Assembly: GCF_025717065.2 (NCBI RefSeq)
Contig: NZ_JAOVZO020000001.1
Span: forward strand, 372,001 to 436,000
Direction: 5' to 3'
DNA from: Tahibacter soli
GTDB taxonomy: Bacteria; Pseudomonadota; Gammaproteobacteria; Xanthomonadales; Rhodanobacteraceae
DNA: 64,000 nt
Shown here: positions 1 to 64,000 of the stretch, piece after piece
Numbering within the stretch: position 1 is the first letter of the stretch
Layout: every line of letters starts with the position of its first letter
Position numbers and translations under genes: made by a program
The notes under the pieces: generated by a model
What the model was told of the DNA's origin: nothing
Seen by the model: the letters and a program-made list of their open reading frames with translations, nothing else
Databases searched by the model: none

Positions 1-2187
1 CAGCGCGTGGTCGGCAGCGACACGTTGCTGATGCGGCTCAAGCTCGATCCGGCGCTGTCCTCGTCCGACCAGTTGCGCGCGCTCGGTTTTACCGCGAGCG
101 ATCCGGCCGCGCGCAATCTGCGCTCCGGTGCGATTTCGGGCGCGCAGCCGCTGCCTCGGCCGCAAGCGCCGTCGCGAGCGCCGTCGCGCCCGACCGCGCC
201 GCCGCCGAGCCGCGTGCCGCCCGCAAGACCGCGCTGGCCGTGGTTCGCGCTCGGCGGCGCATTGCTCGCCGCGGCGCTCGGCATCGGCGTGTGGCAGTTC
301 GCCGGCCGCGGCGGGCTGTCGGCCGAGGAGCGCGAGCTCGTCGGCTTCTGGCTCAAGGATGCCGCGCGCCACGTCGACGAGCGCCGGCTGGTGTCGCCGC
401 CGGGCGACAACGCGTACGAACTCCTGCAGAAGCTGCTGCAGAAAGATCCGGAGAACGCGCAGGCGCAGGCGCTGCTCGACCGCATTGCCGCGGCGATGCG
501 CGACGAGGCGCAGGCCGCGCTCGCCAAGGGCGACTACGCCGCCGCGCTCGACCGCGCCGAACAGGGCCTGTTCGTGCGCAAGGACGACGCCGCGCTCGCG
601 CAGCTCAAAACGCGCATCGAAACCGAGCGCGCCGCCGCGCAGCAGCGGCAGCAGCTCGAGCAGCTGTTGACCGGCGCCGATGCGGCGGAAAAGGCCGGCC
701 GCCCGTTCGGTCCGGACGGCGCGTACGCGCAGCTCGTGCGCGCGAAGGAACTGGCGCCGGCCGACGCCGCGGTGAAGACGCGCTACGAGCGCTTCGTCGA
801 GGCGCAGCTCGCGCCGGCGCGCGAGGCGCTTGCGGCGAAAGACGCGGCGCGCGCGAGCCGGATGCTCGCGTTGCTCAAGGCCGATCTCGGCAACGAATCG
901 ACCTACGCGACCCTCGCCGACGCCGCGACGCTCGCGCAGCGGCAGGCCGACGCCGAAAAGCAGATCGCCGACCTCGCCGCGCGCGGCGCGCAGGAACTCG
1001 CCGCCGGACGGCTCGACGAACCGGCGAACGCGAACGCATTCGCCACATTGGGACAATTGCGCGACCTCGCGCCGGACGATCCGCGCGTGCGCGCGCTCGC
1101 CGGCAACCTCGCCGCCGCGCTCGTCGCCGACGGCCGCAAGGCGGCTGCCGCGACGCCGCAGCGCGCGCTCGAACGCGCCGAACTCGCGCTGCGCGTCGAA
1201 CCGGGCCGGACCGACGCCGCCGCGCTCAAGACCGATATCGAGCAGCGCCTCGGCCAGCGCCTGGCCGACATCGGCCGCGCACTGTCGGCGGCGAAACAGG
1301 CGCTCGCCGAAGAACGTTTCCTCGCGCCGGCCGACGACAACGCGCGCGCGGCGCTCGACCAGGTGCTCAAGCTCGATCCCGACAATGCCGAGGCGCGCAA
1401 GCTCGCGGCCGAGCTGCCGCAGCGCGTCGCCGCGGCGATCGCCGCGCGCGTCGAGGCGCGCGACACGGCCGGCGCGCTCGCGCTCGCACAGGCGGCGCAG
1501 CAGGCGTACCCGGACGACGCCGCGGTCAAGCGGCTCGTCGCGAACATCAACACGCAGATGCTGCGCGAGAAAGCGGACGCCGACGCCGCGGCGGCGCGCG
1601 AACGCACGGCGGTCGCGATCGCGATGACGCCGCCGACGCCGGAATCGCTCGCCAACGCGGCGGGCCTCCTCGGCGGCGTGCTCGCGACCGACGCGCGCAA
1701 CGCCGACGCGCTCGCGCTGCGCAAGCGCCTCGCCGAAACGTTCGCCGCCGCGTTGCGCGGCGCCTCGACGCTGCCGGCATTCGACGCGCTCGCCGCCTTC
1801 GCGCAGAAGCAGGAAGCGCTGCTCGGCGCCGAACCGGAATTCGCCGCCGCGCGCCGCGACGCGGCGGCGCTGCGCGGCAAGCTGGTCGACGCGCAAGCGG
1901 CGCGCATCGCCGCCGAGCAGGGCGAACTCGTGCTCAACGCGCAGCCGTGGGCGAAGGTCGAATCCGTACTCGACGGCAATCGCAAGGCGGTCGCGCTGCC
2001 GGCCGACGCGTCGACGCCGTTCGCGCTGAAGCTGCCGGCCGGCAGCTACGTGATCACGTTCCGGCATCCGCAGGCGGCCAAGCCGGTGACGGTCATCGCC
2101 AAAGTGGAGGCGCAGCGCCGCGCGAGCGCGAACGCGGCGTTCCCGACGATCTCGGCAGAGGACTATTTCACGCGTGCGGGCTGGTAA
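1..2187 (+). CDS. Membrane-anchored TPR-like repeat protein, 5' end outside the window
   Basis: The frame is open at base 1, so only about 728 C-terminal residues are visible. A Pro/Arg-rich linker precedes one transmembrane helix (nt about 238-300). An Ala-rich helical region follows with at least four copies of a TPR-like motif of the form R-[LF]-x-x-P..N-A..L..P-[DE] (nt about 385-480, 695-760, 1010-1085, 1315-1400). The last 90 residues are beta-rich, with a PEGA-like stretch (LPAGSYVITFRHP) near the end. One helix followed by a long repeat region suggests a cytoplasmic N-terminus and a periplasmic repeat domain. In related bacteria such tails can follow a Ser/Thr kinase or FHA domain, but that part is missing here, so function is open. 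The next gene starts 4 nt after the stop, so the two are probably co-transcribed. Confidence 0.75.
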   Translation, partial: QRVVGSDTLLMRLKLDPALSSSDQLRALGFTASDPAARNLRSGAISGAQPLPRPQAPSRAPSRPTAPPPSRVPPARPRWPWFALGGALLAAALGIGVWQFAGRGGLSAEERELVGFWLKDAARHVDERRLVSPPGDNAYELLQKLLQKDPENAQAQALLDRIAAAMRDEAQAALAKGDYAAALDRAEQGLFVRKDDAALAQLKTRIETERAAAQQRQQLEQLLTGADAAEKAGRPFGPDGAYAQLVRAKELAPADAAVKTRYERFVEAQLAPAREALAAKDAARASRMLALLKADLGNESTYATLADAATLAQRQADAEKQIADLAARGAQELAAGRLDEPANANAFATLGQLRDLAPDDPRVRALAGNLAAALVADGRKAAAATPQRALERAELALRVEPGRTDAAALKTDIEQRLGQRLADIGRALSAAKQALAEERFLAPADDNARAALDQVLKLDPDNAEARKLAAELPQRVAAAIAARVEARDTAGALALAQAAQQAYPDDAAVKRLVANINTQMLREKADADAAAARERTAVAIAMTPPTPESLANAAGLLGGVLATDARNADALALRKRLAETFAAALRGASTLPAFDALAAFAQKQEALLGAEPEFAAARRDAAALRGKLVDAQAARIAAEQGELVLNAQPWAKVESVLDGNRKAVALPADASTPFALKLPAGSYVITFRHPQAAKPVTVIAKVEAQRRASANAAFPTISAEDYFTRAGW

Positions 2188-2191
2188 CGGC

Positions 2192-3043
2192 ATGCGCGCG
2201 CTCGCCGCCGCCGTCGCGCTCGCCGCGGCGACGGCCGCGCAGGCCGACTACAAGGACGCCTACAGCCGCGGCCTCGAAGCCGTGCGCGACGGCGACTGGA
2301 ACGAGGTGCGCCGCCGCATGACCGAAGCCGCGGCCGAACAGCCGGCGCCGGCGACGCGCGTGCGCCTGTACGGCCAGCGCTGGGAGCCGTACGTGCCGCA
2401 GTACTACCTCGGCCTCGCCGCGTTCAAGCAGGGCGACTGCGCCGGCGCGCTGCGCGAATGGCGTTCGGCCGCGAACGCCGGCGTCGTCGGCGGCGTGCCG
2501 AATCTCAAGGCCGAGCAGGATCGCAACGCCGCGTCGTGCGAGTCGCGCGTCGCGCAGCAGACGCCGCCGAAGCCGCCGGTCGACGAGCCCAAACCGGCGG
2601 AGACGCCGAAGCCGCCGGTTGCCGAAACGCCGAAGCCGGTCGATACGCCGAAGCCGCCGGACAAGCCGAAGACCGAGCCGCCGAAAGCCGAGCCGGCGAA
2701 GCCCGAGCCGGCCAGGACGGAACCGCCGAAACCGGCGCCGACGCCGATCGCGGCGCGCGTGCCGACCCCGCTGCTCGATGCGTACCGCGCATGGCTCGCG
2801 GGCCGCTACGCCGACGTCGCGCGGATCAATCCCGACAGCTACGGCGACCCGCGCGCGAAAGCGCAGGCGTTCCTCGTGCGCGCGGCCGCCCGCCATGTGC
2901 AGGCCGAAATCGACGGCGATGCGCAAGCGCTCGACGCCGCGCGCGCCGACGTGCGCGCGGTGCGCGCGCTCGACGCGCGGCTCGCGCCCGACGCCGCGAT
3001 GTTCTCGCCGCGCTTCCGCGCGTTCTTCGCCGCGACGAAGTAG
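2192..3043 (+). CDS. Secreted Pro/Lys-rich protein with TPR-like ends, function unknown
   Basis: About 283 residues. I chose the ATG at 2192 because it begins a clean Sec signal peptide (MRALAAAVALAAATAAQA). A GTG 18 nt upstream would overlap the previous gene and spoil the signal. After cleavage there is a helical segment that reads like a TPR pair (YKDAYSRGLEAVRDGDW and YLGLAAFKQGDCAGALREW). Next comes a roughly 60-residue linker of KP/EP repeats (nt about 2560-2750), then a second helical domain. KP/EP linkers of this kind span the periplasm in TonB- and TolA-like proteins, so a periplasmic spacer role is plausible but inferred. It lies 4 nt behind the TPR-like membrane gene and probably works with it. 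No enzyme motif was seen. Confidence 0.75.
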   Translation: MRALAAAVALAAATAAQADYKDAYSRGLEAVRDGDWNEVRRRMTEAAAEQPAPATRVRLYGQRWEPYVPQYYLGLAAFKQGDCAGALREWRSAANAGVVGGVPNLKAEQDRNAASCESRVAQQTPPKPPVDEPKPAETPKPPVAETPKPVDTPKPPDKPKTEPPKAEPAKPEPARTEPPKPAPTPIAARVPTPLLDAYRAWLAGRYADVARINPDSYGDPRAKAQAFLVRAAARHVQAEIDGDAQALDAARADVRAVRALDARLAPDAAMFSPRFRAFFAATK

Positions 3044-3223
3044 CTCCTCGCGCGTCAGCGATCCCGCGTAGCAAACCTTGAGACACCCCTCCCGGACACT
3101 GCCGTCTTCGGCATGTCGCGCCGTTCGCGCGCGATGGTCTGTTTTTTTCCGGTTTTCCGATTAGTCGCTTTGGCGGGCGGAAGGGCTTTCCGCGCCGATT
3201 CGTTCAGAACAAGGGGTATCAGG

Positions 3224-6200
3224 GTGACAAACGACAGCAACAGCGCGCGCCGGCGGACCGGCGGCGACAAGCGTGCGCCGGATTCGGCGGCGGGAACGGG
3301 CGCATGGATGCGCCGGGCGGTGCTGTTCGCGGCGCTGTGCGCGGCGGGCCAGGCATCGGCGCAGATGGCACGCCCGGCGGCGCCGGCGGCGGACGCCTGT
3401 TCGATCGTCGAACCGCCGATCGACCCGGGATCGACGCCGGCGTTTCCGGGGCACTGGTACAACCCCAAGCGCCAGGGCACCGGCTGGGACTTCTACTACG
3501 CCGACGTCAACGGCGTGCGGTACATGATCGGCTTCTGGTACGCGTTCGACCGCAACCACGTGCCGGTGTGGTATCGCACCGACCTGATCGACATCACCTC
3601 GACGTCGCCGACGTGGAGCGCCGAGTTGTTCCGAGTGACGCTCAATAGCAGCGGCAGCACGAGCTATCGCCGGGTAGGCACGCTCGGCGGCCGGTTCTTT
3701 CCGGGTTCGGCGACGCACATCGGCATCAACTGGACGCATGAGGACTATCCGGGAACCTATTCGGAGTGTCTGTACGACATCTTCCGAGCGTCGCCCGTGA
3801 ACCAGCCGTCGAGCGCGGAGAGCAATCCGAGCTACAACGGCAACTGGTACGACCCGGCCCACGGCAACTGGGGCTACAACTATTCGATGGGCCGGTTTTC
3901 GACGGGCGAATATGTCGAGACGGAAAAGGCGCTGATCTACGACAAGACCGGCAATCCCGTCTGGCTGATGGGTGTGACGTCGTCGCCGACCGAGCCGCCG
4001 AACAACACGACCGGTACGCCGCGCAAGCTCGACTACATCAGCGGCGTGAAGCATCTGGACGAAGACTGCACGGTGGCCGCGAACTGTCTGCGCGTGTGGG
4101 GCACGCAGGCGTCGCCGCTGGGCACGGTCGCGCGCAATTTCACCGGCCCCAATTCAGCGACCGGCAGCATAGCCGTGAACGTGCCGGCGAACCTCAACAA
4201 CGGATCGGTGAGCCTGCCGAACGCGCAGGTGGTCTGGCCGAACCCGGACGTGGTCTGGCCGGCCGGCGTGCTGACGAATCCGACCGCCATGGTCAAGGGA
4301 ACGGTGATCGACCACGTCTACGTCGGCAATTCGTACTGCGTGGCGCCGAACGCCGCGAGCACGTGCGACGTGTACGTCGGCTGGGCGTCGACGCCGCAGC
4401 CGGGCGGTTCGCCGAACCACCTGTACCGTCGCAATCTGGCGACCAACGCGATCTCGCAGGTGTCGGCGCAGCCCAACGGCAGCCTGCACGACTGGCTCGC
4501 GCCCGGATCGCGCGTGCAGTACGAACTGCGCTCGGGTTCGGCGACCGGCGTGCTCGTCGGCGAGTCGGCCGAGGTGCTGGTGACGGTGGCCACGAGCGGC
4601 GGCGGCAACGACTCGACGTCGGGTCCGCCGGATGCGGCGCCGGCGCCGACGCCGTTCCAGGAACCGACGCTGGACGACGCGTCCGACCGCGTCGGCGCGC
4701 TCGGCGGCGAGTTCAAGGTCAGCGAAGGCGGGCACGCGACGTACCGCGTCGACGTGTACGCGCCGCGCGGCCGCGGCGGACTGACGCCGTCGGTGGCGCT
4801 GAGCTACAGCAGCGCGGGCGGTGAAGGGCTCTTGGGCACGGGCTTCAACCTCGAAGCCGCCTCGTCGATCCAGAAGTGCCGTTCGGGCAAGGAATTCGGC
4901 GACGGCGACACGGTCAGCAGCGACCTGAACCAGTTTTGCCTGGACGGTCAGCGCCTGCTGTTGTGGAAAGGAACCCATATGCAGGCCGGTGCGGAGTACC
5001 GCACCGAGGTGGAGTCGTTCCAGCGCATCGTGCTGAGCGACGCGACGCCGCTGCCGGCGACGATGCACGGCACGAACGGGACGGTGCCGACGTACGCGTT
5101 CACGGTGTACGGCAAGGACGGCACGGTGCGGCGCTTCGGCGGATCGGCCGGCACGGTGGTGGCGCGCAGCTTCGGCAACCGCGGTACGGCGATCAGCTGG
5201 CTGCAGACCGAGCAGGCCGACGCGTCGGGCAATACGCTGACCTACACGTATTCGTCGCAGGGCAGCGGCACGCTGACGATGCCGGGCGAACGCGTGCTGA
5301 CGCAGATCGGCTACACCGGCGGACGCGTGGTGTTCGACTACCGCGCCTCGGGCCGGCGCGACCTGAGCCACTCGAGCCTGGGCGACGCGATCGCCTCGCA
5401 GCTGCTCAACGCGGTCACGGTGCGCGACGAGAACGACAAGGTGATCCGCTACTACCCGGTGACCTACGCCAACGCGGTGGTGTCGGCGGTGGACCTGGTG
5501 CGTCCGCGCGTGACGCAGATCCGCGAGTGCGCCGACACGGCGCAGGCGGTGTGCTACGCGCCCACGACGTTCGCGTGGCAGGACGTGGTCTCGAGCGTGG
5601 GCACGCCGAACACCGACGGCAGCGGCGCGAACCGGCGCTTCCCGGGCCTGGTGTCGCATCGCCTGGCCGACTTCGACGGCGACGGCCGCACGGACATCGC
5701 GTGGATCGACAACGGCCGGCGCCTGAACGTGCTGTACTCGCGGCCCGACGCGGTCGGCATCAACTTTTCCACGAATACCGAAGTGGTGCGGCTGGACGGG
5801 GTCGACCCGGTCGGCGCGTTCCAGACGATCGACCTGAACGCGGACGGTCTGGACGATCTGATCTACCTGTCGCGTTCGCAGACCAATACGGGGCGGGTGA
5901 GCTGGTATCTGCGCCTGTCCACCGGCAGCGGCTTCGGCGCGGCCGAATTGCTGCTCGACAACGTCGGCTACGCCGATACGAGCAGCACGCTCAAGTTCGA
6001 GTCGAACCTGGTCGACCACACCGGCGACGGGCTGCCCGACCTCGTGTATCGCATCGGCGTGGACTCCAATCGCATCGCGATCATGGAACGCGTGCCGGGC
6101 GACAACGAGCGGCCGTACCGCTTCGCGCAGCCGCTCCTGGTGCGGCTGATGGACGATGCGAACGGCGCGTTCGGCTGCGCGGCGTCGACGTACACGGCGC

Positions 6201-9200
6201 GGCGCGACGAAGAACGCGCGCAGGTGGTGGACGTGGACGGCGACGGCCGCGGCGACCTGCGCTTCATGTCGTCGGCCGCCGCGTGCGGCAGCGGCGGCAT
6301 CGTCATCGGCGGCGTGGCGCCGGGCACGGAAGTGCCGCAGACCGAAGCGCCGACGATCGAGGAGCCGGGTCCGGATACGCCGCTGGGCACGCCGGTGGCG
6401 TACTACTTCGTGACCTACCGCGCCGAGGGCGTGGTGAACGGCGAGTTCCGCTTCATGCGCACGACGCGCACGGTGCGGGTGATCGAGAACCACGACGAGA
6501 ACTCGTCCACCCGGGCCAGCCAGCGCGTGATCTCGGCCGACGTCAACGCCGACGGCTACATGGACGTGGTGTACCTGGCCGACAACGGCCAGTGGCGCTC
6601 GAACCTGACGGTCGGCGACACGGTGTTCGGCTACGAGCAGTGCGTGGCCAACTGCCTCAACGCCAACCACATCGACAAGGTGCAGCTGCTTGACTACGAC
6701 GGCGACGGCCGGCTCGACTTCTGGTGGCCCAATTCGGCGACGCCGAACCGCAACTACCAGGTTTATCTGTGGAAGGGCGACGCGTTCACGAGCGTGCCGG
6801 TCGATACCGGCTTCGTGGCGACCTCGGGCAACGACTGGCGCCGCCTGCCGGCCGACTTCGACGGCGACGGCCTGATCGACAACCTGTTGATCAAGCCGTT
6901 CGCCGGGTCCAGCGGCGACGGTGGCTGGCAGGTCTACCGTTCCAACTCGCACCATCGCGCACGCGGCGTGGTCGGCGCGATCACCGACGGCCTGGGCGCG
7001 AGGACGACGATCGAGTACTCGCCGCTGACGTTCGCGTCGGTGTACCGGCGCGACTACGACGCCTCGGTGCGCAACTGGGCGCGCGGCTCGGCCGTGTTCG
7101 ACATGGCCTTGCCGAACTATGTGGTGCAGTACGTGGGCAGCAGCGCGCCGACGCCGGGCGATCCGGCCGACGAGGCGTACGTGCAATACCAGTACGCGGG
7201 CCTGAAGATGCAGGCCGGCGGCCGCGGTTCGCTGGGCTTCCGCCGCGTGACCACGGTCGACCTGCAGACGGCGGTGTCGATCGATACCACGTTCTACCAG
7301 GAGTTCCCGTTCGCCGGCCTGCCGCAGCAGACGCGCACGCGCAAGCTTGCGGCCCTGCCGGTGGACGTGTGCCGTACGGGCAGCCAGATCAACGAACTGG
7401 GCGCGGGCTGCTATGCGCGCACGCCGGTGTGTCCGTCGGGCAAGCTGCACATCTGCGATCCGGGCTTCCTGGAGCCGGCCAATTCGATCTCGGCCAAGGT
7501 GCTGTCGTCGAACTACGGCTGGCGCTACCAGCGGGCGACGCTGAGCGACGCCAACGGCGCCAGTGATCTCAACGACTACACCCAGGGCCTGCAGACGCTG
7601 CCGCCGCCGGCGAACGTGCCGGTGCCCTCGATCTTCGTGGCGCTGAGGCTGACCAACACGACGAACTTCAGCGACGACGGCCAGCAGACGTCGTTCACGG
7701 CCTCGCAGTTCCAGGGCGCGGTGTACGACGACTTCGGCAATCCGACGACGAGCAAGGTGACCGTGCGTGGCCGCATGTTCCCGCAGGCCGGCCAGGACGA
7801 CACGTCCACGACGCTCGATGCGCGCAGCCAGTACGTCAACGACCCGGTGGCCTGGAAGCTCGGCCGCCTGATGTCCACGCGCACGTTCAACACGCGCGTG
7901 GAGACGCGCAGCGGCGTGGTCACGACGACGACGCAGGGCCGCCGCGCCTCGTTCACGTACACCGATCCGTCGAACCCGTCCGACGTGCGCGGCCTGCTGC
8001 GTTCCGAACGCGTCGAGGCGATGGTCGGCACGTCGGTCGACGCGCTGTCGCCCGATACGACGGTGCGTGGCGTGGCGACGTACTACACGCTCGATGCGTT
8101 CGGCAACCGTACCAACACGGCCACGTGCAGCACGGACGTGCCGGAGTCGACCTGCCGCATCCTGCGCGCGGGCCTGGGCAGCTACGTGTTCCATCCGGCC
8201 GGCCCGCAGGTGATGCGCTATGTGCGCAACGCCTACGACAGCCTGGGCCGCTACGTGCAGTCGACGAGCGAAGCGATCTCGGCCGGCGCGGACGCGGCGA
8301 CGGAAGTGACCACGGGGACGGTGATCCTGCGCAATGCCGGCGGCGATCCGCTGCAGACGCAGGACGCCAACGGCCTCGTCACCCAACTGCGCTACGGCAA
8401 GCTCGGCCGCCAGCGCTTCGCCTACACGCCCGACGGCACTTCGGTGCGCACCGACTGGATCGCGTGCACGGCGGGCAACTGCCCGGCGAACCTGGCGCTG
8501 GCGTACATCGCGCGGACCACGACGAGCGGCGCGCCGACGCGCTGGACGTTCCACGACGTGCTGGGCCGGCCGACGCTCGCGCTGACGCAGGGCCTGAACG
8601 GCGGCGACTACGTGGCGGTGCTCACGCAGTACGACGCGCGCGGCAATGCGCGGCGCGTGTCCGAACCGTTCTACGCGAACGACAACGCGACCGGGGCGGC
8701 GACCCCGCGCGCGGGCGAGACGCTGGCGTGGACGACGACGAACCGCGACCACTACGGCCGCGTGTATCAGACGATCGGGCCGAACAGCGCGGCGACGACG
8801 ACCGCGTTCCTGGGCCGCACCACGGTGACGACGCTGCCGCCGAACGCGGCCGGCGTGCAGCAGACGCTGACCGAGGTGCGCAGTCCGCAGGGCGAGGTGA
8901 TCGCCACGACCGACCACAAGGGCATGACGGTGGCGTTCGCGTACGACGCGACGGGCCAGGTGCTGACGACCACGCGCAACGGCAAGGTGACGGCGACGAC
9001 GTACGACGGCCTGGGCCGCAAGCTGCGCGTGGCCGATCCGGATGCCGGCACGTGGAACTACGCGGTCAACGACGCGGGCGAGACGATCCAGCAGCTCAGT
9101 CCGCGCAACACCTGCACGCAGCAGCGCTACGACGGCCGCGGCCGGGTGTGGAAGCGCATCGACTACGGCACTGGCTGCGGCGGTGCGGAATACGCCTCGG

Positions 9201-11710
9201 CGACCTGGCAGTTCGACACCGCCGCGTTCGGCGTGGGCAAGCTCGCGAGCGAGCAGTTCGCCGAAGGCGGCGCGGTGAGCGTGACGCGCACGATCGCCTA
9301 CAACGGCGTGGGCCAGGCGGTGAGCGTGAGCACCGCGCAGGACGGCCGCACCTATCTGGCGCAGTCGACCTACGATCAGTACGGCCGTGCGTTCCAGGGC
9401 TTCTTCACCGCGCCGGGCCTGCCCACCACGGGCGAGAAGAACACGTACAACGCGCAGGGCTACGCCACCGCGGTGCGTTCGGCGTATCCGGCCGGCACCG
9501 GCCCGGTGTACCACGAGGTGCTCGAGATGAACGCGCGCGGCTCCGTCACGCGCGAGCGCAAGGCGATCGGTACCGAAATCGTCACCACGCGGCAGTTCGA
9601 TACGCAGACCGGCCGTCTGCGCGGCCAGCAGGTGCAGGGCGGCATGCTGCAGAACCTGGCGCTCGACTACGACCCGATCGGCAACGTGCGCTACCGCGAG
9701 GCGACCTCCGGCGGCGTGACGCAGCGCGAGACGTTCGCGTACGACGAGCTGCAGCGCCTGACGTCCTCGACCTTCACGCGCAACGGCGCCACGACGGGCA
9801 CGAGCGCGCAGACCTATGACGGCGAAGGCAACATCCTGACCAAGAGCGGCCGCAACTACGCGTACAGCGGTTCGACCGCCGGTACCTGCGCCACGCAGCC
9901 GGGCGTGACGGCGCCGGGTCCGCACGCGGTCACGCGCGCGGGCACGACCGACTACTGCTACGACCCCAACGGCAACGTCGTGCGCATCCTGGGCGGCGGC
10001 GACGACCGCACCCTGAGCTACACCGCCTACGACCTCGTCAAGGCGATCCGTTCGGACGCCACCAACGTGCGCACGAACTACAACTACGGCCCGAACCGCG
10101 AGAAGGTGCGGCGCCTGGACTACGCGAGCGCCACCGCGTTCAGTCCGAGCGCGATCACCGAGTACGTGTCGGGCGCGGAAGTGCGCTGGGTCAACAACGC
10201 GATCGAAGAAGTGGCGCGCTACGCCGGCGCGGTGATCGTCAAGCAGCGCCGCAACGGCGCGAACTACGTGGTGACGCAGCAGTACCTCATCGTCGACGCG
10301 CAAGGCTCCACCGACGTCGTGCTCGACATCTGGGGTCAGCCTGTCAATCCGACGGCGAGCATGAGCTTCGATGCGTTCGGCCAGCGCCGCAGCGCGGGCA
10401 CGTGGACGGCACCGATGCCGTGGACGCCGAGCCTGCGCACGGAGCTTCTGGCCACGACGCGGCACGGCTACACCGGGCACGAGCAGGTGGACGAGGCGGG
10501 CATCGTGCACATGAACGGGCGCATCTACGACCCGGCGCTGGGCCGCTTCCTGCAGGCCGATCCGTTCGTGCAGTCGCCGGGCAACAGCCAGAGCCACAAC
10601 CGCTACAGCTACGTGTTCAACAACCCGATGGCGTACACCGATCCGACCGGCTACTTCGGGTCGAAGGAACGTCAGGGCGTGCGCGCGGCGGCGGCGATCG
10701 TGATATCGATCTTCCTGCCCGGCGCGCTGACCAGCTCGGCGATCGGCATGACCACCACGCAGGCGGCGATCGTGACCGGCGCGGTGGCCGGAGCGGTGCA
10801 GAGCGGCAATGCGCGCGGCGCGGCGCTGGGCGCGCTGACCGCGGCGGCGTTCGTGGGCGTGGACCGGGCGATCAACGTGGACGTGTCGAAGGCGGCGTTC
10901 AAGACGCCGGCGACGCAGATGCGCTTCGCCGCGCGCGCGCTGGCCAACGGCGCGGTCGGCGGCGTGCTCTCGAGCGTGCAGGGCGGGCGCTTCGGACACG
11001 GCTTCATCAGCGCGGGCCTGGGCGACTACCTGGGTCCGGTCAATCCGCAGCAGACCGACATGAGCCCGGCGCAGATGCTCGGCTCGGCCATGGCCGGCGG
11101 CACCCTCTCGGCCGTCAGCGGCGGCGACTTCGCCAACGGGGCCATGACGGCGGCGTTCAAGGGCATCGTGCGAAGCGCGAAGCAGGGTGCGGAAAATACT
11201 CGAATGGCCGCACTCGTCTATGGCGATCGCCAGGACTGGGTCGCGTTCGAATGGGACGTTTTCGTCTTTGGCGGCCTCGTGGGCGAGCCTCCCATCCCAT
11301 CTCCGGTAAAGCCGGTCGGAGAAGTGATCGGCGTCGCCGGCGTGTCGAGCGAGGATGGCGGCTATGTGGGCGCGATCGCCGCGGGCGGTCTGCACGTGGG
11401 CGGGCATTCGAACTACGTCGCACACCTTGAAGGCTACGAAGTGCTGTCGGGCGGCGGTGCACCCGAACGCATCTCGCTGACGGAAGTCGGGGTCGGCGTC
11501 GAGGTTCCTTTCGTAGCAGGCGCCGGTTTTTCGCTCGGCCGTTACGCAACGCATCACAACTCGGGCGGTTTTCTGTCCGTCAACGGCGGCGTGCTGGGAG
11601 AACGCGCCGCGCTCGGCGTCGGCGGATCGGTGAACTTCGACACTGAAATCGGGGTGATGCGAGACTGGATGGTACGCAGGGCCTACAACGGGCAGAGCGG
11701 ATTCCGCTAG
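3224..11710 (+). CDS. Giant SpvB / FG-GAP / RHS-repeat polymorphic protein
   Basis: About 2,828 residues from a GTG preceded by AAGGGG at 3211-3216 with ideal spacing. The longer frame from 3113 lacks such a site, and an internal ATG at 3308 is the alternative. The Sec-like signal (MRRAVLFAALCAAGQASA) sits about 29 residues in. Domains in order: two N-W-Y beta modules (HWYNP.., NWYDP..; residues about 75-330); a SpvB domain (about 485-560); seven FG-GAP/VCBS-like DxDGDG repeats (about 815-1215); YD/RHS repeats (about 1600-2360); the RHS core (GRIYDPALGRFLQADP, near residue 2432) ending in DPTG. A roughly 350-residue variable tip follows, Gly/Ala-rich first and then of different composition. 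SpvB plus RHS is typical of Tc-toxin-like and polymorphic toxin proteins that encapsulate their tip. I recognise no catalytic motif in the tip. Surface or secreted location is inferred from the signal. Confidence 0.9.
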   Translation: MTNDSNSARRRTGGDKRAPDSAAGTGAWMRRAVLFAALCAAGQASAQMARPAAPAADACSIVEPPIDPGSTPAFPGHWYNPKRQGTGWDFYYADVNGVRYMIGFWYAFDRNHVPVWYRTDLIDITSTSPTWSAELFRVTLNSSGSTSYRRVGTLGGRFFPGSATHIGINWTHEDYPGTYSECLYDIFRASPVNQPSSAESNPSYNGNWYDPAHGNWGYNYSMGRFSTGEYVETEKALIYDKTGNPVWLMGVTSSPTEPPNNTTGTPRKLDYISGVKHLDEDCTVAANCLRVWGTQASPLGTVARNFTGPNSATGSIAVNVPANLNNGSVSLPNAQVVWPNPDVVWPAGVLTNPTAMVKGTVIDHVYVGNSYCVAPNAASTCDVYVGWASTPQPGGSPNHLYRRNLATNAISQVSAQPNGSLHDWLAPGSRVQYELRSGSATGVLVGESAEVLVTVATSGGGNDSTSGPPDAAPAPTPFQEPTLDDASDRVGALGGEFKVSEGGHATYRVDVYAPRGRGGLTPSVALSYSSAGGEGLLGTGFNLEAASSIQKCRSGKEFGDGDTVSSDLNQFCLDGQRLLLWKGTHMQAGAEYRTEVESFQRIVLSDATPLPATMHGTNGTVPTYAFTVYGKDGTVRRFGGSAGTVVARSFGNRGTAISWLQTEQADASGNTLTYTYSSQGSGTLTMPGERVLTQIGYTGGRVVFDYRASGRRDLSHSSLGDAIASQLLNAVTVRDENDKVIRYYPVTYANAVVSAVDLVRPRVTQIRECADTAQAVCYAPTTFAWQDVVSSVGTPNTDGSGANRRFPGLVSHRLADFDGDGRTDIAWIDNGRRLNVLYSRPDAVGINFSTNTEVVRLDGVDPVGAFQTIDLNADGLDDLIYLSRSQTNTGRVSWYLRLSTGSGFGAAELLLDNVGYADTSSTLKFESNLVDHTGDGLPDLVYRIGVDSNRIAIMERVPGDNERPYRFAQPLLVRLMDDANGAFGCAASTYTARRDEERAQVVDVDGDGRGDLRFMSSAAACGSGGIVIGGVAPGTEVPQTEAPTIEEPGPDTPLGTPVAYYFVTYRAEGVVNGEFRFMRTTRTVRVIENHDENSSTRASQRVISADVNADGYMDVVYLADNGQWRSNLTVGDTVFGYEQCVANCLNANHIDKVQLLDYDGDGRLDFWWPNSATPNRNYQVYLWKGDAFTSVPVDTGFVATSGNDWRRLPADFDGDGLIDNLLIKPFAGSSGDGGWQVYRSNSHHRARGVVGAITDGLGARTTIEYSPLTFASVYRRDYDASVRNWARGSAVFDMALPNYVVQYVGSSAPTPGDPADEAYVQYQYAGLKMQAGGRGSLGFRRVTTVDLQTAVSIDTTFYQEFPFAGLPQQTRTRKLAALPVDVCRTGSQINELGAGCYARTPVCPSGKLHICDPGFLEPANSISAKVLSSNYGWRYQRATLSDANGASDLNDYTQGLQTLPPPANVPVPSIFVALRLTNTTNFSDDGQQTSFTASQFQGAVYDDFGNPTTSKVTVRGRMFPQAGQDDTSTTLDARSQYVNDPVAWKLGRLMSTRTFNTRVETRSGVVTTTTQGRRASFTYTDPSNPSDVRGLLRSERVEAMVGTSVDALSPDTTVRGVATYYTLDAFGNRTNTATCSTDVPESTCRILRAGLGSYVFHPAGPQVMRYVRNAYDSLGRYVQSTSEAISAGADAATEVTTGTVILRNAGGDPLQTQDANGLVTQLRYGKLGRQRFAYTPDGTSVRTDWIACTAGNCPANLALAYIARTTTSGAPTRWTFHDVLGRPTLALTQGLNGGDYVAVLTQYDARGNARRVSEPFYANDNATGAATPRAGETLAWTTTNRDHYGRVYQTIGPNSAATTTAFLGRTTVTTLPPNAAGVQQTLTEVRSPQGEVIATTDHKGMTVAFAYDATGQVLTTTRNGKVTATTYDGLGRKLRVADPDAGTWNYAVNDAGETIQQLSPRNTCTQQRYDGRGRVWKRIDYGTGCGGAEYASATWQFDTAAFGVGKLASEQFAEGGAVSVTRTIAYNGVGQAVSVSTAQDGRTYLAQSTYDQYGRAFQGFFTAPGLPTTGEKNTYNAQGYATAVRSAYPAGTGPVYHEVLEMNARGSVTRERKAIGTEIVTTRQFDTQTGRLRGQQVQGGMLQNLALDYDPIGNVRYREATSGGVTQRETFAYDELQRLTSSTFTRNGATTGTSAQTYDGEGNILTKSGRNYAYSGSTAGTCATQPGVTAPGPHAVTRAGTTDYCYDPNGNVVRILGGGDDRTLSYTAYDLVKAIRSDATNVRTNYNYGPNREKVRRLDYASATAFSPSAITEYVSGAEVRWVNNAIEEVARYAGAVIVKQRRNGANYVVTQQYLIVDAQGSTDVVLDIWGQPVNPTASMSFDAFGQRRSAGTWTAPMPWTPSLRTELLATTRHGYTGHEQVDEAGIVHMNGRIYDPALGRFLQADPFVQSPGNSQSHNRYSYVFNNPMAYTDPTGYFGSKERQGVRAAAAIVISIFLPGALTSSAIGMTTTQAAIVTGAVAGAVQSGNARGAALGALTAAAFVGVDRAINVDVSKAAFKTPATQMRFAARALANGAVGGVLSSVQGGRFGHGFISAGLGDYLGPVNPQQTDMSPAQMLGSAMAGGTLSAVSGGDFANGAMTAAFKGIVRSAKQGAENTRMAALVYGDRQDWVAFEWDVFVFGGLVGEPPIPSPVKPVGEVIGVAGVSSEDGGYVGAIAAGGLHVGGHSNYVAHLEGYEVLSGGGAPERISLTEVGVGVEVPFVAGAGFSLGRYATHHNSGGFLSVNGGVLGERAALGVGGSVNFDTEIGVMRDWMVRRAYNGQSGFR

Positions 11711-11795
11711 CATCGACGGCGCGCAACGGCGGGATCGACTCCCGCCGCTGCGCGCCGCTTCCGGTGGCGGTGCGGTACCGCAGCAGGAGAACACC

Positions 11796-12353
11796 GTGGA
11801 ACGCATAGATCGCATCAGAGAGGCGTCGGAGGCATCGGGCATGACGGTCGTCGTGCAGGCCGAACGCGGCGCGTTGTATATTTTGTTTCTTTACGTCGCC
11901 CTCGCCTTCGTCGTCGTGCTTGCCGCGATCGCGGTGTCGGGCATCGTGCGGGCCGACATCGACGGGGCGGGACGAACGATCGCCATTGCCGTCGCGGCGG
12001 CGAGCGGTTTGCTCGCCGTGGCGCTCGGCATCGAGGCCGCCTGGAGCGGCGGCGGCGTCGAGCGTTGGACCGTCACGCCGGAACGGGTCGAATTTGCGCG
12101 CAGCCTGTTCGGGGTGAAGGTTCGCGAGCGCTGCCTTGCGGCGACCGAACTACGGTCGCTCGGCATCGCGCAGAGAACGATGAAGCGTCGCGGCGGCAGT
12201 TTCACGTTGCACACGTTCGAGGCCGTCGGCCGTAGCGGGAAACTGTTCGGCTGGGGCCGTTTTGCGAAATCGGATGCCGATCGCATCAATCGGCTGTTGA
12301 CGGCGCGCCTGGCCGAGTTCGGTTATGCCGCCGTCGTGCCGTCGCTTGCGTGA
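11796..12353 (+). CDS. Two-helix membrane protein, candidate immunity protein for the RHS tip
   Basis: 185 residues from a GTG with CAGGAGA 6 nt upstream. An in-frame ATG at 11841 is a weaker alternative. Two transmembrane helices (residues about 27-48 and 60-82) are followed by a soluble region that reads like a PH-type beta domain (RWTVTPERVEFARSLFG). That is the layout of small membrane proteins with a cytoplasmic PH-like domain. It begins 85 nt after the RHS gene on the same strand. Genes directly behind an RHS tip are often immunity proteins, and a membrane location would suit a membrane-acting tip. That role is inferred from position only. No family was recognised. Confidence 0.7.
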   Translation: MERIDRIREASEASGMTVVVQAERGALYILFLYVALAFVVVLAAIAVSGIVRADIDGAGRTIAIAVAAASGLLAVALGIEAAWSGGGVERWTVTPERVEFARSLFGVKVRERCLAATELRSLGIAQRTMKRRGGSFTLHTFEAVGRSGKLFGWGRFAKSDADRINRLLTARLAEFGYAAVVPSLA

Positions 12354-12416
12354 CCGGCTGAAAACGAACGGAGCCCGCGGACGCTCGTTTCCGACTCATC
12401 CGCACGACGAGAACCC

Positions 12417-12875
12417 ATGAAAAGACGATCCGTATCGCTCGCCGCGGCGATCATCGCGGCAGCCGTCTGCGCCGGTGCCGAAGCGCGCGGCATGCTGCGC
12501 GCGTATGCCGAACGCATCGACGTCGTCGATGCGATGGGCTATCGGGTGCAGGCACGGGTGCGCGAGGAAGCGTTCGCGTTTCTGAAGCTGACGCTCGATC
12601 GCGGCCGTTCGCTCGCGATCGACGCACGCAAGCTCGCGTTCGCCCGAACGCCGGATCTTCGCGCCGCGGCGCTCTGGTTCGACCAGGCCGACGGCGTCAA
12701 CTACTACCGGCTGACGATTCCGTTCCGGAACTTCGGCGAGCGCGGCGAGAACGACTATCTTCTGGTCGTCAACATCGCCGATCGCGCGTTGCGTTCGATC
12801 TTCGTCGGCATGGCGGGCGAACCGGGCGGGCGGGTCGTCGCGTGCATCGAAGGCGACTGCGACTCGGCCTGGTAG
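12417..12875 (+). CDS. Small secreted protein of unknown function behind the RHS locus
   Basis: 152 residues. The N-terminus is a Sec signal peptide (MKRRSVSLAAAIIAAAVCAGAEA), so the mature protein is periplasmic or secreted. The rest is mixed alpha/beta with no motif I recognise. Two cysteines lie near the C-terminus (VACIEGDCDSAW) and could form a disulfide. It lies 63 nt after the two-helix protein on the same strand. The start has only a weak purine stretch (GACGAGAA). A second immunity or accessory protein for the RHS locus is possible. The gene may equally be an unrelated envelope protein. Confidence 0.65.
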   Translation: MKRRSVSLAAAIIAAAVCAGAEARGMLRAYAERIDVVDAMGYRVQARVREEAFAFLKLTLDRGRSLAIDARKLAFARTPDLRAAALWFDQADGVNYYRLTIPFRNFGERGENDYLLVVNIADRALRSIFVGMAGEPGGRVVACIEGDCDSAW

Positions 12876-13081
12876 GCCGGCGAGGTTCCCGCACGATGTC
12901 GGCTTCCGGCGTCGCCGAACGTTCGCTCCGACGTACCGGTAACGTCGCGCGTGCCACAGTGACCGCACGGTGACATGATGTCGCCGTCGTCGGCGCCGGA
13001 CTCGGCGCGGCGCACCGGTTGCATCTTCGGCACGGCGCGGGCCGTGCGTTCGGAAAGACTGGCGGCGGTGGGGAGGGACGT

Positions 13082-15928
13082 ATGCGCACGATGTGGCTGG
13101 CCGTACTCGGTTTCTCGGCAGGATTCGTCGCGGCGCCTGCCGCGCTCGCCGGCTCGCCGCCGGCCTTCACCAACGGCATCGAAGGCGACGCGCCCTCGCA
13201 AGTGCTCGTCGATACGCAGATCACGCTGACCTGGTCGGCGAATGCGAGCGCGTTCTACTGCGACTACGCCGGCAGCACGTTTCCGAACGGCGTGAGCTTT
13301 CCCGACTGGCCCACGTCGAATCCGGTCTGCGTCTACACGGTCGGCGGCAGCGGCAGCCAGGGCTGCTCGACGCTGCGCACGACCCGGCTGCGCCTGACCG
13401 AGCGCGGCACCTACCGCTTCAAGGTGAACTGCTACAGCTCGGCCGGCGGCGGACCGTCCGCCTCGTCGAGCGCGTCGGTCACGGCGATCGATACGGCGAC
13501 GAGCGACGGCGTGTCGATCGGCCTCGCCGCGAACACGCCGGGGCCGGTCAGGCCCGGCGCGTCGTTCCGCTACGCCGTGACCCTGCGCAACAACGGCGCG
13601 TCGCGTCTGACCTCGCCGGCGCTGGCGCTCGAACTGCCGGCCGCGCTGACGGCGCTCGACAACGACTGCGACGCGCGCCCGGCGAACGGGCGCCTCACCT
13701 GGTCGCTGCCGAACGGCCTGTCGACCGGCGGCGTCGCTACGTGCAACGTCAACGTGCGCCTGAACGCGATTCCCGACGCGGAGATCGTCGCGACCGGCGC
13801 GAACGTCGCGTTCTCGATCGCCAACGTGCCGTTCACATTGTCCACTCGTGAAGAAACCGGCACCGCGCATCGCGCGCGGCCGTTGTCGAAGACGACGAAC
13901 GGCGCACCGACGACGCGCGATTCCGGCGCGCCGGCATTGAGCGGCGACGGCCGCACGCTCGTGTTCGCCTCGCAGCAGACCGGCCTCGTCGACGGCGACG
14001 CCGGTTCGAACGGCGCGAACATCGTGCTGGCCGATCGTGCGAGCGGCGCCCGCAAGCTCGTCAACGTCGACGCCGAAGGCCGCCGGCTGCCCGGCAGCGC
14101 CGCCAGCCCCGCGCTGTCGTTGAACGGCAAGGCGGCCGCGTTCGTCAACGTGCCGGCGGCGGCCGCGGCGAAGGCCGGCGCCGTCGTCAACGACGGCGAG
14201 GCGGGCCAGCTGTGCGCGTCGCCGCCGAACGGCCTGTTCCGGCCGGTGTGCGGCGAGCGAAATGCCTCCGGCGGCCTGCTCAACGGGCCGAGCGAATCGC
14301 CGAGCCTGTCGGCGAACGGCAAGCTGCTCGCGTTCTGCTCGTCGGCGAGCAACTGGGTGCCGAACGACACGAACAACGCCAAGGACGTGTTCGTGAAAGA
14401 CCAGGACACCGGCGTCGTCCGCCGCGCGAGCACTGACGCGGCGGGCACGCAGGGGCAGGGCGACAGCTGCGATCCGATGATCTCCGGCGACGGCGTCTGG
14501 GTCGCGTTCCGCACGCGCGCGCCGAATCTCGGCGGCACGGCCGACTGGCAGGTCGTGCGCAAGAACCTCGACACCGGCGCGATCGAAACGCTGAGCGTGT
14601 CGCCGGGCGGCGCGCCGGCGAACGCGGAGGCCGGCCCGCCGTCGGTGTCGTACGACGGATCGCGCATCGTGTTCGCGTCGCGTGCGACCAACCTCGTCGC
14701 CGACTTCACCGCGAATTTTCGCAATGTGTACATGGCCGAGCGCGGCGACGGCGCGCCGGCCGCTGCGAAGGGCATCGGCGGCGGTCTGTTCGGCGTGCGC
14801 GACCGCAACGGCGGCCCGCCGGACGGCGACGCGTCCGATCCGACGATCTCGTGCAGCGGCAACGCGATCGCGTTCGGTTCGACGGCGACCGATCTCGTCG
14901 AAGGCGAGATCGGCAATCTGATGGACGTGTTCGCGGTCGATCCGAATACCGGCGTCGCGCGGCGCGCGGTCGCGGGCGCCGGCGGCGGCGCGCCGAACGG
15001 CGCATCGACCGATCCCGCGCTCGACTGCGAAGGCACGACGACGGCGTTCGCATCCGGCGCGTCGAACCTCGATCCGGCCGACCCGAACGGCAACACCGAC
15101 ATCTACGGGCAGGACGATCCGCTGCGCACCGACCCGGCCGCCGTCGACGTCGACGCGTCGTACAGCGGCAACTGGTACAACCCGGGCCAGAGCGGCCACG
15201 GCGTGCTGGTCGAGGCGCTGCCGCTGTCGGGTGCGCCGTTCTACGTCACCTGGTACCTGTACGTGAACGGCGAGCCGGTGTTTCTGCAGGGCGTCGCGCC
15301 GGCGCAGGGCAATGTGATCAATGTGCAGATGTACAGTACGCGCTCGACCGGCTTTCCGATCGGGCCGGGCGGGCCGATCAACACCGCGTGGGGTTCGTTG
15401 CGGCTGACGTTCACCGATTCGAGCAGCGCGACGCTGGAATGGTTTCCGACCGTGTTCGGCCTGTCGGCGGGGCAGATGAACCTGCGCCGGCTGACGCGGC
15501 CGGCGCTCGTCCAGAACGACGCGCCGGACGGCGTGATCAAGGCGTGCTACAGCGGCGTGTGGAACGAGGCGGCGCGCTCGGGCTACGGCTTCGATCTCGA
15601 GGTCAACGACTTCGCCGACGATCGCTACCTCACCGCGTACTGGTACACGTACCGCCCGGACGGCTCGCCGCTGTGGCTCGTCGGCGTCGGCCGCCGCTTC
15701 GGTGCCGGCGTGTTCATGAACCTCTACGTCGGCGGCGGCGAGGGGGCACAGTTTCCGCCGAACTTCGCAGCGTCGGCCGTGACGCAGACCTTGTGGGGCT
15801 CGGCGAATTTCCGCTTCACGTCGAACGACGCGATGACCGTGACCTACGCGCCGGTGCTGCCGGGCTATGCGGCCGGCTCGGTCAACCTGCAGCGGCTGAC
15901 GAGCCTGCGCGGTCGCGCCTGCGAGTAG
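13082..15928 (+). CDS. Secreted propeller protein with two C-terminal N-W-Y beta modules
   Basis: 948 residues from the ATG at 13082, preceded by GGGAGGG. The longer frame from 13019 lacks a signal peptide. A Sec signal (about 23 residues, ending PAALA) leads to an Ig-like N-terminus, then a DUF11-like domain (GASFRYAVTLRNNGASRL). Next are about seven PD40/TolB-like propeller blades with repeated S.[DN]G..[VI]AF.S and N..DVF..D motifs (residues about 270-680). Two N-W-Y modules close the protein: GNWYNPGQSGHG (about 695-810) and GVWNEAARSGYG (about 815-948), each with a later WYxY..G.P.[WF]L.G motif. The same module occurs twice at the N-terminus of the RHS protein upstream. Likely an extracellular binding or display protein; substrate unknown. 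Confidence 0.85.
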   Translation: MRTMWLAVLGFSAGFVAAPAALAGSPPAFTNGIEGDAPSQVLVDTQITLTWSANASAFYCDYAGSTFPNGVSFPDWPTSNPVCVYTVGGSGSQGCSTLRTTRLRLTERGTYRFKVNCYSSAGGGPSASSSASVTAIDTATSDGVSIGLAANTPGPVRPGASFRYAVTLRNNGASRLTSPALALELPAALTALDNDCDARPANGRLTWSLPNGLSTGGVATCNVNVRLNAIPDAEIVATGANVAFSIANVPFTLSTREETGTAHRARPLSKTTNGAPTTRDSGAPALSGDGRTLVFASQQTGLVDGDAGSNGANIVLADRASGARKLVNVDAEGRRLPGSAASPALSLNGKAAAFVNVPAAAAAKAGAVVNDGEAGQLCASPPNGLFRPVCGERNASGGLLNGPSESPSLSANGKLLAFCSSASNWVPNDTNNAKDVFVKDQDTGVVRRASTDAAGTQGQGDSCDPMISGDGVWVAFRTRAPNLGGTADWQVVRKNLDTGAIETLSVSPGGAPANAEAGPPSVSYDGSRIVFASRATNLVADFTANFRNVYMAERGDGAPAAAKGIGGGLFGVRDRNGGPPDGDASDPTISCSGNAIAFGSTATDLVEGEIGNLMDVFAVDPNTGVARRAVAGAGGGAPNGASTDPALDCEGTTTAFASGASNLDPADPNGNTDIYGQDDPLRTDPAAVDVDASYSGNWYNPGQSGHGVLVEALPLSGAPFYVTWYLYVNGEPVFLQGVAPAQGNVINVQMYSTRSTGFPIGPGGPINTAWGSLRLTFTDSSSATLEWFPTVFGLSAGQMNLRRLTRPALVQNDAPDGVIKACYSGVWNEAARSGYGFDLEVNDFADDRYLTAYWYTYRPDGSPLWLVGVGRRFGAGVFMNLYVGGGEGAQFPPNFAASAVTQTLWGSANFRFTSNDAMTVTYAPVLPGYAAGSVNLQRLTSLRGRACE

Positions 15929-15949
15929 CGCGATCGCGTGTGGCCGAGA

Positions 15950-15983
15950 AACGCAAACGGCGCCGCGAGGCGCCGTTTGCGTT
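15950..15983. terminator. Bidirectional terminator between convergent genes
   Basis: A perfect 15-bp stem (arms 15950-15964 and 15969-15983) closes on a GCGA tetraloop. The outer arms end in AAC and GTT rather than a long T-run. It lies between the stops of the converging propeller gene and porin gene. Confidence 0.8.
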
Positions 15984-15997
15984 GCGACACCGGCGAA

Positions 15998-17287
15998 TCA
16001 GAAGCGATACACGCCCGACAGCGAATACGTATCGACGCCCTCGGACCAGTCGGCGGCGAAGTCGACCTGGAACTTCGAGAACGCCCAGCCGCCGCCGATC
16101 GCGTAGTGCGTATCGGCGCCGCGACCGCCGGCGAACAGGGTCGCGAGCACGGCGTCTTCGAGCGTGTTCGGCGTACCGTCGAACTTCACCGAATGGCGCG
16201 GGTCGTGCCACACGCCGCCGCGCAGGCTGAACGGATGCGTCATTCCGGCAAAAGTGTATTCCGCACCGAGGTGCACTTCGGTACCGTCCTCCAGGCGCAG
16301 GCGATTGGCCGAGCTCTGGATGCCGAAGATCGACGTGATGTTGTCGGTGAGCTGCGAGTACTCGACGCGGTTGACGTCGAAGTTGACGATCAGCGCGTCG
16401 GTCGGACGCCACGACAGGCCCGCGCCCCAGACGTCCGGAATGTCGAAGCGCACGCCGTCGAACGCGAACACGGCCGGATCGGGCAGCGGCACGCCGCCGT
16501 CGGAGAAGATCACGTTGAGCGCGCGGTACTTGAAGTCCGGCGCGCGGCGGTAGGTGAGGCCGAGACTCAGCGAATCCGACAGCGCGAAGCGCGCGCCGAG
16601 GTTCCAGCCGTAGCCGTCGTCGTCGCCGTCCTGCACCTGGCCGGACGCCGCGATCGGCACCTGCGGCAGGTCGTCGACGCGGCCCGTGACGGTTTCGAAG
16701 CGGAAGTCGTAGTACGACAGCCCGAGGCCCAGCGACACGCGGTCGCTGACCTTGTACGCCGCGGTCGCGCTGTAGCTGAGAATGCGCAGGTCGGCGTCCG
16801 AGCTGAAGGGAAACAGCACCACTTCGGGACCGACGTCGGCGCCTTCGAGCGTCAGGAACGAGGTGTGGAAGCGCGCCAGCTCCTGGCGATAGAACGCGAA
16901 CGCCCAGCGATCGTGCGGTATCACGACCGACAGGTACGACAGGTTGTTTTCCGACGTGTCGGCGTTGTTCGTGCGCAGGCCGGTGGTCGTGAACGGATTG
17001 AGCGTCGAGCCGCCGCCGTCGATGTACGGCGTGCTGTAGCTCGTATGGCGGCCTTCGAGCGAGATTTCGGTCTGGCGCAGCTGCGTGAGGCCCGCGGGAT
17101 TGGCGTAGGCCGCGGTCGCGTCGTCGGCAAGGCCTATGAATGCGCCGCCCATGCCGAGGCTGCGGGCACCCGGGCTTGCGAAGCTGAACGGGATGCTTGC
17201 GTTGGTTTCCGAATCGGTAATGGCGAACGCGACGCCCGAGCATCCGAGCAGGGCCGCGCCGACGGCCAGCGACAATCGACGGTACAT
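15998..17287 (-). CDS. FadL/TodX-type outer-membrane transport protein
   Basis: 429 residues. The ATG at 17287 (MYRRLSLAV..) is preferred because the GGGAGGG at 17297-17303 is then 9 nt away. The ATG at 17296 would touch that site. A Sec signal of about 22 residues ends GVAFA. The mature N-terminus has the FadL hallmarks: a hatch-like segment with GMGGAFIGLADDATA followed by YANPAGLT. Repeated amphipathic beta-strands end in an aromatic terminus (VYRF), as expected for a 14-strand barrel inserted by BAM. FadL proteins take up long-chain fatty acids or other hydrophobic compounds; the substrate here is not evident. It is transcribed alone, convergent with the propeller gene. Confidence 0.9.
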   Translation of the reverse strand: MYRRLSLAVGAALLGCSGVAFAITDSETNASIPFSFASPGARSLGMGGAFIGLADDATAAYANPAGLTQLRQTEISLEGRHTSYSTPYIDGGGSTLNPFTTTGLRTNNADTSENNLSYLSVVIPHDRWAFAFYRQELARFHTSFLTLEGADVGPEVVLFPFSSDADLRILSYSATAAYKVSDRVSLGLGLSYYDFRFETVTGRVDDLPQVPIAASGQVQDGDDDGYGWNLGARFALSDSLSLGLTYRRAPDFKYRALNVIFSDGGVPLPDPAVFAFDGVRFDIPDVWGAGLSWRPTDALIVNFDVNRVEYSQLTDNITSIFGIQSSANRLRLEDGTEVHLGAEYTFAGMTHPFSLRGGVWHDPRHSVKFDGTPNTLEDAVLATLFAGGRGADTHYAIGGGWAFSKFQVDFAADWSEGVDTYSLSGVYRF

Positions 17288-17519
17288 AGGTTTCATCCCT
17301 CCCAATGTGTGGTCACACCCCGGACGCACGGCCGCATTGGTACTGGCGCAGCCGCGCGAGCGGGATCGATAGTAACACCGCCGTATGGCGCGCCGTCGGC
17401 ATGAGGTGTCGCAGGACGTTCCTCTATACTCGGGCGGCACGCGCGCTTCGTTTCAAGGTTCCGGGGTGCAAGGCGCAGCGGTGCGCTGTCGATAACGTAA
17501 AACGGAGGGGAAAACCGAC
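17288..17519. promoter_or_regulatory. Divergent intergenic region of the porin and SPFH genes
   Basis: This gap must carry promoters for both divergent genes. On the plus strand TATACT at 17425-17430 is a good -10 element about 90 nt before the SPFH start, but I see no convincing -35. GGAGGGG at 17504-17510 is the SPFH ribosome-binding site. No operator-like palindrome was noticed. Confidence 0.4.
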
Positions 17520-18479
17520 ATGTCAGGCACTGCTATTTTCATCCTGGTCGTCGCAGTCTTCGCGTATATCGCGGTTTCCAAGACCGTACGCATCGTGCCG
17601 CAGGGCTACGAATGGACGGTGCAGCGCTTCGGCCGCTACACGCATACGATGAGTCCCGGCATCCACATCCTGTTTCCGATCGTGCAGACGGTCGGCCAGA
17701 AGATGAACATGATGGAGCAGGTGCTGGAGATTCCCTCGCAGGACGTCATCACGAAGGACAACGCGGTCGTGCGCGTCGACGGCGTCGTGTTCTACCAGAT
17801 CCTCGACGCGGCGAAGGCCGCGTACGAAGTGTCGAATCTCGAACAGGCGATCACCGCGCTCGTGATGACGAACATCCGCACGGCGATCGGTTCGCTCGAC
17901 CTCGACGAGTCGCTGTCCAAGCGCGACGAGATCAACGCGCGGCTGCTGCACGTGATCGACGAGGCGACGCATCCCTGGGGCATCAAGGCGAACCGCATCG
18001 AGCTGAAAGACATCCAGCCGCCGCGCGACCTCGTCGAATCGATGGGGCGCCAGATGAAGGCCGAACGCGACAAGCGCGCCGCCGTGCTCGAAGCCGAAGG
18101 CGCCCGTCAGTCCGAAGTGCTGCGCGCCGACGGCGAGAAGCAGGCCGCGATCCTCGAAGCCGAAGGCAAGCGCGAAGCGGCGTATCGCGAAGCCGAGGCG
18201 CGCGAACGCCTGGCCGAAGCCGAGGCGAAGGCGACGATGATGGTGTCGCAGGCGATCGCCAAGGGCGACATCAATGCGCTCAACTACTTCATCGCGACGA
18301 AATACGTCGAAGCGTTCAAGGCCGTCGCGACCGCGCCGAACCAGAAGATCTTCATGATGCCGGTCGAGGCGACCGCGATACTCGGCTCGCTCGGCGGCAT
18401 CGCGGAAATGGCCAAGGCCATGACCGAAGGCGCGGCAGGTGCGGCGCAGGCGCCGCGTCCGCCGAAGCCGACCGCGTAA
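17520..18479 (+). CDS. SPFH/band-7 membrane protein (stomatin / QmcA-like)
   Basis: 319 residues with a strong GGAGGGG ribosome-binding site. An N-terminal membrane anchor (residues about 3-20) leads into a band-7/SPFH domain (about 20-190; RIVPQGYEWTVQRFGRY is the typical entry). An Ala/Glu-rich coiled coil follows (about 175-245, with repeated EAEG/ADGEK). The C-terminus is a short Pro/Ala tail. Length and order match the stomatin-like QmcA group that forms large oligomeric cages in membrane microdomains. The NfeD gene starts 17 nt downstream, the classic partner arrangement. The pair probably assembles together and acts in membrane quality control, which is family knowledge. Confidence 0.92.
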   Translation: MSGTAIFILVVAVFAYIAVSKTVRIVPQGYEWTVQRFGRYTHTMSPGIHILFPIVQTVGQKMNMMEQVLEIPSQDVITKDNAVVRVDGVVFYQILDAAKAAYEVSNLEQAITALVMTNIRTAIGSLDLDESLSKRDEINARLLHVIDEATHPWGIKANRIELKDIQPPRDLVESMGRQMKAERDKRAAVLEAEGARQSEVLRADGEKQAAILEAEGKREAAYREAEARERLAEAEAKATMMVSQAIAKGDINALNYFIATKYVEAFKAVATAPNQKIFMMPVEATAILGSLGGIAEMAKAMTEGAAGAAQAPRPPKPTA

Positions 18480-18496
18480 CCGAACGAAGGGCGTCT

Positions 18497-18928
18497 ATGA
18501 CCGCGTACTATTTCTGGTGGATTCTCGGCGTCGGGCTCGTCGCCGTGGAAATGCTCGTGCCGGGCTTCTTCCTGATGTGGATCGGCTTCGCCGCGCTCGC
18601 GATGGGCTTCGTCATGTGGTTCGTGCCGACGCTCGGCGGCGTGCCGCAGATCCTCCTCTTCACCGCGCTCGCGCTCGCCAGCTGCGTCGTGTGGTGGCGG
18701 ATACTGCGCAAGAAGGGCAACGAGCCCGATGCCGCGAGCGCGCTCAATCGCCGCGGCGATCAGCTGATCGGACGCCGCTACGTGCTCGAAACCGCGATCG
18801 AGAACGGCCGCGGCAAGGCGCGCGTCGGCGATTCGCTGTGGCTCGTCGAAGGGCCGGACCTGCCGGCCGGCGCGAACGTCGAGGTGCTGAGCGTGCACGG
18901 CGCGACGCTCGTCGTGCGCGCGGCGTGA
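18497..18928 (+). CDS. NfeD family protein, partner of the SPFH protein
   Basis: 143 residues, starting at the ATG at 18497, 17 nt after the SPFH stop. The N-terminal half is hydrophobic, with three to four helices (FWWILGVGLVAVEMLVPGFF, then two more to about residue 72). The C-terminal half is an OB-fold NfeD domain (about 80-143) with the usual LIGRRYVLE..I.NGRGKARVGDSLW pattern. This is the short, protease-less NfeD class. It normally binds its SPFH partner through the OB domain. Confidence 0.9.
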   Translation: MTAYYFWWILGVGLVAVEMLVPGFFLMWIGFAALAMGFVMWFVPTLGGVPQILLFTALALASCVVWWRILRKKGNEPDAASALNRRGDQLIGRRYVLETAIENGRGKARVGDSLWLVEGPDLPAGANVEVLSVHGATLVVRAA

Positions 18929-19242
18929 CGGCCGTGCGCACGGCGTGATGCGCGGCGCGAGCGGTACACCGCGCTTCCGCTTTAGCTCGTCATCCCAGCG
19001 AAAGCTGGGATCCAGCTTGTGACTTTCGCCAATCGTCCCGGCGAACGAGTGCGGAGCAAAGACTAGAGGCTGGATCCCAGCTTTCGCTGGGATGACGAAC
19101 GTTGAGAGCACGTCGCCATCCAGCCGTCCAAACGTTCGTTTGCGCGTTTGGCGATTCCGCATGCCGCCTCGCGGCTTTATGCGCTTGGAATAGCGCTCGC
19201 CGCCCGCGATAATGCGCGACTTCCTTCGCCAGGTTCGCGCTC
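18929..19242. other. Intergenic region between nfeD and gcvT, dominated by a palindromic repeat
   Basis: 314 nt without a gene. Most of it is the inverted-repeat element at 18989-19096, listed separately. No glycine-riboswitch-like pair of conserved cores was found ahead of gcvT, and no strong ribosome-binding site precedes gcvT. Confidence 0.6.
18989..19096. repeat. Paired inverted intergenic palindrome (REP/BIME-like)
   Basis: Two 28-nt arms (18989-19016 and 19069-19096) are near-perfect reverse complements. Each also holds its own small hairpin of the type CCCAGC-GAAA-GCTGGG. A diverged single copy lies at 25958-25984. Such units are dispersed in many xanthomonad-type genomes and often sit behind genes; here the element separates nfeD from gcvT. 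Confidence 0.8.
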
Positions 19243-20328
<1,086 letters not shown>

Positions 20329-20362
20329 CCCTGCGGCGACCGGCACGACCAACCGCCAACTC

Positions 20363-20389
20363 TTGCATCACGCCGCGTCCGTGTAGAAT
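20363..20389 (+). promoter_or_regulatory. Candidate gcvH promoter
   Basis: TTGCAT at 20363-20368 and TAGAAT at 20384-20389 are separated by 15 nt, slightly short for sigma-70. The -10 matches 5 of 6. It would allow gcvH to be transcribed separately from gcvT. Confidence 0.35.
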
Positions 20390-20425
20390 TCGCGCCGCGG
20401 CGCTACCACCAATCAGGATGAGACC

Positions 20426-20824
20426 ATGAACGAGATTCCCGGCGACCTGAAATTCATGAAGTCCCACGAGTGGGCGCGTGTCGAAGACGACGGCACGGTC
20501 ACGGTCGGGATTTCCGATCACGCACAGAGCCTGCTCGGCGACCTCGTCTACGTCGAGCTGCCGAACGTCGGCGACACCGTGGAAGTCGGCGGCGCGTGCG
20601 CCGTGGTCGAATCGGTCAAGGCCGCGTCCGACGTCTACGCGCCGGTTGCCGGCGAAGTGATCAAGGTCAACGCGTCGCTCGCCGACAAGCCCGAAACGAT
20701 CAACGAAGACGCGTTCGGCGACGGCTGGATCGTCGTGATCAAGCCGACGAGCCTGCAGGACGACATGGACAATCTGCTCGACCCCGACGCGTACGTCGAA
20801 CAGATCGAGTCCGAGGATCACTGA
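20426..20824 (+). CDS. gcvH: Glycine cleavage H protein (lipoyl carrier)
   Basis: 132 residues, normal for GcvH. It carries the lipoyl arm that shuttles the aminomethyl group between the P, T and L proteins. The lipoylation site is Lys65 in the conserved [12 protein letters not shown] context. The N-terminal [22 protein letters not shown] motif is equally diagnostic. The AGGATGAG upstream of the ATG can serve as the ribosome-binding site. It sits between gcvT and gcvPA, with repeats in the gap that follows. Confidence 0.98.
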
Positions 20825-20862
20825 GCGCCCGAGCGCCGGTCGATCCGCATTGCACATCGAGG

Positions 20863-20964
20863 GCGTGCCGCAGGCGCGCCCTCATAGTTTGAAAGTCGCG
20901 TGCCGTCGGCACGCCCTCGTAGTTTGAATGACGCGCGCCGCAGGCACGCTCTCGCAGCTTTCTA
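20863..20964. repeat. 35-bp tandem repeat, three copies, in the gcvH-gcvPA gap
   Basis: Copies start at 20863, 20898 and 20933, an exact 35-nt period. Each begins with a GC-rich dyad (GCGTGCCG..CGGCACGC type) followed by CTCRTAGTTTGAA. The third copy is diverged. The dyads could form small hairpins in the mRNA between gcvH and gcvPA. Confidence 0.85.
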
Positions 20965-20986
20965 CACCGCATTCGAGTAAATCATC

Positions 20987-22342
20987 ATGCCGTTCATTCC
21001 GCACTCCGACGCCGACGTCAAGGCGATGCTCAAGACCATCGGCGCGTCGAGCATCGAAGACCTGTTCGACGAGATTCCGGCCGAGCTGAAAATCGGCGCG
21101 CTCGAGCAGGTGCCGCCGGGCCTCAACGAAATGGAGATCTCGCGGCTGATGAAGGAGCGCGCGGCGCAGGACGGCACGCCGCTCAACTTCGCCGGCGCGG
21201 GGGCGTACGAGCATCACATTCCGGCCGCGGTGTGGACCATCGTCACGCGCGGCGAGTTCTACTCGGCGTACACGCCGTATCAGGCCGAGGCGAGCCAGGG
21301 CACGCTGCAGCTGATCTACGAATACCAGACGATGATGACGCGCCTGACCGGCATGGACGTCAGCAACGCGTCGCTGTACGACGGCGCGACGTCGCTCGCC
21401 GAAGCCGTGCTGATGGCCGAGCGCTGCGCGAAGAAGGGCCCGCGCAAGGTGCTGGTGCCCAGGAGCGTGCATCCGTCGTACCGCAAGACGTTGCACACGA
21501 TCGTCGACCAGCAGGACATCGAAGTCGTCGAGATCGACGTCGATGCGACCGGCGGTCATCTCGATCCGGCGTGGCTCGCGACGCAGGACTTCGGCGACTT
21601 CACCGCGCTCGTCGTGCCGCAGCCGAACTTCTTCGGCGTGCTCGAAGACGTCGACGCGCTGACCGATTGGGCGCACGCCAAGGGCGCGCTCGTCATCGGC
21701 GTCGTCAATCCGCTGTCGCTCGCGGTGCTCAAGGCGCCGGGGCAGTGGGGCAGGACCGGCGCCGACATCGTCTGCGGCGACGGCCAGCCGCTCGGCGTGC
21801 CGCTGTCGTCGGGCGGTCCGTACTTCGGCATTCTCGCGTGCAAGAAAGAATTCGTGCGCCAGATGGCCGGACGCATCGTCGGCCGCACCACCGATCTCGA
21901 CGGCAAGGAAGGTTTCGCGCTGACGCTGCAGGCGCGCGAGCAGCACATCCGCCGCGCGAAGGCGACGTCGAACATCTGCACGAATCAGGGTCTGCTCGTC
22001 ACCGCCGCGACGATCCACATGTCGATGCTCGGACCGCAGGGCGTCGAGCGCGTCGCCGCGGTATCGATGGACAACACGCGTCGCCTGCGCGACAAGCTGT
22101 GCGCGATTGACGGCGTCGAAGTACTGTTCGCGCGGCCGTTCTTCCATGAAGTGGCGCTGCGTCTGCCCAAGCCCGCGCACGACATCGTCGAGCGTCTCGC
22201 GCACGAAAACATCGTCGCGGGTTTCGCGCTCGGCGAGGAGTATCCCGAGCTCGGCGACGCGCTGCTCGTATGCGCGACGGAGACGAAAACGGAAGGCGAT
22301 CTCGATCGCTTCGCCGCCGCGCTCGCCGCCGCGCTGCGCTGA
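20987..22342 (+). CDS. gcvPA: Glycine dehydrogenase (decarboxylating) subunit 1
   Basis: 451 residues, matching the alpha subunit of the split glycine-cleavage P protein rather than the roughly 950-residue fused form. It starts with [19 protein letters not shown] and has the conserved [16 protein letters not shown] and [20 protein letters not shown] stretches. The PLP lysine lies in the beta subunit of split enzymes, so this chain is inactive alone. No gcvPB follows; the next gene is metJ. The partner must be elsewhere in the genome. A stable hairpin lies about 80 nt after the stop. Confidence 0.95.
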
Positions 22343-22424
22343 TCGACGCGCGATCGCGTCCGCCGATCGCCTGCGCAGTTTTGCGCATTTCGCGCTTCGC
22401 GACGTCCGTGCGCGAGGCGAACGA

Positions 22425-22453
22425 CGAACGCCGCGACCCTGTCGCGGCGTTCG
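22425..22453 (+). terminator. Hairpin downstream of gcvPA
   Basis: A perfect 13-bp GC-rich stem (22425-22437 with 22441-22453) has a 3-nt loop. Only a weak T-run follows (CTTTA), so termination strength is uncertain. Confidence 0.5.
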
Positions 22454-22651
22454 CGCTTTAGGCGCGGTTCATCGTCTCGCGACGCGTGCGGGCGCTTGCG
22501 CGGTTCGTGCGCGGGCCATGCCGCTTCCGCGCTGCGGCATTGTGGCCGAATGGCGGAAAGAAACTTGTGGATTCGCTCGACCCCGCGCCGTTGCTGGCGT
22601 TGCGCGGCGTCGCGTTTGCGGCCGTGCGCGCGGCGTATGCGAATTTGCGAT

Positions 22652-22675
22652 ATCCGTTTAGACGTCTGGACGGCT
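22652..22675. promoter_or_regulatory. Met-box array, MetJ operator
   Basis: A perfect consensus met box AGACGTCT lies at 22660-22667. The adjoining 8-mers in phase match 6 of 8 (22668-22675) and 5 of 8 (22652-22659). MetJ binds two or more tandem met boxes cooperatively. The array lies about 175 nt upstream of metJ, which suggests autoregulation, but it is about 105 nt upstream of the best promoter, so the regulated start may be different. Confidence 0.65.
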
Positions 22676-22781
22676 CGGGCCGCGCGCGACCGCGCGCGCC
22701 GCCGGACGATCGCGCCGTGAATCGGGCGGTGCGAGATTCGTTGCATCTTCGTGCATGTGCTTGTCGCGCATCGAAAACTTG

Positions 22782-22810
22782 TTGACACTGCACAACGACA
22801 GGAATAATTT
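22782..22810 (+). promoter_or_regulatory. metJ promoter
   Basis: A perfect -35 TTGACA (22782-22787) and a -10 TAATTT (22805-22810) have an ideal 17-nt spacer. It lies 32 nt upstream of the metJ start, in one of the few AT-rich patches of the window. Confidence 0.7.
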
Positions 22811-22842
22811 CCGCGCCGTTGAAACGCGCGCGTAACGGAGAT

Positions 22843-23355
22843 ATGACGGCAGCTAAGTACATCGCCCCGTATGTCGAACACGGGCAGAAGGCCGAGGCGG
22901 TCAGAAAGATCACGGTCTCGATCCCCACACACGTACTTCGACTCCTCTCCGACGAACGAACGCGGCGGCAGGTCGCCAACCTCCGCCACGCTACCAACAG
23001 CGATTTGCTGTGCGAAGCGTTTCTGCACGCTTTTACTGGGCAACCACTGCCAACTGACGAGGAGCTAAAACGTATGGCCATGAAGAAAGCAACCGCGAAG
23101 AAACCCGCCGCCAAGAAAGCCGCGGCGAAGAAAGCCACCGTGAAGAAGGCTGCGCCGGCCAAGAAGGTCGCCAAGGCCAAGGCGCCGGCAGCCAAGAAGG
23201 TTGCCGCCAAGAAGCCGGCGGCCAAGAAGGCTGCGGCGAAGAAGACCACTGCCAAGAAGGCCACCGCCAAGAAGGCGACTCCGGCGAAGGCCGCTCGCGC
23301 GACGAAGGCTGCGAAGCCGGCCGCCAAGCCTGCTGCGAAGCCGGCCGCGAAGTAA
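22843..23355 (+). CDS. metJ: Methionine repressor MetJ fused to a histone-H1-like Lys/Ala tail
   Basis: 170 residues from the ATG at 22843, with GGAG 4 nt upstream; the longer TTG frame adds nothing. Residues about 1-78 are clear Met[21 protein letters not shown], the ribbon-helix-helix, then [15 protein letters not shown] and [16 protein letters not shown]. MetJ binds S-adenosylmethionine and represses methionine genes. After LKRMAMKK the protein continues without a stop into about 90 residues of KKAAAKK/PAKK repeats, like histone H1 or AlgP tails. E. coli MetJ instead ends in a short acidic helical segment. The tail should bind DNA non-specifically and could increase operator affinity or compact DNA (inference). 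The tail DNA is repetitive and prone to slippage. Confidence 0.93.
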
Positions 23356-23444
23356 CACCGCTACACCGCTACAAGAAACAAACGCAAGAACGGTACTTTC
23401 CCTCCCTGCGGTGCCCAGCGCAGGGAGAGGACTTGCCGGATAGA

Positions 23445-23469
23445 AACGCCGCCTCTAGCGGCGTTTTTT
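23445..23469 (+). terminator. Rho-independent terminator, about 90 nt after metJ
   Basis: Arms AACGCCGC (23445-23452) and GCGGCGTT (23458-23465) have a 5-nt loop and a run of six T. Confidence 0.88.
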
Positions 23470-23546
23470 GTTGGTGCCGAGCCGGACGCTTTTCGAGCAC
23501 GCCTCCCAAGCACTAGCATCCGACTATTCGTCGTCGGAGAAGTCTC

Positions 23547-24578
23547 ATGCGCTGGGTGCTGCGTCTCGTCGTCTACCTGCTGGTCGCGATCGTCGCGGCG
23601 ATCGGCGTCGCCTTCGTGCTGCCGTCGACGTCGCACGTCGAACGTTCGATCACGATCGACCGGCCCGCGTCGCAGATCCACCTCCTGCTGTCGGGCTTCA
23701 GGCGATTCAACGAATGGTCGCCGTGGTTCGGACGCGATCCGAACGCGACGTACACGCTCAGCGGCCCGGCGCGCGGCATCGGCGCGAAGCTCGCGTGGGC
23801 GAGCGCGCAGGCGGATGTCGGCACCGGCAGCCAGACCGTCGTCGCGCTCGCGCCGAACGAGTCGGTCGACATCGAACTCGAGTTCGAGGGCTACGGCAAA
23901 TCGGCCGCGCGATTCGCGCTCGCGCCGAACGGCGTCGGCACGCGCGTGACGTGGTCGTTCGACGGCCGGCATCCGCTCGCGTTCGACGGCGCGTTCGTAC
24001 GCAACGTGATCGGCCGCTACATGGGCCTCGCCATGGATCGCATGGTCGGACCCGACTACGAGGCGGGTCTCGCGAAGCTCAAGCGTCTGGTCGAATCGTT
24101 TCCGAACGTCGACGTCGCCGGCGTCGCGCCGGAAGTCGTCGAGCTTCCGCCGCGCAAGATCGTGACGGTGACCGGCACGGTCTCGCTCGACGATCCCGCG
24201 CTCGTCGCCAAATCGCTGCGCGACGCCTTCGCACAGGTGTGGCGATTCGCCAGCGACAACAAGCTCGCGATCGAAGGCGAACGCCTGACCCTGACGCGCG
24301 CGTCCGACGGCGCGAGCTGGACCTACGACGCCGGCGTCGGCGCCGCGTGGGACGTGATGCCGCAGGACGCGCTGGTGCTCGGCCGGCAGGTGCCGGCGGG
24401 GCGCGCGGTGCGCGTGTCGTACGTCGGCCCGCTCAAGGGGCTGTCGAAAGTCGTGCAGCAGGCGCATGGGTGGATCGCGGTGCAGGGCTGGAAGACGCGC
24501 GACATGACCTTGCAGGAATACAGCGGCGATCTCGACGCGCCCGATCTCAAGGTCGTCGTCAGCATTCCCGTCGAATAG
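23547..24578 (+). CDS. Membrane-anchored SRPBCC (START-like) protein
   Basis: 343 residues, with GGAGA 6 nt before the ATG. One N-terminal membrane helix (residues about 5-25) acts as an anchor or uncleaved signal. It leads into a SRPBCC/polyketide-cyclase domain (about 30-185; HVERSITIDRPASQIHLLLS, FNEWSPWFGRDP). Its second half (about 190-343) resembles the GyrI-like small-molecule-binding domain. Proteins of this layout are common in proteobacteria, mostly uncharacterised, and are presumed to bind a hydrophobic ligand. It is preceded by the metJ terminator, so it is probably its own transcription unit. Confidence 0.8.
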   Translation: MRWVLRLVVYLLVAIVAAIGVAFVLPSTSHVERSITIDRPASQIHLLLSGFRRFNEWSPWFGRDPNATYTLSGPARGIGAKLAWASAQADVGTGSQTVVALAPNESVDIELEFEGYGKSAARFALAPNGVGTRVTWSFDGRHPLAFDGAFVRNVIGRYMGLAMDRMVGPDYEAGLAKLKRLVESFPNVDVAGVAPEVVELPPRKIVTVTGTVSLDDPALVAKSLRDAFAQVWRFASDNKLAIEGERLTLTRASDGASWTYDAGVGAAWDVMPQDALVLGRQVPAGRAVRVSYVGPLKGLSKVVQQAHGWIAVQGWKTRDMTLQEYSGDLDAPDLKVVVSIPVE

Positions 24579-24845
24579 TGACCGGCGAGCGGCGCAATCT
24601 GACAACGGCCGTACGCGCGCCGTCGCGCACGGCCGCGTAACGCGGCGAAGAACCGAACCGATCGATGGCATGCAGATTGCGACACCCGTCGCAAAATGCG
24701 CTATCTTCGAATCGTCCGCGCAAAGCGGCCGCGTAGGCACAGGGGAGCACTGGTAGCCAAGCGATGCGGCCGTCGGAGGAGACCGACTCGGAGGACACCG
24801 ATAGGGATGCGCGGATTCCCGGAAAACTTCCTGCGACGAGAAACC

Positions 24846-25925
24846 ATGGCTGCCACTATCGATTTTTCGCCTCTTCGCCGCGCGCGCGGCAACGCCGTCC
24901 TCATTGCGCTCGTCGTGCTCGTGCTGCTGTCGATCGGCGGCGCGGCAGCCTGGTACTTCCTCGTACGCAAGCCGGCCGTCGAGCCGACGCTGGAACAGGC
25001 GCCGACCATGTCGGCCAACGCCGAACCCGGCGCGGCCACCGCTCCGGCGGACGCGACGCCCGCGCCCGGCGCGGTCGACAAACTCAATTCCCTGTCGGTC
25101 GACCAGCTGTTCAAGGAGGCGCGCACGGCGCTCAACGAACAGCGGCTCGTCGCGCCGGCGAGCAACAACGCGCTGGAGTTCTACCTCAAGATTCTCGAGA
25201 AGGAGCCCGGCAACAGCGGCGCGCAGGAAGCGTTGCGCGAGCTGTTCACGTTCGCCGCGAGCGCGGCCGAACAGGACATCAACGCACGCAACATCGACGG
25301 TGCTCAGCGCGTCATCGAACTTCTGACGAAGGTCGACGCGAACAACTACACGTTGACGATCCTGCGCTCCAAGCTCGACGCGCAGCGCAAGATCGTCGAC
25401 CGTGAAGCGGCTCAGGCGCAGGCGCAGGCCGATGCAGCGGCACGCCGGGCCGCCGAGCCCGCGGCGACCGCCGCGGCGACGCCTGCGGCCGGCACGGCGC
25501 CGGCCGCGGGCACTTCTTCCGGCGCGTCGACGCCGAGCGCGCCGAGCACGCCGGGCGCGACGCCGCCCGCGGCCGCGAGCACGACGCCGGCCGACAGCGC
25601 CGCGACGGCCGCGGCAACGCCCGCGCCGGCGGCACCGGCGCCGGCTGCCGGCGGAGAAACCCGCGACGCGGTGCTCGTGGGACAGGCGCAGCCGGTCTAT
25701 CCGACGACGGCGGTGCGCCGCCGGCAGGAAGGCTGGGTGATGGTCGAGTTCACCGTGACGACGACGGGCGGCGTCGCGAACGCGCGCGTCGTCGATTCCG
25801 ACCCGCCGCGCACGTTCGATCGCGCCGCGCTCGACGCGGTGCAGAAATGGACGTTCCGTCCGGCCGTGCGCAACGGCGATCCGGTCGACGCGACGGTGCG
25901 CCGCAGAATCGAATTCAAGATGTGA
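24846..25925 (+). CDS. TonB-family energy transducer with a TPR-like motif
   Basis: 359 residues from MAATIDFSPL; an ATG at 24807 is possible. One transmembrane helix (about 16-39) precedes a periplasmic helical domain. That domain holds the motif QRLVAPASNNALEFYLKILE, close to the repeats in the first gene of this window. An Ala/Pro-rich linker follows (about 195-275), then a TonB C-terminal domain (about 280-359; PVYPTTAVRRRQEGWVMVEF). TonB domains couple the proton gradient to outer-membrane receptors through ExbB/ExbD. No exbBD is nearby, so it may borrow partners from another locus. A terminator follows. Confidence 0.87.
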   Translation: MAATIDFSPLRRARGNAVLIALVVLVLLSIGGAAAWYFLVRKPAVEPTLEQAPTMSANAEPGAATAPADATPAPGAVDKLNSLSVDQLFKEARTALNEQRLVAPASNNALEFYLKILEKEPGNSGAQEALRELFTFAASAAEQDINARNIDGAQRVIELLTKVDANNYTLTILRSKLDAQRKIVDREAAQAQAQADAAARRAAEPAATAAATPAAGTAPAAGTSSGASTPSAPSTPGATPPAAASTTPADSAATAAATPAPAAPAPAAGGETRDAVLVGQAQPVYPTTAVRRRQEGWVMVEFTVTTTGGVANARVVDSDPPRTFDRAALDAVQKWTFRPAVRNGDPVDATVRRRIEFKM

Positions 25926-25957
25926 CCAATCGGTTCGCGCGCAGCGCGCACCGATGG

Positions 25958-25984
25958 GTCATCCCGACGAAGGTCGGGATCCAC
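25958..25984. repeat. Single palindromic unit related to the 18989-19096 element
   Basis: It reads GTCATCCC-GACGAAGGTC-GGGATCCAC, an imperfect palindrome matching one arm of the earlier pair except in the centre. It sits between the TonB-like gene and its terminator. Confidence 0.7.
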
Positions 25985-26009
25985 AAGGCCGGCGCAAGCC
26001 GGCCTTTTT
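25985..26009 (+). terminator. Rho-independent terminator after the TonB-like gene
   Basis: A 9-bp stem (25985-25993 with 25998-26006) closes on a GCAA loop and is followed by a T-run. It also faces the end of the convergent GPP34 gene. Confidence 0.85.
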
Positions 26010-26045
26010 GATGCAGAGGCGCGCAGCGCACCTCCTTCGAGCCGC

Positions 26046-26672
26046 CTACGCCAGCAACGCCTGCCTCACCGCCGCCAGCGCCGTGCGTTCGGCGTCGCCG
26101 TCGGGCACATGATTGAGCGTCAGCAGCGCCGCCGCCGCGCGCTCGTGATGCGCGGCATCCAGGCGTTGCGTCAGCACGCCCGCAAGATCGCACAGCATCA
26201 GCAGCGACAGCCCGGCGACGTCCGGCGCGAGCGCCGCGCGTTCGAGCGTCTGCTGCGCTTCGTTGCGCGCCTGCCATGAACGCAGCGGATAGCGCAGCGC
26301 GTCGCGGCGCCAGAAGCGCCAGTCGCGCTCGCGATGCAGGAAGTCGCGCCGCACGAGGCCCTCCAGTACCGCGTGCGGCAGCGGCGCCAGACGCTTCTCG
26401 ATACGGGCGACCGCGTTCGCGATGCCGTCGTCGTTGCGGTCGTGCAGGGCCTTGGCGGCGCGGTCGAGCAGATGATGGGCCGGCGGCAGGCGGTCCTCGA
26501 GCACGAGCCGGCGCTGCTGCAGGTGCAGCCGCCGTTGCACGACGAGTTCGAGCGCGAGACCGGCGGCGCAGAGCGTGGCGAGGCCGGTGCCCGCGCGCGG
26601 CAAGGTGACGGTGCCGCCGGCCGGGTCGAGCGCCAGCAGCACGAAGCGTTCGGTGATCAGCACGAGCGGCAT
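26046..26672 (-). CDS. GPP34 (Golgi phosphoprotein 3-like) family protein
   Basis: 208 residues. The N-terminus LITERFVLLALDPAGG and the following GTGLATLCAAGLALELVVQRR match the GPP34 family signature, in which a short helical bundle recognises phosphoinositides in eukaryotes. Bacterial members are widespread, and most are of unknown function; membrane association is presumed. The remainder is Ala/Leu/Arg-rich helix. It starts 58 nt after the stop of the serine hydrolase gene on the same strand, so they may share a transcript. No ligand can be read from the sequence. Confidence 0.75.
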   Translation of the reverse strand: MPLVLITERFVLLALDPAGGTVTLPRAGTGLATLCAAGLALELVVQRRLHLQQRRLVLEDRLPPAHHLLDRAAKALHDRNDDGIANAVARIEKRLAPLPHAVLEGLVRRDFLHRERDWRFWRRDALRYPLRSWQARNEAQQTLERAALAPDVAGLSLLMLCDLAGVLTQRLDAAHHERAAAALLTLNHVPDGDAERTALAAVRQALLA

Positions 26673-26730
26673 TCCCCTGAAACGCGCGCAGTATAGACCC
26701 GCGGTACGCCCACGACTGTCTCGCTGCCGG

Positions 26731-28080
26731 CTACTCGTCGCCGCCGCCGACGGCGATCGTCGAGCGCTCCAGGCCCTCGACGCCGGCCCAGTCGATCTGC
26801 GGCAGCGACAGATAGCGGTCGAGCAGCATCGGCAGCATGCCGGTCGGCAGTGCGGTTTCGCAGTTCCACAGCATCACGACGCCGAAGCGGTGGCGCGGCA
26901 GGAACGCGATCACGCCGCGATAGCCCTGCACCGCGCCGGCGTGGAACACGAGCGTTTCGCCGGCGTAGTCGAACACGCGCCAGCCGAGCGCGTAGTGCGC
27001 GTCGCGCAGCCGGCTGCGGCGCCACGGCGACGAGCGCAGTTCGGTCGGCGTCGATACCTGCGCGCCGTGCAGCGTTTCGAGCAGCGTCGGCGACAGCACG
27101 TCCGGACGGCCGCCCATGTGCGCGATCAGGTACTGCGCCATGTCCTTGACGCTCGCGTTGACGCCGGCGGCCGGCGCCACGTGGTAGTAGTTCTCGCGCG
27201 GCTGGAACGGCATCCAGTTGCGTCCGCGGCGCGTATGCGGGCGAGCCCAGTCGAGGCTCGACTCGAGCGCGTCGCGGCCGTAGGTGGCCGTCGACATGCC
27301 GAGCGGGTGGAAGATGCGTTTTTCGACCTGGTGATAGAAGAAGTCGCCGGTCACCGCGTAGATCACGTCGCCGAGCAGGCTGAACGCGATGTTCTGGTAG
27401 CTGTAGCAGTCGCCCGCGCCGCAGATCGGATCGACTTCGCGCAGGCGGTCGATGAGGAGCGGATACGGCTCGTCGTCTTCGAGCAGGCGGTCGTACGTGT
27501 TGTGCGGCAGGCCGACGCGATGGCTCATGATGTCGCGCACGGTCAGGCGCTCGCTGCTGGCGACGTCCTTGAGCGCGAACGTCGGCAGCACGCCGGCGAT
27601 GCGCGTGTCCCACGACAGGTAGCCCGCGTCGACGAGCTGGCCCGCGAGCGTCGCGGCGAACGATTTGGACAGCGACGCGAGGCGAAACACGGTCGAGGGC
27701 GTGACCGGCGCGCGCGTCGCGGCGTCCGCGTAGCCGATGCCGCGCTGCAGCAGCACCTGATCGCCCTGGACCACCGCGACGGCGAGGCCGGCGACCTGGC
27801 CCGACGCTTCGATCGCGTCGAGCCAGCCGTTCATGTCGTTCGCCGCCGTGAGGCCCGCGTTCGCGGGCGGCATCGCGGCGCTGACCGACGCGGCGCTCAC
27901 TTCGAGCGGCAGCGCGGCGTTGCGCTTGCCGGCGACGGCTTTGCGTTTCGCGGCCTGCTGCGCCTTCGTGGCCTTCTGCGCGGCCTGCGCCGCGCGCGGT
28001 GTGCGCGCGTGGCTCGCGTCGCAGAACGCGACGGCGAAAACGCATCCGAAGACGAGGCCGGCCAGGCGGGCGAGCCTCAT
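26731..28080 (-). CDS. Secreted serine hydrolase of the class C beta-lactamase / esterase fold
   Basis: 449 residues with a Sec signal (about 25 residues, ending DASHA) and a short Lys/Ala-rich spacer before the domain. The active-site set is complete: S136-L-S-K139 (SxxK), Y228-Q-N230 (YxN) and H380-A-G382 replacing KTG. HxG in place of KTG is usual in esterases and D-Ala-peptidases of this fold rather than true AmpC, so resistance activity should not be assumed. Periplasmic. It is divergent from lemA across an 87-nt gap that should hold both promoters. Confidence 0.88.
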   Translation of the reverse strand: MRLARLAGLVFGCVFAVAFCDASHARTPRAAQAAQKATKAQQAAKRKAVAGKRNAALPLEVSAASVSAAMPPANAGLTAANDMNGWLDAIEASGQVAGLAVAVVQGDQVLLQRGIGYADAATRAPVTPSTVFRLASLSKSFAATLAGQLVDAGYLSWDTRIAGVLPTFALKDVASSERLTVRDIMSHRVGLPHNTYDRLLEDDEPYPLLIDRLREVDPICGAGDCYSYQNIAFSLLGDVIYAVTGDFFYHQVEKRIFHPLGMSTATYGRDALESSLDWARPHTRRGRNWMPFQPRENYYHVAPAAGVNASVKDMAQYLIAHMGGRPDVLSPTLLETLHGAQVSTPTELRSSPWRRSRLRDAHYALGWRVFDYAGETLVFHAGAVQGYRGVIAFLPRHRFGVVMLWNCETALPTGMLPMLLDRYLSLPQIDWAGVEGLERSTIAVGGGDE

Positions 28081-28167
28081 GGCGCGGCCACGCCCGGGAG
28101 TGCGGAAAACCGCATGTTATGCTCGAATTGGTGCGCACAAAGCGCGGCTGGAACAAAGGGGTAGAGC

Positions 28168-28752
28168 ATGTTCTTGATCGTATTGCTGGTCGTACTGGCG
28201 GGCATTGTCTTTTACTTCATCGGCATCTACAACGGATTGATCCGCGGGCGCCTGAACTTCGAGAACGCGCTGGCGCAGATCGACGTTCAGCTGACGCGCC
28301 GCTGCGACCTGATACCGAACCTCGTCGAAGTCGCCAAGGGCTATATGAAGCACGAGCGCGAAACGCTCGAAGCGGTGATCGCGGCGCGCGAGCGCTCGCT
28401 CGGCGGCATCGCCGGCGCGAAGGCGCATCCGGGCGATCCGGCCGCGATGCGCGAACTCGCTTCCGCCGAAGGGCAGTTGAACCAGTCGCTCGGGCGCCTG
28501 CTCGCCGTCAGCGAGGCGTATCCCGACCTCAAGGCGAACCAGAACATGATGCAGCTCACCGAAGAGCTGACCTCGACCGAAAACAAGGTCGCGTTCGCGC
28601 GCCAGGCCTACAACGACGCGGTCATGGGCTACAACGTGCTGCGCGAGGTGTTTCCGAACTACATCGTCGCGAACATGTGCAATTTCGGGCAGGCGTACGT
28701 GCTCGAGATCGAGGCGCCGGAAAAACGCGACGCCCCGAAGATCTCGTTCTGA
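28168..28752 (+). CDS. LemA family membrane protein
   Basis: 194 residues, with GGGGTAGAG upstream. One N-terminal helix (about 2-20) precedes the LemA domain. Diagnostic stretches are YNGLIRGRLNFENALAQIDV, QLTRRCDLIPNLVEVAKGYM and RQAYNDAVMGYNVLREVFPN. LemA proteins form helical-bundle assemblies at the inner membrane; their function is poorly known. Here, as in many bacteria, lemA is followed closely (16 nt) by an M48 peptidase gene, implying a shared envelope-maintenance role. Confidence 0.93.
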   Translation: MFLIVLLVVLAGIVFYFIGIYNGLIRGRLNFENALAQIDVQLTRRCDLIPNLVEVAKGYMKHERETLEAVIAARERSLGGIAGAKAHPGDPAAMRELASAEGQLNQSLGRLLAVSEAYPDLKANQNMMQLTEELTSTENKVAFARQAYNDAVMGYNVLREVFPNYIVANMCNFGQAYVLEIEAPEKRDAPKISF

Positions 28753-28768
28753 AAACGCCCACCCGCGC

Positions 28769-30715
28769 ATGAATTTCTTCGAGCATCAGGACCGGGCTCG
28801 ACGCGCGTCGCGCCGCATGCTCGTGCTGTTCGCGCTCGCGGTGCTCGTGATCGTCGCGGCGGTCGACGCGCTCGTGCTGCTCGCGCTGCGGGCGGACGGC
28901 GATGCGGGCGCACCGCTCGCCGACGCGCCGACGATCGTCGCCGCGAGCATCGTGACGCTCCTCGTGATCGGCGCGGCGTCGCTGTACAAGGTGGCGAGCT
29001 TGCGCGGCGGCGGCTCGGCGGTTGCGCGCGGGCTCGGCGCGACGCAGGTTTCCGCGCAGACGACGAACCTCGCGTGGAAGCGCCTGCGCAACGTCGTCGA
29101 GGAGATCTCGATCGCGTCCGGCGTGCCGGTGCCGGAAATCTACGTGCTCGAAGGCGAGGCGGGCATCAACGCGTTCGCCGCGGGCTACACGCCGTCCGAC
29201 GCCGCCGTCGCCGTGACGCAGGGCGCGCTCGACAAGCTCACGCGCGACGAACTGCAAGGCGTCGTCGCGCACGAGTTCAGCCACGTTCTCAACGGCGACA
29301 TGCGGCTCAACATCCGCCTGATGGGCGTCGCGTTCGGCATCCTCGTGCTCTCGGTCGCCGGCCGCAAGATCCTGGAGAACACGCGCGGTTCGGGCAGCAA
29401 CGCGGCCGGCGCCGCCATGTTCGGCGTCGCGCTGCTCGCGATCGGATCGATCGGCCTCTTCTGCGCGCGGCTGATCAAGGCTTCGGTGTCGCGCAACCGC
29501 GAATACCTCGCCGACGCGTCGGCCGTGCAGTTCACGCGGCAGACCGACGGCATCGCCGGCGCGTTGAAAAAAATCGGCGCGCTCGGCGTCGGCTCGCGCC
29601 TGGCGCGCGCCGACACGGAGGAAGTCGCGCACATGCTGTTCGGCGACGGCATCGGCTATTCGGCGCTGATGGCGACGCATCCGCCGCTGCGCAAGCGTCT
29701 CGCGCGCCTCGATCCGACGTTCGACGAACGCGAACTCGCGGCGATCGCGGCAGCCTGGACCGAGCCGGTGCACGGCCTGGACAGCGACGATCCCGATGCG
29801 TCCATTTCCGGATTTGTCGCAAAAGTACCGTATCGCAAGCGCCGCGAGACGCCGCCGCCCGCGCCGGACCTGCCGCACGCGCAGGCGTCGCTCGCGGTAT
29901 CGGCGGCGCAGGTCGCCGAGCAGGTCGGCCATCCGCAATCCGACGACTATCGCGCCGCCGGCGCGATTCGCGCCGCGTTGCCCGCCGCGCTGCGCGACGC
30001 CGCGGCCGATCCGGCCGACGTCGAAGCGCTGGTGTTCGCGCTCGCGCTGTCGCGCGACGGGGCCGTGCGCGAACGCCAGCTGGCGCTGGTCGAGCGCGGT
30101 CGCGACGGCGTCGTGCGCGATCGCGTCGCGGCGCTGGCAGCGCTCGTCGCGCAAGCGCATCCGATGCAGCGCCTGCCGCTCGCGTCGCTCGCGTTTCCGC
30201 TCCTGCGCCGCAAACCGCGACCGCAGCTGCAGCAGTTCGTCGTGCTGCTCAACGGCCTCAACAACGTCGACGGCCGCATCGACGTCGACGAGTATTGCCT
30301 CTCCAAACTCGTATCGGTGCAGGTGCTCGAAGCGCTCGATCCGTCGCGCGCGCGTCCGACCGGCAGCCTGCGCCTGCCGCAGTGCCGCGACGCCGTGGTC
30401 GACGTCTGCGCCGTCGTCGCCGAACGCGGCCACGCCGACGCCGCAGCCGCGCAGCGAGCGTTTCAGCTCGGACTCGCCGAAGCGCTGCCGGACGCACGCG
30501 CGGCGTATGCGCCGCCGAACGACGCCGTCGAGGCGCTCGACCGCGCGCTCGCGACGCTCGATCGCCTGCAGCCGGCCGGCAAGGAATTGCTGGTGCGCGG
30601 GCTGACGCGCGCGATCAGCGACGACGGCGCGGTCAGCGTCGCCGAAGCCGAACTGCTGCGCACGATCTGCGCAAGCCTGCACTGTCCGCTGCCGCCGCTG
30701 CTCGCGCACGCCTGA
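28769..30715 (+). CDS. M48 (HtpX/Ste24-like) membrane zinc peptidase with C-terminal TerB-like extension
   Basis: 648 residues. Two N-terminal helices (about 16-38 and 52-74) precede the peptidase domain. The zinc site is HEFSH (H168, E169, H172), with Glu245 in NREYLADASA as the third ligand. Two further hydrophobic helices lie around 186-205 and 210-235. The peptidase part ends near residue 330 (MATHPPLRKRLARLDP). The remaining roughly 300 residues are helical and end in a TerB-like motif (ISDDGAVSVAEAELLRTICA). HtpX-type enzymes degrade damaged membrane proteins. The extension marks the long LemA-linked subgroup rather than HtpX itself. Confidence 0.9.
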   Translation: MNFFEHQDRARRASRRMLVLFALAVLVIVAAVDALVLLALRADGDAGAPLADAPTIVAASIVTLLVIGAASLYKVASLRGGGSAVARGLGATQVSAQTTNLAWKRLRNVVEEISIASGVPVPEIYVLEGEAGINAFAAGYTPSDAAVAVTQGALDKLTRDELQGVVAHEFSHVLNGDMRLNIRLMGVAFGILVLSVAGRKILENTRGSGSNAAGAAMFGVALLAIGSIGLFCARLIKASVSRNREYLADASAVQFTRQTDGIAGALKKIGALGVGSRLARADTEEVAHMLFGDGIGYSALMATHPPLRKRLARLDPTFDERELAAIAAAWTEPVHGLDSDDPDASISGFVAKVPYRKRRETPPPAPDLPHAQASLAVSAAQVAEQVGHPQSDDYRAAGAIRAALPAALRDAAADPADVEALVFALALSRDGAVRERQLALVERGRDGVVRDRVAALAALVAQAHPMQRLPLASLAFPLLRRKPRPQLQQFVVLLNGLNNVDGRIDVDEYCLSKLVSVQVLEALDPSRARPTGSLRLPQCRDAVVDVCAVVAERGHADAAAAQRAFQLGLAEALPDARAAYAPPNDAVEALDRALATLDRLQPAGKELLVRGLTRAISDDGAVSVAEAELLRTICASLHCPLPPLLAHA

Positions 30716-31049
30716 CTTTCGTTGCAAAACTGCGCGCCGGCTAAGGCATGCGCGGTCGAACGAATCCCGAATTTTGCACAAGTTGCGCGCCCGCGTTGAC
30801 GTGGCAGCGCTCTTGTCGTGCGCGCAGTTACGGCAACGTGGCGACGGCGGCGCGGCGCGAAGATCGCCTCGCCCCGGCTGCGTGAGTCGGGGCGACACCG
30901 TTCGAGTGACTTGCAAAGCCACCGTGTCGAGACCGCGGTGGCTTTTTTTTGGCTGTACGAACGCGGCTGCGCGTACAGCGGCAGAGGCTTCGCACGTTGC
31001 GAAAACTGTGGCATGCTGGCGCAACTACGAAGGACTTCGTTCAAAGCCG
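30716..31049. other. Intergenic region with tandem hairpins upstream of a CadC-type gene
   Basis: 334 nt without a gene. A GCCCCG..CGGGGC hairpin (about 30870-30892) is followed by the strong terminator at 30915-30950, about 200 nt after the peptidase stop. A GTTGCG-N18-CGCAAC dyad (30996-31025) lies before the regulator start. The long leader before the terminator could be a 3' UTR or a small RNA. Confidence 0.5.
30915..30950 (+). terminator. Strong Rho-independent terminator
   Basis: A perfect 10-bp stem (30915-30924 with 30936-30945) has an 11-nt loop and a run of eight T. It ends the lemA/peptidase transcript or a small RNA. Confidence 0.92.
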
Positions 31050-33191
31050 ATGCGACCAGAGGCCCTCGCCGATATCGCCCGCAACCGATCGCTGTCCGTC
31101 GCCGGACGACGCGTCGACGTCGGTGCGTTGCGCGTGATCGGCGACGGCACGAACGACAATGCCCGACTGACGCCCAAGGCGCTGGGCGTGCTGCTCGAAC
31201 TCGCGCGCGAACCGGGCGTCACGCGCACGCGCGAGGAACTGCTCGAACGCGTGTGGGGCGGTGCCGGCGGCAACGACGTGCTGACGCAGGCGGTGAAGGA
31301 ATTGCGCCGCGTGTTCTGCGACGATCCGACCGATCCGCGCTTCATCGAAACGGTGCCGCGCCTGGGCTATCGGCTGCTGGCCGACGTCGACTGGAACTGC
31401 GGGCGCGCGCTGCCGGAAGCGGCGAATCAGCCCGTCGCCGACACGGCGGTGCAGCTGCACGCGGCGTACCGGCGGCGCACGGTCTTCACCGTGGTCTGCA
31501 CGCTCGCCATGGTCGCGGCGACCTTTGTGATGCTCGACCGGCGCGGCGACGCGCGCGTGGCCGCCGTGTACGCCGCGCGCGTCGAAGCGGCGCCGACGCT
31601 GACGACCGATCCGGGCGCCGAAACGGCGCCGCGCGTGTCGCCCGACGGCACGCGCGTCGCGTACGTTGCCGCCGACATCGACAGCGGCCGGCCGCGCGTG
31701 CATCTGCGCAGCGTTGCCGGTGCCGGCACGCTGCGGCCGACGCACGGCGGCGGCGACGAATCGTCGCCGGTGTGGTCGGCCGACGGTTCGGAACTGGCTT
31801 TCGTGCGCGCGTCGGCGAGTGCCTGCGAGTTCGTCACCGTACCCGCGCTGGGCGGCGCCGAACGGCGCCGCGGCACGTGCGACGCGGGCATGACCGGCGA
31901 CTTCGACTGGTCGCCCGACGGCACGCAATTCGTGCTCGCTACCGCGCGCCGCGGCGACACCGCGCGGCTCGCGCATCGCTCGGTCACGGCGGGCGAAGCG
32001 GTGCCGTTCGATTATGCGCACGATCCGAACCAGCACGATGCGTATCCGCGCTACGCGCCGGACGGACGCCGCATCGCGTTTCGCCGCGGCCTGCCGCCGT
32101 ACTTCGACCTGTACGTCGTCGGCGCGCGCGGCGGCGCGGTGCGCCGCGTGACGCGGCTGGGCGCCGACATCCACGGTTTCGACTGGCTGCCCGACGGCCG
32201 CTCGCTCGTGTTCGCGTCGAGCCACGGCGGCGCGCCGGCGCTGTATCGCGTCGACGCCGACGGCGGCAACGTCGAACCGCTCGGCGTCGGCCTCGCGCAG
32301 TCGCCGGCGTTCGCGCGGCAGGGGCGTACGGCCGTGTACGAAGTGCCGCGCCTGCGCACGACGCTGCGCGGCATCGTGCTCGGCGACGCCGGCGCGCCGA
32401 GCGACGTCGCCGCGTCGACCGGCAGCGACAGCCAGCCGGCGCTGTCGCCCGACGATACGCGCGTCGCCTTCATTTCCGATCGCAACGGCCGTCCGCAGCT
32501 GTGGCTGTACGACGGCGCCGAGCGACAGGCGGTGGCGCTCACGCACGACGCCGACGCGCAGCTCAACTATCCGGAATGGAACGGCGCCGGCACGCACGTG
32601 CTGGTGACGCGGCGCCGCAACGGCGTCGGCCAGCTCGTCGAGATCGACCTTGCGAGCCAGACGCAGCGCGCCGTGTCGCCGCCGCAGTACGACGTGCACT
32701 ACGGCATCTACGCGCCGAGCGGCGGCTTTCTCGCGATCGTGCAGCACGAGGACGGGCCGCGGCTGCTGCGTTTCGCGAGCGACGCCTCGCTGCCGGCGGT
32801 GCTCGCGCGCAACGCGTCGTGGGTCGGCGCCGACGCGGTCGCCGGCGACGTGTACTACAGCCGTCCGGACGGCCAAACCGTACTGCGCCTCGCGCCGGGC
32901 GGCGCGCAGACCGTCGACGACTCCGTCGTCGCGACGATCGCCGGCGGCAACGCGTGGCGCATCGCCGCGGGCGCGCTGTGGTATCTCGACGCCGACGCCG
33001 ACCGCCACGTCGCGCTCAAGCGTCGTGCGCTCGCGGGCGACGGCACCGGCGAGACGCAGCAGGCGTGGCGCAGCGACGAGCCGATCGACGCGAGCCACTT
33101 CTCGATCGGCGCCGACGCGCATCGCGTGCTCGTGACCGGCATCGTGCGCGACGACACCGACATCGGTCTCCTGCGCATCATCGGCAAATAA
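31050..33191 (+). CDS. CadC-type transmembrane regulator with periplasmic PD40 beta-propeller (copy 1)
   Basis: 713 residues from the ATG at 31050; longer frames upstream cross the terminator and dyad and are unlikely. An N-terminal OmpR/CadC winged helix (about 12-115; LTPKALGVLLELARE, VLTQAVKELRRVF, FIETVPRLGYRL) is followed by one helix (about 144-162). About 550 residues of PD40/WD40-like blades follow, with repeated SPDG/APDG/LPDG motifs. This is a one-component design: a periplasmic sensor signals through the membrane to a cytoplasmic DNA-binding domain. The ligand is unknown. A homologue with the same layout lies at 61151-63352. Confidence 0.85.
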   Translation: MRPEALADIARNRSLSVAGRRVDVGALRVIGDGTNDNARLTPKALGVLLELAREPGVTRTREELLERVWGGAGGNDVLTQAVKELRRVFCDDPTDPRFIETVPRLGYRLLADVDWNCGRALPEAANQPVADTAVQLHAAYRRRTVFTVVCTLAMVAATFVMLDRRGDARVAAVYAARVEAAPTLTTDPGAETAPRVSPDGTRVAYVAADIDSGRPRVHLRSVAGAGTLRPTHGGGDESSPVWSADGSELAFVRASASACEFVTVPALGGAERRRGTCDAGMTGDFDWSPDGTQFVLATARRGDTARLAHRSVTAGEAVPFDYAHDPNQHDAYPRYAPDGRRIAFRRGLPPYFDLYVVGARGGAVRRVTRLGADIHGFDWLPDGRSLVFASSHGGAPALYRVDADGGNVEPLGVGLAQSPAFARQGRTAVYEVPRLRTTLRGIVLGDAGAPSDVAASTGSDSQPALSPDDTRVAFISDRNGRPQLWLYDGAERQAVALTHDADAQLNYPEWNGAGTHVLVTRRRNGVGQLVEIDLASQTQRAVSPPQYDVHYGIYAPSGGFLAIVQHEDGPRLLRFASDASLPAVLARNASWVGADAVAGDVYYSRPDGQTVLRLAPGGAQTVDDSVVATIAGGNAWRIAAGALWYLDADADRHVALKRRALAGDGTGETQQAWRSDEPIDASHFSIGADAHRVLVTGIVRDDTDIGLLRIIGK

Positions 33192-33625
33192 CGCCCGCGC
33201 GCCGCACGTCACCCGCGACATCGCCCGACGCGGACTTTCAACGCGCGCGGGCCGCTTGCGTTTGCGCCCGCCGCGCGCGTTTTCGCATCGCCGTCGCACC
33301 GCCGTCGCACCGCGTTCGCTGCACGCGTGCGCGCACGCAGCGTCGCCGCTGCGCGCAACCCGGGCAACATCGCGCGCCGCACCCGGCACATCGCTCGCGC
33401 AGCTTCAGCGGCGCCGTTGCGATTTCGGCGTCGATTTCTTCAGTGCCGCGCATGTTGCCGATCGTGCGAAACAGCAGTCGCGGTATCGCCGCGGGCGTGT
33501 TTTCGCAAATTCCCGTCGAAATTTCGCCTCCCCTTAAGCGTCCGTTCGCTTCGCTTTCGCACCGCTTCGGGACTCGCTCTCGCCCGAGCTTCGATGCTCG
33601 GCGCAACGCACGAAGGGAGGGCGAC
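33192..33625. other. 434-nt gap before the AraC gene
   Basis: It holds the terminator at 33241-33284 and a short direct duplication (CCGTCGCACCG twice, near 33291-33312). The rest shows no recognisable gene, operator or RNA. GGGAGG at 33615-33620 is the AraC ribosome-binding site. Confidence 0.6.
33241..33284 (+). terminator. Terminator after the CadC-type regulator
   Basis: A perfect 10-bp GC stem (33241-33250 with 33271-33280) encloses a 20-nt partly self-complementary loop. A short T-run follows. Confidence 0.65.
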
Positions 33626-34618
33626 ATGAAGATCATCAGCGAGAATCTGCGCTACGGCGCACGCATCGACATCGGAAGCGGCGACGCGTTCCGGCAGCGC
33701 TACGGCGACGGGCTGCTCGTCGTGGTCGGCGGCGGTCGCGGCGCGACCGTCGCGAGCGCCGGCGACGGCGGCGGCCTGTGGCTGCCGCTGCGCGGACGCC
33801 TGAAGGTCGCCAGCGGTGAGGCGAACTTCACGCTCGAACCGGGACAGGTATTTCTGTCCGAACCGGAACTGCGCACGCAGATCGGCGGTCGCGGCGCGTC
33901 GCTGTGGCTCGGACTCGTCGCGCAGCGCGCCGGCTGGCGCCGCGTGCTGGCACGCGCGAGCGGCGCGATCGCGCCGGAGACCTCGCTCGTGCCGGCATGG
34001 CACAAGGCGCCGCCGCACCTGCGCCGGCTCGGCGTGCGCCTCGCCCGCGCGTGCCTGGCGCGCGCGTCCGAGCAGGAAACGCAACACGCCTGCGACGATC
34101 TCGTCGGCGGCGTGCTCGACCTGCAGGCCGGTTTCGACGCGATGGTCGAACGCTGTCCGGGCCGCACGCTCGCGCAGCGGCAGGGCGTGTTCCTGCGCCT
34201 GCAGCGCGTGCGCAACCACATGGCGCTGTCGTGCCAGCAAGAGCTCGACGTGCCCGAGCTTGCGCGCATGGCGAGCTATTCGCCGTGGCATTTCATTCGC
34301 GCGTTCCATGCCGTGTACGGCGAAACCCCGCACGCGTACCTCGTCGAGCAGCGCCTGGATCGCGCGCGCCGGCTGCTGCGCTCGAGCCCGCTCGCGATCA
34401 GCGAGATCGCGCTCGCGATCGGGTTTGAAAATCGCTGCGCGTTTTCACGGCTGTTCAAGCAGCGCTTCGGCGTCAGCGCCGCGCAGCTGCGGCGCGAATA
34501 CGGACGGGCGGGCGCGGTGCGCGCACGGCGTTGCGATCCGCGCGAATTGCCGGTGCGCGCAAGTATGGCAACGCGCCCCGCCAATTCCGGCCAACTCGCG
34601 CTCGCCACGGATTTTTAA
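33626..34618 (+). CDS. AraC-family transcriptional regulator
   Basis: 330 residues from the ATG at 33626 with GGGAGG 5 nt upstream. The N-terminal half is a cupin-like sensor (about 40-110; LPLRGRLKVASGEANF, LEPGQVFLSEPE). A linker leads to the two-HTH AraC domain (about 195-295; ELARMASYSPWHFIRAFHAV, then ISEIALAIGFENRCAFSRLF). It ends 135 nt before a TonB-dependent receptor on the same strand, so it probably controls that receptor in response to its substrate. The ligand is unknown. Confidence 0.9.
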   Translation: MKIISENLRYGARIDIGSGDAFRQRYGDGLLVVVGGGRGATVASAGDGGGLWLPLRGRLKVASGEANFTLEPGQVFLSEPELRTQIGGRGASLWLGLVAQRAGWRRVLARASGAIAPETSLVPAWHKAPPHLRRLGVRLARACLARASEQETQHACDDLVGGVLDLQAGFDAMVERCPGRTLAQRQGVFLRLQRVRNHMALSCQQELDVPELARMASYSPWHFIRAFHAVYGETPHAYLVEQRLDRARRLLRSSPLAISEIALAIGFENRCAFSRLFKQRFGVSAAQLRREYGRAGAVRARRCDPRELPVRASMATRPANSGQLALATDF

Positions 34619-34753
34619 CGTTGACGGCACGCGTTGCACACGGATGCGCTCCGTCTGCAACGCCTTTCGCCGGTCGCGCGGAACACGGGCCCGGTGCCGT
34701 TGCGGCGGCAGCGCCACACGCTGCTGCCGAATTCGAATCATCAGGAGAACATC

Positions 34754-37651
34754 ATGCTCAATTCATCGCTACCGCGCGCGGTGCGCACCGCTCTCGGCGG
34801 ATCGTTCGCCGGCGCCGGCGCGGCCCTGGCGGCGCTGGCCGGCGGCGCGGCTCTGCCGGCGTTCGCGCAGGACGCGGGCTCTGCGAACACCGACAAGCTC
34901 GAAACGATCGTCGTGACCGGTTCGCGCATTCGCCGCGTCGATCTGGAAACCGCGAGCCCGGTGTTCGTGCTCGACAAGTCGCAGATCGAAAAGACCGGCA
35001 AGCTCACGATCGGCGACCTGTTGCAGTCGACGCCGGCCGTGGCCGGCGGTGCGACCGCGACGAACCCGGCGGTGAACAACGGCGGCGGTACCGGCGCATC
35101 GACGATCGACCTGCGCGGCCTGGGCCCGCAGCGCACGCTGGTGCTCGTCAACGGCCGTCGCCTGACCGGCCCGGCGCCGGACGTCAACGCGATCCCGGTG
35201 AATCTCATCGAGCGCGTGGAAGTGCTCAAGGACGGCGCATCCGCCGTGTACGGTTCCGACGCGATCGGCGGCGTCGTCAACTTCATCCTGCGCAAGGACT
35301 ATCAGGGCGCCGAAGTCGCGGTCGACTACGGCATCGCCGACAAGGACGACGGCCAGCGGCAAGGTTTCTCGGCGACGTTCGGTCACGCCAGCGACAAGGG
35401 CAGCGTGATGATCGGCCTCAACTACCACAAGCAGGACGAAGTGCTCGCGAGGGACCGCGACTTCTCCAAAGATGCCATTTATCTCTCGTCCGGCGTCGCG
35501 TCGGCGGCGGGCTCGAGCCGTACGCCGCGCGGCCGCGTGTTCCTGCCCGACGACATCCTCGCGCGCTACGGCGGCTGCGACGACGGCGCGGGTTCCGTCA
35601 CGCGCGTTCCGGGCGCCGCGGGTACGTCGCTCGACGACTACCGCTGCTACGACGGCGCGGTCGATTCGTACAACTTCCAGGCCGTCGGCAACCGCGAACT
35701 GACGCCGCAGGAGCGCGGCAGCCTGTTCGTCGTCGGCAACTATCGGCTGTCCGACAGCGTCGAGGCGTACGTCGAGGCGTTCTACAACCGCACGAGTTCG
35801 TCGTTCGCGATCGCGCCGCTGCCGTTCGACGCGCGCAGCGACAACGTCATCATCTCGGCGCAGAACATGTACAACCCGTTCGGCGTCGATTTCGGCCGCA
35901 GCGGTCCGAACGATTCCGGCAATTCGTTCTTCCTGCGCCTGGAAGCGCTCGGCAACCGCGCCGCGTCCGCCGGCACCGACACGGTGCAGACGAACATGGG
36001 CCTGCGCGGCGGCATCGGGGACACCAGCTGGCAGTGGGACGCGAACTTCACGTTCGGCCGCACCTCGCTCGTGCAGCGCTTCACCGGCTATCTGTACCAG
36101 CCGGGCCTGTCGGCCGCGCTCGGTCCGTCGTTCCGCGACGCGAACGGAAACCCGACGTGCGGCACGCCCGACGCGCCGATCGCCGCCTGCATTCCGATCA
36201 ATCCGTTCAACCCGGAAACGACGCCGGCCGGCTTCGCCGCGCTGTCGGCGCCGTATACGAACCGCACGACCGTGATCCAGCGCGAAATCGACGTCAACGC
36301 GAACGGCGAGCTGTTCGAACTGCCGGCCGGCGTGGTCAGCCTCGCCGTCGGCGGCACGTATCGCAAGGAATACCAGAACTTCGTGCCGGACTTCCTCGTC
36401 ATCGCGCAGGGGCCGGACTTCACCAACTGCTTCCTCGCGCAGGACGCCTGCACGTCGCCGATCAACGGCGGGTTCAACGTCAAGGAAGCGTACGGCGAAA
36501 TGTTCATTCCGGTACTTCGCGACGTCGCGTTCGCCAAGACGCTGAACGTCACGCTCGGTTCGCGCTATTCGAAGTATTCGACGTTCGGCAACACGACGAA
36601 CTCGAAGATCGGCCTGGAGTGGCGCCCGATCGACGACCTGTTGTTCCGCGCGACGATCGCCGAGGTGTTCCGCGCGCCGACGGTCAGCAACCTGTTCTCG
36701 GCGCCGGCGTCGAACTCGCCGACGTTCCGCGATCCGTGCATCGGCCTCACCACGCCGGTCGGCGTCAACGCGAACATCGACCGCGCGTGCGCGAACGTGC
36801 CGCGCGACGGTTCGTTCGAAGGGCCGCCGAACGGCCAGACGACCGGCCTCGTTTCCGGCAATCCGAACCTGAAGCCGGAAGCGGGCAAGGCGTTCACGTG
36901 GGGTCTCGTGTACGACCCGAGCTGGCTCGAAGGCGCGTCGCTGAGCATGGACGTGTGGCGCTTCGCGCTCAACGACAACATCAGCGCGCTCGACGTCAAC
37001 ACGGTCGCGACGCAGTGCTACAACGCCGGCAACCTGTGCGAATTCATCCACCGTTTCTCGGCCGACGGCCAGGTGTTCTACATCGACCAGCCGACGCTCA
37101 ACCTCGGCCGGCTCGATGCCAAGGGTCTCGACTTCGGCATCAAGTACCGCCTGCCGGAAACGCCGATCGGCAATTTCCGCTTCTCGATCGACACGACGTA
37201 CGTGGCGAAGTTCGACCAGCTGATCCGCGACCAGGCCGGCAATCCGACCGGCGTGATCCACGCCGCGGGCCACTTCAACCGCCAGCTCGGCAACTACGCG
37301 CGCTGGCGCGGCCTCGGCACGATCGGCTGGGATCTGGGCAACTTCGACGCGAGCTGGACGACGCGCTACGTGCACGGCTTCCAGCTCGGCAGCCTGCGTC
37401 CGGACGGCGACAGCGCGGACGGCACGTTCCCGAACGTCGTCGTGAAATACGGCGCGTCGACGTACCACAACTTCCAGTTCGGCTACGCGATCGAACCGAT
37501 CAACGCGCGCGTGGAGCTGGGCGTCGACAACGCGTTCGACAAACAGCCGCCGATCCTGTTCCAGAACAACGTGACGAACGGCAATACCGATCCGGTGACG
37601 TTCGACACGGTCGGGCGCTACTACTGGGCGCGGTTCAGTGTGAAGTTCTGA
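34754..37651 (+). CDS. TonB-dependent outer-membrane receptor
   Basis: 965 residues, with AGGAGA 5 nt before the ATG at 34754. A long Ala/Gly-rich signal (about 38 residues, ending PAFA) is followed by a TonB-box/plug entry LETIVVTGSRIRRV. The plug then carries STIDLRGLGPQRTLVLVNGR and YGSDAIGGVVNFILRKD. The barrel is about 750 residues and ends in aromatic FSVKF, the BAM signal. VVTGSRI entries are typical of xanthomonad receptors for plant or polymer-derived nutrients rather than siderophores, but the substrate cannot be read. Linked to the AraC regulator upstream and followed by a strong terminator. Confidence 0.95.
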   Translation: MLNSSLPRAVRTALGGSFAGAGAALAALAGGAALPAFAQDAGSANTDKLETIVVTGSRIRRVDLETASPVFVLDKSQIEKTGKLTIGDLLQSTPAVAGGATATNPAVNNGGGTGASTIDLRGLGPQRTLVLVNGRRLTGPAPDVNAIPVNLIERVEVLKDGASAVYGSDAIGGVVNFILRKDYQGAEVAVDYGIADKDDGQRQGFSATFGHASDKGSVMIGLNYHKQDEVLARDRDFSKDAIYLSSGVASAAGSSRTPRGRVFLPDDILARYGGCDDGAGSVTRVPGAAGTSLDDYRCYDGAVDSYNFQAVGNRELTPQERGSLFVVGNYRLSDSVEAYVEAFYNRTSSSFAIAPLPFDARSDNVIISAQNMYNPFGVDFGRSGPNDSGNSFFLRLEALGNRAASAGTDTVQTNMGLRGGIGDTSWQWDANFTFGRTSLVQRFTGYLYQPGLSAALGPSFRDANGNPTCGTPDAPIAACIPINPFNPETTPAGFAALSAPYTNRTTVIQREIDVNANGELFELPAGVVSLAVGGTYRKEYQNFVPDFLVIAQGPDFTNCFLAQDACTSPINGGFNVKEAYGEMFIPVLRDVAFAKTLNVTLGSRYSKYSTFGNTTNSKIGLEWRPIDDLLFRATIAEVFRAPTVSNLFSAPASNSPTFRDPCIGLTTPVGVNANIDRACANVPRDGSFEGPPNGQTTGLVSGNPNLKPEAGKAFTWGLVYDPSWLEGASLSMDVWRFALNDNISALDVNTVATQCYNAGNLCEFIHRFSADGQVFYIDQPTLNLGRLDAKGLDFGIKYRLPETPIGNFRFSIDTTYVAKFDQLIRDQAGNPTGVIHAAGHFNRQLGNYARWRGLGTIGWDLGNFDASWTTRYVHGFQLGSLRPDGDSADGTFPNVVVKYGASTYHNFQFGYAIEPINARVELGVDNAFDKQPPILFQNNVTNGNTDPVTFDTVGRYYWARFSVKF

Positions 37652-37671
37652 GCGAAGTGGCGATGTGAACG

Positions 37672-37702
37672 ACGCCGCGCGGAGCGATCCGCGCGGCGTT
37701 TT
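37672..37702 (+). terminator. Terminator after the TonB-dependent receptor
   Basis: A perfect 12-bp GC stem (37672-37683 with 37688-37699) closes on a GCGA loop. TTTT follows. Confidence 0.88.
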
Positions 37703-37742
37703 GCCAAGTCGCATCGACAACCTCGACTCGAAGCAGTCCTGC

Positions 37743-37877
37743 GCGTCGCCCCCCTCATCCCAGCCTTCTCCCCCAACGCGGTTGGGGGAGAAGGAGCCGA
37801 GGATGCAGGCTCCGCGTCGCATAAGCCCTCTCCCTCAAGCTTGCTTGGGGGAGAGGGTTTGGGTGAGGGGGCGACGC
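37743..37877. repeat. MITE-like palindromic element, copy 1
   Basis: Outer inverted repeats of the form GCGTCGCCCCC-TCA-CCC (37743-37761 and 37860-37877) enclose two hairpins. The first is a perfect 14-bp stem (37764-37777 with 37781-37794) and the second lies at about 37826-37857. No coding capacity. A diverged copy lies at 63404-63586. Confidence 0.75.
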
Positions 37878-37907
37878 TCAGGTCTTCGTTGCGCGATGGA
37901 GGTATTC

Positions 37908-39485
37908 TCAACCGGCGATCAAAGCCGCCGCACGCTCCGCGATCATGATCGTCGGCGCGTTCGTATTGCCTCCCGGCAGGCACGGCATCACCGACGCGTC
38001 GACCACGCGCAGCCCGTCGACGCCGCGCACGCGCAGCTGGTTGTCGACGACCGCATCGGCGTCGGCGCCCATGCGGCACGTGCCGATCGGGTGGTAGATC
38101 GATTCGGCCTTGCGCCGCACGAACGCTTCGATGTCGGCGTCGCTGCGCACGGCGTCGCCCGGGTAGATTTCCGGTCCGCGATACGGCGCGAACGCGGCCT
38201 GCGCGAAGATCTCGCGCGACAGCTTCGCCGCTTCGATCATCATTTTCAGGTCCCAGCCGTCGGCGTCGGAGAGATAGTTCGCGTGGATCGCGGCCGGTGC
38301 GGCCGGGTCGGCCGAACGCAGGCCGATGCGTCCGCGGCTTTTCGGACGCAGCGCGCACGCGTGCAGCGTGTAGCCGTTGCCGGGCAGGCGGTGACGGCCA
38401 TGATCGTCGAGGAGGGCCGGCACGAAATGGAACTGCACGTCGCAGCGCTCGTCCGGCGCGTGGCGGCTGCGCACGAAGCCGCCGACTTCGGCGATGTTCG
38501 ACGTGCCGATGCCTTGACGCTTGAGCAGGAATTTCAACGCGATCGCGACGTCGTTCGTGCGGTCGTACGTGACCGGCTGCGTGCAGCGCACGAGCGTGCA
38601 GATGTCGAGGTGATCCTGCAGGTTCGCGCCGACGCCGGCGACGTCGGCCTCGACGCGAATGCCGTGCGCGCGCAGGTGATCGGCCGGGCCGACGCCCGAG
38701 AGCATCAGCAGCTGCGGCGAATTGATCGAGCCGCCGCACAGGATCACTTCGCGGCCTTCGGCGCGCGTCAGACGGCCGTAGTGGCGGTAGTCGACGCCGC
38801 TCGCGCGACCGCCGGACACGAGCACGCGCTCGGTGCGCGCATGCGTGCGGATCGTGAGGTTGGCGCGACCGCGCGCGGGCGCCAGATACGCCGCGGCGGC
38901 CGAGCAGCGCGCGCCGTTGCGCTGCGTGACCTGGTAGTAGCCGAAGCCTTCCTGCGCCTGCGCGTTGAAGTCGTCGTTGCGCGGATATCCCGTCGCCGCG
39001 GCGGCCGCGAGCGCGACGTCCGAAAGCGGGTTGTGATGGCGCAGATCGGATACGCCGAGCGGTCCGTCGGCGCCGTGCCACGCGTCGGCGCCGCGCGTAT
39101 TGGCTTCGCTCGCGCGGAACACCGGCAGCACGTTGCGCCAGGCCCAGCCGTCGTCGCCGGCGAGCGCGGCCCATTCGTCGTAGTCGCGCGCGTCGCCGCG
39201 GATGTAGCACATCGCGTTGATCGAACTCGAACCGCCGAGCACCTTGCCGCGCGGCCACCACAGGCGCCGCCCGTCGAGCTGCGGTTCGGGTTCGGTGTTG
39301 TAGTCCCAGTTCACGCGGCGGTTGTTGACGAGCTTGGCGAGGCCGGCCGGCATGTGGATGAACGGGTGCCAGTCGCGACCGCCGGCTTCGAGCAGCAGCA
39401 CGCGCGTGCGCGGATTCGCGCTCAACCGGTTCGCCAGCACGCAGCCGGCGGAGCCGGCGCCGACGATGATGTAGTCGTAAGTCAT
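37908..39485 (-). CDS. GMC-family FAD oxidoreductase (choline-dehydrogenase-like)
   Basis: 525 residues from MTYDYIIVGAGSAG; 6 extra upstream codons are unlikely. The Rossmann motif GAGSAG sits at the N-terminus. GMC signatures are RGKVLGGSSSINAMCYIRG and GGSINSPQLLMLSGVGP. The C-terminal YHPIGTCRMG contains the conserved active-site His, followed by PGGNTNAPTIMIAE. The family oxidises alcohols such as choline, polyethylene glycol or aliphatic alcohols. No betaine gene is nearby, so the substrate is not assigned. FAD-bound and probably cytoplasmic or peripheral, with no signal peptide. Confidence 0.93.
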   Translation of the reverse strand: MTYDYIIVGAGSAGCVLANRLSANPRTRVLLLEAGGRDWHPFIHMPAGLAKLVNNRRVNWDYNTEPEPQLDGRRLWWPRGKVLGGSSSINAMCYIRGDARDYDEWAALAGDDGWAWRNVLPVFRASEANTRGADAWHGADGPLGVSDLRHHNPLSDVALAAAAATGYPRNDDFNAQAQEGFGYYQVTQRNGARCSAAAAYLAPARGRANLTIRTHARTERVLVSGGRASGVDYRHYGRLTRAEGREVILCGGSINSPQLLMLSGVGPADHLRAHGIRVEADVAGVGANLQDHLDICTLVRCTQPVTYDRTNDVAIALKFLLKRQGIGTSNIAEVGGFVRSRHAPDERCDVQFHFVPALLDDHGRHRLPGNGYTLHACALRPKSRGRIGLRSADPAAPAAIHANYLSDADGWDLKMMIEAAKLSREIFAQAAFAPYRGPEIYPGDAVRSDADIEAFVRRKAESIYHPIGTCRMGADADAVVDNQLRVRGVDGLRVVDASVMPCLPGGNTNAPTIMIAERAAALIAG

Positions 39486-39565
39486 TCCGTTTGCCGTCAA
39501 CAAGACCCGTCGAGGCTAGGAGGCGCGGCTAGAGCAGATGCTCCATCGCAGTGCACCATTGCGGC

Positions 39566-40369
39566 TCAGGCGAGTACCGCGACCGTGTCGCCGAGTCGGA
39601 TCGTGCCCGCCCCGCGCGGAATCAGGTTTTGCCCGAACGTCACGCCCTTGGGCGTGCGGCGGTACGTGATCAGCGTGCGCAGCGGCTCGCCGGCCGGATC
39701 GCGTTCGCCGCGTTCGGGGTCGACCGTCGTGAACACGCAGCGCGTGCACGGCTTGACGACGTCGAACTCGACCTCGCCGACGCGGATGCGCGTCCAGCCG
39801 TCCTCGGCGTGCGGCGCGACGCCGTCGACGACGAGGTTCGGGCGAAACCGCAGCATCGGGATCGGCTGCGCGAGCTTGCCGTTCAACTGATCGAGCGCCG
39901 CTTGCGAAATCAGCAGCACGGGAAAGCCATCGGCGAAGCTCACCTCGTCGCCGGGTTCGGCGTAGCTCTCGTCGACCGCGCGCCGCGCGGCGGCGTCCAT
40001 GTACACGAGATCGGCCGGCTGGCCGAGGAACCGACTCAGCCACGCACGGGCCGCCGCATCCGCGGCCAGCGCGCCGACCGTCGCGCCCCACACCTCGACG
40101 GTGCGGCGCGCGCGATCGGGCGAAGGCGTCGCGACGGCGAGCGGCTGCATGCCGGGCGCGTCGAAGACGAGGCCGTGCGCGTCGGGCGCGACGCGGATCA
40201 GCGGCATGCGCGAGAACTCGCGGCCGGTGACGAACTTGCCGTTCGCGTCGACGATCATCCAGCGCCGGTCGTGCGCGAGGCCGCGCGTTTCGACCTGCGC
40301 TTCGCGCGGCGCGAGGGCGGCGCACGACTTGACGGGGTACACGTGCAGTGCGGAGAGAGTCGCGTTCAT
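39566..40369 (-). CDS. MOSC-domain protein (YcbX/MOCS-like)
   Basis: 267 residues from MNATLSALHVYPVKSC. The N-terminal MOSC beta-barrel (about 1-120; HVYPVKSCAAL, RGLAHDRRWMIVDANGKFVT) is followed by the MOSC domain. The conserved Cys lies in VKPCTRCVFTTVDPE, the site that binds molybdenum cofactor or relays sulfur in the family. Such proteins act in N-hydroxylated base detoxification or cofactor sulfuration. A moaB gene is present in the window (47.9 kb) but is not adjacent. Confidence 0.9.
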   Translation of the reverse strand: MNATLSALHVYPVKSCAALAPREAQVETRGLAHDRRWMIVDANGKFVTGREFSRMPLIRVAPDAHGLVFDAPGMQPLAVATPSPDRARRTVEVWGATVGALAADAAARAWLSRFLGQPADLVYMDAAARRAVDESYAEPGDEVSFADGFPVLLISQAALDQLNGKLAQPIPMLRFRPNLVVDGVAPHAEDGWTRIRVGEVEFDVVKPCTRCVFTTVDPERGERDPAGEPLRTLITYRRTPKGVTFGQNLIPRGAGTIRLGDTVAVLA

Positions 40370-40494
40370 CGCGCGATTATGCCGGCTGCGCGCGACGAAA
40401 GCCGGAGCCATTGCGCAATCCATTTTGCGGGCCACACGCCGGTCGCGGGATTGCGTTAGTCTTGCGCCGGCCCGTCTCCCGATAAAACCAGCGC

Positions 40495-41766
40495 ATGCCG
40501 AAACGGATCGCGGTCGAACGACACGAATGGCCCGCGCTCGTGGTGTCGTTCAGCTATTTTTTTCTCGTGCTCGCGGCGTACTACATGGTGAGGCCGGTGC
40601 GCGACCAGCTGTCGGCCGCCGTCGGCTCGACGGCGCTGCCGATGTTCTATCTCGTGACGTTCGTCGTCACGTTGTCGCTGACGCCGCTGTTCGGCGCGCT
40701 CGCATCGCGTTTTCCGCGCCGGCAGTTCGTGCCGGCCGTGTATCTGTTCTTTCTCGCGTGCCTGCTCGGCTTCATTCCGCTGTTCGAGATGCAGGACCAG
40801 ATCGGCGCGAAGCTGCTCGGCACGATCTTCTTCGTCTGGGTCAGCGTGTTCAACCTGTTCGTCGTCGCGGTGTTCTGGAGTTTCATCGCCGACATCTTCG
40901 ATCCGCAGCAGGCCCGCCGGCTGTTTCCCGTCATCGCCGTCGGCGGCGCGCTCGGCGCGATCGCCGGGCCGCTCGTGACGAAGGGGCTCGTGTACGAGGT
41001 CGGGGTCAGCGGCCTGCTGGTGCTGTCGGCGTCGCTGCTGGGCCTGTGCATCGCCTGCATCTTTTCGCTGTCGGCGTGGGCGCGGCGCAACCCGGTCGCG
41101 TCCGAGCCCGATCGCGACGCGCGCATCATCGGCGGCAGCATGATCGGCGGCGTCGTGCAGACGCTGCGCTCGCCGTTCCTGCGCCGCGTGGCGCTCCTGC
41201 TGCTGCTCGGCGACGCGGTCGGCACGGTCATCTACGCGATGCTCAGCGACTACAGCAACGCGACGTTCACGACGCGCGAGGAACGCATCGCGTTCGCGTC
41301 GAACGTCGATCTCTACGCGAACGTGCTGCAGATCGCGCTGCAGGTGACGCTGACGCGCGAGCTGCTGATGCGCTTCGGGCCGTCCGCGGCGATCATCGTC
41401 GACGGCCTGATCAAGGCCGTCATGCTCGTGGGCCTGATCGTGTTCGGCGCCGGCTGGATCGTCGTCGTGGCCGTGATCACGCGCGCGAGCGCGTACGGCG
41501 TGTTCAAGCCCGGCGCCGACAGTCTGTACACGATGGTCGACGCCGAAACGCGCTACAAGGCGAAAAATTTCATCGACACGGCCGTGTGGCGCTTCGGCGA
41601 TCTCGTGGTGACGTCGGGCTTCAACCTGTTGCGCGCGGTCGGCGTCACGTTGCCGGGGTTCGCGCTGCTCACCGTCGCCGCCGCGCTGACGTCCGCCTGG
41701 CAGGGCTGGCGCGTCGCGCAGTCCGACGAACTGACCGGCAAGCCCGACGAAAAAGCCGCCGCGTAG
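40495..41766 (+). CDS. Major-facilitator protein of the nucleotide-exchange (Npt/Tlc-like) type
   Basis: 423 residues, with about 12 hydrophobic segments. The N-terminus SYFFLVLAAYYMVRPVRDQL and the loop FWSFIADIFDPQQARRLFPV match the MFS group related to ATP/ADP translocases, which is common in free-living proteobacteria with unknown cargo. I infer an inner-membrane transporter of unknown substrate; true nucleotide exchange is usually an endosymbiont trait and should not be assumed. It ends 65 nt before the large membrane protein on the same strand. Confidence 0.8.
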   Translation: MPKRIAVERHEWPALVVSFSYFFLVLAAYYMVRPVRDQLSAAVGSTALPMFYLVTFVVTLSLTPLFGALASRFPRRQFVPAVYLFFLACLLGFIPLFEMQDQIGAKLLGTIFFVWVSVFNLFVVAVFWSFIADIFDPQQARRLFPVIAVGGALGAIAGPLVTKGLVYEVGVSGLLVLSASLLGLCIACIFSLSAWARRNPVASEPDRDARIIGGSMIGGVVQTLRSPFLRRVALLLLLGDAVGTVIYAMLSDYSNATFTTREERIAFASNVDLYANVLQIALQVTLTRELLMRFGPSAAIIVDGLIKAVMLVGLIVFGAGWIVVVAVITRASAYGVFKPGADSLYTMVDAETRYKAKNFIDTAVWRFGDLVVTSGFNLLRAVGVTLPGFALLTVAAALTSAWQGWRVAQSDELTGKPDEKAAA

Positions 41767-41831
41767 GCCGGCGCGGAACCCCGTACACTTGCCGGCGTCG
41801 TTGCAGCGGCTTGTCGAATAGGGAGTGTTCC

Positions 41832-44800
41832 ATGCGCACTGTGCTCGGCCTCGTTGCGTTGCTGTTCGCGTCCGTCCTCTGCGCGCAGTCGCCCGCGCCG
41901 CCCGATCCGATTCCGCCGCCGCTGCGCGACTGGCGCGGCTGGGTGCTCAAGGACCTCGACTACCGTGCCTGCCCGCTGATCGCCACGCAGGGTGCCGAAT
42001 CCGCCGACGACTATCTGTGCGCGTGGCCCGGCCGCGTGACGATCGACGCCGGCGCGACGGGCGCCGCGATCGCGCAGACATGGCGCGTCGAGGCGACGTC
42101 GTGGGTGCCGCTGCCCGGGGACGCCGAATATTGGCCGCAGGAGGTGACGGTCAACGGGCAGGGCGCGCCGGTGCTCATGCACGACGATCAGCCCGCGCTG
42201 CGACTCGCGCCCGGCACGTACCAGATCAAGGCGCGCATTCCGTGGGCGCAGCGCCCGCAGCAGCTGCGGCTGGCGGCGGTCGTGGGCCTCGTCGACCTGC
42301 GCGTCGACGGCAAGGCGGTGACGCCGCTGCAGCGCGACGGCGACGAGCTGACGCTCGGCCGCGGCGAAACCGAGGAACCCGAGGCCGACGAGATCGGCAT
42401 CAAAGTGTTCCGCAAGCTGACCGATGCGATTCCGGCGCAGCTCTCCACGCACCTGGAAATCTCCGTGTCCGGCCAGGCACGCGAGGAGACGTTCGCGCCG
42501 GTACTGCCGGCCGGAGTCGTTCCGACGCAGCTCGCCGGCGACCTGCCGGCGCGCATCGACGCCGAAGGCCGCCTGCACGTGCAGGTGCAGCCCGGCACGT
42601 GGGTGCTCACGCTCGATGCGCGGCTCACCGAACCGTTGACCAGGCTCGCCGCGAAGCTCGCATCCGAGCCGTGGCCCGAGCAGGAAATCTGGAGTTTCCA
42701 GGCGAATCCGGGCCTGCGCGTCACGAGCGTTGCCGGTGATACGCCGATCGATCCGGCGCAGGCCGGCGTGCCGGGCGACTGGCGCGCGCTGCCGGCGTTC
42801 GCGCTCGGCGACGGCGCCGCGCTGACGATCGAAGAACGCGCGCGCGGCCTGTCGGCCGACGATGCGAATCGATTGACGCTCGTGCGCGAGGCGTGGCTCG
42901 ATTTTTCCGGCGCGGGCTTGAACGCGAAGGACCAGATCAGCGGCCGCATGCAGCGCGACTGGCGGCTCGATCTCGCGCCGCCGTTCACGCTCGAACGCGC
43001 CGAGGCCGACGGCGAAGGCCTGCTCGTCACGAAGGGCGCCGGCGAAGGCCGCACCGGTGTCGAGCTGCGCAATCCCAATGTGAATCTTTCCGCCGGCGTG
43101 CGCATCGCCCAGGCCGGCGGCGAACTGCCGATCGCCGGCTGGAAGCACAGCTTCGACCAGGTACAGCTGTCGCTGCACCTGCCGTACAGCTGGCGCCTGA
43201 TCGCCGCGCCCGGCGCCGATCGCGCCGACGGCAGCTGGATCTGGCGCTGGACGCTGCTCGACGTGTTTCTCGTCGCGGTGATCGGCCTCGCCGCCGCGCG
43301 CGCCTTCGGCTGGCTCGGCGGCGCGTTCGCCGCGGGCTATCTCGTGCTCGCGTACCACGAGGCCGCCTCGCCGTTGTGGGCGCTGCTCGCGGCGCTCGCG
43401 CTGCTGCTGCTCGCGCGCGCGCTGCCGGCCGGACGCCTCGCCGACGTCGCGCGCTGGGCCGCGCGCGGCGCCTGCGTGCTGCTCGTGCTCGTCGCGCTGC
43501 CGTTCATCGCGACGCAAGTACGTTATGTGCTTTATCCGCAATTGGAAAATGCGGCCGACGACTTCGGCATCGTCGACGGTTTCGCCGGCGGGGCCATGCA
43601 AATGGAGATGCAGGCCGCACCGGCGCCGGCCGCGCCGCCGCCGCCGCCCGCGCCCGTGGCAGAGACGAACGCACAGGACAGCTCGTCGCTCGAATCGGTC
43701 GTCGTTGCCGGCAGCCGCGTGGCGAAGAAGATCGCCGGTGCGCCGCCCGAACAGGCGGGCTACAGCGGCCTGTACCGCCATCGCGCCGCGCGCCAGCGCT
43801 ACGCGCAGAACACCGTGATCCAGGCCGGCCGCGGCGAGCCGGGCTGGCGCTTCGGCACGACCGCGTCGTTGAGCTGGAGCGGCCCCGTGCTCGCCGAACA
43901 GAGCGTGCGCCTGCTGCTGGCGCCGCCGTGGCTCGTGCGCGCGTTGCGCCTGGTCATGCTCGCGCTGCTCGTCTTGACGATCGTCGCGGTCGCACGGCGC
44001 GCGTTCGCCGGCGTCGCGGCGCCACCGACGGCACCGCGCGGTGCGACCGCGCTCGCGGTGTTCGGCTTCGCGACATTGCTCGCCGCGGGCGGCGTGCGCG
44101 CGCAGGCCGGTTATCCGTCCGACGAATTGCTCGAACAGCTGCGCGAACGCATCGTCGAAGCGCCGGCCTGCGCGCCGGGCTGCGCGAACGCGGCGCGCGC
44201 GATCGTGCGCGCCGACGCCGGCGCGGTGCGCGTGGCGCTCGACATCAACGCGGGCGAGCGCGTGGCCGTGCCGCTGCCGGGCGAAGACGCCGCGCTCGAT
44301 CTGGCGAGCGTGCGCGTCGACGGTGCGGTGCAGGAGCACGTCGTGCGTCACGACGACGTGCTGTGGCTGGCGCTCGCGCGCGGCGTGCATCGCGTCGAAC
44401 TCGAATTCCGCACCGGCGACACCGACCACCTCGCGCTGAAATTCCCGCTCAAGCCCGCCTTCGTCGACGTGTCGCTCGACGGCTGGCAGGCGACCGGCGT
44501 CAACGAAAACCGGCTGCTCGGCGACACGCTGTCGCTCGCGCGCGAGCGCCGCGGCGACGACGCGCAGGCGTCGCCGCGCGGCGCGGCGCAGCAGTTTCCG
44601 CCCTACGTGCAGGTCGAACGCCGGCTCGTGTTCGATCTCGAATGGCGCGTCGAATCGCAGGCGACGCGCATCGCGCCGCGCACCGGCGGCTTCTCGGTCG
44701 CGGTGCCGCTCCTGCCCGGCGAGCAGCTGCTCAGCTCCGGCGTGCGCCAGCAGGACGGCAAGGTGCTGCTGTCGTTCGGCGGCGATCAGGCGCAACTGAG

Positions 44801-46001
44801 CTGGTCGAGCCGGCTCGACCCGTCGGCGAGCGTCGCGTTGACCGCGCCGGCGCTCGCCGATCGCGCGGAAGTGTGGAAAGTGGTACAGAATCCGACGTGG
44901 CACGCGCAGTTCGCCGGCGTGCCCGAAGTGCAGTCGGCCGAGAGCGGCGCCGAGTGGACGCACGAGTTTCGCCCGCTGCCCGGCGAAACGCTGACCATCG
45001 CGCTGGCGCGGCCCGAGGCGGTTGCCGGCCGCAGCATCGCGATCGACGGCGTGACGGCGGCGAGCAGCGCCGGCCTGCGCGCGCTCGACACGCAATTGAC
45101 GTTCACGCTGCGCAGCACGCAGGGCGGTGAGCACGCGATCGCGCTGCCGGCCGGCGCCGAAGTGCTCGCGGTGCAGAAGAACGGCCAGCCGCTGAACGTG
45201 CGGCCGCGCGAGGATCGCCTGAGCCTGCCGGTGACGCCGGGCGCGCAGACGTTCGTCGTTTCGTTGCGGCAGCCGCAGCCGATCGGCATCGTCGCGCGCA
45301 CGCCGGCGTTCGCGCTCGGCGCGCCGGCGGCCAATCTGCGCACGTCGCTGTCGTTGCCGGAAGACCGCTGGGTGCTTTTCGTGTCGGGGCCCGCGGTCGG
45401 GCCGGCCGTGCTGTATTGGGGCGAGCTCGTCGTGATGATCGCGCTCGCGTGGGGCCTTGCGCGCACGCGGCGCACGCCGCTCAAACTCTGGCACTGGCTG
45501 CTGCTCGGTTTCGGCTTTTCGACCGGCTCGTGGTTCGCGCTCGGCCTCGTCGCGGCATGGTTGTTCGCATTCGACTGGCGCGAACGCGGCCAGGTGCGGG
45601 ACACGGGGTTGTTCAATCTCGCGCAGATCTGCCTTGCCCTCGTCACGCTGCCGATGCTGCTCGCCGTCGTACACGCGGTCTGGCACGGCCTGCTCGGCGA
45701 TCCGGACATGAGCGTCGTCGGCAACGGTTCGAGCGCGCGCTATCTGCAGTGGTTCGCCGATCAGGCCGACGGCAACCTGCCGCAGGGCGTCGCGGTCACG
45801 CTGCCGCTGTGGCTGCATCGCGTGGCGATGCTCGCCTGGGCGCTGTGGCTCGCGAATGCGCTCGTCGGCTGGCTGCGCTGGGCGTTCGCGGCGTGGAGTG
45901 CCGGCGGCTACTGGCGTTCGCCGCCGAAGGTCGCGAAGGTGTCGATCGATCCGCTGCCCGCCGCACCGGAATACAAGCCCGAGCGACGGCCCGACGCATG
46001 A
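41832..46001 (+). CDS. 1,389-residue multi-domain inner-membrane protein, unknown function
   Basis: Starts at the ATG at 41832 behind GGGAG. A Sec-type N-terminus (MRTVLGLVALLFASVLCAQS) precedes about 440 beta-rich residues. Four helices follow (about 470-565), then a short loop with ESVVVAGSRV (about 621-630). Two helices come next (about 700-722 and 738-760), then a second beta-rich block of about 430 residues. The C-terminus has four to five helices (about 1195-1365). ESVVVAGSRV closely resembles the plug entry of TonB-dependent receptors, an odd feature in a polytopic inner-membrane protein. The duplicated beta/membrane layout suggests an internal duplication or a transport/assembly scaffold. 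No family recognised. Its stop overlaps the prmC start by 4 nt. Confidence 0.8.
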   Translation: MRTVLGLVALLFASVLCAQSPAPPDPIPPPLRDWRGWVLKDLDYRACPLIATQGAESADDYLCAWPGRVTIDAGATGAAIAQTWRVEATSWVPLPGDAEYWPQEVTVNGQGAPVLMHDDQPALRLAPGTYQIKARIPWAQRPQQLRLAAVVGLVDLRVDGKAVTPLQRDGDELTLGRGETEEPEADEIGIKVFRKLTDAIPAQLSTHLEISVSGQAREETFAPVLPAGVVPTQLAGDLPARIDAEGRLHVQVQPGTWVLTLDARLTEPLTRLAAKLASEPWPEQEIWSFQANPGLRVTSVAGDTPIDPAQAGVPGDWRALPAFALGDGAALTIEERARGLSADDANRLTLVREAWLDFSGAGLNAKDQISGRMQRDWRLDLAPPFTLERAEADGEGLLVTKGAGEGRTGVELRNPNVNLSAGVRIAQAGGELPIAGWKHSFDQVQLSLHLPYSWRLIAAPGADRADGSWIWRWTLLDVFLVAVIGLAAARAFGWLGGAFAAGYLVLAYHEAASPLWALLAALALLLLARALPAGRLADVARWAARGACVLLVLVALPFIATQVRYVLYPQLENAADDFGIVDGFAGGAMQMEMQAAPAPAAPPPPPAPVAETNAQDSSSLESVVVAGSRVAKKIAGAPPEQAGYSGLYRHRAARQRYAQNTVIQAGRGEPGWRFGTTASLSWSGPVLAEQSVRLLLAPPWLVRALRLVMLALLVLTIVAVARRAFAGVAAPPTAPRGATALAVFGFATLLAAGGVRAQAGYPSDELLEQLRERIVEAPACAPGCANAARAIVRADAGAVRVALDINAGERVAVPLPGEDAALDLASVRVDGAVQEHVVRHDDVLWLALARGVHRVELEFRTGDTDHLALKFPLKPAFVDVSLDGWQATGVNENRLLGDTLSLARERRGDDAQASPRGAAQQFPPYVQVERRLVFDLEWRVESQATRIAPRTGGFSVAVPLLPGEQLLSSGVRQQDGKVLLSFGGDQAQLSWSSRLDPSASVALTAPALADRAEVWKVVQNPTWHAQFAGVPEVQSAESGAEWTHEFRPLPGETLTIALARPEAVAGRSIAIDGVTAASSAGLRALDTQLTFTLRSTQGGEHAIALPAGAEVLAVQKNGQPLNVRPREDRLSLPVTPGAQTFVVSLRQPQPIGIVARTPAFALGAPAANLRTSLSLPEDRWVLFVSGPAVGPAVLYWGELVVMIALAWGLARTRRTPLKLWHWLLLGFGFSTGSWFALGLVAAWLFAFDWRERGQVRDTGLFNLAQICLALVTLPMLLAVVHAVWHGLLGDPDMSVVGNGSSARYLQWFADQADGNLPQGVAVTLPLWLHRVAMLAWALWLANALVGWLRWAFAAWSAGGYWRSPPKVAKVSIDPLPAAPEYKPERRPDA

Positions 46002-46828
46002 GCATTCGCGCCGCGCTGCGCGATGCCGCCGCGCGCCTTCCCGGGGAGGGCGCGCGGCTCGATGCCGAAGTGCTGCTGCTGCACGTGCTCGGGCGTTCGC
46101 GCGCGTGGCTGTTCGCGCACGGCGACGACGCGCTCGATCCGGCGCACGCCCTGGCGCTCGACGCGCTCGTGTCGCGCCGCGCGCTCGGCGTGCCGGTCGC
46201 GCACCTGACCGGCACGCGCGAGTTCTGGTCGATGACGCTCAAGGTGACGCCCGATACGCTGATCCCGCGCCCGGAAACCGAACTGCTCGTCGAACTCGCG
46301 CTCGCGCGCATCGCGCCGGACGCATCGTGCGCCGTCGCCGATCTCGGCACCGGCACCGGCGCGGTCGCGCTCGCGCTCGCGCGCGAACGGCCGCGCGCGC
46401 GCGTCGTCGCGACCGACATCAGCGCCGCCGCGCTGTCGGTCGCGCGGGAAAATGCAAAAGAATTGAAGATCAGCAATGTGGATTTTGCGCTCGGCGACTG
46501 GTGCGGCGCACTGGGCGACCTGCGTTGCGACGTGATCGCGTCGAACCCGCCGTATATCGAGCGGACCGATGCGCACCTGGAGCAGGGCGACCTGCGCTAC
46601 GAGCCGATCGCGGCGCTGGCGTCGGGCGACGACGGTCTCGATGCGATCCGCGCGATCGCGACGCAATCGCCGGAACATCTGCGGCCCGGCGGGTGGCTCC
46701 TGCTCGAGCACGGCTGGATGCAGGGCGAGGCGGTACGCAAGATATTGATCGAGCGGGCATTCGTCGACGTTCAGACGTGGCGCGACCTCGAAGATCGCGA
46801 CCGTGTCACCGGCGGCAGACGCACATAG
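45998..46828 (+). CDS. prmC: Peptide-chain release factor N5-glutamine methyltransferase
   Basis: 276 residues, starting inside the stop of the previous gene (ATGA overlap). It methylates the GGQ glutamine of RF1/RF2 using S-adenosylmethionine. Visible: an N-terminal helical domain, GVPVAHLTGTREFWS, the IPRPETELLVE stretch, the SAM motif VADLGTGTGAVALA, and the catalytic NPPY motif in SNPPYIERTD. In many bacteria prmC follows prfA; here it is tied by overlap to the large membrane gene, so expression is probably translationally coupled to it. Cytoplasmic. Confidence 0.96.
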   Translation: MSIRAALRDAAARLPGEGARLDAEVLLLHVLGRSRAWLFAHGDDALDPAHALALDALVSRRALGVPVAHLTGTREFWSMTLKVTPDTLIPRPETELLVELALARIAPDASCAVADLGTGTGAVALALARERPRARVVATDISAAALSVARENAKELKISNVDFALGDWCGALGDLRCDVIASNPPYIERTDAHLEQGDLRYEPIAALASGDDGLDAIRAIATQSPEHLRPGGWLLLEHGWMQGEAVRKILIERAFVDVQTWRDLEDRDRVTGGRRT

Positions 46829-47085
46829 TGTGATGGAGTTGGCAGTTGCGGCGTGCGGCAGATCGCCCGTCGACCGGCGGGCCGTTAACGGACGTCCGCG
46901 TGCGGAATGCGGAACATACGCCTCACGCCACATGGCTGGTGTGGCTACCCGCCCGGAGCGGCAACAAGGCTCCAGTGCACAGCGACAGCCGGGAGGCAGG
47001 CGCGGGTGGGATCCCAAAGGGCGGGCGCCGAACGGCGCTGCTCAAGGAAGTGCAAAGCCCCTCGCGGTTGCGGGGGCTTCTTTTT
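46829..47085 (+). ncRNA. Candidate structured non-coding RNA with its own terminator
   Basis: About 260 nt between prmC and the convergent ppk2 gene, ending in a strong terminator on the plus strand. It contains several potential hairpins: GCCCG..CGGGC, a GCCACA-N7-TGTGGC stem, GCGCC-GAAC-GGCGC, and a CCGTTAACGG palindrome. I looked for the hallmarks of RNase P RNA, tmRNA, SRP RNA and 6S RNA and did not find them. It could be a long prmC 3' UTR instead. Confidence 0.35.
47054..47085 (+). terminator. Rho-independent terminator downstream of prmC
   Basis: Arms AAGCCCC (47055-47061) and GGGGCTT (47073-47079), with an inner CGC/GCG pair and GGTT loop, are followed by CTTTTT. It lies just beyond the stop of the opposing ppk2. 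Confidence 0.88.
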
Positions 47086-47106
47086 GCGCCGGTTCGAAAG
47101 GGACGG

Positions 47107-47883
47107 TCAATACGTCTCTTTGATCCACAATTTTTCGTTCTTTACTTTTTCTTTGGTCGGCGCACCCTTGAGCTTGGGCAGCTTCACCGGCTGGTCGGGC
47201 AGCTTGCGATCGGGCAGGTGGTCGAGCAGGTGGCGAATGAGGTTCAGGCGCCCGCGCCGCTGGTCGTTGAAGTCGACGAGGTGCCACGGCGCGTTCGGCG
47301 CGTTCGTATGCTCGATCATCACGTCGCGCGCGCGGCCGTATTCGGCGTATTTCTCGCGCGCGGCGATGTCGATCGGCGAGATCTTCCAGCGTTTGAACGG
47401 ATCGCTCGCGCGTTCGGCGAAGCGCTCTTCCTGCTGCTTCTGGTCGACCGTGAGCCAGTATTTGACGAGGATGATGCCGCTGTCGGTGAGCAGGCGCTCG
47501 AACACCGGACAGTCGGCGAGAAAGCGGCGGTATTCCTCGTCGCTGCAAAAACCCATGACGTGTTCGACGCCGGCGCGGTTGTACCAGCTGCGGTCGAACA
47601 GCACGGCCTCGCCGGCGCTCGGCAGGTGTTCGACGTAGCGCTGGAAATACCACTGCGACGTTTCGCGCTCGCTCGGCTTGGACAGCGCGACGACGCGATA
47701 GCCGCGTGTATTGAGCCGCTGCGTGATCGCGTTGATGACGCCGCCCTTGCCGGCCGCGTCGCGGCCTTCGAGCACGACGACGATGCGCCGGCCCGTCTGC
47801 ATCAGCCAGCGCTGCGCGTCGATCAGTTCGCGCTGCAGGCCTTCGAGGATTTCGTCGTATTCCTTGCGCTTGAACTTGCTCAT
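47107..47883 (-). CDS. ppk2: Polyphosphate kinase 2 family protein
   Basis: 258 residues. The Walker A site is G40-R-D-A-A-G-K-G-G48 and the Walker B/lid stretch is AVLFDRSWYNRAG (93-105). The family motif SQWYFQRYVEHLPSAGEAVL lies between them. PPK2 enzymes use polyphosphate to phosphorylate nucleoside mono- or diphosphates, or the reverse; the exact nucleotide preference cannot be told here. It starts 10 nt after the end of moaB, so they are very likely co-transcribed. Confidence 0.94.
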   Translation of the reverse strand: MSKFKRKEYDEILEGLQRELIDAQRWLMQTGRRIVVVLEGRDAAGKGGVINAITQRLNTRGYRVVALSKPSERETSQWYFQRYVEHLPSAGEAVLFDRSWYNRAGVEHVMGFCSDEEYRRFLADCPVFERLLTDSGIILVKYWLTVDQKQQEERFAERASDPFKRWKISPIDIAAREKYAEYGRARDVMIEHTNAPNAPWHLVDFNDQRRGRLNLIRHLLDHLPDRKLPDQPVKLPKLKGAPTKEKVKNEKLWIKETY

Positions 47884-47893
47884 CGCGACTCCT

Positions 47894-48411
47894 TCATTCG
47901 CGCAGACGGGGCATCAGGCCTGCGAGGTTGCACGGCTTCGTGCGCGCGTCGAGCTGCGCGCGGACGATTTTTCCCAGGCCGTACGGCATGCCGAGGTCGA
48001 ACCCGGCAGGCAGAACACGAAACTGTTGTTGGAAAGGCCGGCGAACGCGCGCGACTGCAGCGTCGACGTGCCGATTTCGTCGAAGCTCACGGCGCGGAAC
48101 AGTTCGCCGAATCCGGGCATGAGCTTGTCGAGCAGCGGCTCGATCGCCTCGGGCGTCGAGTCGCGGCCGGTGAAGCCGGTACCGCCCGTGACGATGACGC
48201 CGTGCACGCGCTCGTCGGCGATCCAGTCGGCGACGAGCGCGCGGATGCGGTATTTGTCGTCCTTCGCGATGCGCCGCTCGTGCAGGCGATGCCCCGCTGC
48301 GGTCAGCGAATCGACGAGATAGTCGCCCGACGTGTCGTTGTCGGCGGTGCGCGTATCGGAGACGGTGAGGACGCAGAGCGTCAGCGGCTGGAACTCGGCG
48401 GAGGCGGTCAT
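47894..48411 (-). pseudogene. moaB: Molybdenum cofactor biosynthesis protein B, frameshifted near the C-terminus
   Basis: The first roughly 147 codons from 48411 are clear MoaB (TLCVLTVSDTRTADNDTSGD, VHGVIVTGGTGFTGRD, FCLPGSTSACRTAWEK). At AWEK the frame runs into unrelated sequence and ends at 47914. The expected ending (IVRAQLDARTKPCN..) is intact in another frame that stops at 47894, 10 nt before ppk2. The two join perfectly if one A is added to the A5 run (T5 at 47968-47972 on the plus strand). Either an assembly/sequencing error, a true mutation or ribosomal slippage could explain this. MoaB acts in molybdopterin adenylylation or related steps. As written, the protein has about 20 wrong terminal residues. 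Confidence 0.88.
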
Positions 48412-48473
48412 GGCCCAACGCTAGCGCAGCCGGCTGCGATGAGCAATTGGCGATGAACGATCGGCAATGCGCA

Positions 48474-49514
48474 TCAGCGCGGCTGCGCGAACACCGTGAT
48501 CTCTTCGCGGTCGTGATAGAGCTGCTTGGCGCGGATATCGAGATCACCGGCGATGCGCCGCATCGCGTCGAACGCCGCCTGCACTTCGGCGTAGCGCTTT
48601 TTCATCGGCAGCTTGAGGTTGAATATCGTGCGCCGGCAGAAACCTTCCGCGAGCCACTGCGCCATGCGTTCGGCCACGCGTCGCGGCTGTTCGACCATGT
48701 CGCAGACCATCCAGTCGACCGTGCGCTTGGGCGCGTATCGGAAGCCGTCCTCGCGCAGATGCGCGACGAGGCCCGACGACATCAGCGCCTCGTCCATCGG
48801 GCCGTTGTCGATCGCGGTGACGTGCACGCCGCGATGCACGAGCTGCCAGGTCCAGCCGCCGGGCGCGGCGCCGAGGTCGACCGCGCTCATGCCGGGCTTG
48901 AGCCAACGCTCGCGTTCGCGCTCGTCGAGCAGCACCGCAAACGCTTCGTCGAGCTTGAGCGTCGAGCGGCTCGGCGCGTCCTTCGGAAATTTCAGGCGCG
49001 GAATGCCCTGCGGCCACGGCGCGCTCTTGCGCACGTCGGCGAGGGCGACGAGACAGTCCTCGCCGGTCGGGAAGAACGCGTGCAGACGCAGAGGGCTGGT
49101 TTTGTCCATACGTCCACTTTTCTTCAGGCCCTGCACGAGCGCGTTGCCGAAGCTGCGGCAGAATGCCGCGAGCGTCTTGCCCTCGTCGGTTTCGGGCGGC
49201 TCGACCCACGCGTCGGCGACGGCGAAGCCGTCGGGCAGCGCCGCGAGCAGCGGTGTCAGGCGGTCGCTGCGCGGCAGCGCGTCGAGTCGCGCGATCACGG
49301 CGAGCGACTGGCGCGCGAACACTTGCCGGCGCCAGGCGAACGTATCGTCCGACGACGCGAACGGCGCCGGCTCGGCCAGCACGAACTGCGCGTAGCCGGC
49401 GCCGCGCTCGGCGCGGGCGTAGCCGGGCACGCCGGCATCGGCCGCGAGCGCGTCGAGCTCCTGCGCGCATTCGCCTTCGAAGCCGGGGCGGCAGTAGACG
49501 AGCTGGGCGAGCAT
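48474..49514 (-). CDS. rlmM: 23S rRNA 2'-O-ribose C2498 methyltransferase
   Basis: 346 residues from MLAQLVYCRPGFEGECAQEL; E. coli RlmM is about 366. An N-terminal THUMP-like region precedes an RFM methyltransferase domain with the SAM motif VDLGAAPGGWTWQL and the downstream VDWMVCDMVEQP. The charged WPQGIPRLKFPKDAPSRS segment is typical of the family. It methylates one cytidine of the ribosomal peptidyl-transferase region. It starts 8 nt after the stop of the deaminase gene, so they form one transcript. Confidence 0.95.
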   Translation of the reverse strand: MLAQLVYCRPGFEGECAQELDALAADAGVPGYARAERGAGYAQFVLAEPAPFASSDDTFAWRRQVFARQSLAVIARLDALPRSDRLTPLLAALPDGFAVADAWVEPPETDEGKTLAAFCRSFGNALVQGLKKSGRMDKTSPLRLHAFFPTGEDCLVALADVRKSAPWPQGIPRLKFPKDAPSRSTLKLDEAFAVLLDERERERWLKPGMSAVDLGAAPGGWTWQLVHRGVHVTAIDNGPMDEALMSSGLVAHLREDGFRYAPKRTVDWMVCDMVEQPRRVAERMAQWLAEGFCRRTIFNLKLPMKKRYAEVQAAFDAMRRIAGDLDIRAKQLYHDREEITVFAQPR

Positions 49515-49522
49515 CCGGGCGT

Positions 49523-50083
49523 TCAATACATCAACCCGCCGTGCTCGCTGTAGAACTTGAGCGCGGCGCGCGCGTCGTCGCGCAGAATGTCGCGACGCAC
49601 GGCGATGCCGCGGCGCTCGAGTTCGCCGACCCAGTCGGCCGGCAGCGGGCCTTCGTCGAACTCGGTGAGCTCCTCGACGTCTTCGCTGCGCGCGCCGATC
49701 AGAAGCTCGTCGATGCCGGCCCAGACGCTCGCGCCGTAGCACTGGCAGCACGGCTGCGAACTCGTCGCGAGCACGTAGCGGCGGCCGTCGTCGTTGAGGC
49801 GAAAGCGCCGCGTGCGGCCCTGCGCCGACAGAAACGCCATCATTTCGGCGTGCGCGATCGAGCAGGTGTGCGGCACGACGCGATTGACGCCGACGGCGAC
49901 GAGCGCACCGTCGCCGTCGAACACCGCGGCACCGAACGGACCGCCGGTATCGGATTCCACATTGCGCCGCGACAGGCGTATCGCGAGCGCCACCTTGTCC
50001 TCGTCCGTCGCGTAGACGCGCGCGGCGTCGACTTCCGCGTCGATCCATTCGGGCAGGGTCAGCTGGGGCAGGTACTGGCGCAT
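49523..50083 (-). CDS. Cytidine/deoxycytidylate-deaminase family zinc enzyme (nucleoside deaminase)
   Basis: 186 residues from MRQYLPQLTL; the longer frame adds a low-quality extension. The zinc site is complete: HAEMM (His ligand and catalytic Glu) and PCCQC (the PCxxC cysteines). The context NRVVPHTCSIAHAE and the C-terminal GGLMY resemble bacterial guanine- or nucleoside-deaminase-like proteins rather than TadA. The substrate is not assigned. Followed after 8 nt by rlmM. Confidence 0.88.
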   Translation of the reverse strand: MRQYLPQLTLPEWIDAEVDAARVYATDEDKVALAIRLSRRNVESDTGGPFGAAVFDGDGALVAVGVNRVVPHTCSIAHAEMMAFLSAQGRTRRFRLNDDGRRYVLATSSQPCCQCYGASVWAGIDELLIGARSEDVEELTEFDEGPLPADWVGELERRGIAVRRDILRDDARAALKFYSEHGGLMY

Positions 50084-50194
50084 GGGCGTCTCTCGTGAAG
50101 CGTCGCAGCCGCGAAGGATAGCCGATGCGTGCGCGCGGGTTCGCGGGGGGCGGCGCACGCGGATCGACGAACTCGTCGGAAAACAGGCTCGGCT

Positions 50195-50439
50195 TCAGCT
50201 CCGCGTGTCGAGCAGCCATCGCTTCAAACGCGACAGGACGCCGACGATATGCGTCTCGTCGTAGAGAAACTCGCCGCCGCCGGGTGCGTACGACGCGAGC
50301 GCGATCACCGCGTCGCCGACGACGGATTCGTCGCCGGGGTGCGCGTCGTCGAGCGCGACCTCGATCGCCTGTGCCTGGGCCAACGAGCGATCGTCACCGC
50401 TGACGAACGTATCGATCAGCGCGACGATCGCCGCGAGCG

Positions 50440-50443
<4 letters not shown>
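50195..50443 (-). CDS. Small protein overlapping the end of glnS, unknown function
   Basis: 82 residues. A GTG start lies within the glnS stop (GTGA, 4-nt overlap), so it should be translated by coupling from glnS. Composition is natural, with acidic helices (AIVALIDTFVSGDDRSLAQA) and the C-terminal YDETHIVGVLSRLKRWLL. No domain was recognised. It ends 111 nt before the deaminase gene. I judge it real from the overlap, the codon pattern and the clean stop, but I cannot assign a role. Confidence 0.65.
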
Positions 50444-52170
<1,727 letters not shown>

Positions 52171-52222
52171 GACGACGCGCCCGGCCAGGCCGGAATCAAG
52201 GTGGACCCGCGAGTTTAGCGGT

Positions 52223-52741
52223 TTAGCCGCGCAGACGCTCGCGCGGCAGGTCGTTCAGAAAATACGGCAGGTCCATGACCGGCGCCGCCTGCCCGAGCTG
52301 CACGAGCGCGATCGACACCTGTCCGCGGTGATGCGTCGCATGGTTGAACACGTGGAGCACGAGCGTCGCGTAGGGCAGTTCGTACGCATCGCCGGCAAGG
52401 CTCACGTAGGCGAGGTCGCCGGCTACCTGTTCGGGCGTCAGCGCATCGACGAACGCGCGCCAGCCCGTGGCGAAGTCGAGCAGGCGGCGCTTGAGCGCCG
52501 CGCGATCGGTTTCAAGTTCGGCGTCGAGCCCGCTCGCGGCGAACACGGTGTGCGCGAGCCGCGCCTGCCACAGGTGTTCGACCAGCAGGAGGTGATTGAG
52601 CGTGCCGTGCACGCTGCGGAAGAACTGGCCGCAGTCGCGGCGATAGTCGGCGTCGCTCAGGCGGTCGACTTCCGCGTACAGGCGATCGAACGCCCAGCGG
52701 TGATAGTCGGCCATCAGCTTCAGGTGCTGGTGCAGGTCCAT
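52223..52741 (-). CDS. DinB/YfiT-fold metal-binding protein
   Basis: 172 residues. A four-helix bundle carries the three family histidines: the first in SVHGTLNHLLLVEHLW and two in FNHATHHRGQ, which bind a divalent metal. Family members are often thiol-dependent transferases (bacillithiol/mycothiol types elsewhere); in proteobacteria the cosubstrate is unclear. Starts MDLHQHLKLMADYHRW. Divergent from the DUF2007-like gene. Confidence 0.9.
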   Translation of the reverse strand: MDLHQHLKLMADYHRWAFDRLYAEVDRLSDADYRRDCGQFFRSVHGTLNHLLLVEHLWQARLAHTVFAASGLDAELETDRAALKRRLLDFATGWRAFVDALTPEQVAGDLAYVSLAGDAYELPYATLVLHVFNHATHHRGQVSIALVQLGQAAPVMDLPYFLNDLPRERLRG

Positions 52742-52834
52742 GGGCCCTCCGGTGCTCGGGACCGGAGCTTAACGGCTTTGACCGCGCCCGTTGAGCGGCG
52801 TAGCGTGCGGTTGTCGTCCTACGCCGGAGCGCTC

Positions 52835-53098
52835 ATGCGTATCGTCTACCAGGCCGAGAACATCGTCGACGCGCACCTCGTCAAGAACGCGCTGGAAGGC
52901 GCGGGCATCCGCGCGTTCGTCGCCGGCGAATACCTGACCGGCGGCGCGGGCCTGTTGCCCGCGATGGATCTCGTCGCGGTGATGGTGGACGACGCGGACA
53001 TCGAAACCGCCGGCCCGATCGTCGCCGACATCGACGCCGCGCTGCGCGAGAACCGCGCGAACCCTAACGCGTTCGACGCGCTGCCCGATCCGGCCTGA
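52835..53098 (+). CDS. DUF2007-type small protein (putative signal-transducing domain)
   Basis: 87 residues. The sequence MRIVYQAENIVDAHLVKNAL, followed by EGAGIRAFVAGEYL and VAVMVDDADIETA, matches the small DUF2007/'putative prokaryotic signal transducing' family. GGAG lies just before the start. These ferredoxin-like folds are of unknown function, some fused to zinc ribbons. Probably monocistronic, as the nadA promoter region follows. Confidence 0.88.
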   Translation: MRIVYQAENIVDAHLVKNALEGAGIRAFVAGEYLTGGAGLLPAMDLVAVMVDDADIETAGPIVADIDAALRENRANPNAFDALPDPA

Positions 53099-53206
53099 GG
53101 CCGCTCTCGCGACGCTGCCGCCGCGCCCCGCTCTCGCCGCGTCGCGCTCGTACCGACGCCGCATAAGCTCATGCCTTCAGAGCGCACGCGATGCGGCCCC
53201 AGACCG

Positions 53207-53266
53207 TTGACGGGTCTTATGCTCATCCGTAGCATAAGCCGCCCCGATATGCTCATCCTGAGCATA
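53207..53266 (+). promoter_or_regulatory. nadA promoter with two overlapping repressor-type palindromes
   Basis: TTGACG (53207-53212) and TAGCAT (53230-53235) form a sigma-70 promoter with a 17-nt spacer. Operator 1 at 53216-53238 has perfect 8-bp arms CTTATGCT/AGCATAAG and covers the spacer and -10. Operator 2 at 53248-53266 is TATGCTCA-TCC-TGAGCATA, a perfect 19-bp palindrome in the early transcribed region. Their centres are 30 bp apart, about three helical turns. This is the expected layout for a repressor of NAD synthesis. The regulator is not in the window; I recall NadQ-type sites of similar appearance but cannot confirm it. Confidence 0.75.
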
Positions 53267-53288
53267 AGGCGGCAGGCAAGAGGTAGTG

Positions 53289-54323
53289 ATGGCCACGCTT
53301 TCGACGTTGCCCGGCATCGTGCCGGAACTGACCCCGCAACTCCTTGCGCGCTACGCCCCGATGTACGACCGCGTGCGCGACGTGATTCCCGAACTCGAAT
53401 GGCAGACGCACCTGCCGTGGATCGACGCGATCTCGCGCCTGAAGAAGCAGCGCAACGCGGTGATCCTCGCGCACAACTACCAGCCGCCCGAGATCTACCA
53501 CACGATTTCAGATTTCACCGGCGACTCGCTCGCGCTCGCGCAGCAGGCCACGCGCACCGAGGCCGACGTGATCGTGCAGTGCGGCGTGCACTTCATGGCC
53601 GAGACGTCGAAGGTGCTCAATCCCGGCAAGACCGTGCTGATTCCCGACACCGGCGCCGGCTGCTCGCTCGCCGAGTCGATCACCGCCGACGACGTGCGCC
53701 TCCTCAAGGCGAAGTATCCCGGCGTGCCGGTCGTGACCTACGTCAACACGTCGGCCGACGTGAAGGCCGAGTCGGACGTGTGCTGCACGTCGGCGAACGC
53801 CGTGCACATCGTCGAATCGCTCGGCGTCGAGCGCGTGATCTTTCTGCCCGACAAGTATCTGGGCCAGTACGTCGCGTCGAAGACGAACGTGAAGATCATT
53901 CTCTGGGAAGGCTCCTGCGAGGTGCACGAGCGCTTCACCGGCGAGGAGCTGCGCGCGTACCGTCGCGCGCACGGCGGCGTGCGCATCCTGGCGCATCCAG
54001 AGTGCCCGCCCGACGTGTTGCGCGAAGCCGACTTCGTGGGTTCCACCGCGGCGATGATCACGCATCTGAACGAGCGCCGGCCGCGCCGCGTCGTGATGAT
54101 CACCGAGTGCTCGATGAGCGACAACGTCGCGGTCGAATTCCCGGACATCGAATTCACGCGGCCGTGCAACCTGTGCCCGCATATGCGCCGCATCACGCTG
54201 CCGCGCATCCACGACGCGCTGTTGCACCTGCGTCACGAGGTTCACGTCGATCCGGCCGTGGCGCAGGGCGCGCGCCGCGCGGTCGAGCGCATGCTCGCGT
54301 TCGGACGCAAGGAAGCGGCATGA
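53289..54323 (+). CDS. nadA: Quinolinate synthase
   Basis: 344 residues from the ATG at 53289 (an adjacent GTG at 53286 is possible), with AAGAGGT upstream. It condenses iminoaspartate with dihydroxyacetone phosphate to quinolinate, using a [4Fe-4S] cluster. Cluster cysteines lie in VIVQCGVHFMAET, VCCTSANAVH and RPCNLCPHMRR. Substrate motifs ILAHNYQPPEIY and PDTGAGCSLAESI are intact. First gene of a nadA-unknown-nadB operon driven by the operator-bearing promoter. Confidence 0.98.
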   Translation: MATLSTLPGIVPELTPQLLARYAPMYDRVRDVIPELEWQTHLPWIDAISRLKKQRNAVILAHNYQPPEIYHTISDFTGDSLALAQQATRTEADVIVQCGVHFMAETSKVLNPGKTVLIPDTGAGCSLAESITADDVRLLKAKYPGVPVVTYVNTSADVKAESDVCCTSANAVHIVESLGVERVIFLPDKYLGQYVASKTNVKIILWEGSCEVHERFTGEELRAYRRAHGGVRILAHPECPPDVLREADFVGSTAAMITHLNERRPRRVVMITECSMSDNVAVEFPDIEFTRPCNLCPHMRRITLPRIHDALLHLRHEVHVDPAVAQGARRAVERMLAFGRKEAA

Positions 54324-54667
54324 GCGAGACGATCGTGATGTACCGGCCGACCGGCCCGAAGGAGCTCGAACTCGTGCGCGAGAGCGGCTGGCGGCGCTGG
54401 CCGCCGCGGCTGCCGGAACAGCCGATCTTCTATCCGGTGACGAACGAGGCGTACGCCGTGCAGATCGCGCGCGACTGGAACGTGCCGGCGAGCGGCGCGG
54501 GCTACGTCACGCGCTTTGCGGTGCGCGCCGATTTCATGCGCCGCTATCCGCTGCAGACGGTCGGCGGCAGCGGGCACGTCGAGTGGTGGGTGCCCGCCGA
54601 AGATCTCGAGGAACTGAACGACAACATCGTCGGCACGATCGACGTGATCCAGGAGTTTCTGCCGTAA
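54320..54667 (+). CDS. ADP-ribosylation/crystallin-J1-like small protein inside the nad operon
   Basis: 115 residues, starting within the nadA stop (ATGA overlap) and ending 10 nt before nadB. The sequence (IFYPVTNEAYAVQIARDWNV, YVTRFAVRADFMRRYPLQTV) matches proteins usually labelled 'ADP-ribosylation/crystallin J1', a small family of unknown activity. Despite the name I see no ADP-ribosylglycohydrolase metal site. Position between the two enzymes of quinolinate synthesis suggests a role in NAD metabolism, perhaps channelling or control; that is inference. Confidence 0.8.
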   Translation: MSETIVMYRPTGPKELELVRESGWRRWPPRLPEQPIFYPVTNEAYAVQIARDWNVPASGAGYVTRFAVRADFMRRYPLQTVGGSGHVEWWVPAEDLEELNDNIVGTIDVIQEFLP

Positions 54668-54677
54668 CACGACCGCC

Positions 54678-56150
54678 ATGCACTACGACGTCATCGTGAT
54701 CGGTTCCGGCATCGCCGGCCTTGCCTGCGCACTCGCGGCGGCGCCCGCGCGCGTCGCCGTGCTCACACGCGGCGCTTTCGGCGAAGACGGCGCCAGCCGC
54801 TGGGCGCAGGGCGGCATCGCCGCGGCGCTCGCGCCGGACGACAGCCCGTCGCTGCACGCCCGCGACACGCTCGCCGCCGGCGCGCAGTTGAACGACGCGA
54901 ACGCCGTGCGCCGCCTGACCGACGGCGCGCCCGCCGCGGTGCACTGGCTCGATCGCATCGGCGCGGCGTTCGACCGCGACGGCGCGGGCTATCGGCTCGG
55001 CCGCGAAGCCGCGCATTCGCGCGCGCGCATCGTGCACGCGCACGGCGACGCGAGCGGCGCCGAGGCGATGCGCGCGCTGCGCACGGCGGCGCGCGCGGCG
55101 TCGCACGTCGACGTGTTCGAGCACCATCGCGCGGTGCGGCTCGCGACGCGCGACGGCGGCGTGCGCGGCGTCGCCGCGATCGGCCCGGACGGCGCGGTCG
55201 TCTTCGCGGCGAACGCCGTCGTGCTCGCGACGGGCGGCATCGGCGCGCTGTATCGCTACACGACGAATCCGGCGTCCGCCGATGCTTCGGGCCTCGCGCT
55301 CGCGCTCGATGCCGGTGCGGCATTGTCCGATCTGGAATTTGTGCAATTTCATCCGACCGCGCTCGCGCCGGCCGGCGGCGAAAGCGGGCAGCTTCCGCTC
55401 TTGACCGAAGCGCTGCGCGGCGCCGGCGCCGTGCTCGTCAACGGCGCGGGCCGCCGCTTCATGCCGGCGCTGGCGCGCGACGCCGAACTCGCGCCGCGCG
55501 ACGTCGTCGCGCGCGCCGTATGGGCCGAACTCGAACGCGGCGAAACCGTGTGGCTCGACGCGACGCGCGCGGTCGGGGCGGCGTTCGCGCAGGCGTTTCC
55601 GACGGTTTACGCGAGTTGCCGCGCGCGCGGCATCGATCCCGCGCGCGAACCGATGCCGGTCGTGCCGGCGCAGCACTACCACATGGGTGGCGTGCGCACC
55701 GACGCGTTCGCGCGCACATCGGTGCCGGGCCTGTATGCGGTCGGCGAAGTCGCGTGCAGCGGCGTACACGGCGCCAACCGGCTCGCGAGCAATTCGCTGC
55801 TCGAAGGCCTCGTATTCGGACGGGCGCTCGGCCAGCGGCTGGCGGGCGTGGCGAGCGCGGCGCGGCGCGTCGATCTCGACGTCGATGCCGCCGATCCGGG
55901 CGAGGTTCCCGCCGACGTCGACGCGGCGATCCGCGACACGCTGTGGCGCCACGCCGGTCTCGTGCGCGACGCGCACGGCCTTGCGCTCGCCGCGGCGCGC
56001 CTGCGTGAACTGGCTCGCGCCGCGCCGCCCCGATCGGCCGCCGCCGCGCGCATCGCGGTCGCGCAGCGCATCGTCGAGGCAGCCGCCCGCCGCACCGACA
56101 GCATCGGTGCGCATCATCGCCGCGACGCGGTGGCCGCGCAGGCCGGCTGA
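54678..56150 (+). CDS. nadB: L-aspartate oxidase
   Basis: 490 residues, somewhat shorter than E. coli NadB (540). It oxidises L-aspartate to iminoaspartate for NadA, using FAD. Motifs: GSGIAG at the N-terminus, SRWAQGGIAAAL, FVQFHPTALAPAG, HYHMGGVRTD and ASNSLLEGLVFGRALG. The C-terminal helical domain is trimmed compared with E. coli. Cytoplasmic, third gene of the nad operon. Confidence 0.96.
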   Translation: MHYDVIVIGSGIAGLACALAAAPARVAVLTRGAFGEDGASRWAQGGIAAALAPDDSPSLHARDTLAAGAQLNDANAVRRLTDGAPAAVHWLDRIGAAFDRDGAGYRLGREAAHSRARIVHAHGDASGAEAMRALRTAARAASHVDVFEHHRAVRLATRDGGVRGVAAIGPDGAVVFAANAVVLATGGIGALYRYTTNPASADASGLALALDAGAALSDLEFVQFHPTALAPAGGESGQLPLLTEALRGAGAVLVNGAGRRFMPALARDAELAPRDVVARAVWAELERGETVWLDATRAVGAAFAQAFPTVYASCRARGIDPAREPMPVVPAQHYHMGGVRTDAFARTSVPGLYAVGEVACSGVHGANRLASNSLLEGLVFGRALGQRLAGVASAARRVDLDVDAADPGEVPADVDAAIRDTLWRHAGLVRDAHGLALAAARLRELARAAPPRSAAAARIAVAQRIVEAAARRTDSIGAHHRRDAVAAQAG

Positions 56151-56248
56151 ACGCCTCGCAAACGCGAAGGCCGTGCCGCGTCAACACGCCTGCGCGGCCG
56201 GCGTTTTTCCGTCATGCCGGCATCCTCCGGTGTGAAGGGAGAAACGTC

Positions 56249-56569
56249 ATGAAACATCGCATCGCCGCCATCGCCGTCGCCTGCGCCTGCCTGTTCGCCG
56301 CCACCGCGCAGGCCGCGCCGCCGCAGTCGAACATCAACGCGCGCCAGGCCGAACAGCAGCAGCGCATTCGCCAGGGCGTCGCCAGCGGCCAGCTCACGCG
56401 CCGCGAGGCGGCGTATCTGCAGCACCGCGAAGCCGACGTGCGCCGCACCGAACGCGTCGCGCGTTCCGACGGCTACATGAGCCCGTCCGAGCGCGCGCGC
56501 ATCAACCGCATGCTCGACGCGAACAGCCGCGCGATCCGCAACCAGAAGCACGACGGGCAGTTCCGTTAA
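56249..56569 (+). CDS. Small secreted helical protein, unknown function
   Basis: 106 residues with a Sec signal (MKHRIAAIAVACACLFAATAQA) and GGGAGAA before the ATG. The mature part is Arg/Gln-rich and helical (NARQAEQQQRIRQGVASGQL, REAAYLQHREADVRRTERVA, DGYMSPSERARINRML), a pattern seen in many small proteobacterial envelope proteins that lack an assigned role. D-G-Y-M-S-P-S-E gives it an EF-hand-like look, but one motif is weak evidence. Between nadB and the GST operon, probably monocistronic. Confidence 0.8.
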   Translation: MKHRIAAIAVACACLFAATAQAAPPQSNINARQAEQQQRIRQGVASGQLTRREAAYLQHREADVRRTERVARSDGYMSPSERARINRMLDANSRAIRNQKHDGQFR

Positions 56570-56697
56570 GCGGACTCACCGTTACTTCTACCCGCACTGA
56601 CGGCGCCGCTTCGACGCGGCACCGTCTGATACGCTAGCGGTCTTTCCGCGCCGTCTCGCCGTGCGAGGCGGCGCGTTCGCTCGAACGGAGTTTCGAC

Positions 56698-57354
56698 ATG
56701 ACCGCCGCCCGGCCGACCCTCGTCATCGGCACCAAGAACTATTCGTCGTGGTCGCTGCGCCCGTGGCTCCTGATGCGCGAGCAGGGCGTCGCGTTCGACG
56801 AAGTGCGCCTGCCGCTCGACACGCCGGAGTTCTACGCGACCATCGGCCGCTGGTCGCCGACCGGCCGCGTGCCGGTGCTGCGCGACGGCGAACTCGCGAT
56901 CTGGGATTCGCTGGCCATTTGTGAATATGTCAACGAACGCTGGCTGGCGGGCGCCGGCTGGCCGGCCGATCTCGCGCAGCGCGGACACGCGCGCGCCGTG
57001 AGCGCCGAGATGCATTCGGGTTTCGCCGCGCTGCGCGGCGAATGCCCGCTCGACGTCGTGCGGCGCACGCGCGATCCGATCGGCGCCGAGGCGAAGCGCG
57101 ACATCGATCGCATCGGCGTGCTGTGGCGTGACTGCCGCGCGCGCTACGCCGGCGGCGGCGCGTTCCTGTTCGGCGCGTTCTCGATCGCCGATGCCATGTA
57201 CGCGCCGGTCGCGCTGCGCATCGAAAGCTACGGCATCGACGTGGGGCCGGTCGAACGCGACTACGTCGCGACGCTGCTGTCGCTCGCCGGCATGCGTGAG
57301 TGGATCGCCGACGCGCAGGCCGAGCAGGCCGGCAAACGCGACCCGGCACGATGA
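56698..57354 (+). CDS. Glutathione S-transferase family protein
   Basis: 218 residues. The N-terminal thioredoxin-like domain starts VIGTKNYSSWSLRPWLLM, with a Ser-rich catalytic loop. SPTGRVPVLRDGELAIWDSL is the glutathione-binding cis-Pro and Ser segment. The C-terminal helical domain is typical. The substrate is not evident. Its stop overlaps the EamA start (ATGA), the first of two such overlaps with apt following. Confidence 0.92.
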   Translation: MTAARPTLVIGTKNYSSWSLRPWLLMREQGVAFDEVRLPLDTPEFYATIGRWSPTGRVPVLRDGELAIWDSLAICEYVNERWLAGAGWPADLAQRGHARAVSAEMHSGFAALRGECPLDVVRRTRDPIGAEAKRDIDRIGVLWRDCRARYAGGGAFLFGAFSIADAMYAPVALRIESYGIDVGPVERDYVATLLSLAGMREWIADAQAEQAGKRDPAR

Positions 57355-58244
57355 ATCCATCGCCCCGCAAGGCGCTGGTGGCACTGGCCGCCGGCGCGGC
57401 GGTGATCAGCTGGACCAGCATCTTCGTCCGGCTCGCGCATGTCGCGCCGACCGTGTCGGCGTTCTATCGCATGGCGTTCGGCGGCGCGATGCTCGCGCTC
57501 GTGCTGATCGCGCAGCGGCGCTGGACGAAGCCGACGCTGCGCGACATCGGCTGGATGCTGCTGCCCGCGAGCGCGTTCGCGCTGGATCTTTTCCTGTGGC
57601 ATCGCTCGATCGCGTACATCGGCCCGGGTCTCGCCACGCTGATCGGCAATTTCCAGGTGTTCGTCATGGCGCTCGCCGGCTGGCTCGTCTATCGCGAGCG
57701 CATCGGCCTGCGCTTTCTCGCGGGGCTGATGCTCGCGTTCGCGGGGCTGTGGATGCTGGTCGGCCGCGGCTGGAACGCGTTCGATCCGCAGTACCGCCTC
57801 GGCGTGTGGTTCGGCATCCTCACCGGCATCGCGTACGCGGCGTACATGCTGACGTTCCGCCACGCGCAGAAGGAAAAGCTCACGCTCGGCCCGATGCCGC
57901 TGATGTGCCTCAATTCGCTGCTCTGCGCCGTGCTGCTCGCGGCCGTCGCCGCGCTCGAGGGCGAAAGCTTCGCGATACCCGACATGCAGTCGCTGTGGGC
58001 GCTCCTCGCGCTCGCGCTGTCGGGACAGGTGCTCGGCGGCCTCCTGATCGTCTGGGCGATGCCGCAGCTGGCGGCGTCGGTCGTCGGTATGATGCTGCTG
58101 CTGCAGCCGGGGCTGTCGTTCGCGCTCGACGTCGCGATCTTCGGACGCCCGACGACGACGCTCGACTGGATCGGGCTCGCCGTGTCGCTGATCGGCATCT
58201 TCCTCGCCACCGGCATTCAGAAAACGGACAACGGGAAATCATGA
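57351..58244 (+). CDS. EamA/DMT-family transporter
   Basis: 297 residues with ten hydrophobic helices in two repeated halves of five, the EamA layout. The N-terminus ISWTSIFVRLAHVAPTVSAF is typical of the family. Substrates range from amino acids to metabolites and cannot be told from sequence. It overlaps the GST gene at its start and apt at its stop, each by 4 nt, so the three are translationally coupled. Inner membrane. Confidence 0.92.
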   Translation: MNPSPRKALVALAAGAAVISWTSIFVRLAHVAPTVSAFYRMAFGGAMLALVLIAQRRWTKPTLRDIGWMLLPASAFALDLFLWHRSIAYIGPGLATLIGNFQVFVMALAGWLVYRERIGLRFLAGLMLAFAGLWMLVGRGWNAFDPQYRLGVWFGILTGIAYAAYMLTFRHAQKEKLTLGPMPLMCLNSLLCAVLLAAVAALEGESFAIPDMQSLWALLALALSGQVLGGLLIVWAMPQLAASVVGMMLLLQPGLSFALDVAIFGRPTTTLDWIGLAVSLIGIFLATGIQKTDNGKS

Positions 58245-58759
58245 ATCCGCACGCCGCACTCATTCGCGACATCCCGGACTTTCCGAAGCCCGGCGTGGTG
58301 TTCAAGGACATCACGCCGCTCCTGCGCGACGCCGCGGCGCTGCGCGACGTGATCGGCGCGCTGGCCGGCACGGTGCGCGGAGAACGCGTCGACGTCATCG
58401 CCGCGATCGAGTCGCGCGGCTTCATCTTCGGCGCGGCGCTCGCCACGGCGCTCGGCGCCGGCTTCGTGCCGATCCGCAAGCCCGGCAAGCTGCCGGCGCG
58501 CACGGTCGGCGTCGACTACGCGCTCGAATACGGCACCGACCGCCTGGAAATTCACGCCGACGCGTTCGCGCCCGGCGCGCGCGTGGTGCTGATCGACGAC
58601 GTGCTCGCGACCGGCGGCACGCTGCTGGCTGCCAAGGATCTGATCAAGGCCGTCGGCGGCGAACTCGTCGCCGCGACGGTGGTCATCGAACTGGCGTTTC
58701 TCGACGGGCGCCGCCGCTGGGGCGACGGCGCGCCGCTGCATGCGTTGTGGCGTTATTGA
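58241..58759 (+). CDS. apt: Adenine phosphoribosyltransferase
   Basis: 172 residues. It converts adenine and PRPP to AMP in purine salvage. The PRPP-binding motif is VVLIDDVLATGGTLLA. IRDIPDFPKPGVVFKDITPLL is the typical Apt N-terminus, and ESRGFIFGAALATALG and FVPIRKPGKLPA complete the signature. Last gene of the GST-EamA-apt operon. Confidence 0.97.
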   Translation: MNPHAALIRDIPDFPKPGVVFKDITPLLRDAAALRDVIGALAGTVRGERVDVIAAIESRGFIFGAALATALGAGFVPIRKPGKLPARTVGVDYALEYGTDRLEIHADAFAPGARVVLIDDVLATGGTLLAAKDLIKAVGGELVAATVVIELAFLDGRRRWGDGAPLHALWRY

Positions 58760-59309
58760 GAAATGGATAAATATTTGCCGATGTAGAAGAGCCGGGTGAG
58801 AGCGGCTGGCGAAGGCTAGTCGCGCCGCGCGATGCGGCGGTTGTCGTCGCGCGCGCCATCGGTTTCGTCCGCGACGGCGTCCGGGACGTCGTTCGCGCAG
58901 TCGGCCGCAAGCAGCCGCGCAAGGCGCCGCCGGGCGGAACGGGCGGCGAAATGGTCGCGCTGCGGCGCCGCCGTCGTTCGAAAAAGCAGCTTCGTGTTGA
59001 AAAGGGAAAATGCGTCGTTGTGCATGTCGATCGATACTCGCGAGCGTGAGGTTCAGGGATTCCGAACGGCGCGCGCGTCCTTGCGGCCCGCGGTGGCGGG
59101 AACGTCGAGTGCGTCGGTCGGCGATGCGGCGGCGTGAGGCGAGCGCCGCGGCGGGCCGCGTGCCGCGACCCGAAAGCGATCATGCGCCCGACCGGTCTCA
59201 TGCCCTGCGATTGCGTCAAAACAACGGCTTGCGCGTGTCGCGGCCTTGATGCGCCGCCCCCGCGGCCTTACGTTCGGCGCATCCCTTCGAACCTCACAGG
59301 AGCGATCCC
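58760..59309. other. 550-nt gap between apt and msrA
   Basis: Apart from the uncertain minus-strand frame at 58816-59025 I see no gene. Three consecutive T/A-rich patches (58760-58790, near 58980-59005) break the GC background and could hold promoters, but none is a convincing pair. AGGAG 7 nt before 59310 is the msrA ribosome-binding site. Confidence 0.55.
58816..59025 (-). CDS. Possible small basic protein, 69 residues
   Basis: MHNDAFSLFNTKLLFRTTAA then an Arg-rich helical stretch (SARRRLARLLAADCANDVPD) and an acidic end. Third-position GC is high but lower than the neighbours, and no clear ribosome-binding site was seen. It may be a real small gene or a chance frame; the opposite strand has no better candidate. 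Confidence 0.35.
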   Translation of the reverse strand: MHNDAFSLFNTKLLFRTTAAPQRDHFAARSARRRLARLLAADCANDVPDAVADETDGARDDNRRIARRD

Positions 59310-59957
59310 ATGCTCGGCATCGGCGCCTACAAGCAACGCATGGTCGACCCCGCCGCGGCGCTGCCCGGCCGCGACGCGTCCATGCCCGTCGTCAACCGTC
59401 ACGCCGTCACCGGTCGCCCGATCGCGGGCGAGTTTCCGGGGCTTGCGCGCGTGCAGCTCGGCCTCGGCTGTTTCTGGGGCGCGGAACGCAAATTCTGGAA
59501 TCTTCCCGGCGTATACACCACGGCGGTCGGCTATGCCGGCGGCTACACGCCGAATCCGACCTACGAGGAGGTGTGCTCGGGCATGACCGGCCACACGGAA
59601 GCCGTGCTGGTCGTGTACGACCCGGAGACGATCGACCTTGAAGAAATCCTGAAGGTGTTCTGGGAAAGCCACGATCCGACGCAGGGTATGCGCCAGGGCA
59701 ACGATCGCGGCACGCAGTACCGCTCGGCGGTCTATGTCGAGAACGCCGCCGACCTCGCACTGGCCGAAGCGTCGCGCGCGGCCTACCAGAAGGCGCTCGA
59801 CGCCGCGCGTCACGGTGCGATCACGACCGAGGTCGCGCTCGCCGGTCCGTTCTACTATGCCGAGGACTATCACCAGCAATACCTCGCGAAAAATCCGAAC
59901 GGCTATTGCGGACTCGGCGGCACCGGCGTGAGCTGTCCGATCGGACTCGACGCGTAG
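59310..59957 (+). CDS. msrA: Peptide methionine sulfoxide reductase A
   Basis: 215 residues, very close to E. coli MsrA (212) in length and order. It repairs Met-S-sulfoxide in proteins. The catalytic Cys54 is in [13 protein letters not shown]. Conserved blocks [25 protein letters not shown] and [18 protein letters not shown] follow. The resolving cysteines are in the C-terminal [15 protein letters not shown]. Single gene with AGGAG upstream. Confidence 0.97.
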
Positions 59958-60087
59958 GTCCGACCGCCGCGCTTCGACGCGGGTGTTGCAACGGTGTGCC
60001 GATCGCGCCGCCGCGGTGTTGCGGCGGTGCCGATCGGTCTACAGTCGGCGCGTACCGGCAGGCTGTCGAGAGACTGCCTGCCGGCGC

Positions 60088-60202
60088 GATCCATCGATGG
60101 ATCGTCCGAGAGTCGATCGCGCAAGCGATTGACTCTTGGAGAAGGTGCGCAAGCTCTGCTTGCGCCGTTCGATTGAGAAACGGGCAGGAGCCCGTTTCTC
60201 AA
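60088..60202. repeat. Run of four consecutive hairpins upstream of the OXA-like gene
   Basis: From left: palindrome GATCCATCGATGGATC (60088-60103); a 12-bp stem with one G-U pair and GCAA loop (60109-60136); an 8-bp stem GCGCAAGC-TCT-GCTTGCGC (60147-60165); and a perfect 13-bp stem TTGAGAAACGGGC-AGGA-.. (60173-60202). The last lacks a T-run but may terminate or protect RNA. The dense order looks non-random and may be a REP/BIME-type insertion or a structured RNA. Confidence 0.7.
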
Positions 60203-60236
60203 CATCCTACCCTCGGGCCGAGGATCGCAACCGATC

Positions 60237-61067
60237 GTGCGCATACCGTCGCTTGTCGTCGTACTGATGCTGCTGCCCGCCCTGGCGAGCGGCACCGTCG
60301 AATCCGCGCGCAGCCCGGGCGAGGTCTCGTTCGCGCGGCGTTCGTGTTTTCTGCTGTACGAGATCGGCGTCGGCGAACGGCGGCGCGAACCGGATTCCGC
60401 CTGCAATCTGCGCGTGACGCCGGGCTCGACCTTCATGGTGCCGCACGCGCTGTTCGCGCTCGACGCCGGCGTCGTTGCGAGCCCGGACGAAAAGATCGCC
60501 TACGACGGCACGGGCAAGGACCTGCCCGAGTCGTCGCGCCGCGACCACACGCTCGCCTCGTCGCTGCAGCATTCGGTGGTGTGGTATCACCAGCGGCTCG
60601 CCGAGCGGCTCGGCGCCGCGCGCGAGAAGTCGTATCTCATCAACGCGGGCTACGGCAACATGGACGGCAGCGGCGGTCCGACGCGTTTCTGGATCGGCGA
60701 CTCGCTGGCGATTTCGCCGGACGAGCAGCAGACGTTTCTGCTGCGTCTGTACAACGACAAGCTGCCGATGTCGCCGCGCGCGCAAGCACAGGTGCGCGCG
60801 ATGCTCGTGCAGCCGCCCGGCGTCGTCGTCAATTCGCGCGGCGCGCACAACTTCGCCGCGCCGTGGCCGGCGGGCGCCGTCGTCAGCGCGAAGACCGCGG
60901 CGACGACCGACCTCACCGGCCACGGCGTGCGCTGGATCGTCGGTCACGTGCAGCGCGGCCCGCGCGCCTACGTGTTCGTCGCCTGCGTCGTCGGACCGCC
61001 GGCGATGGGGCCGAACGTCGCGATCGATCTGGCCGCGCAGGGGCTGCGCGAAACCGGCGTTCTGTAG
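60237..61067 (+). CDS. Class D (OXA-like) beta-lactamase homologue lacking the catalytic lysine
   Basis: 276 residues from a GTG at 60237, supported by the signal peptide (MRIPSLVVVLMLLPALASG). OXA motifs: S64-T-F-M67 where active enzymes have STFK; S113-V-V115; Y139-G-N141; W152; K219-T-A221 in place of KTG. The lysine of STFK is normally carboxylated and is the general base for acylation and deacylation, so Met there should abolish hydrolysis. The codon is ATG, not AAG, in an otherwise well-kept gene. It may be a sensor, binding protein or a decaying enzyme; I would not call it a resistance gene. Confidence 0.85.
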   Translation: MRIPSLVVVLMLLPALASGTVESARSPGEVSFARRSCFLLYEIGVGERRREPDSACNLRVTPGSTFMVPHALFALDAGVVASPDEKIAYDGTGKDLPESSRRDHTLASSLQHSVVWYHQRLAERLGAAREKSYLINAGYGNMDGSGGPTRFWIGDSLAISPDEQQTFLLRLYNDKLPMSPRAQAQVRAMLVQPPGVVVNSRGAHNFAAPWPAGAVVSAKTAATTDLTGHGVRWIVGHVQRGPRAYVFVACVVGPPAMGPNVAIDLAAQGLRETGVL

Positions 61068-61150
61068 CCGCTCGACGCGTCCGCGCCAGGACTTTCGCGT
61101 ATTGCGAAAATGCGCAACGTGATGGCATGTTGCCCGGGTTTTCGTCAGTG

Positions 61151-63352
61151 ATGATCATGACCGACCCGATCGCCTCCCATCCCGGCAACGTTCTGCCGTT
61201 CGCGCGCCCTCGCACGGCGTCCGAGCGCGGCGGCGCGGCCGGCATGAGCGGCATTCTGCGTGTCGGCTCGCATCGCGTGGATCTCGGCGCGCTGCGCGTG
61301 ATCTCCGATCCCGAACGGCCGCGGCTGACGCTCAAGGCCGCGATGGTGCTGGTCGAGCTCGCACGGCGCGGCGGGCAGACGCTCAGCCGCGACGATCTGC
61401 TCGGCACCGTCTGGGCCGGCACGACGCCGACGCCGGAAGTCGTGACGCAGGCGATCCGCGAGCTGCGGCGCGCGCTCGGCGATAAAGGCGACGGTCCGCG
61501 CCAGATCGAGACCGTGCCGAAGCTCGGTTATCGCCTCGTGGTGCCGGTTGAATTCGTCGCCGCGGTCGAGCCGGCCGCCGCCGGTGCCGCGAACGATGCG
61601 ACTCCCGCGCCGATCGAACCGGTCGACGTCGCATCGCCGCCGCGGCGCAAGTCGTCGTGGCGCGCGATGCTCGCGACGCTCGCCGTGGTCGCGACGCTCG
61701 CGGCTGCCCTCGTCGTGTACGCGTTGCTGCCGCGCGCCGTGGCGTACGAATGGCGCGCGCAGTCGCTGCGCGTGCTGACCAACCTGCCGGGGCCGGAGCA
61801 GTACCCGCATATTTCCAACGACGGCTTGCGGTTCGCGTACAGCCGCTTCGACGGCGTCGACGAGCGCGTGTCCGTGCGCGAAATCGACGCCTCGCGCGCG
61901 AGGGAAATCGAGGGCGACGGCGATGCGCACGACCACTACGCCGTGTGGTCGCCGAACGACGCGGAGCTTGCGTTCATCCGCAAAGAGAAGGATCGCTGCC
62001 GCATCGTCGCGACGCCGCTCGCCGGCGGCCCCGTGCGCGAACTCGGCGCGTGCGGCCGTGAAGTTGCGACGCTGTACTCGTGGACGCCCGACGGCGGCGC
62101 GATCGTGAGTTCGGGCCTCGACGGACCCGACGGCTTCGGCACGCGGCCGGTCGTCCAGCATCCGGGCCGGGCGCCGCAGGAGATCGTGTATCCGCGCGCG
62201 CAGACGAGCTACGACCTCGACCCGAAATATTCGCCGGACGGCCGCCGCCTCGCGTTCCGGCGCGGCACGATTCCGTTCAGCGACCTGTACGTCATGGAGG
62301 TCGGCGATCCGGACAGCGTGCGCCGGCTGACGCGGCTCGCGTCGACGATGTTCGGCTACGACTGGACGCGCGACGGCGCCGCGCTGGTGTTCTCGTCCGA
62401 TCACGAAGGGCCGCCGGCGCTCTACGCGGTCGACGTCGCCGACGCGCGTCTGACCGCGCTCGGCATCGCGCCGGCGACCTGGCCCGATCTCGCGCTGCAT
62501 GCCGACGTCGGCGTCTACGAAATTCCCGAGCACCACATCCAGATGCGCCGTCTCGATCTGGCGCGCGCGGACAAGCCCGCGCCGCTCGCGGCGTCGAGCG
62601 CGAACGACGTCGGCGCGCGGATTTCGCCGGACGGCAAGCGCGTCGCGCTGCTGTCGGATCGTTCGGGCAGCTGGCAGGTGTGGATACACGATCTGACGAC
62701 CGGCGACGCCTTCGCGATTTCGAATCTCGCCAGGCGCATGCCGGAATTTCCCGAATGGCGGCCGGACGGACGCGCGGTCGGCTTCATCACGCACGGCAGC
62801 GGTCCGGGCGACGCGCGCGAAATCGAAATCGACTCGCGCGTCGAACGCCGGCTGGGTTCGGCCGGCCTCGACGCGCGCCGCGTGACGTATGCCGCCGACG
62901 GCGCCGTGCTGCTCGTCGCCGTGAAGAACGGCGCCGCGGCGCTCTATCGCGTCGAGGCCGATCGCGAAACCGAACTCGTCGCCGGCGCGAGTTTCGCGCG
63001 CGAAGCGGCCGGCGGCGACGTGCTGTTCAACTACGCCGACCGCGACGGCCTGTTTCGTCGCAGCGCGCGCGACGGCGCGATCGCGCTGCTGACGCCCGAC
63101 GTATCGAACCGGCTGCGGCGCGGCTGGGACATCGTCGGCAACCACGTCTACTACGTCGAACCGATGCGCGAGCACGCGCCGGTCATGCGCTACGACCTTG
63201 CGAGCGGCGCGCTCGACGAAGTCGCCGCGACGCGGTGCGGCGTGTCGGCCCACAGCCTGTCGGTGTTCGCCGACGAGCGCGCGGCGATCGCCTCGTGCAG
63301 CGAAAGCTACGAATCCGACGTGGGGCTGTTGCGGATCGATCGCGGCGGGTGA
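61151..63352 (+). CDS. CadC-type transmembrane regulator with periplasmic PD40 beta-propeller (copy 2)
   Basis: 733 residues from the ATG at 61151 (61157 also possible; no clear ribosome-binding site). The winged helix (about 30-135; LTLKAAMVLVELARRG, VVTQAIRELRRALGD, IETVPKLGYRLVV) precedes one helix (about 173-193). About 540 residues of propeller blades follow with SNDG/SPDG/RPDG motifs. Layout and many positions match the regulator at 31050-33191. Both are preceded by TTGCG/CGCAA dyads. It could regulate the OXA-like gene upstream or another target; no evidence decides. Confidence 0.85.
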   Translation: MIMTDPIASHPGNVLPFARPRTASERGGAAGMSGILRVGSHRVDLGALRVISDPERPRLTLKAAMVLVELARRGGQTLSRDDLLGTVWAGTTPTPEVVTQAIRELRRALGDKGDGPRQIETVPKLGYRLVVPVEFVAAVEPAAAGAANDATPAPIEPVDVASPPRRKSSWRAMLATLAVVATLAAALVVYALLPRAVAYEWRAQSLRVLTNLPGPEQYPHISNDGLRFAYSRFDGVDERVSVREIDASRAREIEGDGDAHDHYAVWSPNDAELAFIRKEKDRCRIVATPLAGGPVRELGACGREVATLYSWTPDGGAIVSSGLDGPDGFGTRPVVQHPGRAPQEIVYPRAQTSYDLDPKYSPDGRRLAFRRGTIPFSDLYVMEVGDPDSVRRLTRLASTMFGYDWTRDGAALVFSSDHEGPPALYAVDVADARLTALGIAPATWPDLALHADVGVYEIPEHHIQMRRLDLARADKPAPLAASSANDVGARISPDGKRVALLSDRSGSWQVWIHDLTTGDAFAISNLARRMPEFPEWRPDGRAVGFITHGSGPGDAREIEIDSRVERRLGSAGLDARRVTYAADGAVLLVAVKNGAAALYRVEADRETELVAGASFAREAAGGDVLFNYADRDGLFRRSARDGAIALLTPDVSNRLRRGWDIVGNHVYYVEPMREHAPVMRYDLASGALDEVAATRCGVSAHSLSVFADERAAIASCSESYESDVGLLRIDRGG

Positions 63353-63403
63353 TGCGAGGGACGCCGCACGCATCCGGCGAAAACCGTCACTCGACGCGAT
63401 CGA

Positions 63404-63586
63404 CGCGTCGCCCCCTCACCCCCGACCCTCTCCCCCAAGCGAGCTTGGGGGAGAGGGAGCAAAGCGCCGACGCCACTGCTTGAGCCCTCTCCCCCAACCG
63501 CGTCGGGGGAAAGGATTGGCCGCTCCTGCGCATCCTGCGCCCGCGGCATTAGTACATCCATGTACGTCATGGTGAGCGGGCGACGC
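63404..63586. repeat. MITE-like palindromic element, copy 2 (diverged)
   Basis: The left outer arm matches GCGTCGCCCCCTCACCC, and the right arm (about 63570-63586, GGTGAGCGGGCGACGC) is its inverse with one change. Inside are a perfect 15-bp hairpin (63426-63440 with 63443-63457) and a weaker second hairpin (about 63485-63515). The order is the same as the copy at 37743-37877. Confidence 0.7.
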
Positions 63587-63658
63587 CGAGACGTGCGTTG
63601 CATCAGTCGCTGCGCGTCGACCGCTACGTCGATAGCCTCTCCATCGGCAAACTCGATC

Positions 63659-63682
63659 AAGCCGGCCTCGCGCCGGCTTTTT
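63659..63682 (+). terminator. Rho-independent terminator
   Basis: Arms AAGCCGGC (63659-63666) and GCCGGCTT (63672-63679) have a 5-nt loop and TTTTT. It lies 300 nt beyond the CadC-type gene, so it may end a long 3' UTR or a small transcript. Confidence 0.85.
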
Positions 63683-63883
63683 CGTTGCGGCCGTTCGAAA
63701 AGCGCGCCGCGCTCGCCCGACGTAGCCCGAAAGTCACCGTGACTTTCGTTGCGGCGATGCGCGCGGACTTCGCAAAAAAAGATGAAAGACATCTGAAACC
63801 GCGGCTTTCATGAAAATCTGCCGCCGAATTAAGGCGGGTCTCAGGACTAAATCACGAAGCGCGTCGTACTTAAGGGCCTCGTT

Positions 63884-63891
63884 CAAGGAGG
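63884..63891 (+). promoter_or_regulatory. Near-perfect Shine-Dalgarno for the last gene
   Basis: AAGGAGGT, 6 nt before the ATG at 63898; the strongest ribosome-binding site in the window, suggesting a highly expressed gene. Confidence 0.75.
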
Positions 63892-63897
63892 TCCGCC

Positions 63898-64000
63898 ATG
63901 CAACTCGCCCACGACATCACTGCTCCCGTTCGCACGCCGGCCCGGTCGGTCGATCGCATCGCCGCCGCGCGCCGCGATCTCGAATTCACGGCCGGTGTCG
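63898..64000 (+). CDS. Start of a gene cut by the window end, unknown
   Basis: 34 codons visible (MQLAHDITAPVRTPARSVDR..), no signal peptide. The start is fixed by AAGGAGGT 6 nt upstream. Too short to assign a family. Confidence 0.7.
   Translation, partial: MQLAHDITAPVRTPARSVDRIAAARRDLEFTAGV

Follow-up and report, generated by a model that had tools for sequence, protein, structure and literature searches.

A MetJ repressor gene of Rhodanobacteraceae fused to a Lys/Ala tail, with a conserved junction element and a complementary 3' hairpin loop

The fused gene and its surroundings

The window, a stretch of 64,000 nucleotides from Tahibacter soli (contig NZ_JAOVZO020000001.1), contains a metJ gene located behind gcvT, gcvH and gcvPA and followed by a TonB-like frame, the neighbors being named from our reading of their frames. 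The gene joins a MetJ repressor domain to a histone H1-like tail in a single frame (Table 1). An initial annotation, made from the letters alone, had described one continuous frame of this kind, and the analysis bears it out: the frame is open throughout, the MetJ models match above their cut-offs and the tail residues form K/A/P repeats. The Pfam model MetJ (PF01340) matches residues 4–82 with 134.4 bits (cut-off 25), and the NCBIfam MetJ equivalog (NF003622) matches residues 4–83 with a score of 137.9 (cut-off 110). Residues 4–79 can be aligned without a gap to the solved chain of E. coli MetJ (1cma), and the alignment shows that the ribbon-helix-helix core and the SAM-pocket residues are present in the window protein; the pocket was assigned from residues that we take to be SAM contacts. 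The arginine after the threonine in the motif ERTRRQ, presumably one of these contacts, is retained in the window and is replaced by His or Tyr in five of 32 loci (L014, L021, L023, L024, L026). The gene is the sole metJ of its genome. An AlphaFold model of the fusion was too poor (mean pLDDT 50) and was left unused.

Table 1. Positions of the features at the metJ locus, numbered within the window.
Feature	Position	Strand	Remarks
Tandem met boxes AGACGTCT GGACGGCT	22660..22675	+	A weaker box may precede at 22652
Promoter-like TTGACA-17 nt-TAATTT	22782..22810	+	TTGACA conserved in aligned upstream regions
metJ-H1-like fused open reading frame	22843..23355	+	170 aa, ATG 22843 to TAA 23353–23355, 17.9 kDa
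MetJ domain, ribbon-helix-helix repressor	22843..23073	+	Residues 1–77; the C-terminal part present in E. coli MetJ is missing
Junction element conserved at the nucleotide level (GCT TTT ACT GGG CAA ... GAG GAG ... ATG)	23029..23076	+	Synonymous identity 0.84 / 0.89
CTGGGC, proposed 5' pairing site	23036..23041	+	31/32 copies; exact reverse complement of the 3' loop GCCCAG
GAGGAG, proposed internal Shine-Dalgarno	23059..23064	+	9 nt before ATG 23074; 31/32 copies
Proposed internal start ATG (Met78)	23074..23076	+	31/32 copies, GTG in the other; second ATG at 23080
Histone H1-like Lys/Ala tail	23074..23355	+	9.2 kDa (residues 78–170); separate translation from ATG 23074 is probable as well
3'UTR hairpin, 9-bp stem, loop GTGCCCAG	23402..23427	+	Covarying stem; GCCCAG at 23413–23418
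Terminator-like hairpin ACGCCGC-CTCTA-GCGGCGT, then T run	23446..23470	+	Sequence reading; absent from the list of the consensus scan

The C-terminal region of MetJ past approximately residue 82 is absent, with the profile matches ending at position 82 of 97 in the Pfam model and 85 of 105 in the NCBIfam model. The portion of E. coli MetJ past residue 80 or so is exchanged for 93 residues rich in Lys and Ala. In nearly all copies the tail opens with Met-Ala after EEL(R/K)R. It scored 28.4 against the H1-like HC2 model (PF07382, cut-off 40) and 30.7 against the Burkholderia H1-like model (NF038053, cut-off 80), both below threshold, and "H1-like" refers here to the composition of the tail and not to family membership. 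At least five other frames of the window's genome end in Lys/Ala tails (L002, L032, L034, L035), with topoisomerase I, Ku, a small frame of 140 aa and a phasin-like protein among those identified by sequence reading; this rules out that the fusion tail is the only clear H1-like gene of the genome. Such tails are a common extension in this genome, and the RNA arrangement is not known for the other frames; the fusion stands out by having MetJ as its partner and by this arrangement.

Bacterial proteins with histone-like tails have been described before; one of them is PhaF, the N-terminal domain of which is not a MetJ-type repressor. According to excerpts of PMC9239181, AlgP and PhaF of Pseudomonas resemble the window protein in that a Lys/Ala/Pro (KPAA) tail, predicted to be disordered, is attached to a folded N-terminal domain. 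Peptides from the AlgP tail bind DNA, and the N-terminal domain of AlgP is described in the same excerpts as alpha-helical; unlike that of the window protein, it is not a MetJ-type repressor.

Met-box-like 16-mers (at most four mismatches) were found at nearly the same place 5' of metJ in 25 of 32 loci, representing 16 of 21 genera, as compared to 0–2 loci in each of 20 shuffles. When the window's genome was searched for 16-mers made of two met boxes (at most two mismatches), 16 strand-wise matches were obtained at 11 places. The reversed control pattern gave six matches, and several of the 11 places are thus surely due to chance. These places include the regions upstream of metJ, metX-metB, metE, a leuA gene and a gene of the LysR type; for metE and metB, the loci contain only part of the frame and the scores fall below the full-length cut-offs, and metX and leuA pass a cut-off. 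Because met-box-like sites are kept 5' of metJ and also occur at methionine genes, as expected for a protein resembling E. coli MetJ, the MetJ half very probably functions as a repressor and regulates its own gene. The sites at the LysR-type gene, metX, leuA and metE (L119, L120, L124, L127) are located unusually far, 144–379 nt, ahead of the presumed starts, a distance suggestive of long leaders or of wrongly placed starts. A perfect met box, TAGACGTCTA, was also observed 3' of the stop of a canonical metJ in a genome of family f9 (L050), where it may serve to control the gene that follows.

At the window's metJ, the met boxes lie 106 bp 5' of the conserved TTGACA, a far spacing, and the promoter-like sequence is absent from the list of the consensus scan. 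Rfam returned no match in the window at the gathering score, which excludes a match to a known riboswitch or small RNA at that level, and a looser search of eight loci produced sub-gathering matches only. Below threshold, a match to BTH_s1 was observed between gcvPA and metJ on the minus strand (22339–22484 in the window, L001:997–1142; 29.3 bits with a cut-off of 74, E 0.00026), and one to anti-hemB over the 3' hairpin in L001 and L023.

Distribution of the fusion

MetJ was identified in 145 of the 398 genomes sampled from the order, 125 of which are Rhodanobacteraceae; by our own count, all 125 genomes of this family in the sample contain it. The initial annotation had called for a search for the MetJ-plus-tail architecture across the order, and the architecture proved to be family-wide in Rhodanobacteraceae. 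The MetJ-containing frame measures 137–399 aa in 124 of the 125 genomes, the remaining one (G385) being cut by a contig end, as compared to 80–143 aa for the 20 MetJ copies from three other families. No such Lys/Ala tail was present in the 13 copies from family f9 and the single f12 copy that were read; in the latter (L027), the frame stops where the tail begins in the window protein. Genera with the fusion include Dyella, Rhodanobacter, Luteibacter, Frateuria, Dokdonella and Tahibacter. Two congeners of the window's organism, T. aquaticus (L174) and L003, match it in tail length and in the 3' hairpin.

Conservation across the family rules out an assembly error or a missing stop, and no stop between the domains, the concern raised at the outset, interrupts any of the family copies whose sequence was read as far as the tail. 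One of the 124 genomes, a Luteibacter MAG (G394; L250/L159), carries a TGA within the MetJ domain, and its junction element, internal ATG, tail and 3' hairpin are intact. A single-base error in the MAG and a real loss of the MetJ half are equally likely explanations.

The junction element and the 3' hairpin

The last MetJ codons are conserved at the nucleotide level. Synonymous pair identity in these codons was 0.84, as compared to 0.35–0.60 in the other metJ blocks (21 genera, L014 included), and 0.89, as compared to 0.48 elsewhere, among 23 representatives with L014 left out. The canonical MetJ of family f9 (13 copies, mostly from one genus) showed no rise, with 0.39 in the same codons versus 0.48 elsewhere. 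Protein or profile scores retrieved 32 distinct fusion copies, and in 31 of them CTGGGC, GAGGAG and an in-frame ATG occur together with GCCCAG 3' of the gene. The one exception, L014, is without all four features and has GTG at the start position. We analyzed 51 family copies altogether, the other 19 of which were hand-picked because they were known to have the junction element and hence test the 3' loop only; GCCCAG was found in the loop in each of these 19. By our own count, the exact element pattern is present at the fusion in 119 of the 125 Rhodanobacteraceae genomes. Of the remaining six, five deviate from it by one letter or a few and retain CTGGGC (L011, L025, L055, L061, L251), and the sixth is the genome of L014.

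The internal ATG is present in 94 of 95 distinct leaders, a set that was partly selected by pattern. The tail starts at 39 or 42 nt in these leaders, and the reading frame is kept through this 3-nt difference in junction length, suggesting selection on the fused protein itself. The distance from GAGGAG to the ATG is 12 nt in 83 of the 95 leaders, which is long for Shine-Dalgarno spacing. In folding predictions, GAGGAG is largely base-paired when the full transcript is considered (0.10 unpaired), and between 0.04 and 0.65 unpaired in its local context (20 loci). Two other readings of the element were rejected: a local GGCA/TGCC hairpin acting as a switch is broken in g9 and g16 (CTACC), and a sigma-54 site was dropped because the spacing, by our own reading, varies between families.

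The hairpin behind the stop codon displays in its loop the exact reverse complement of CTGGGC, so that six base pairs could form across approximately 370 nt. GCCCAG and the overlapping CCCAGC are the most widespread 6-mers of the 3' regions, occurring in 101 of 102 distinct ones (identical regions of 200 nt were counted once). In 100 of these 102 regions, a GCCCRG is enclosed in the loop of a stem that measures 6 bp or more, as compared to 0–6 in 20 shuffles. A pattern scan yielded at least 118 stretches, of which 80 loci were used; the pattern demands CTGGGCAA and GAGGAGCT and thus tests the 3' side only. GCCCAG was present in all 63 usable loci among the 80, the other 17 having been dropped for lack of a MetJ frame before the element or of 200 nt behind the stop. 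The stem varies on both sides: across 59 distinct rows, pairs 1 to 8 are each formed by at least two types of Watson-Crick pairs. These rows include a chance hairpin of L014, which has no GCCCAG, and do not include L065 (loop kept, stem irregular). The window's genome has a single exact copy of the hairpin, and places with two mismatches are without GCCCAG, which rules out a repeated element. Behind the canonical metJ of family f9, GCCCAG was found in none of the 12 readable loci (of 13).

The two complementary hexamers have changed together in one instance. Among 105 distinct cases, 102 combine CTGGGC with GCCCAG, two combine CCGGGC with GCCCGG, both from family f4, and the last is L014 with CTGGTC, counted here with a chance GCCCGG; within Rhodanobacteraceae the pairing hexamer is invariant except in L014. 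For the f4 leader, the predicted duplex amounts to -14.7 kcal/mol with its own loop and to -9.8 and -10.7 in mixed pairs. The f1 leader, with -13.0 for its own loop and -12.5 for the f4 loop, barely tells the loops apart, and the predicted discrimination is therefore one-sided. As the long-range covariation consists of one compensatory event, found in two genomes that belong to the same genus, and a shared loss in a single genome, the sequences provide strong support for pairing but not proof.

The compensatory pair belongs to genomes in which the tail gene stands alone. Three genomes, G038 and G054 of family f4 and G029 of family f6, have no MetJ match and contain a free-standing Lys/Ala gene behind gcvPA, with the element and the hairpin (L028/L067, L097, L070); the TonB-like neighbor follows in G038 only. 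In G038, the leader reads PGKQLPT in frame behind a stop, likely a remnant of the MetJ end TGQPLPT, and the corresponding stretch of G054 is interrupted by a stop (GQ-stop-LPT, from sequence reading). The G029 leader reads SGQPQPTDLERS followed by a stop, and this genome keeps CTGGGC/GCCCAG and GAGGAGCTGAGAC out of frame with the tail start. Most simply, the fusion would have arisen before MetJ was lost, with the RNA element retained; a free-standing tail gene may instead have preceded the fusion. A small frame, MRTGLGNLNPLT, was also read behind GAGGAG in the G029 leader (L070), where it ends just ahead of the tail start; it is a possible upstream open reading frame.

One product or two

We lean towards the reading that the gene has two products, the MetJ-tail fusion and a free histone-like protein starting at Met78, the latter tuned by pairing between the 5' and 3' sides of the RNA. 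Transcription would start from the upstream promoter near the met boxes. The long product would be a MetJ repressor that binds met boxes with SAM and touches the flanking DNA via its tail. On the same mRNA, a second translation start at Met78, with GAGGAG and ATGGC, would produce a free H1-like DNA-binding protein. CTGGGC, just upstream of this start, would pair with the loop GCCCAG of the hairpin behind the stop codon, and the contact would place the mRNA's 3' end next to the internal ribosome site and tune the amount of the free protein. One bacterial gene giving long and short isoforms with different roles has reportedly been described for AerR, the short isoform of which is said to arise from an internal start.

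The features also fit control of the fate of the mRNA alone. The pairing would then protect the repetitive mRNA or mark it for processing, or serve a trans-acting RNA or protein, and the tail would be produced mainly as part of the fusion. The pairing site does not cover the proposed Shine-Dalgarno, since CTGGGC ends 17 nt upstream of GAGGAG; this position agrees with mRNA control, and it leaves both an increase and a decrease in translation possible. A comparable arrangement is described in excerpts of PMC3868564 for icaR of Staphylococcus aureus, another repressor gene, where a 3'UTR motif is complementary to the 5' side of its own mRNA and the pairing also creates a substrate for RNase III. 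The icaR motif differs in that it pairs with the Shine-Dalgarno region and lowers the output of the repressor, whereas the pairing proposed for metJ is upstream of the internal GAGGAG, inside the coding sequence, and involves the loop of a conserved hairpin. Two observations make mRNA control alone rather unlikely: GAGGAG and ATGGC are kept together with the element, and in the genomes without MetJ the element sits in the leader of the tail gene, right before its start.

Less likely still is that only the fusion matters, with the tail raising the nonspecific DNA affinity of MetJ and with the internal ATG and GAGGAG as by-products of the junction. The frame is kept in the family copies read, even across the change in junction length, the met boxes are kept, and, since at least five further proteins of the genome end in Lys/Ala tails, such tails may be plain DNA-binding extensions. 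On this account, however, the synonymous-site conservation is unexplained, and so are the 3' hairpin with its complementarity, their shared loss in L014 and the conservation of the element where MetJ is gone. The repressor with a DNA-coating tail proposed in the initial annotation survives in part: the in-frame fusion is conserved and its MetJ half very probably binds met boxes, but a coating tail does not explain why the tail has its own ATG, GAGGAG, leader element, 3' hairpin and free-standing relatives. It is highly improbable that ribosomes are stalled or shifted in frame by the element where the MetJ domain ends, which would set the ratio of short MetJ to fusion: AGA encodes 18 of 18 arginines at one codon, and stops in both other frames lie within the element by sequence reading, but family f6 keeps the same nucleotides outside a long frame, and codon meaning is thus not the whole reason for their conservation.

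In the open-licence literature on MetJ or on histones of Rhodanobacteraceae, we found no metabolite-controlled, sequence-specific repressor fused to a histone-like tail and fixed across a family. Leyn et al. 2014 (PMC4239095), in the excerpts available, report MetJ for six groups and list no MetJ for four Xanthomonadales genomes, for which SamR is described; the name Rhodanobacter does not occur in that article. In excerpts of PMC12146267, the MetJ protein of Rhodanobacter R12 is up with nitrate and the methionine enzymes are down. Neither set of excerpts mentions a tail on MetJ.

Returning to the two-product reading, annotation of these genes as plain MetJ may hide a second protein. The RNA pairing is directly testable, as it involves six base pairs approximately 370 nt apart, for which both a compensatory change and a loss occur naturally. 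More tentatively, an H1-like protein would be made from inside a methionine repressor gene, in an amount set by a kissing contact of a 3' hairpin with an internal ribosome site, and the element and stem-loop would represent a new family of RNA elements on the mRNA of a bacterial histone-like protein. Since the gene has met boxes of its own and the long product carries a DNA-binding tail, the supply of SAM would then set both the methionine genes and the coating of the chromosome.
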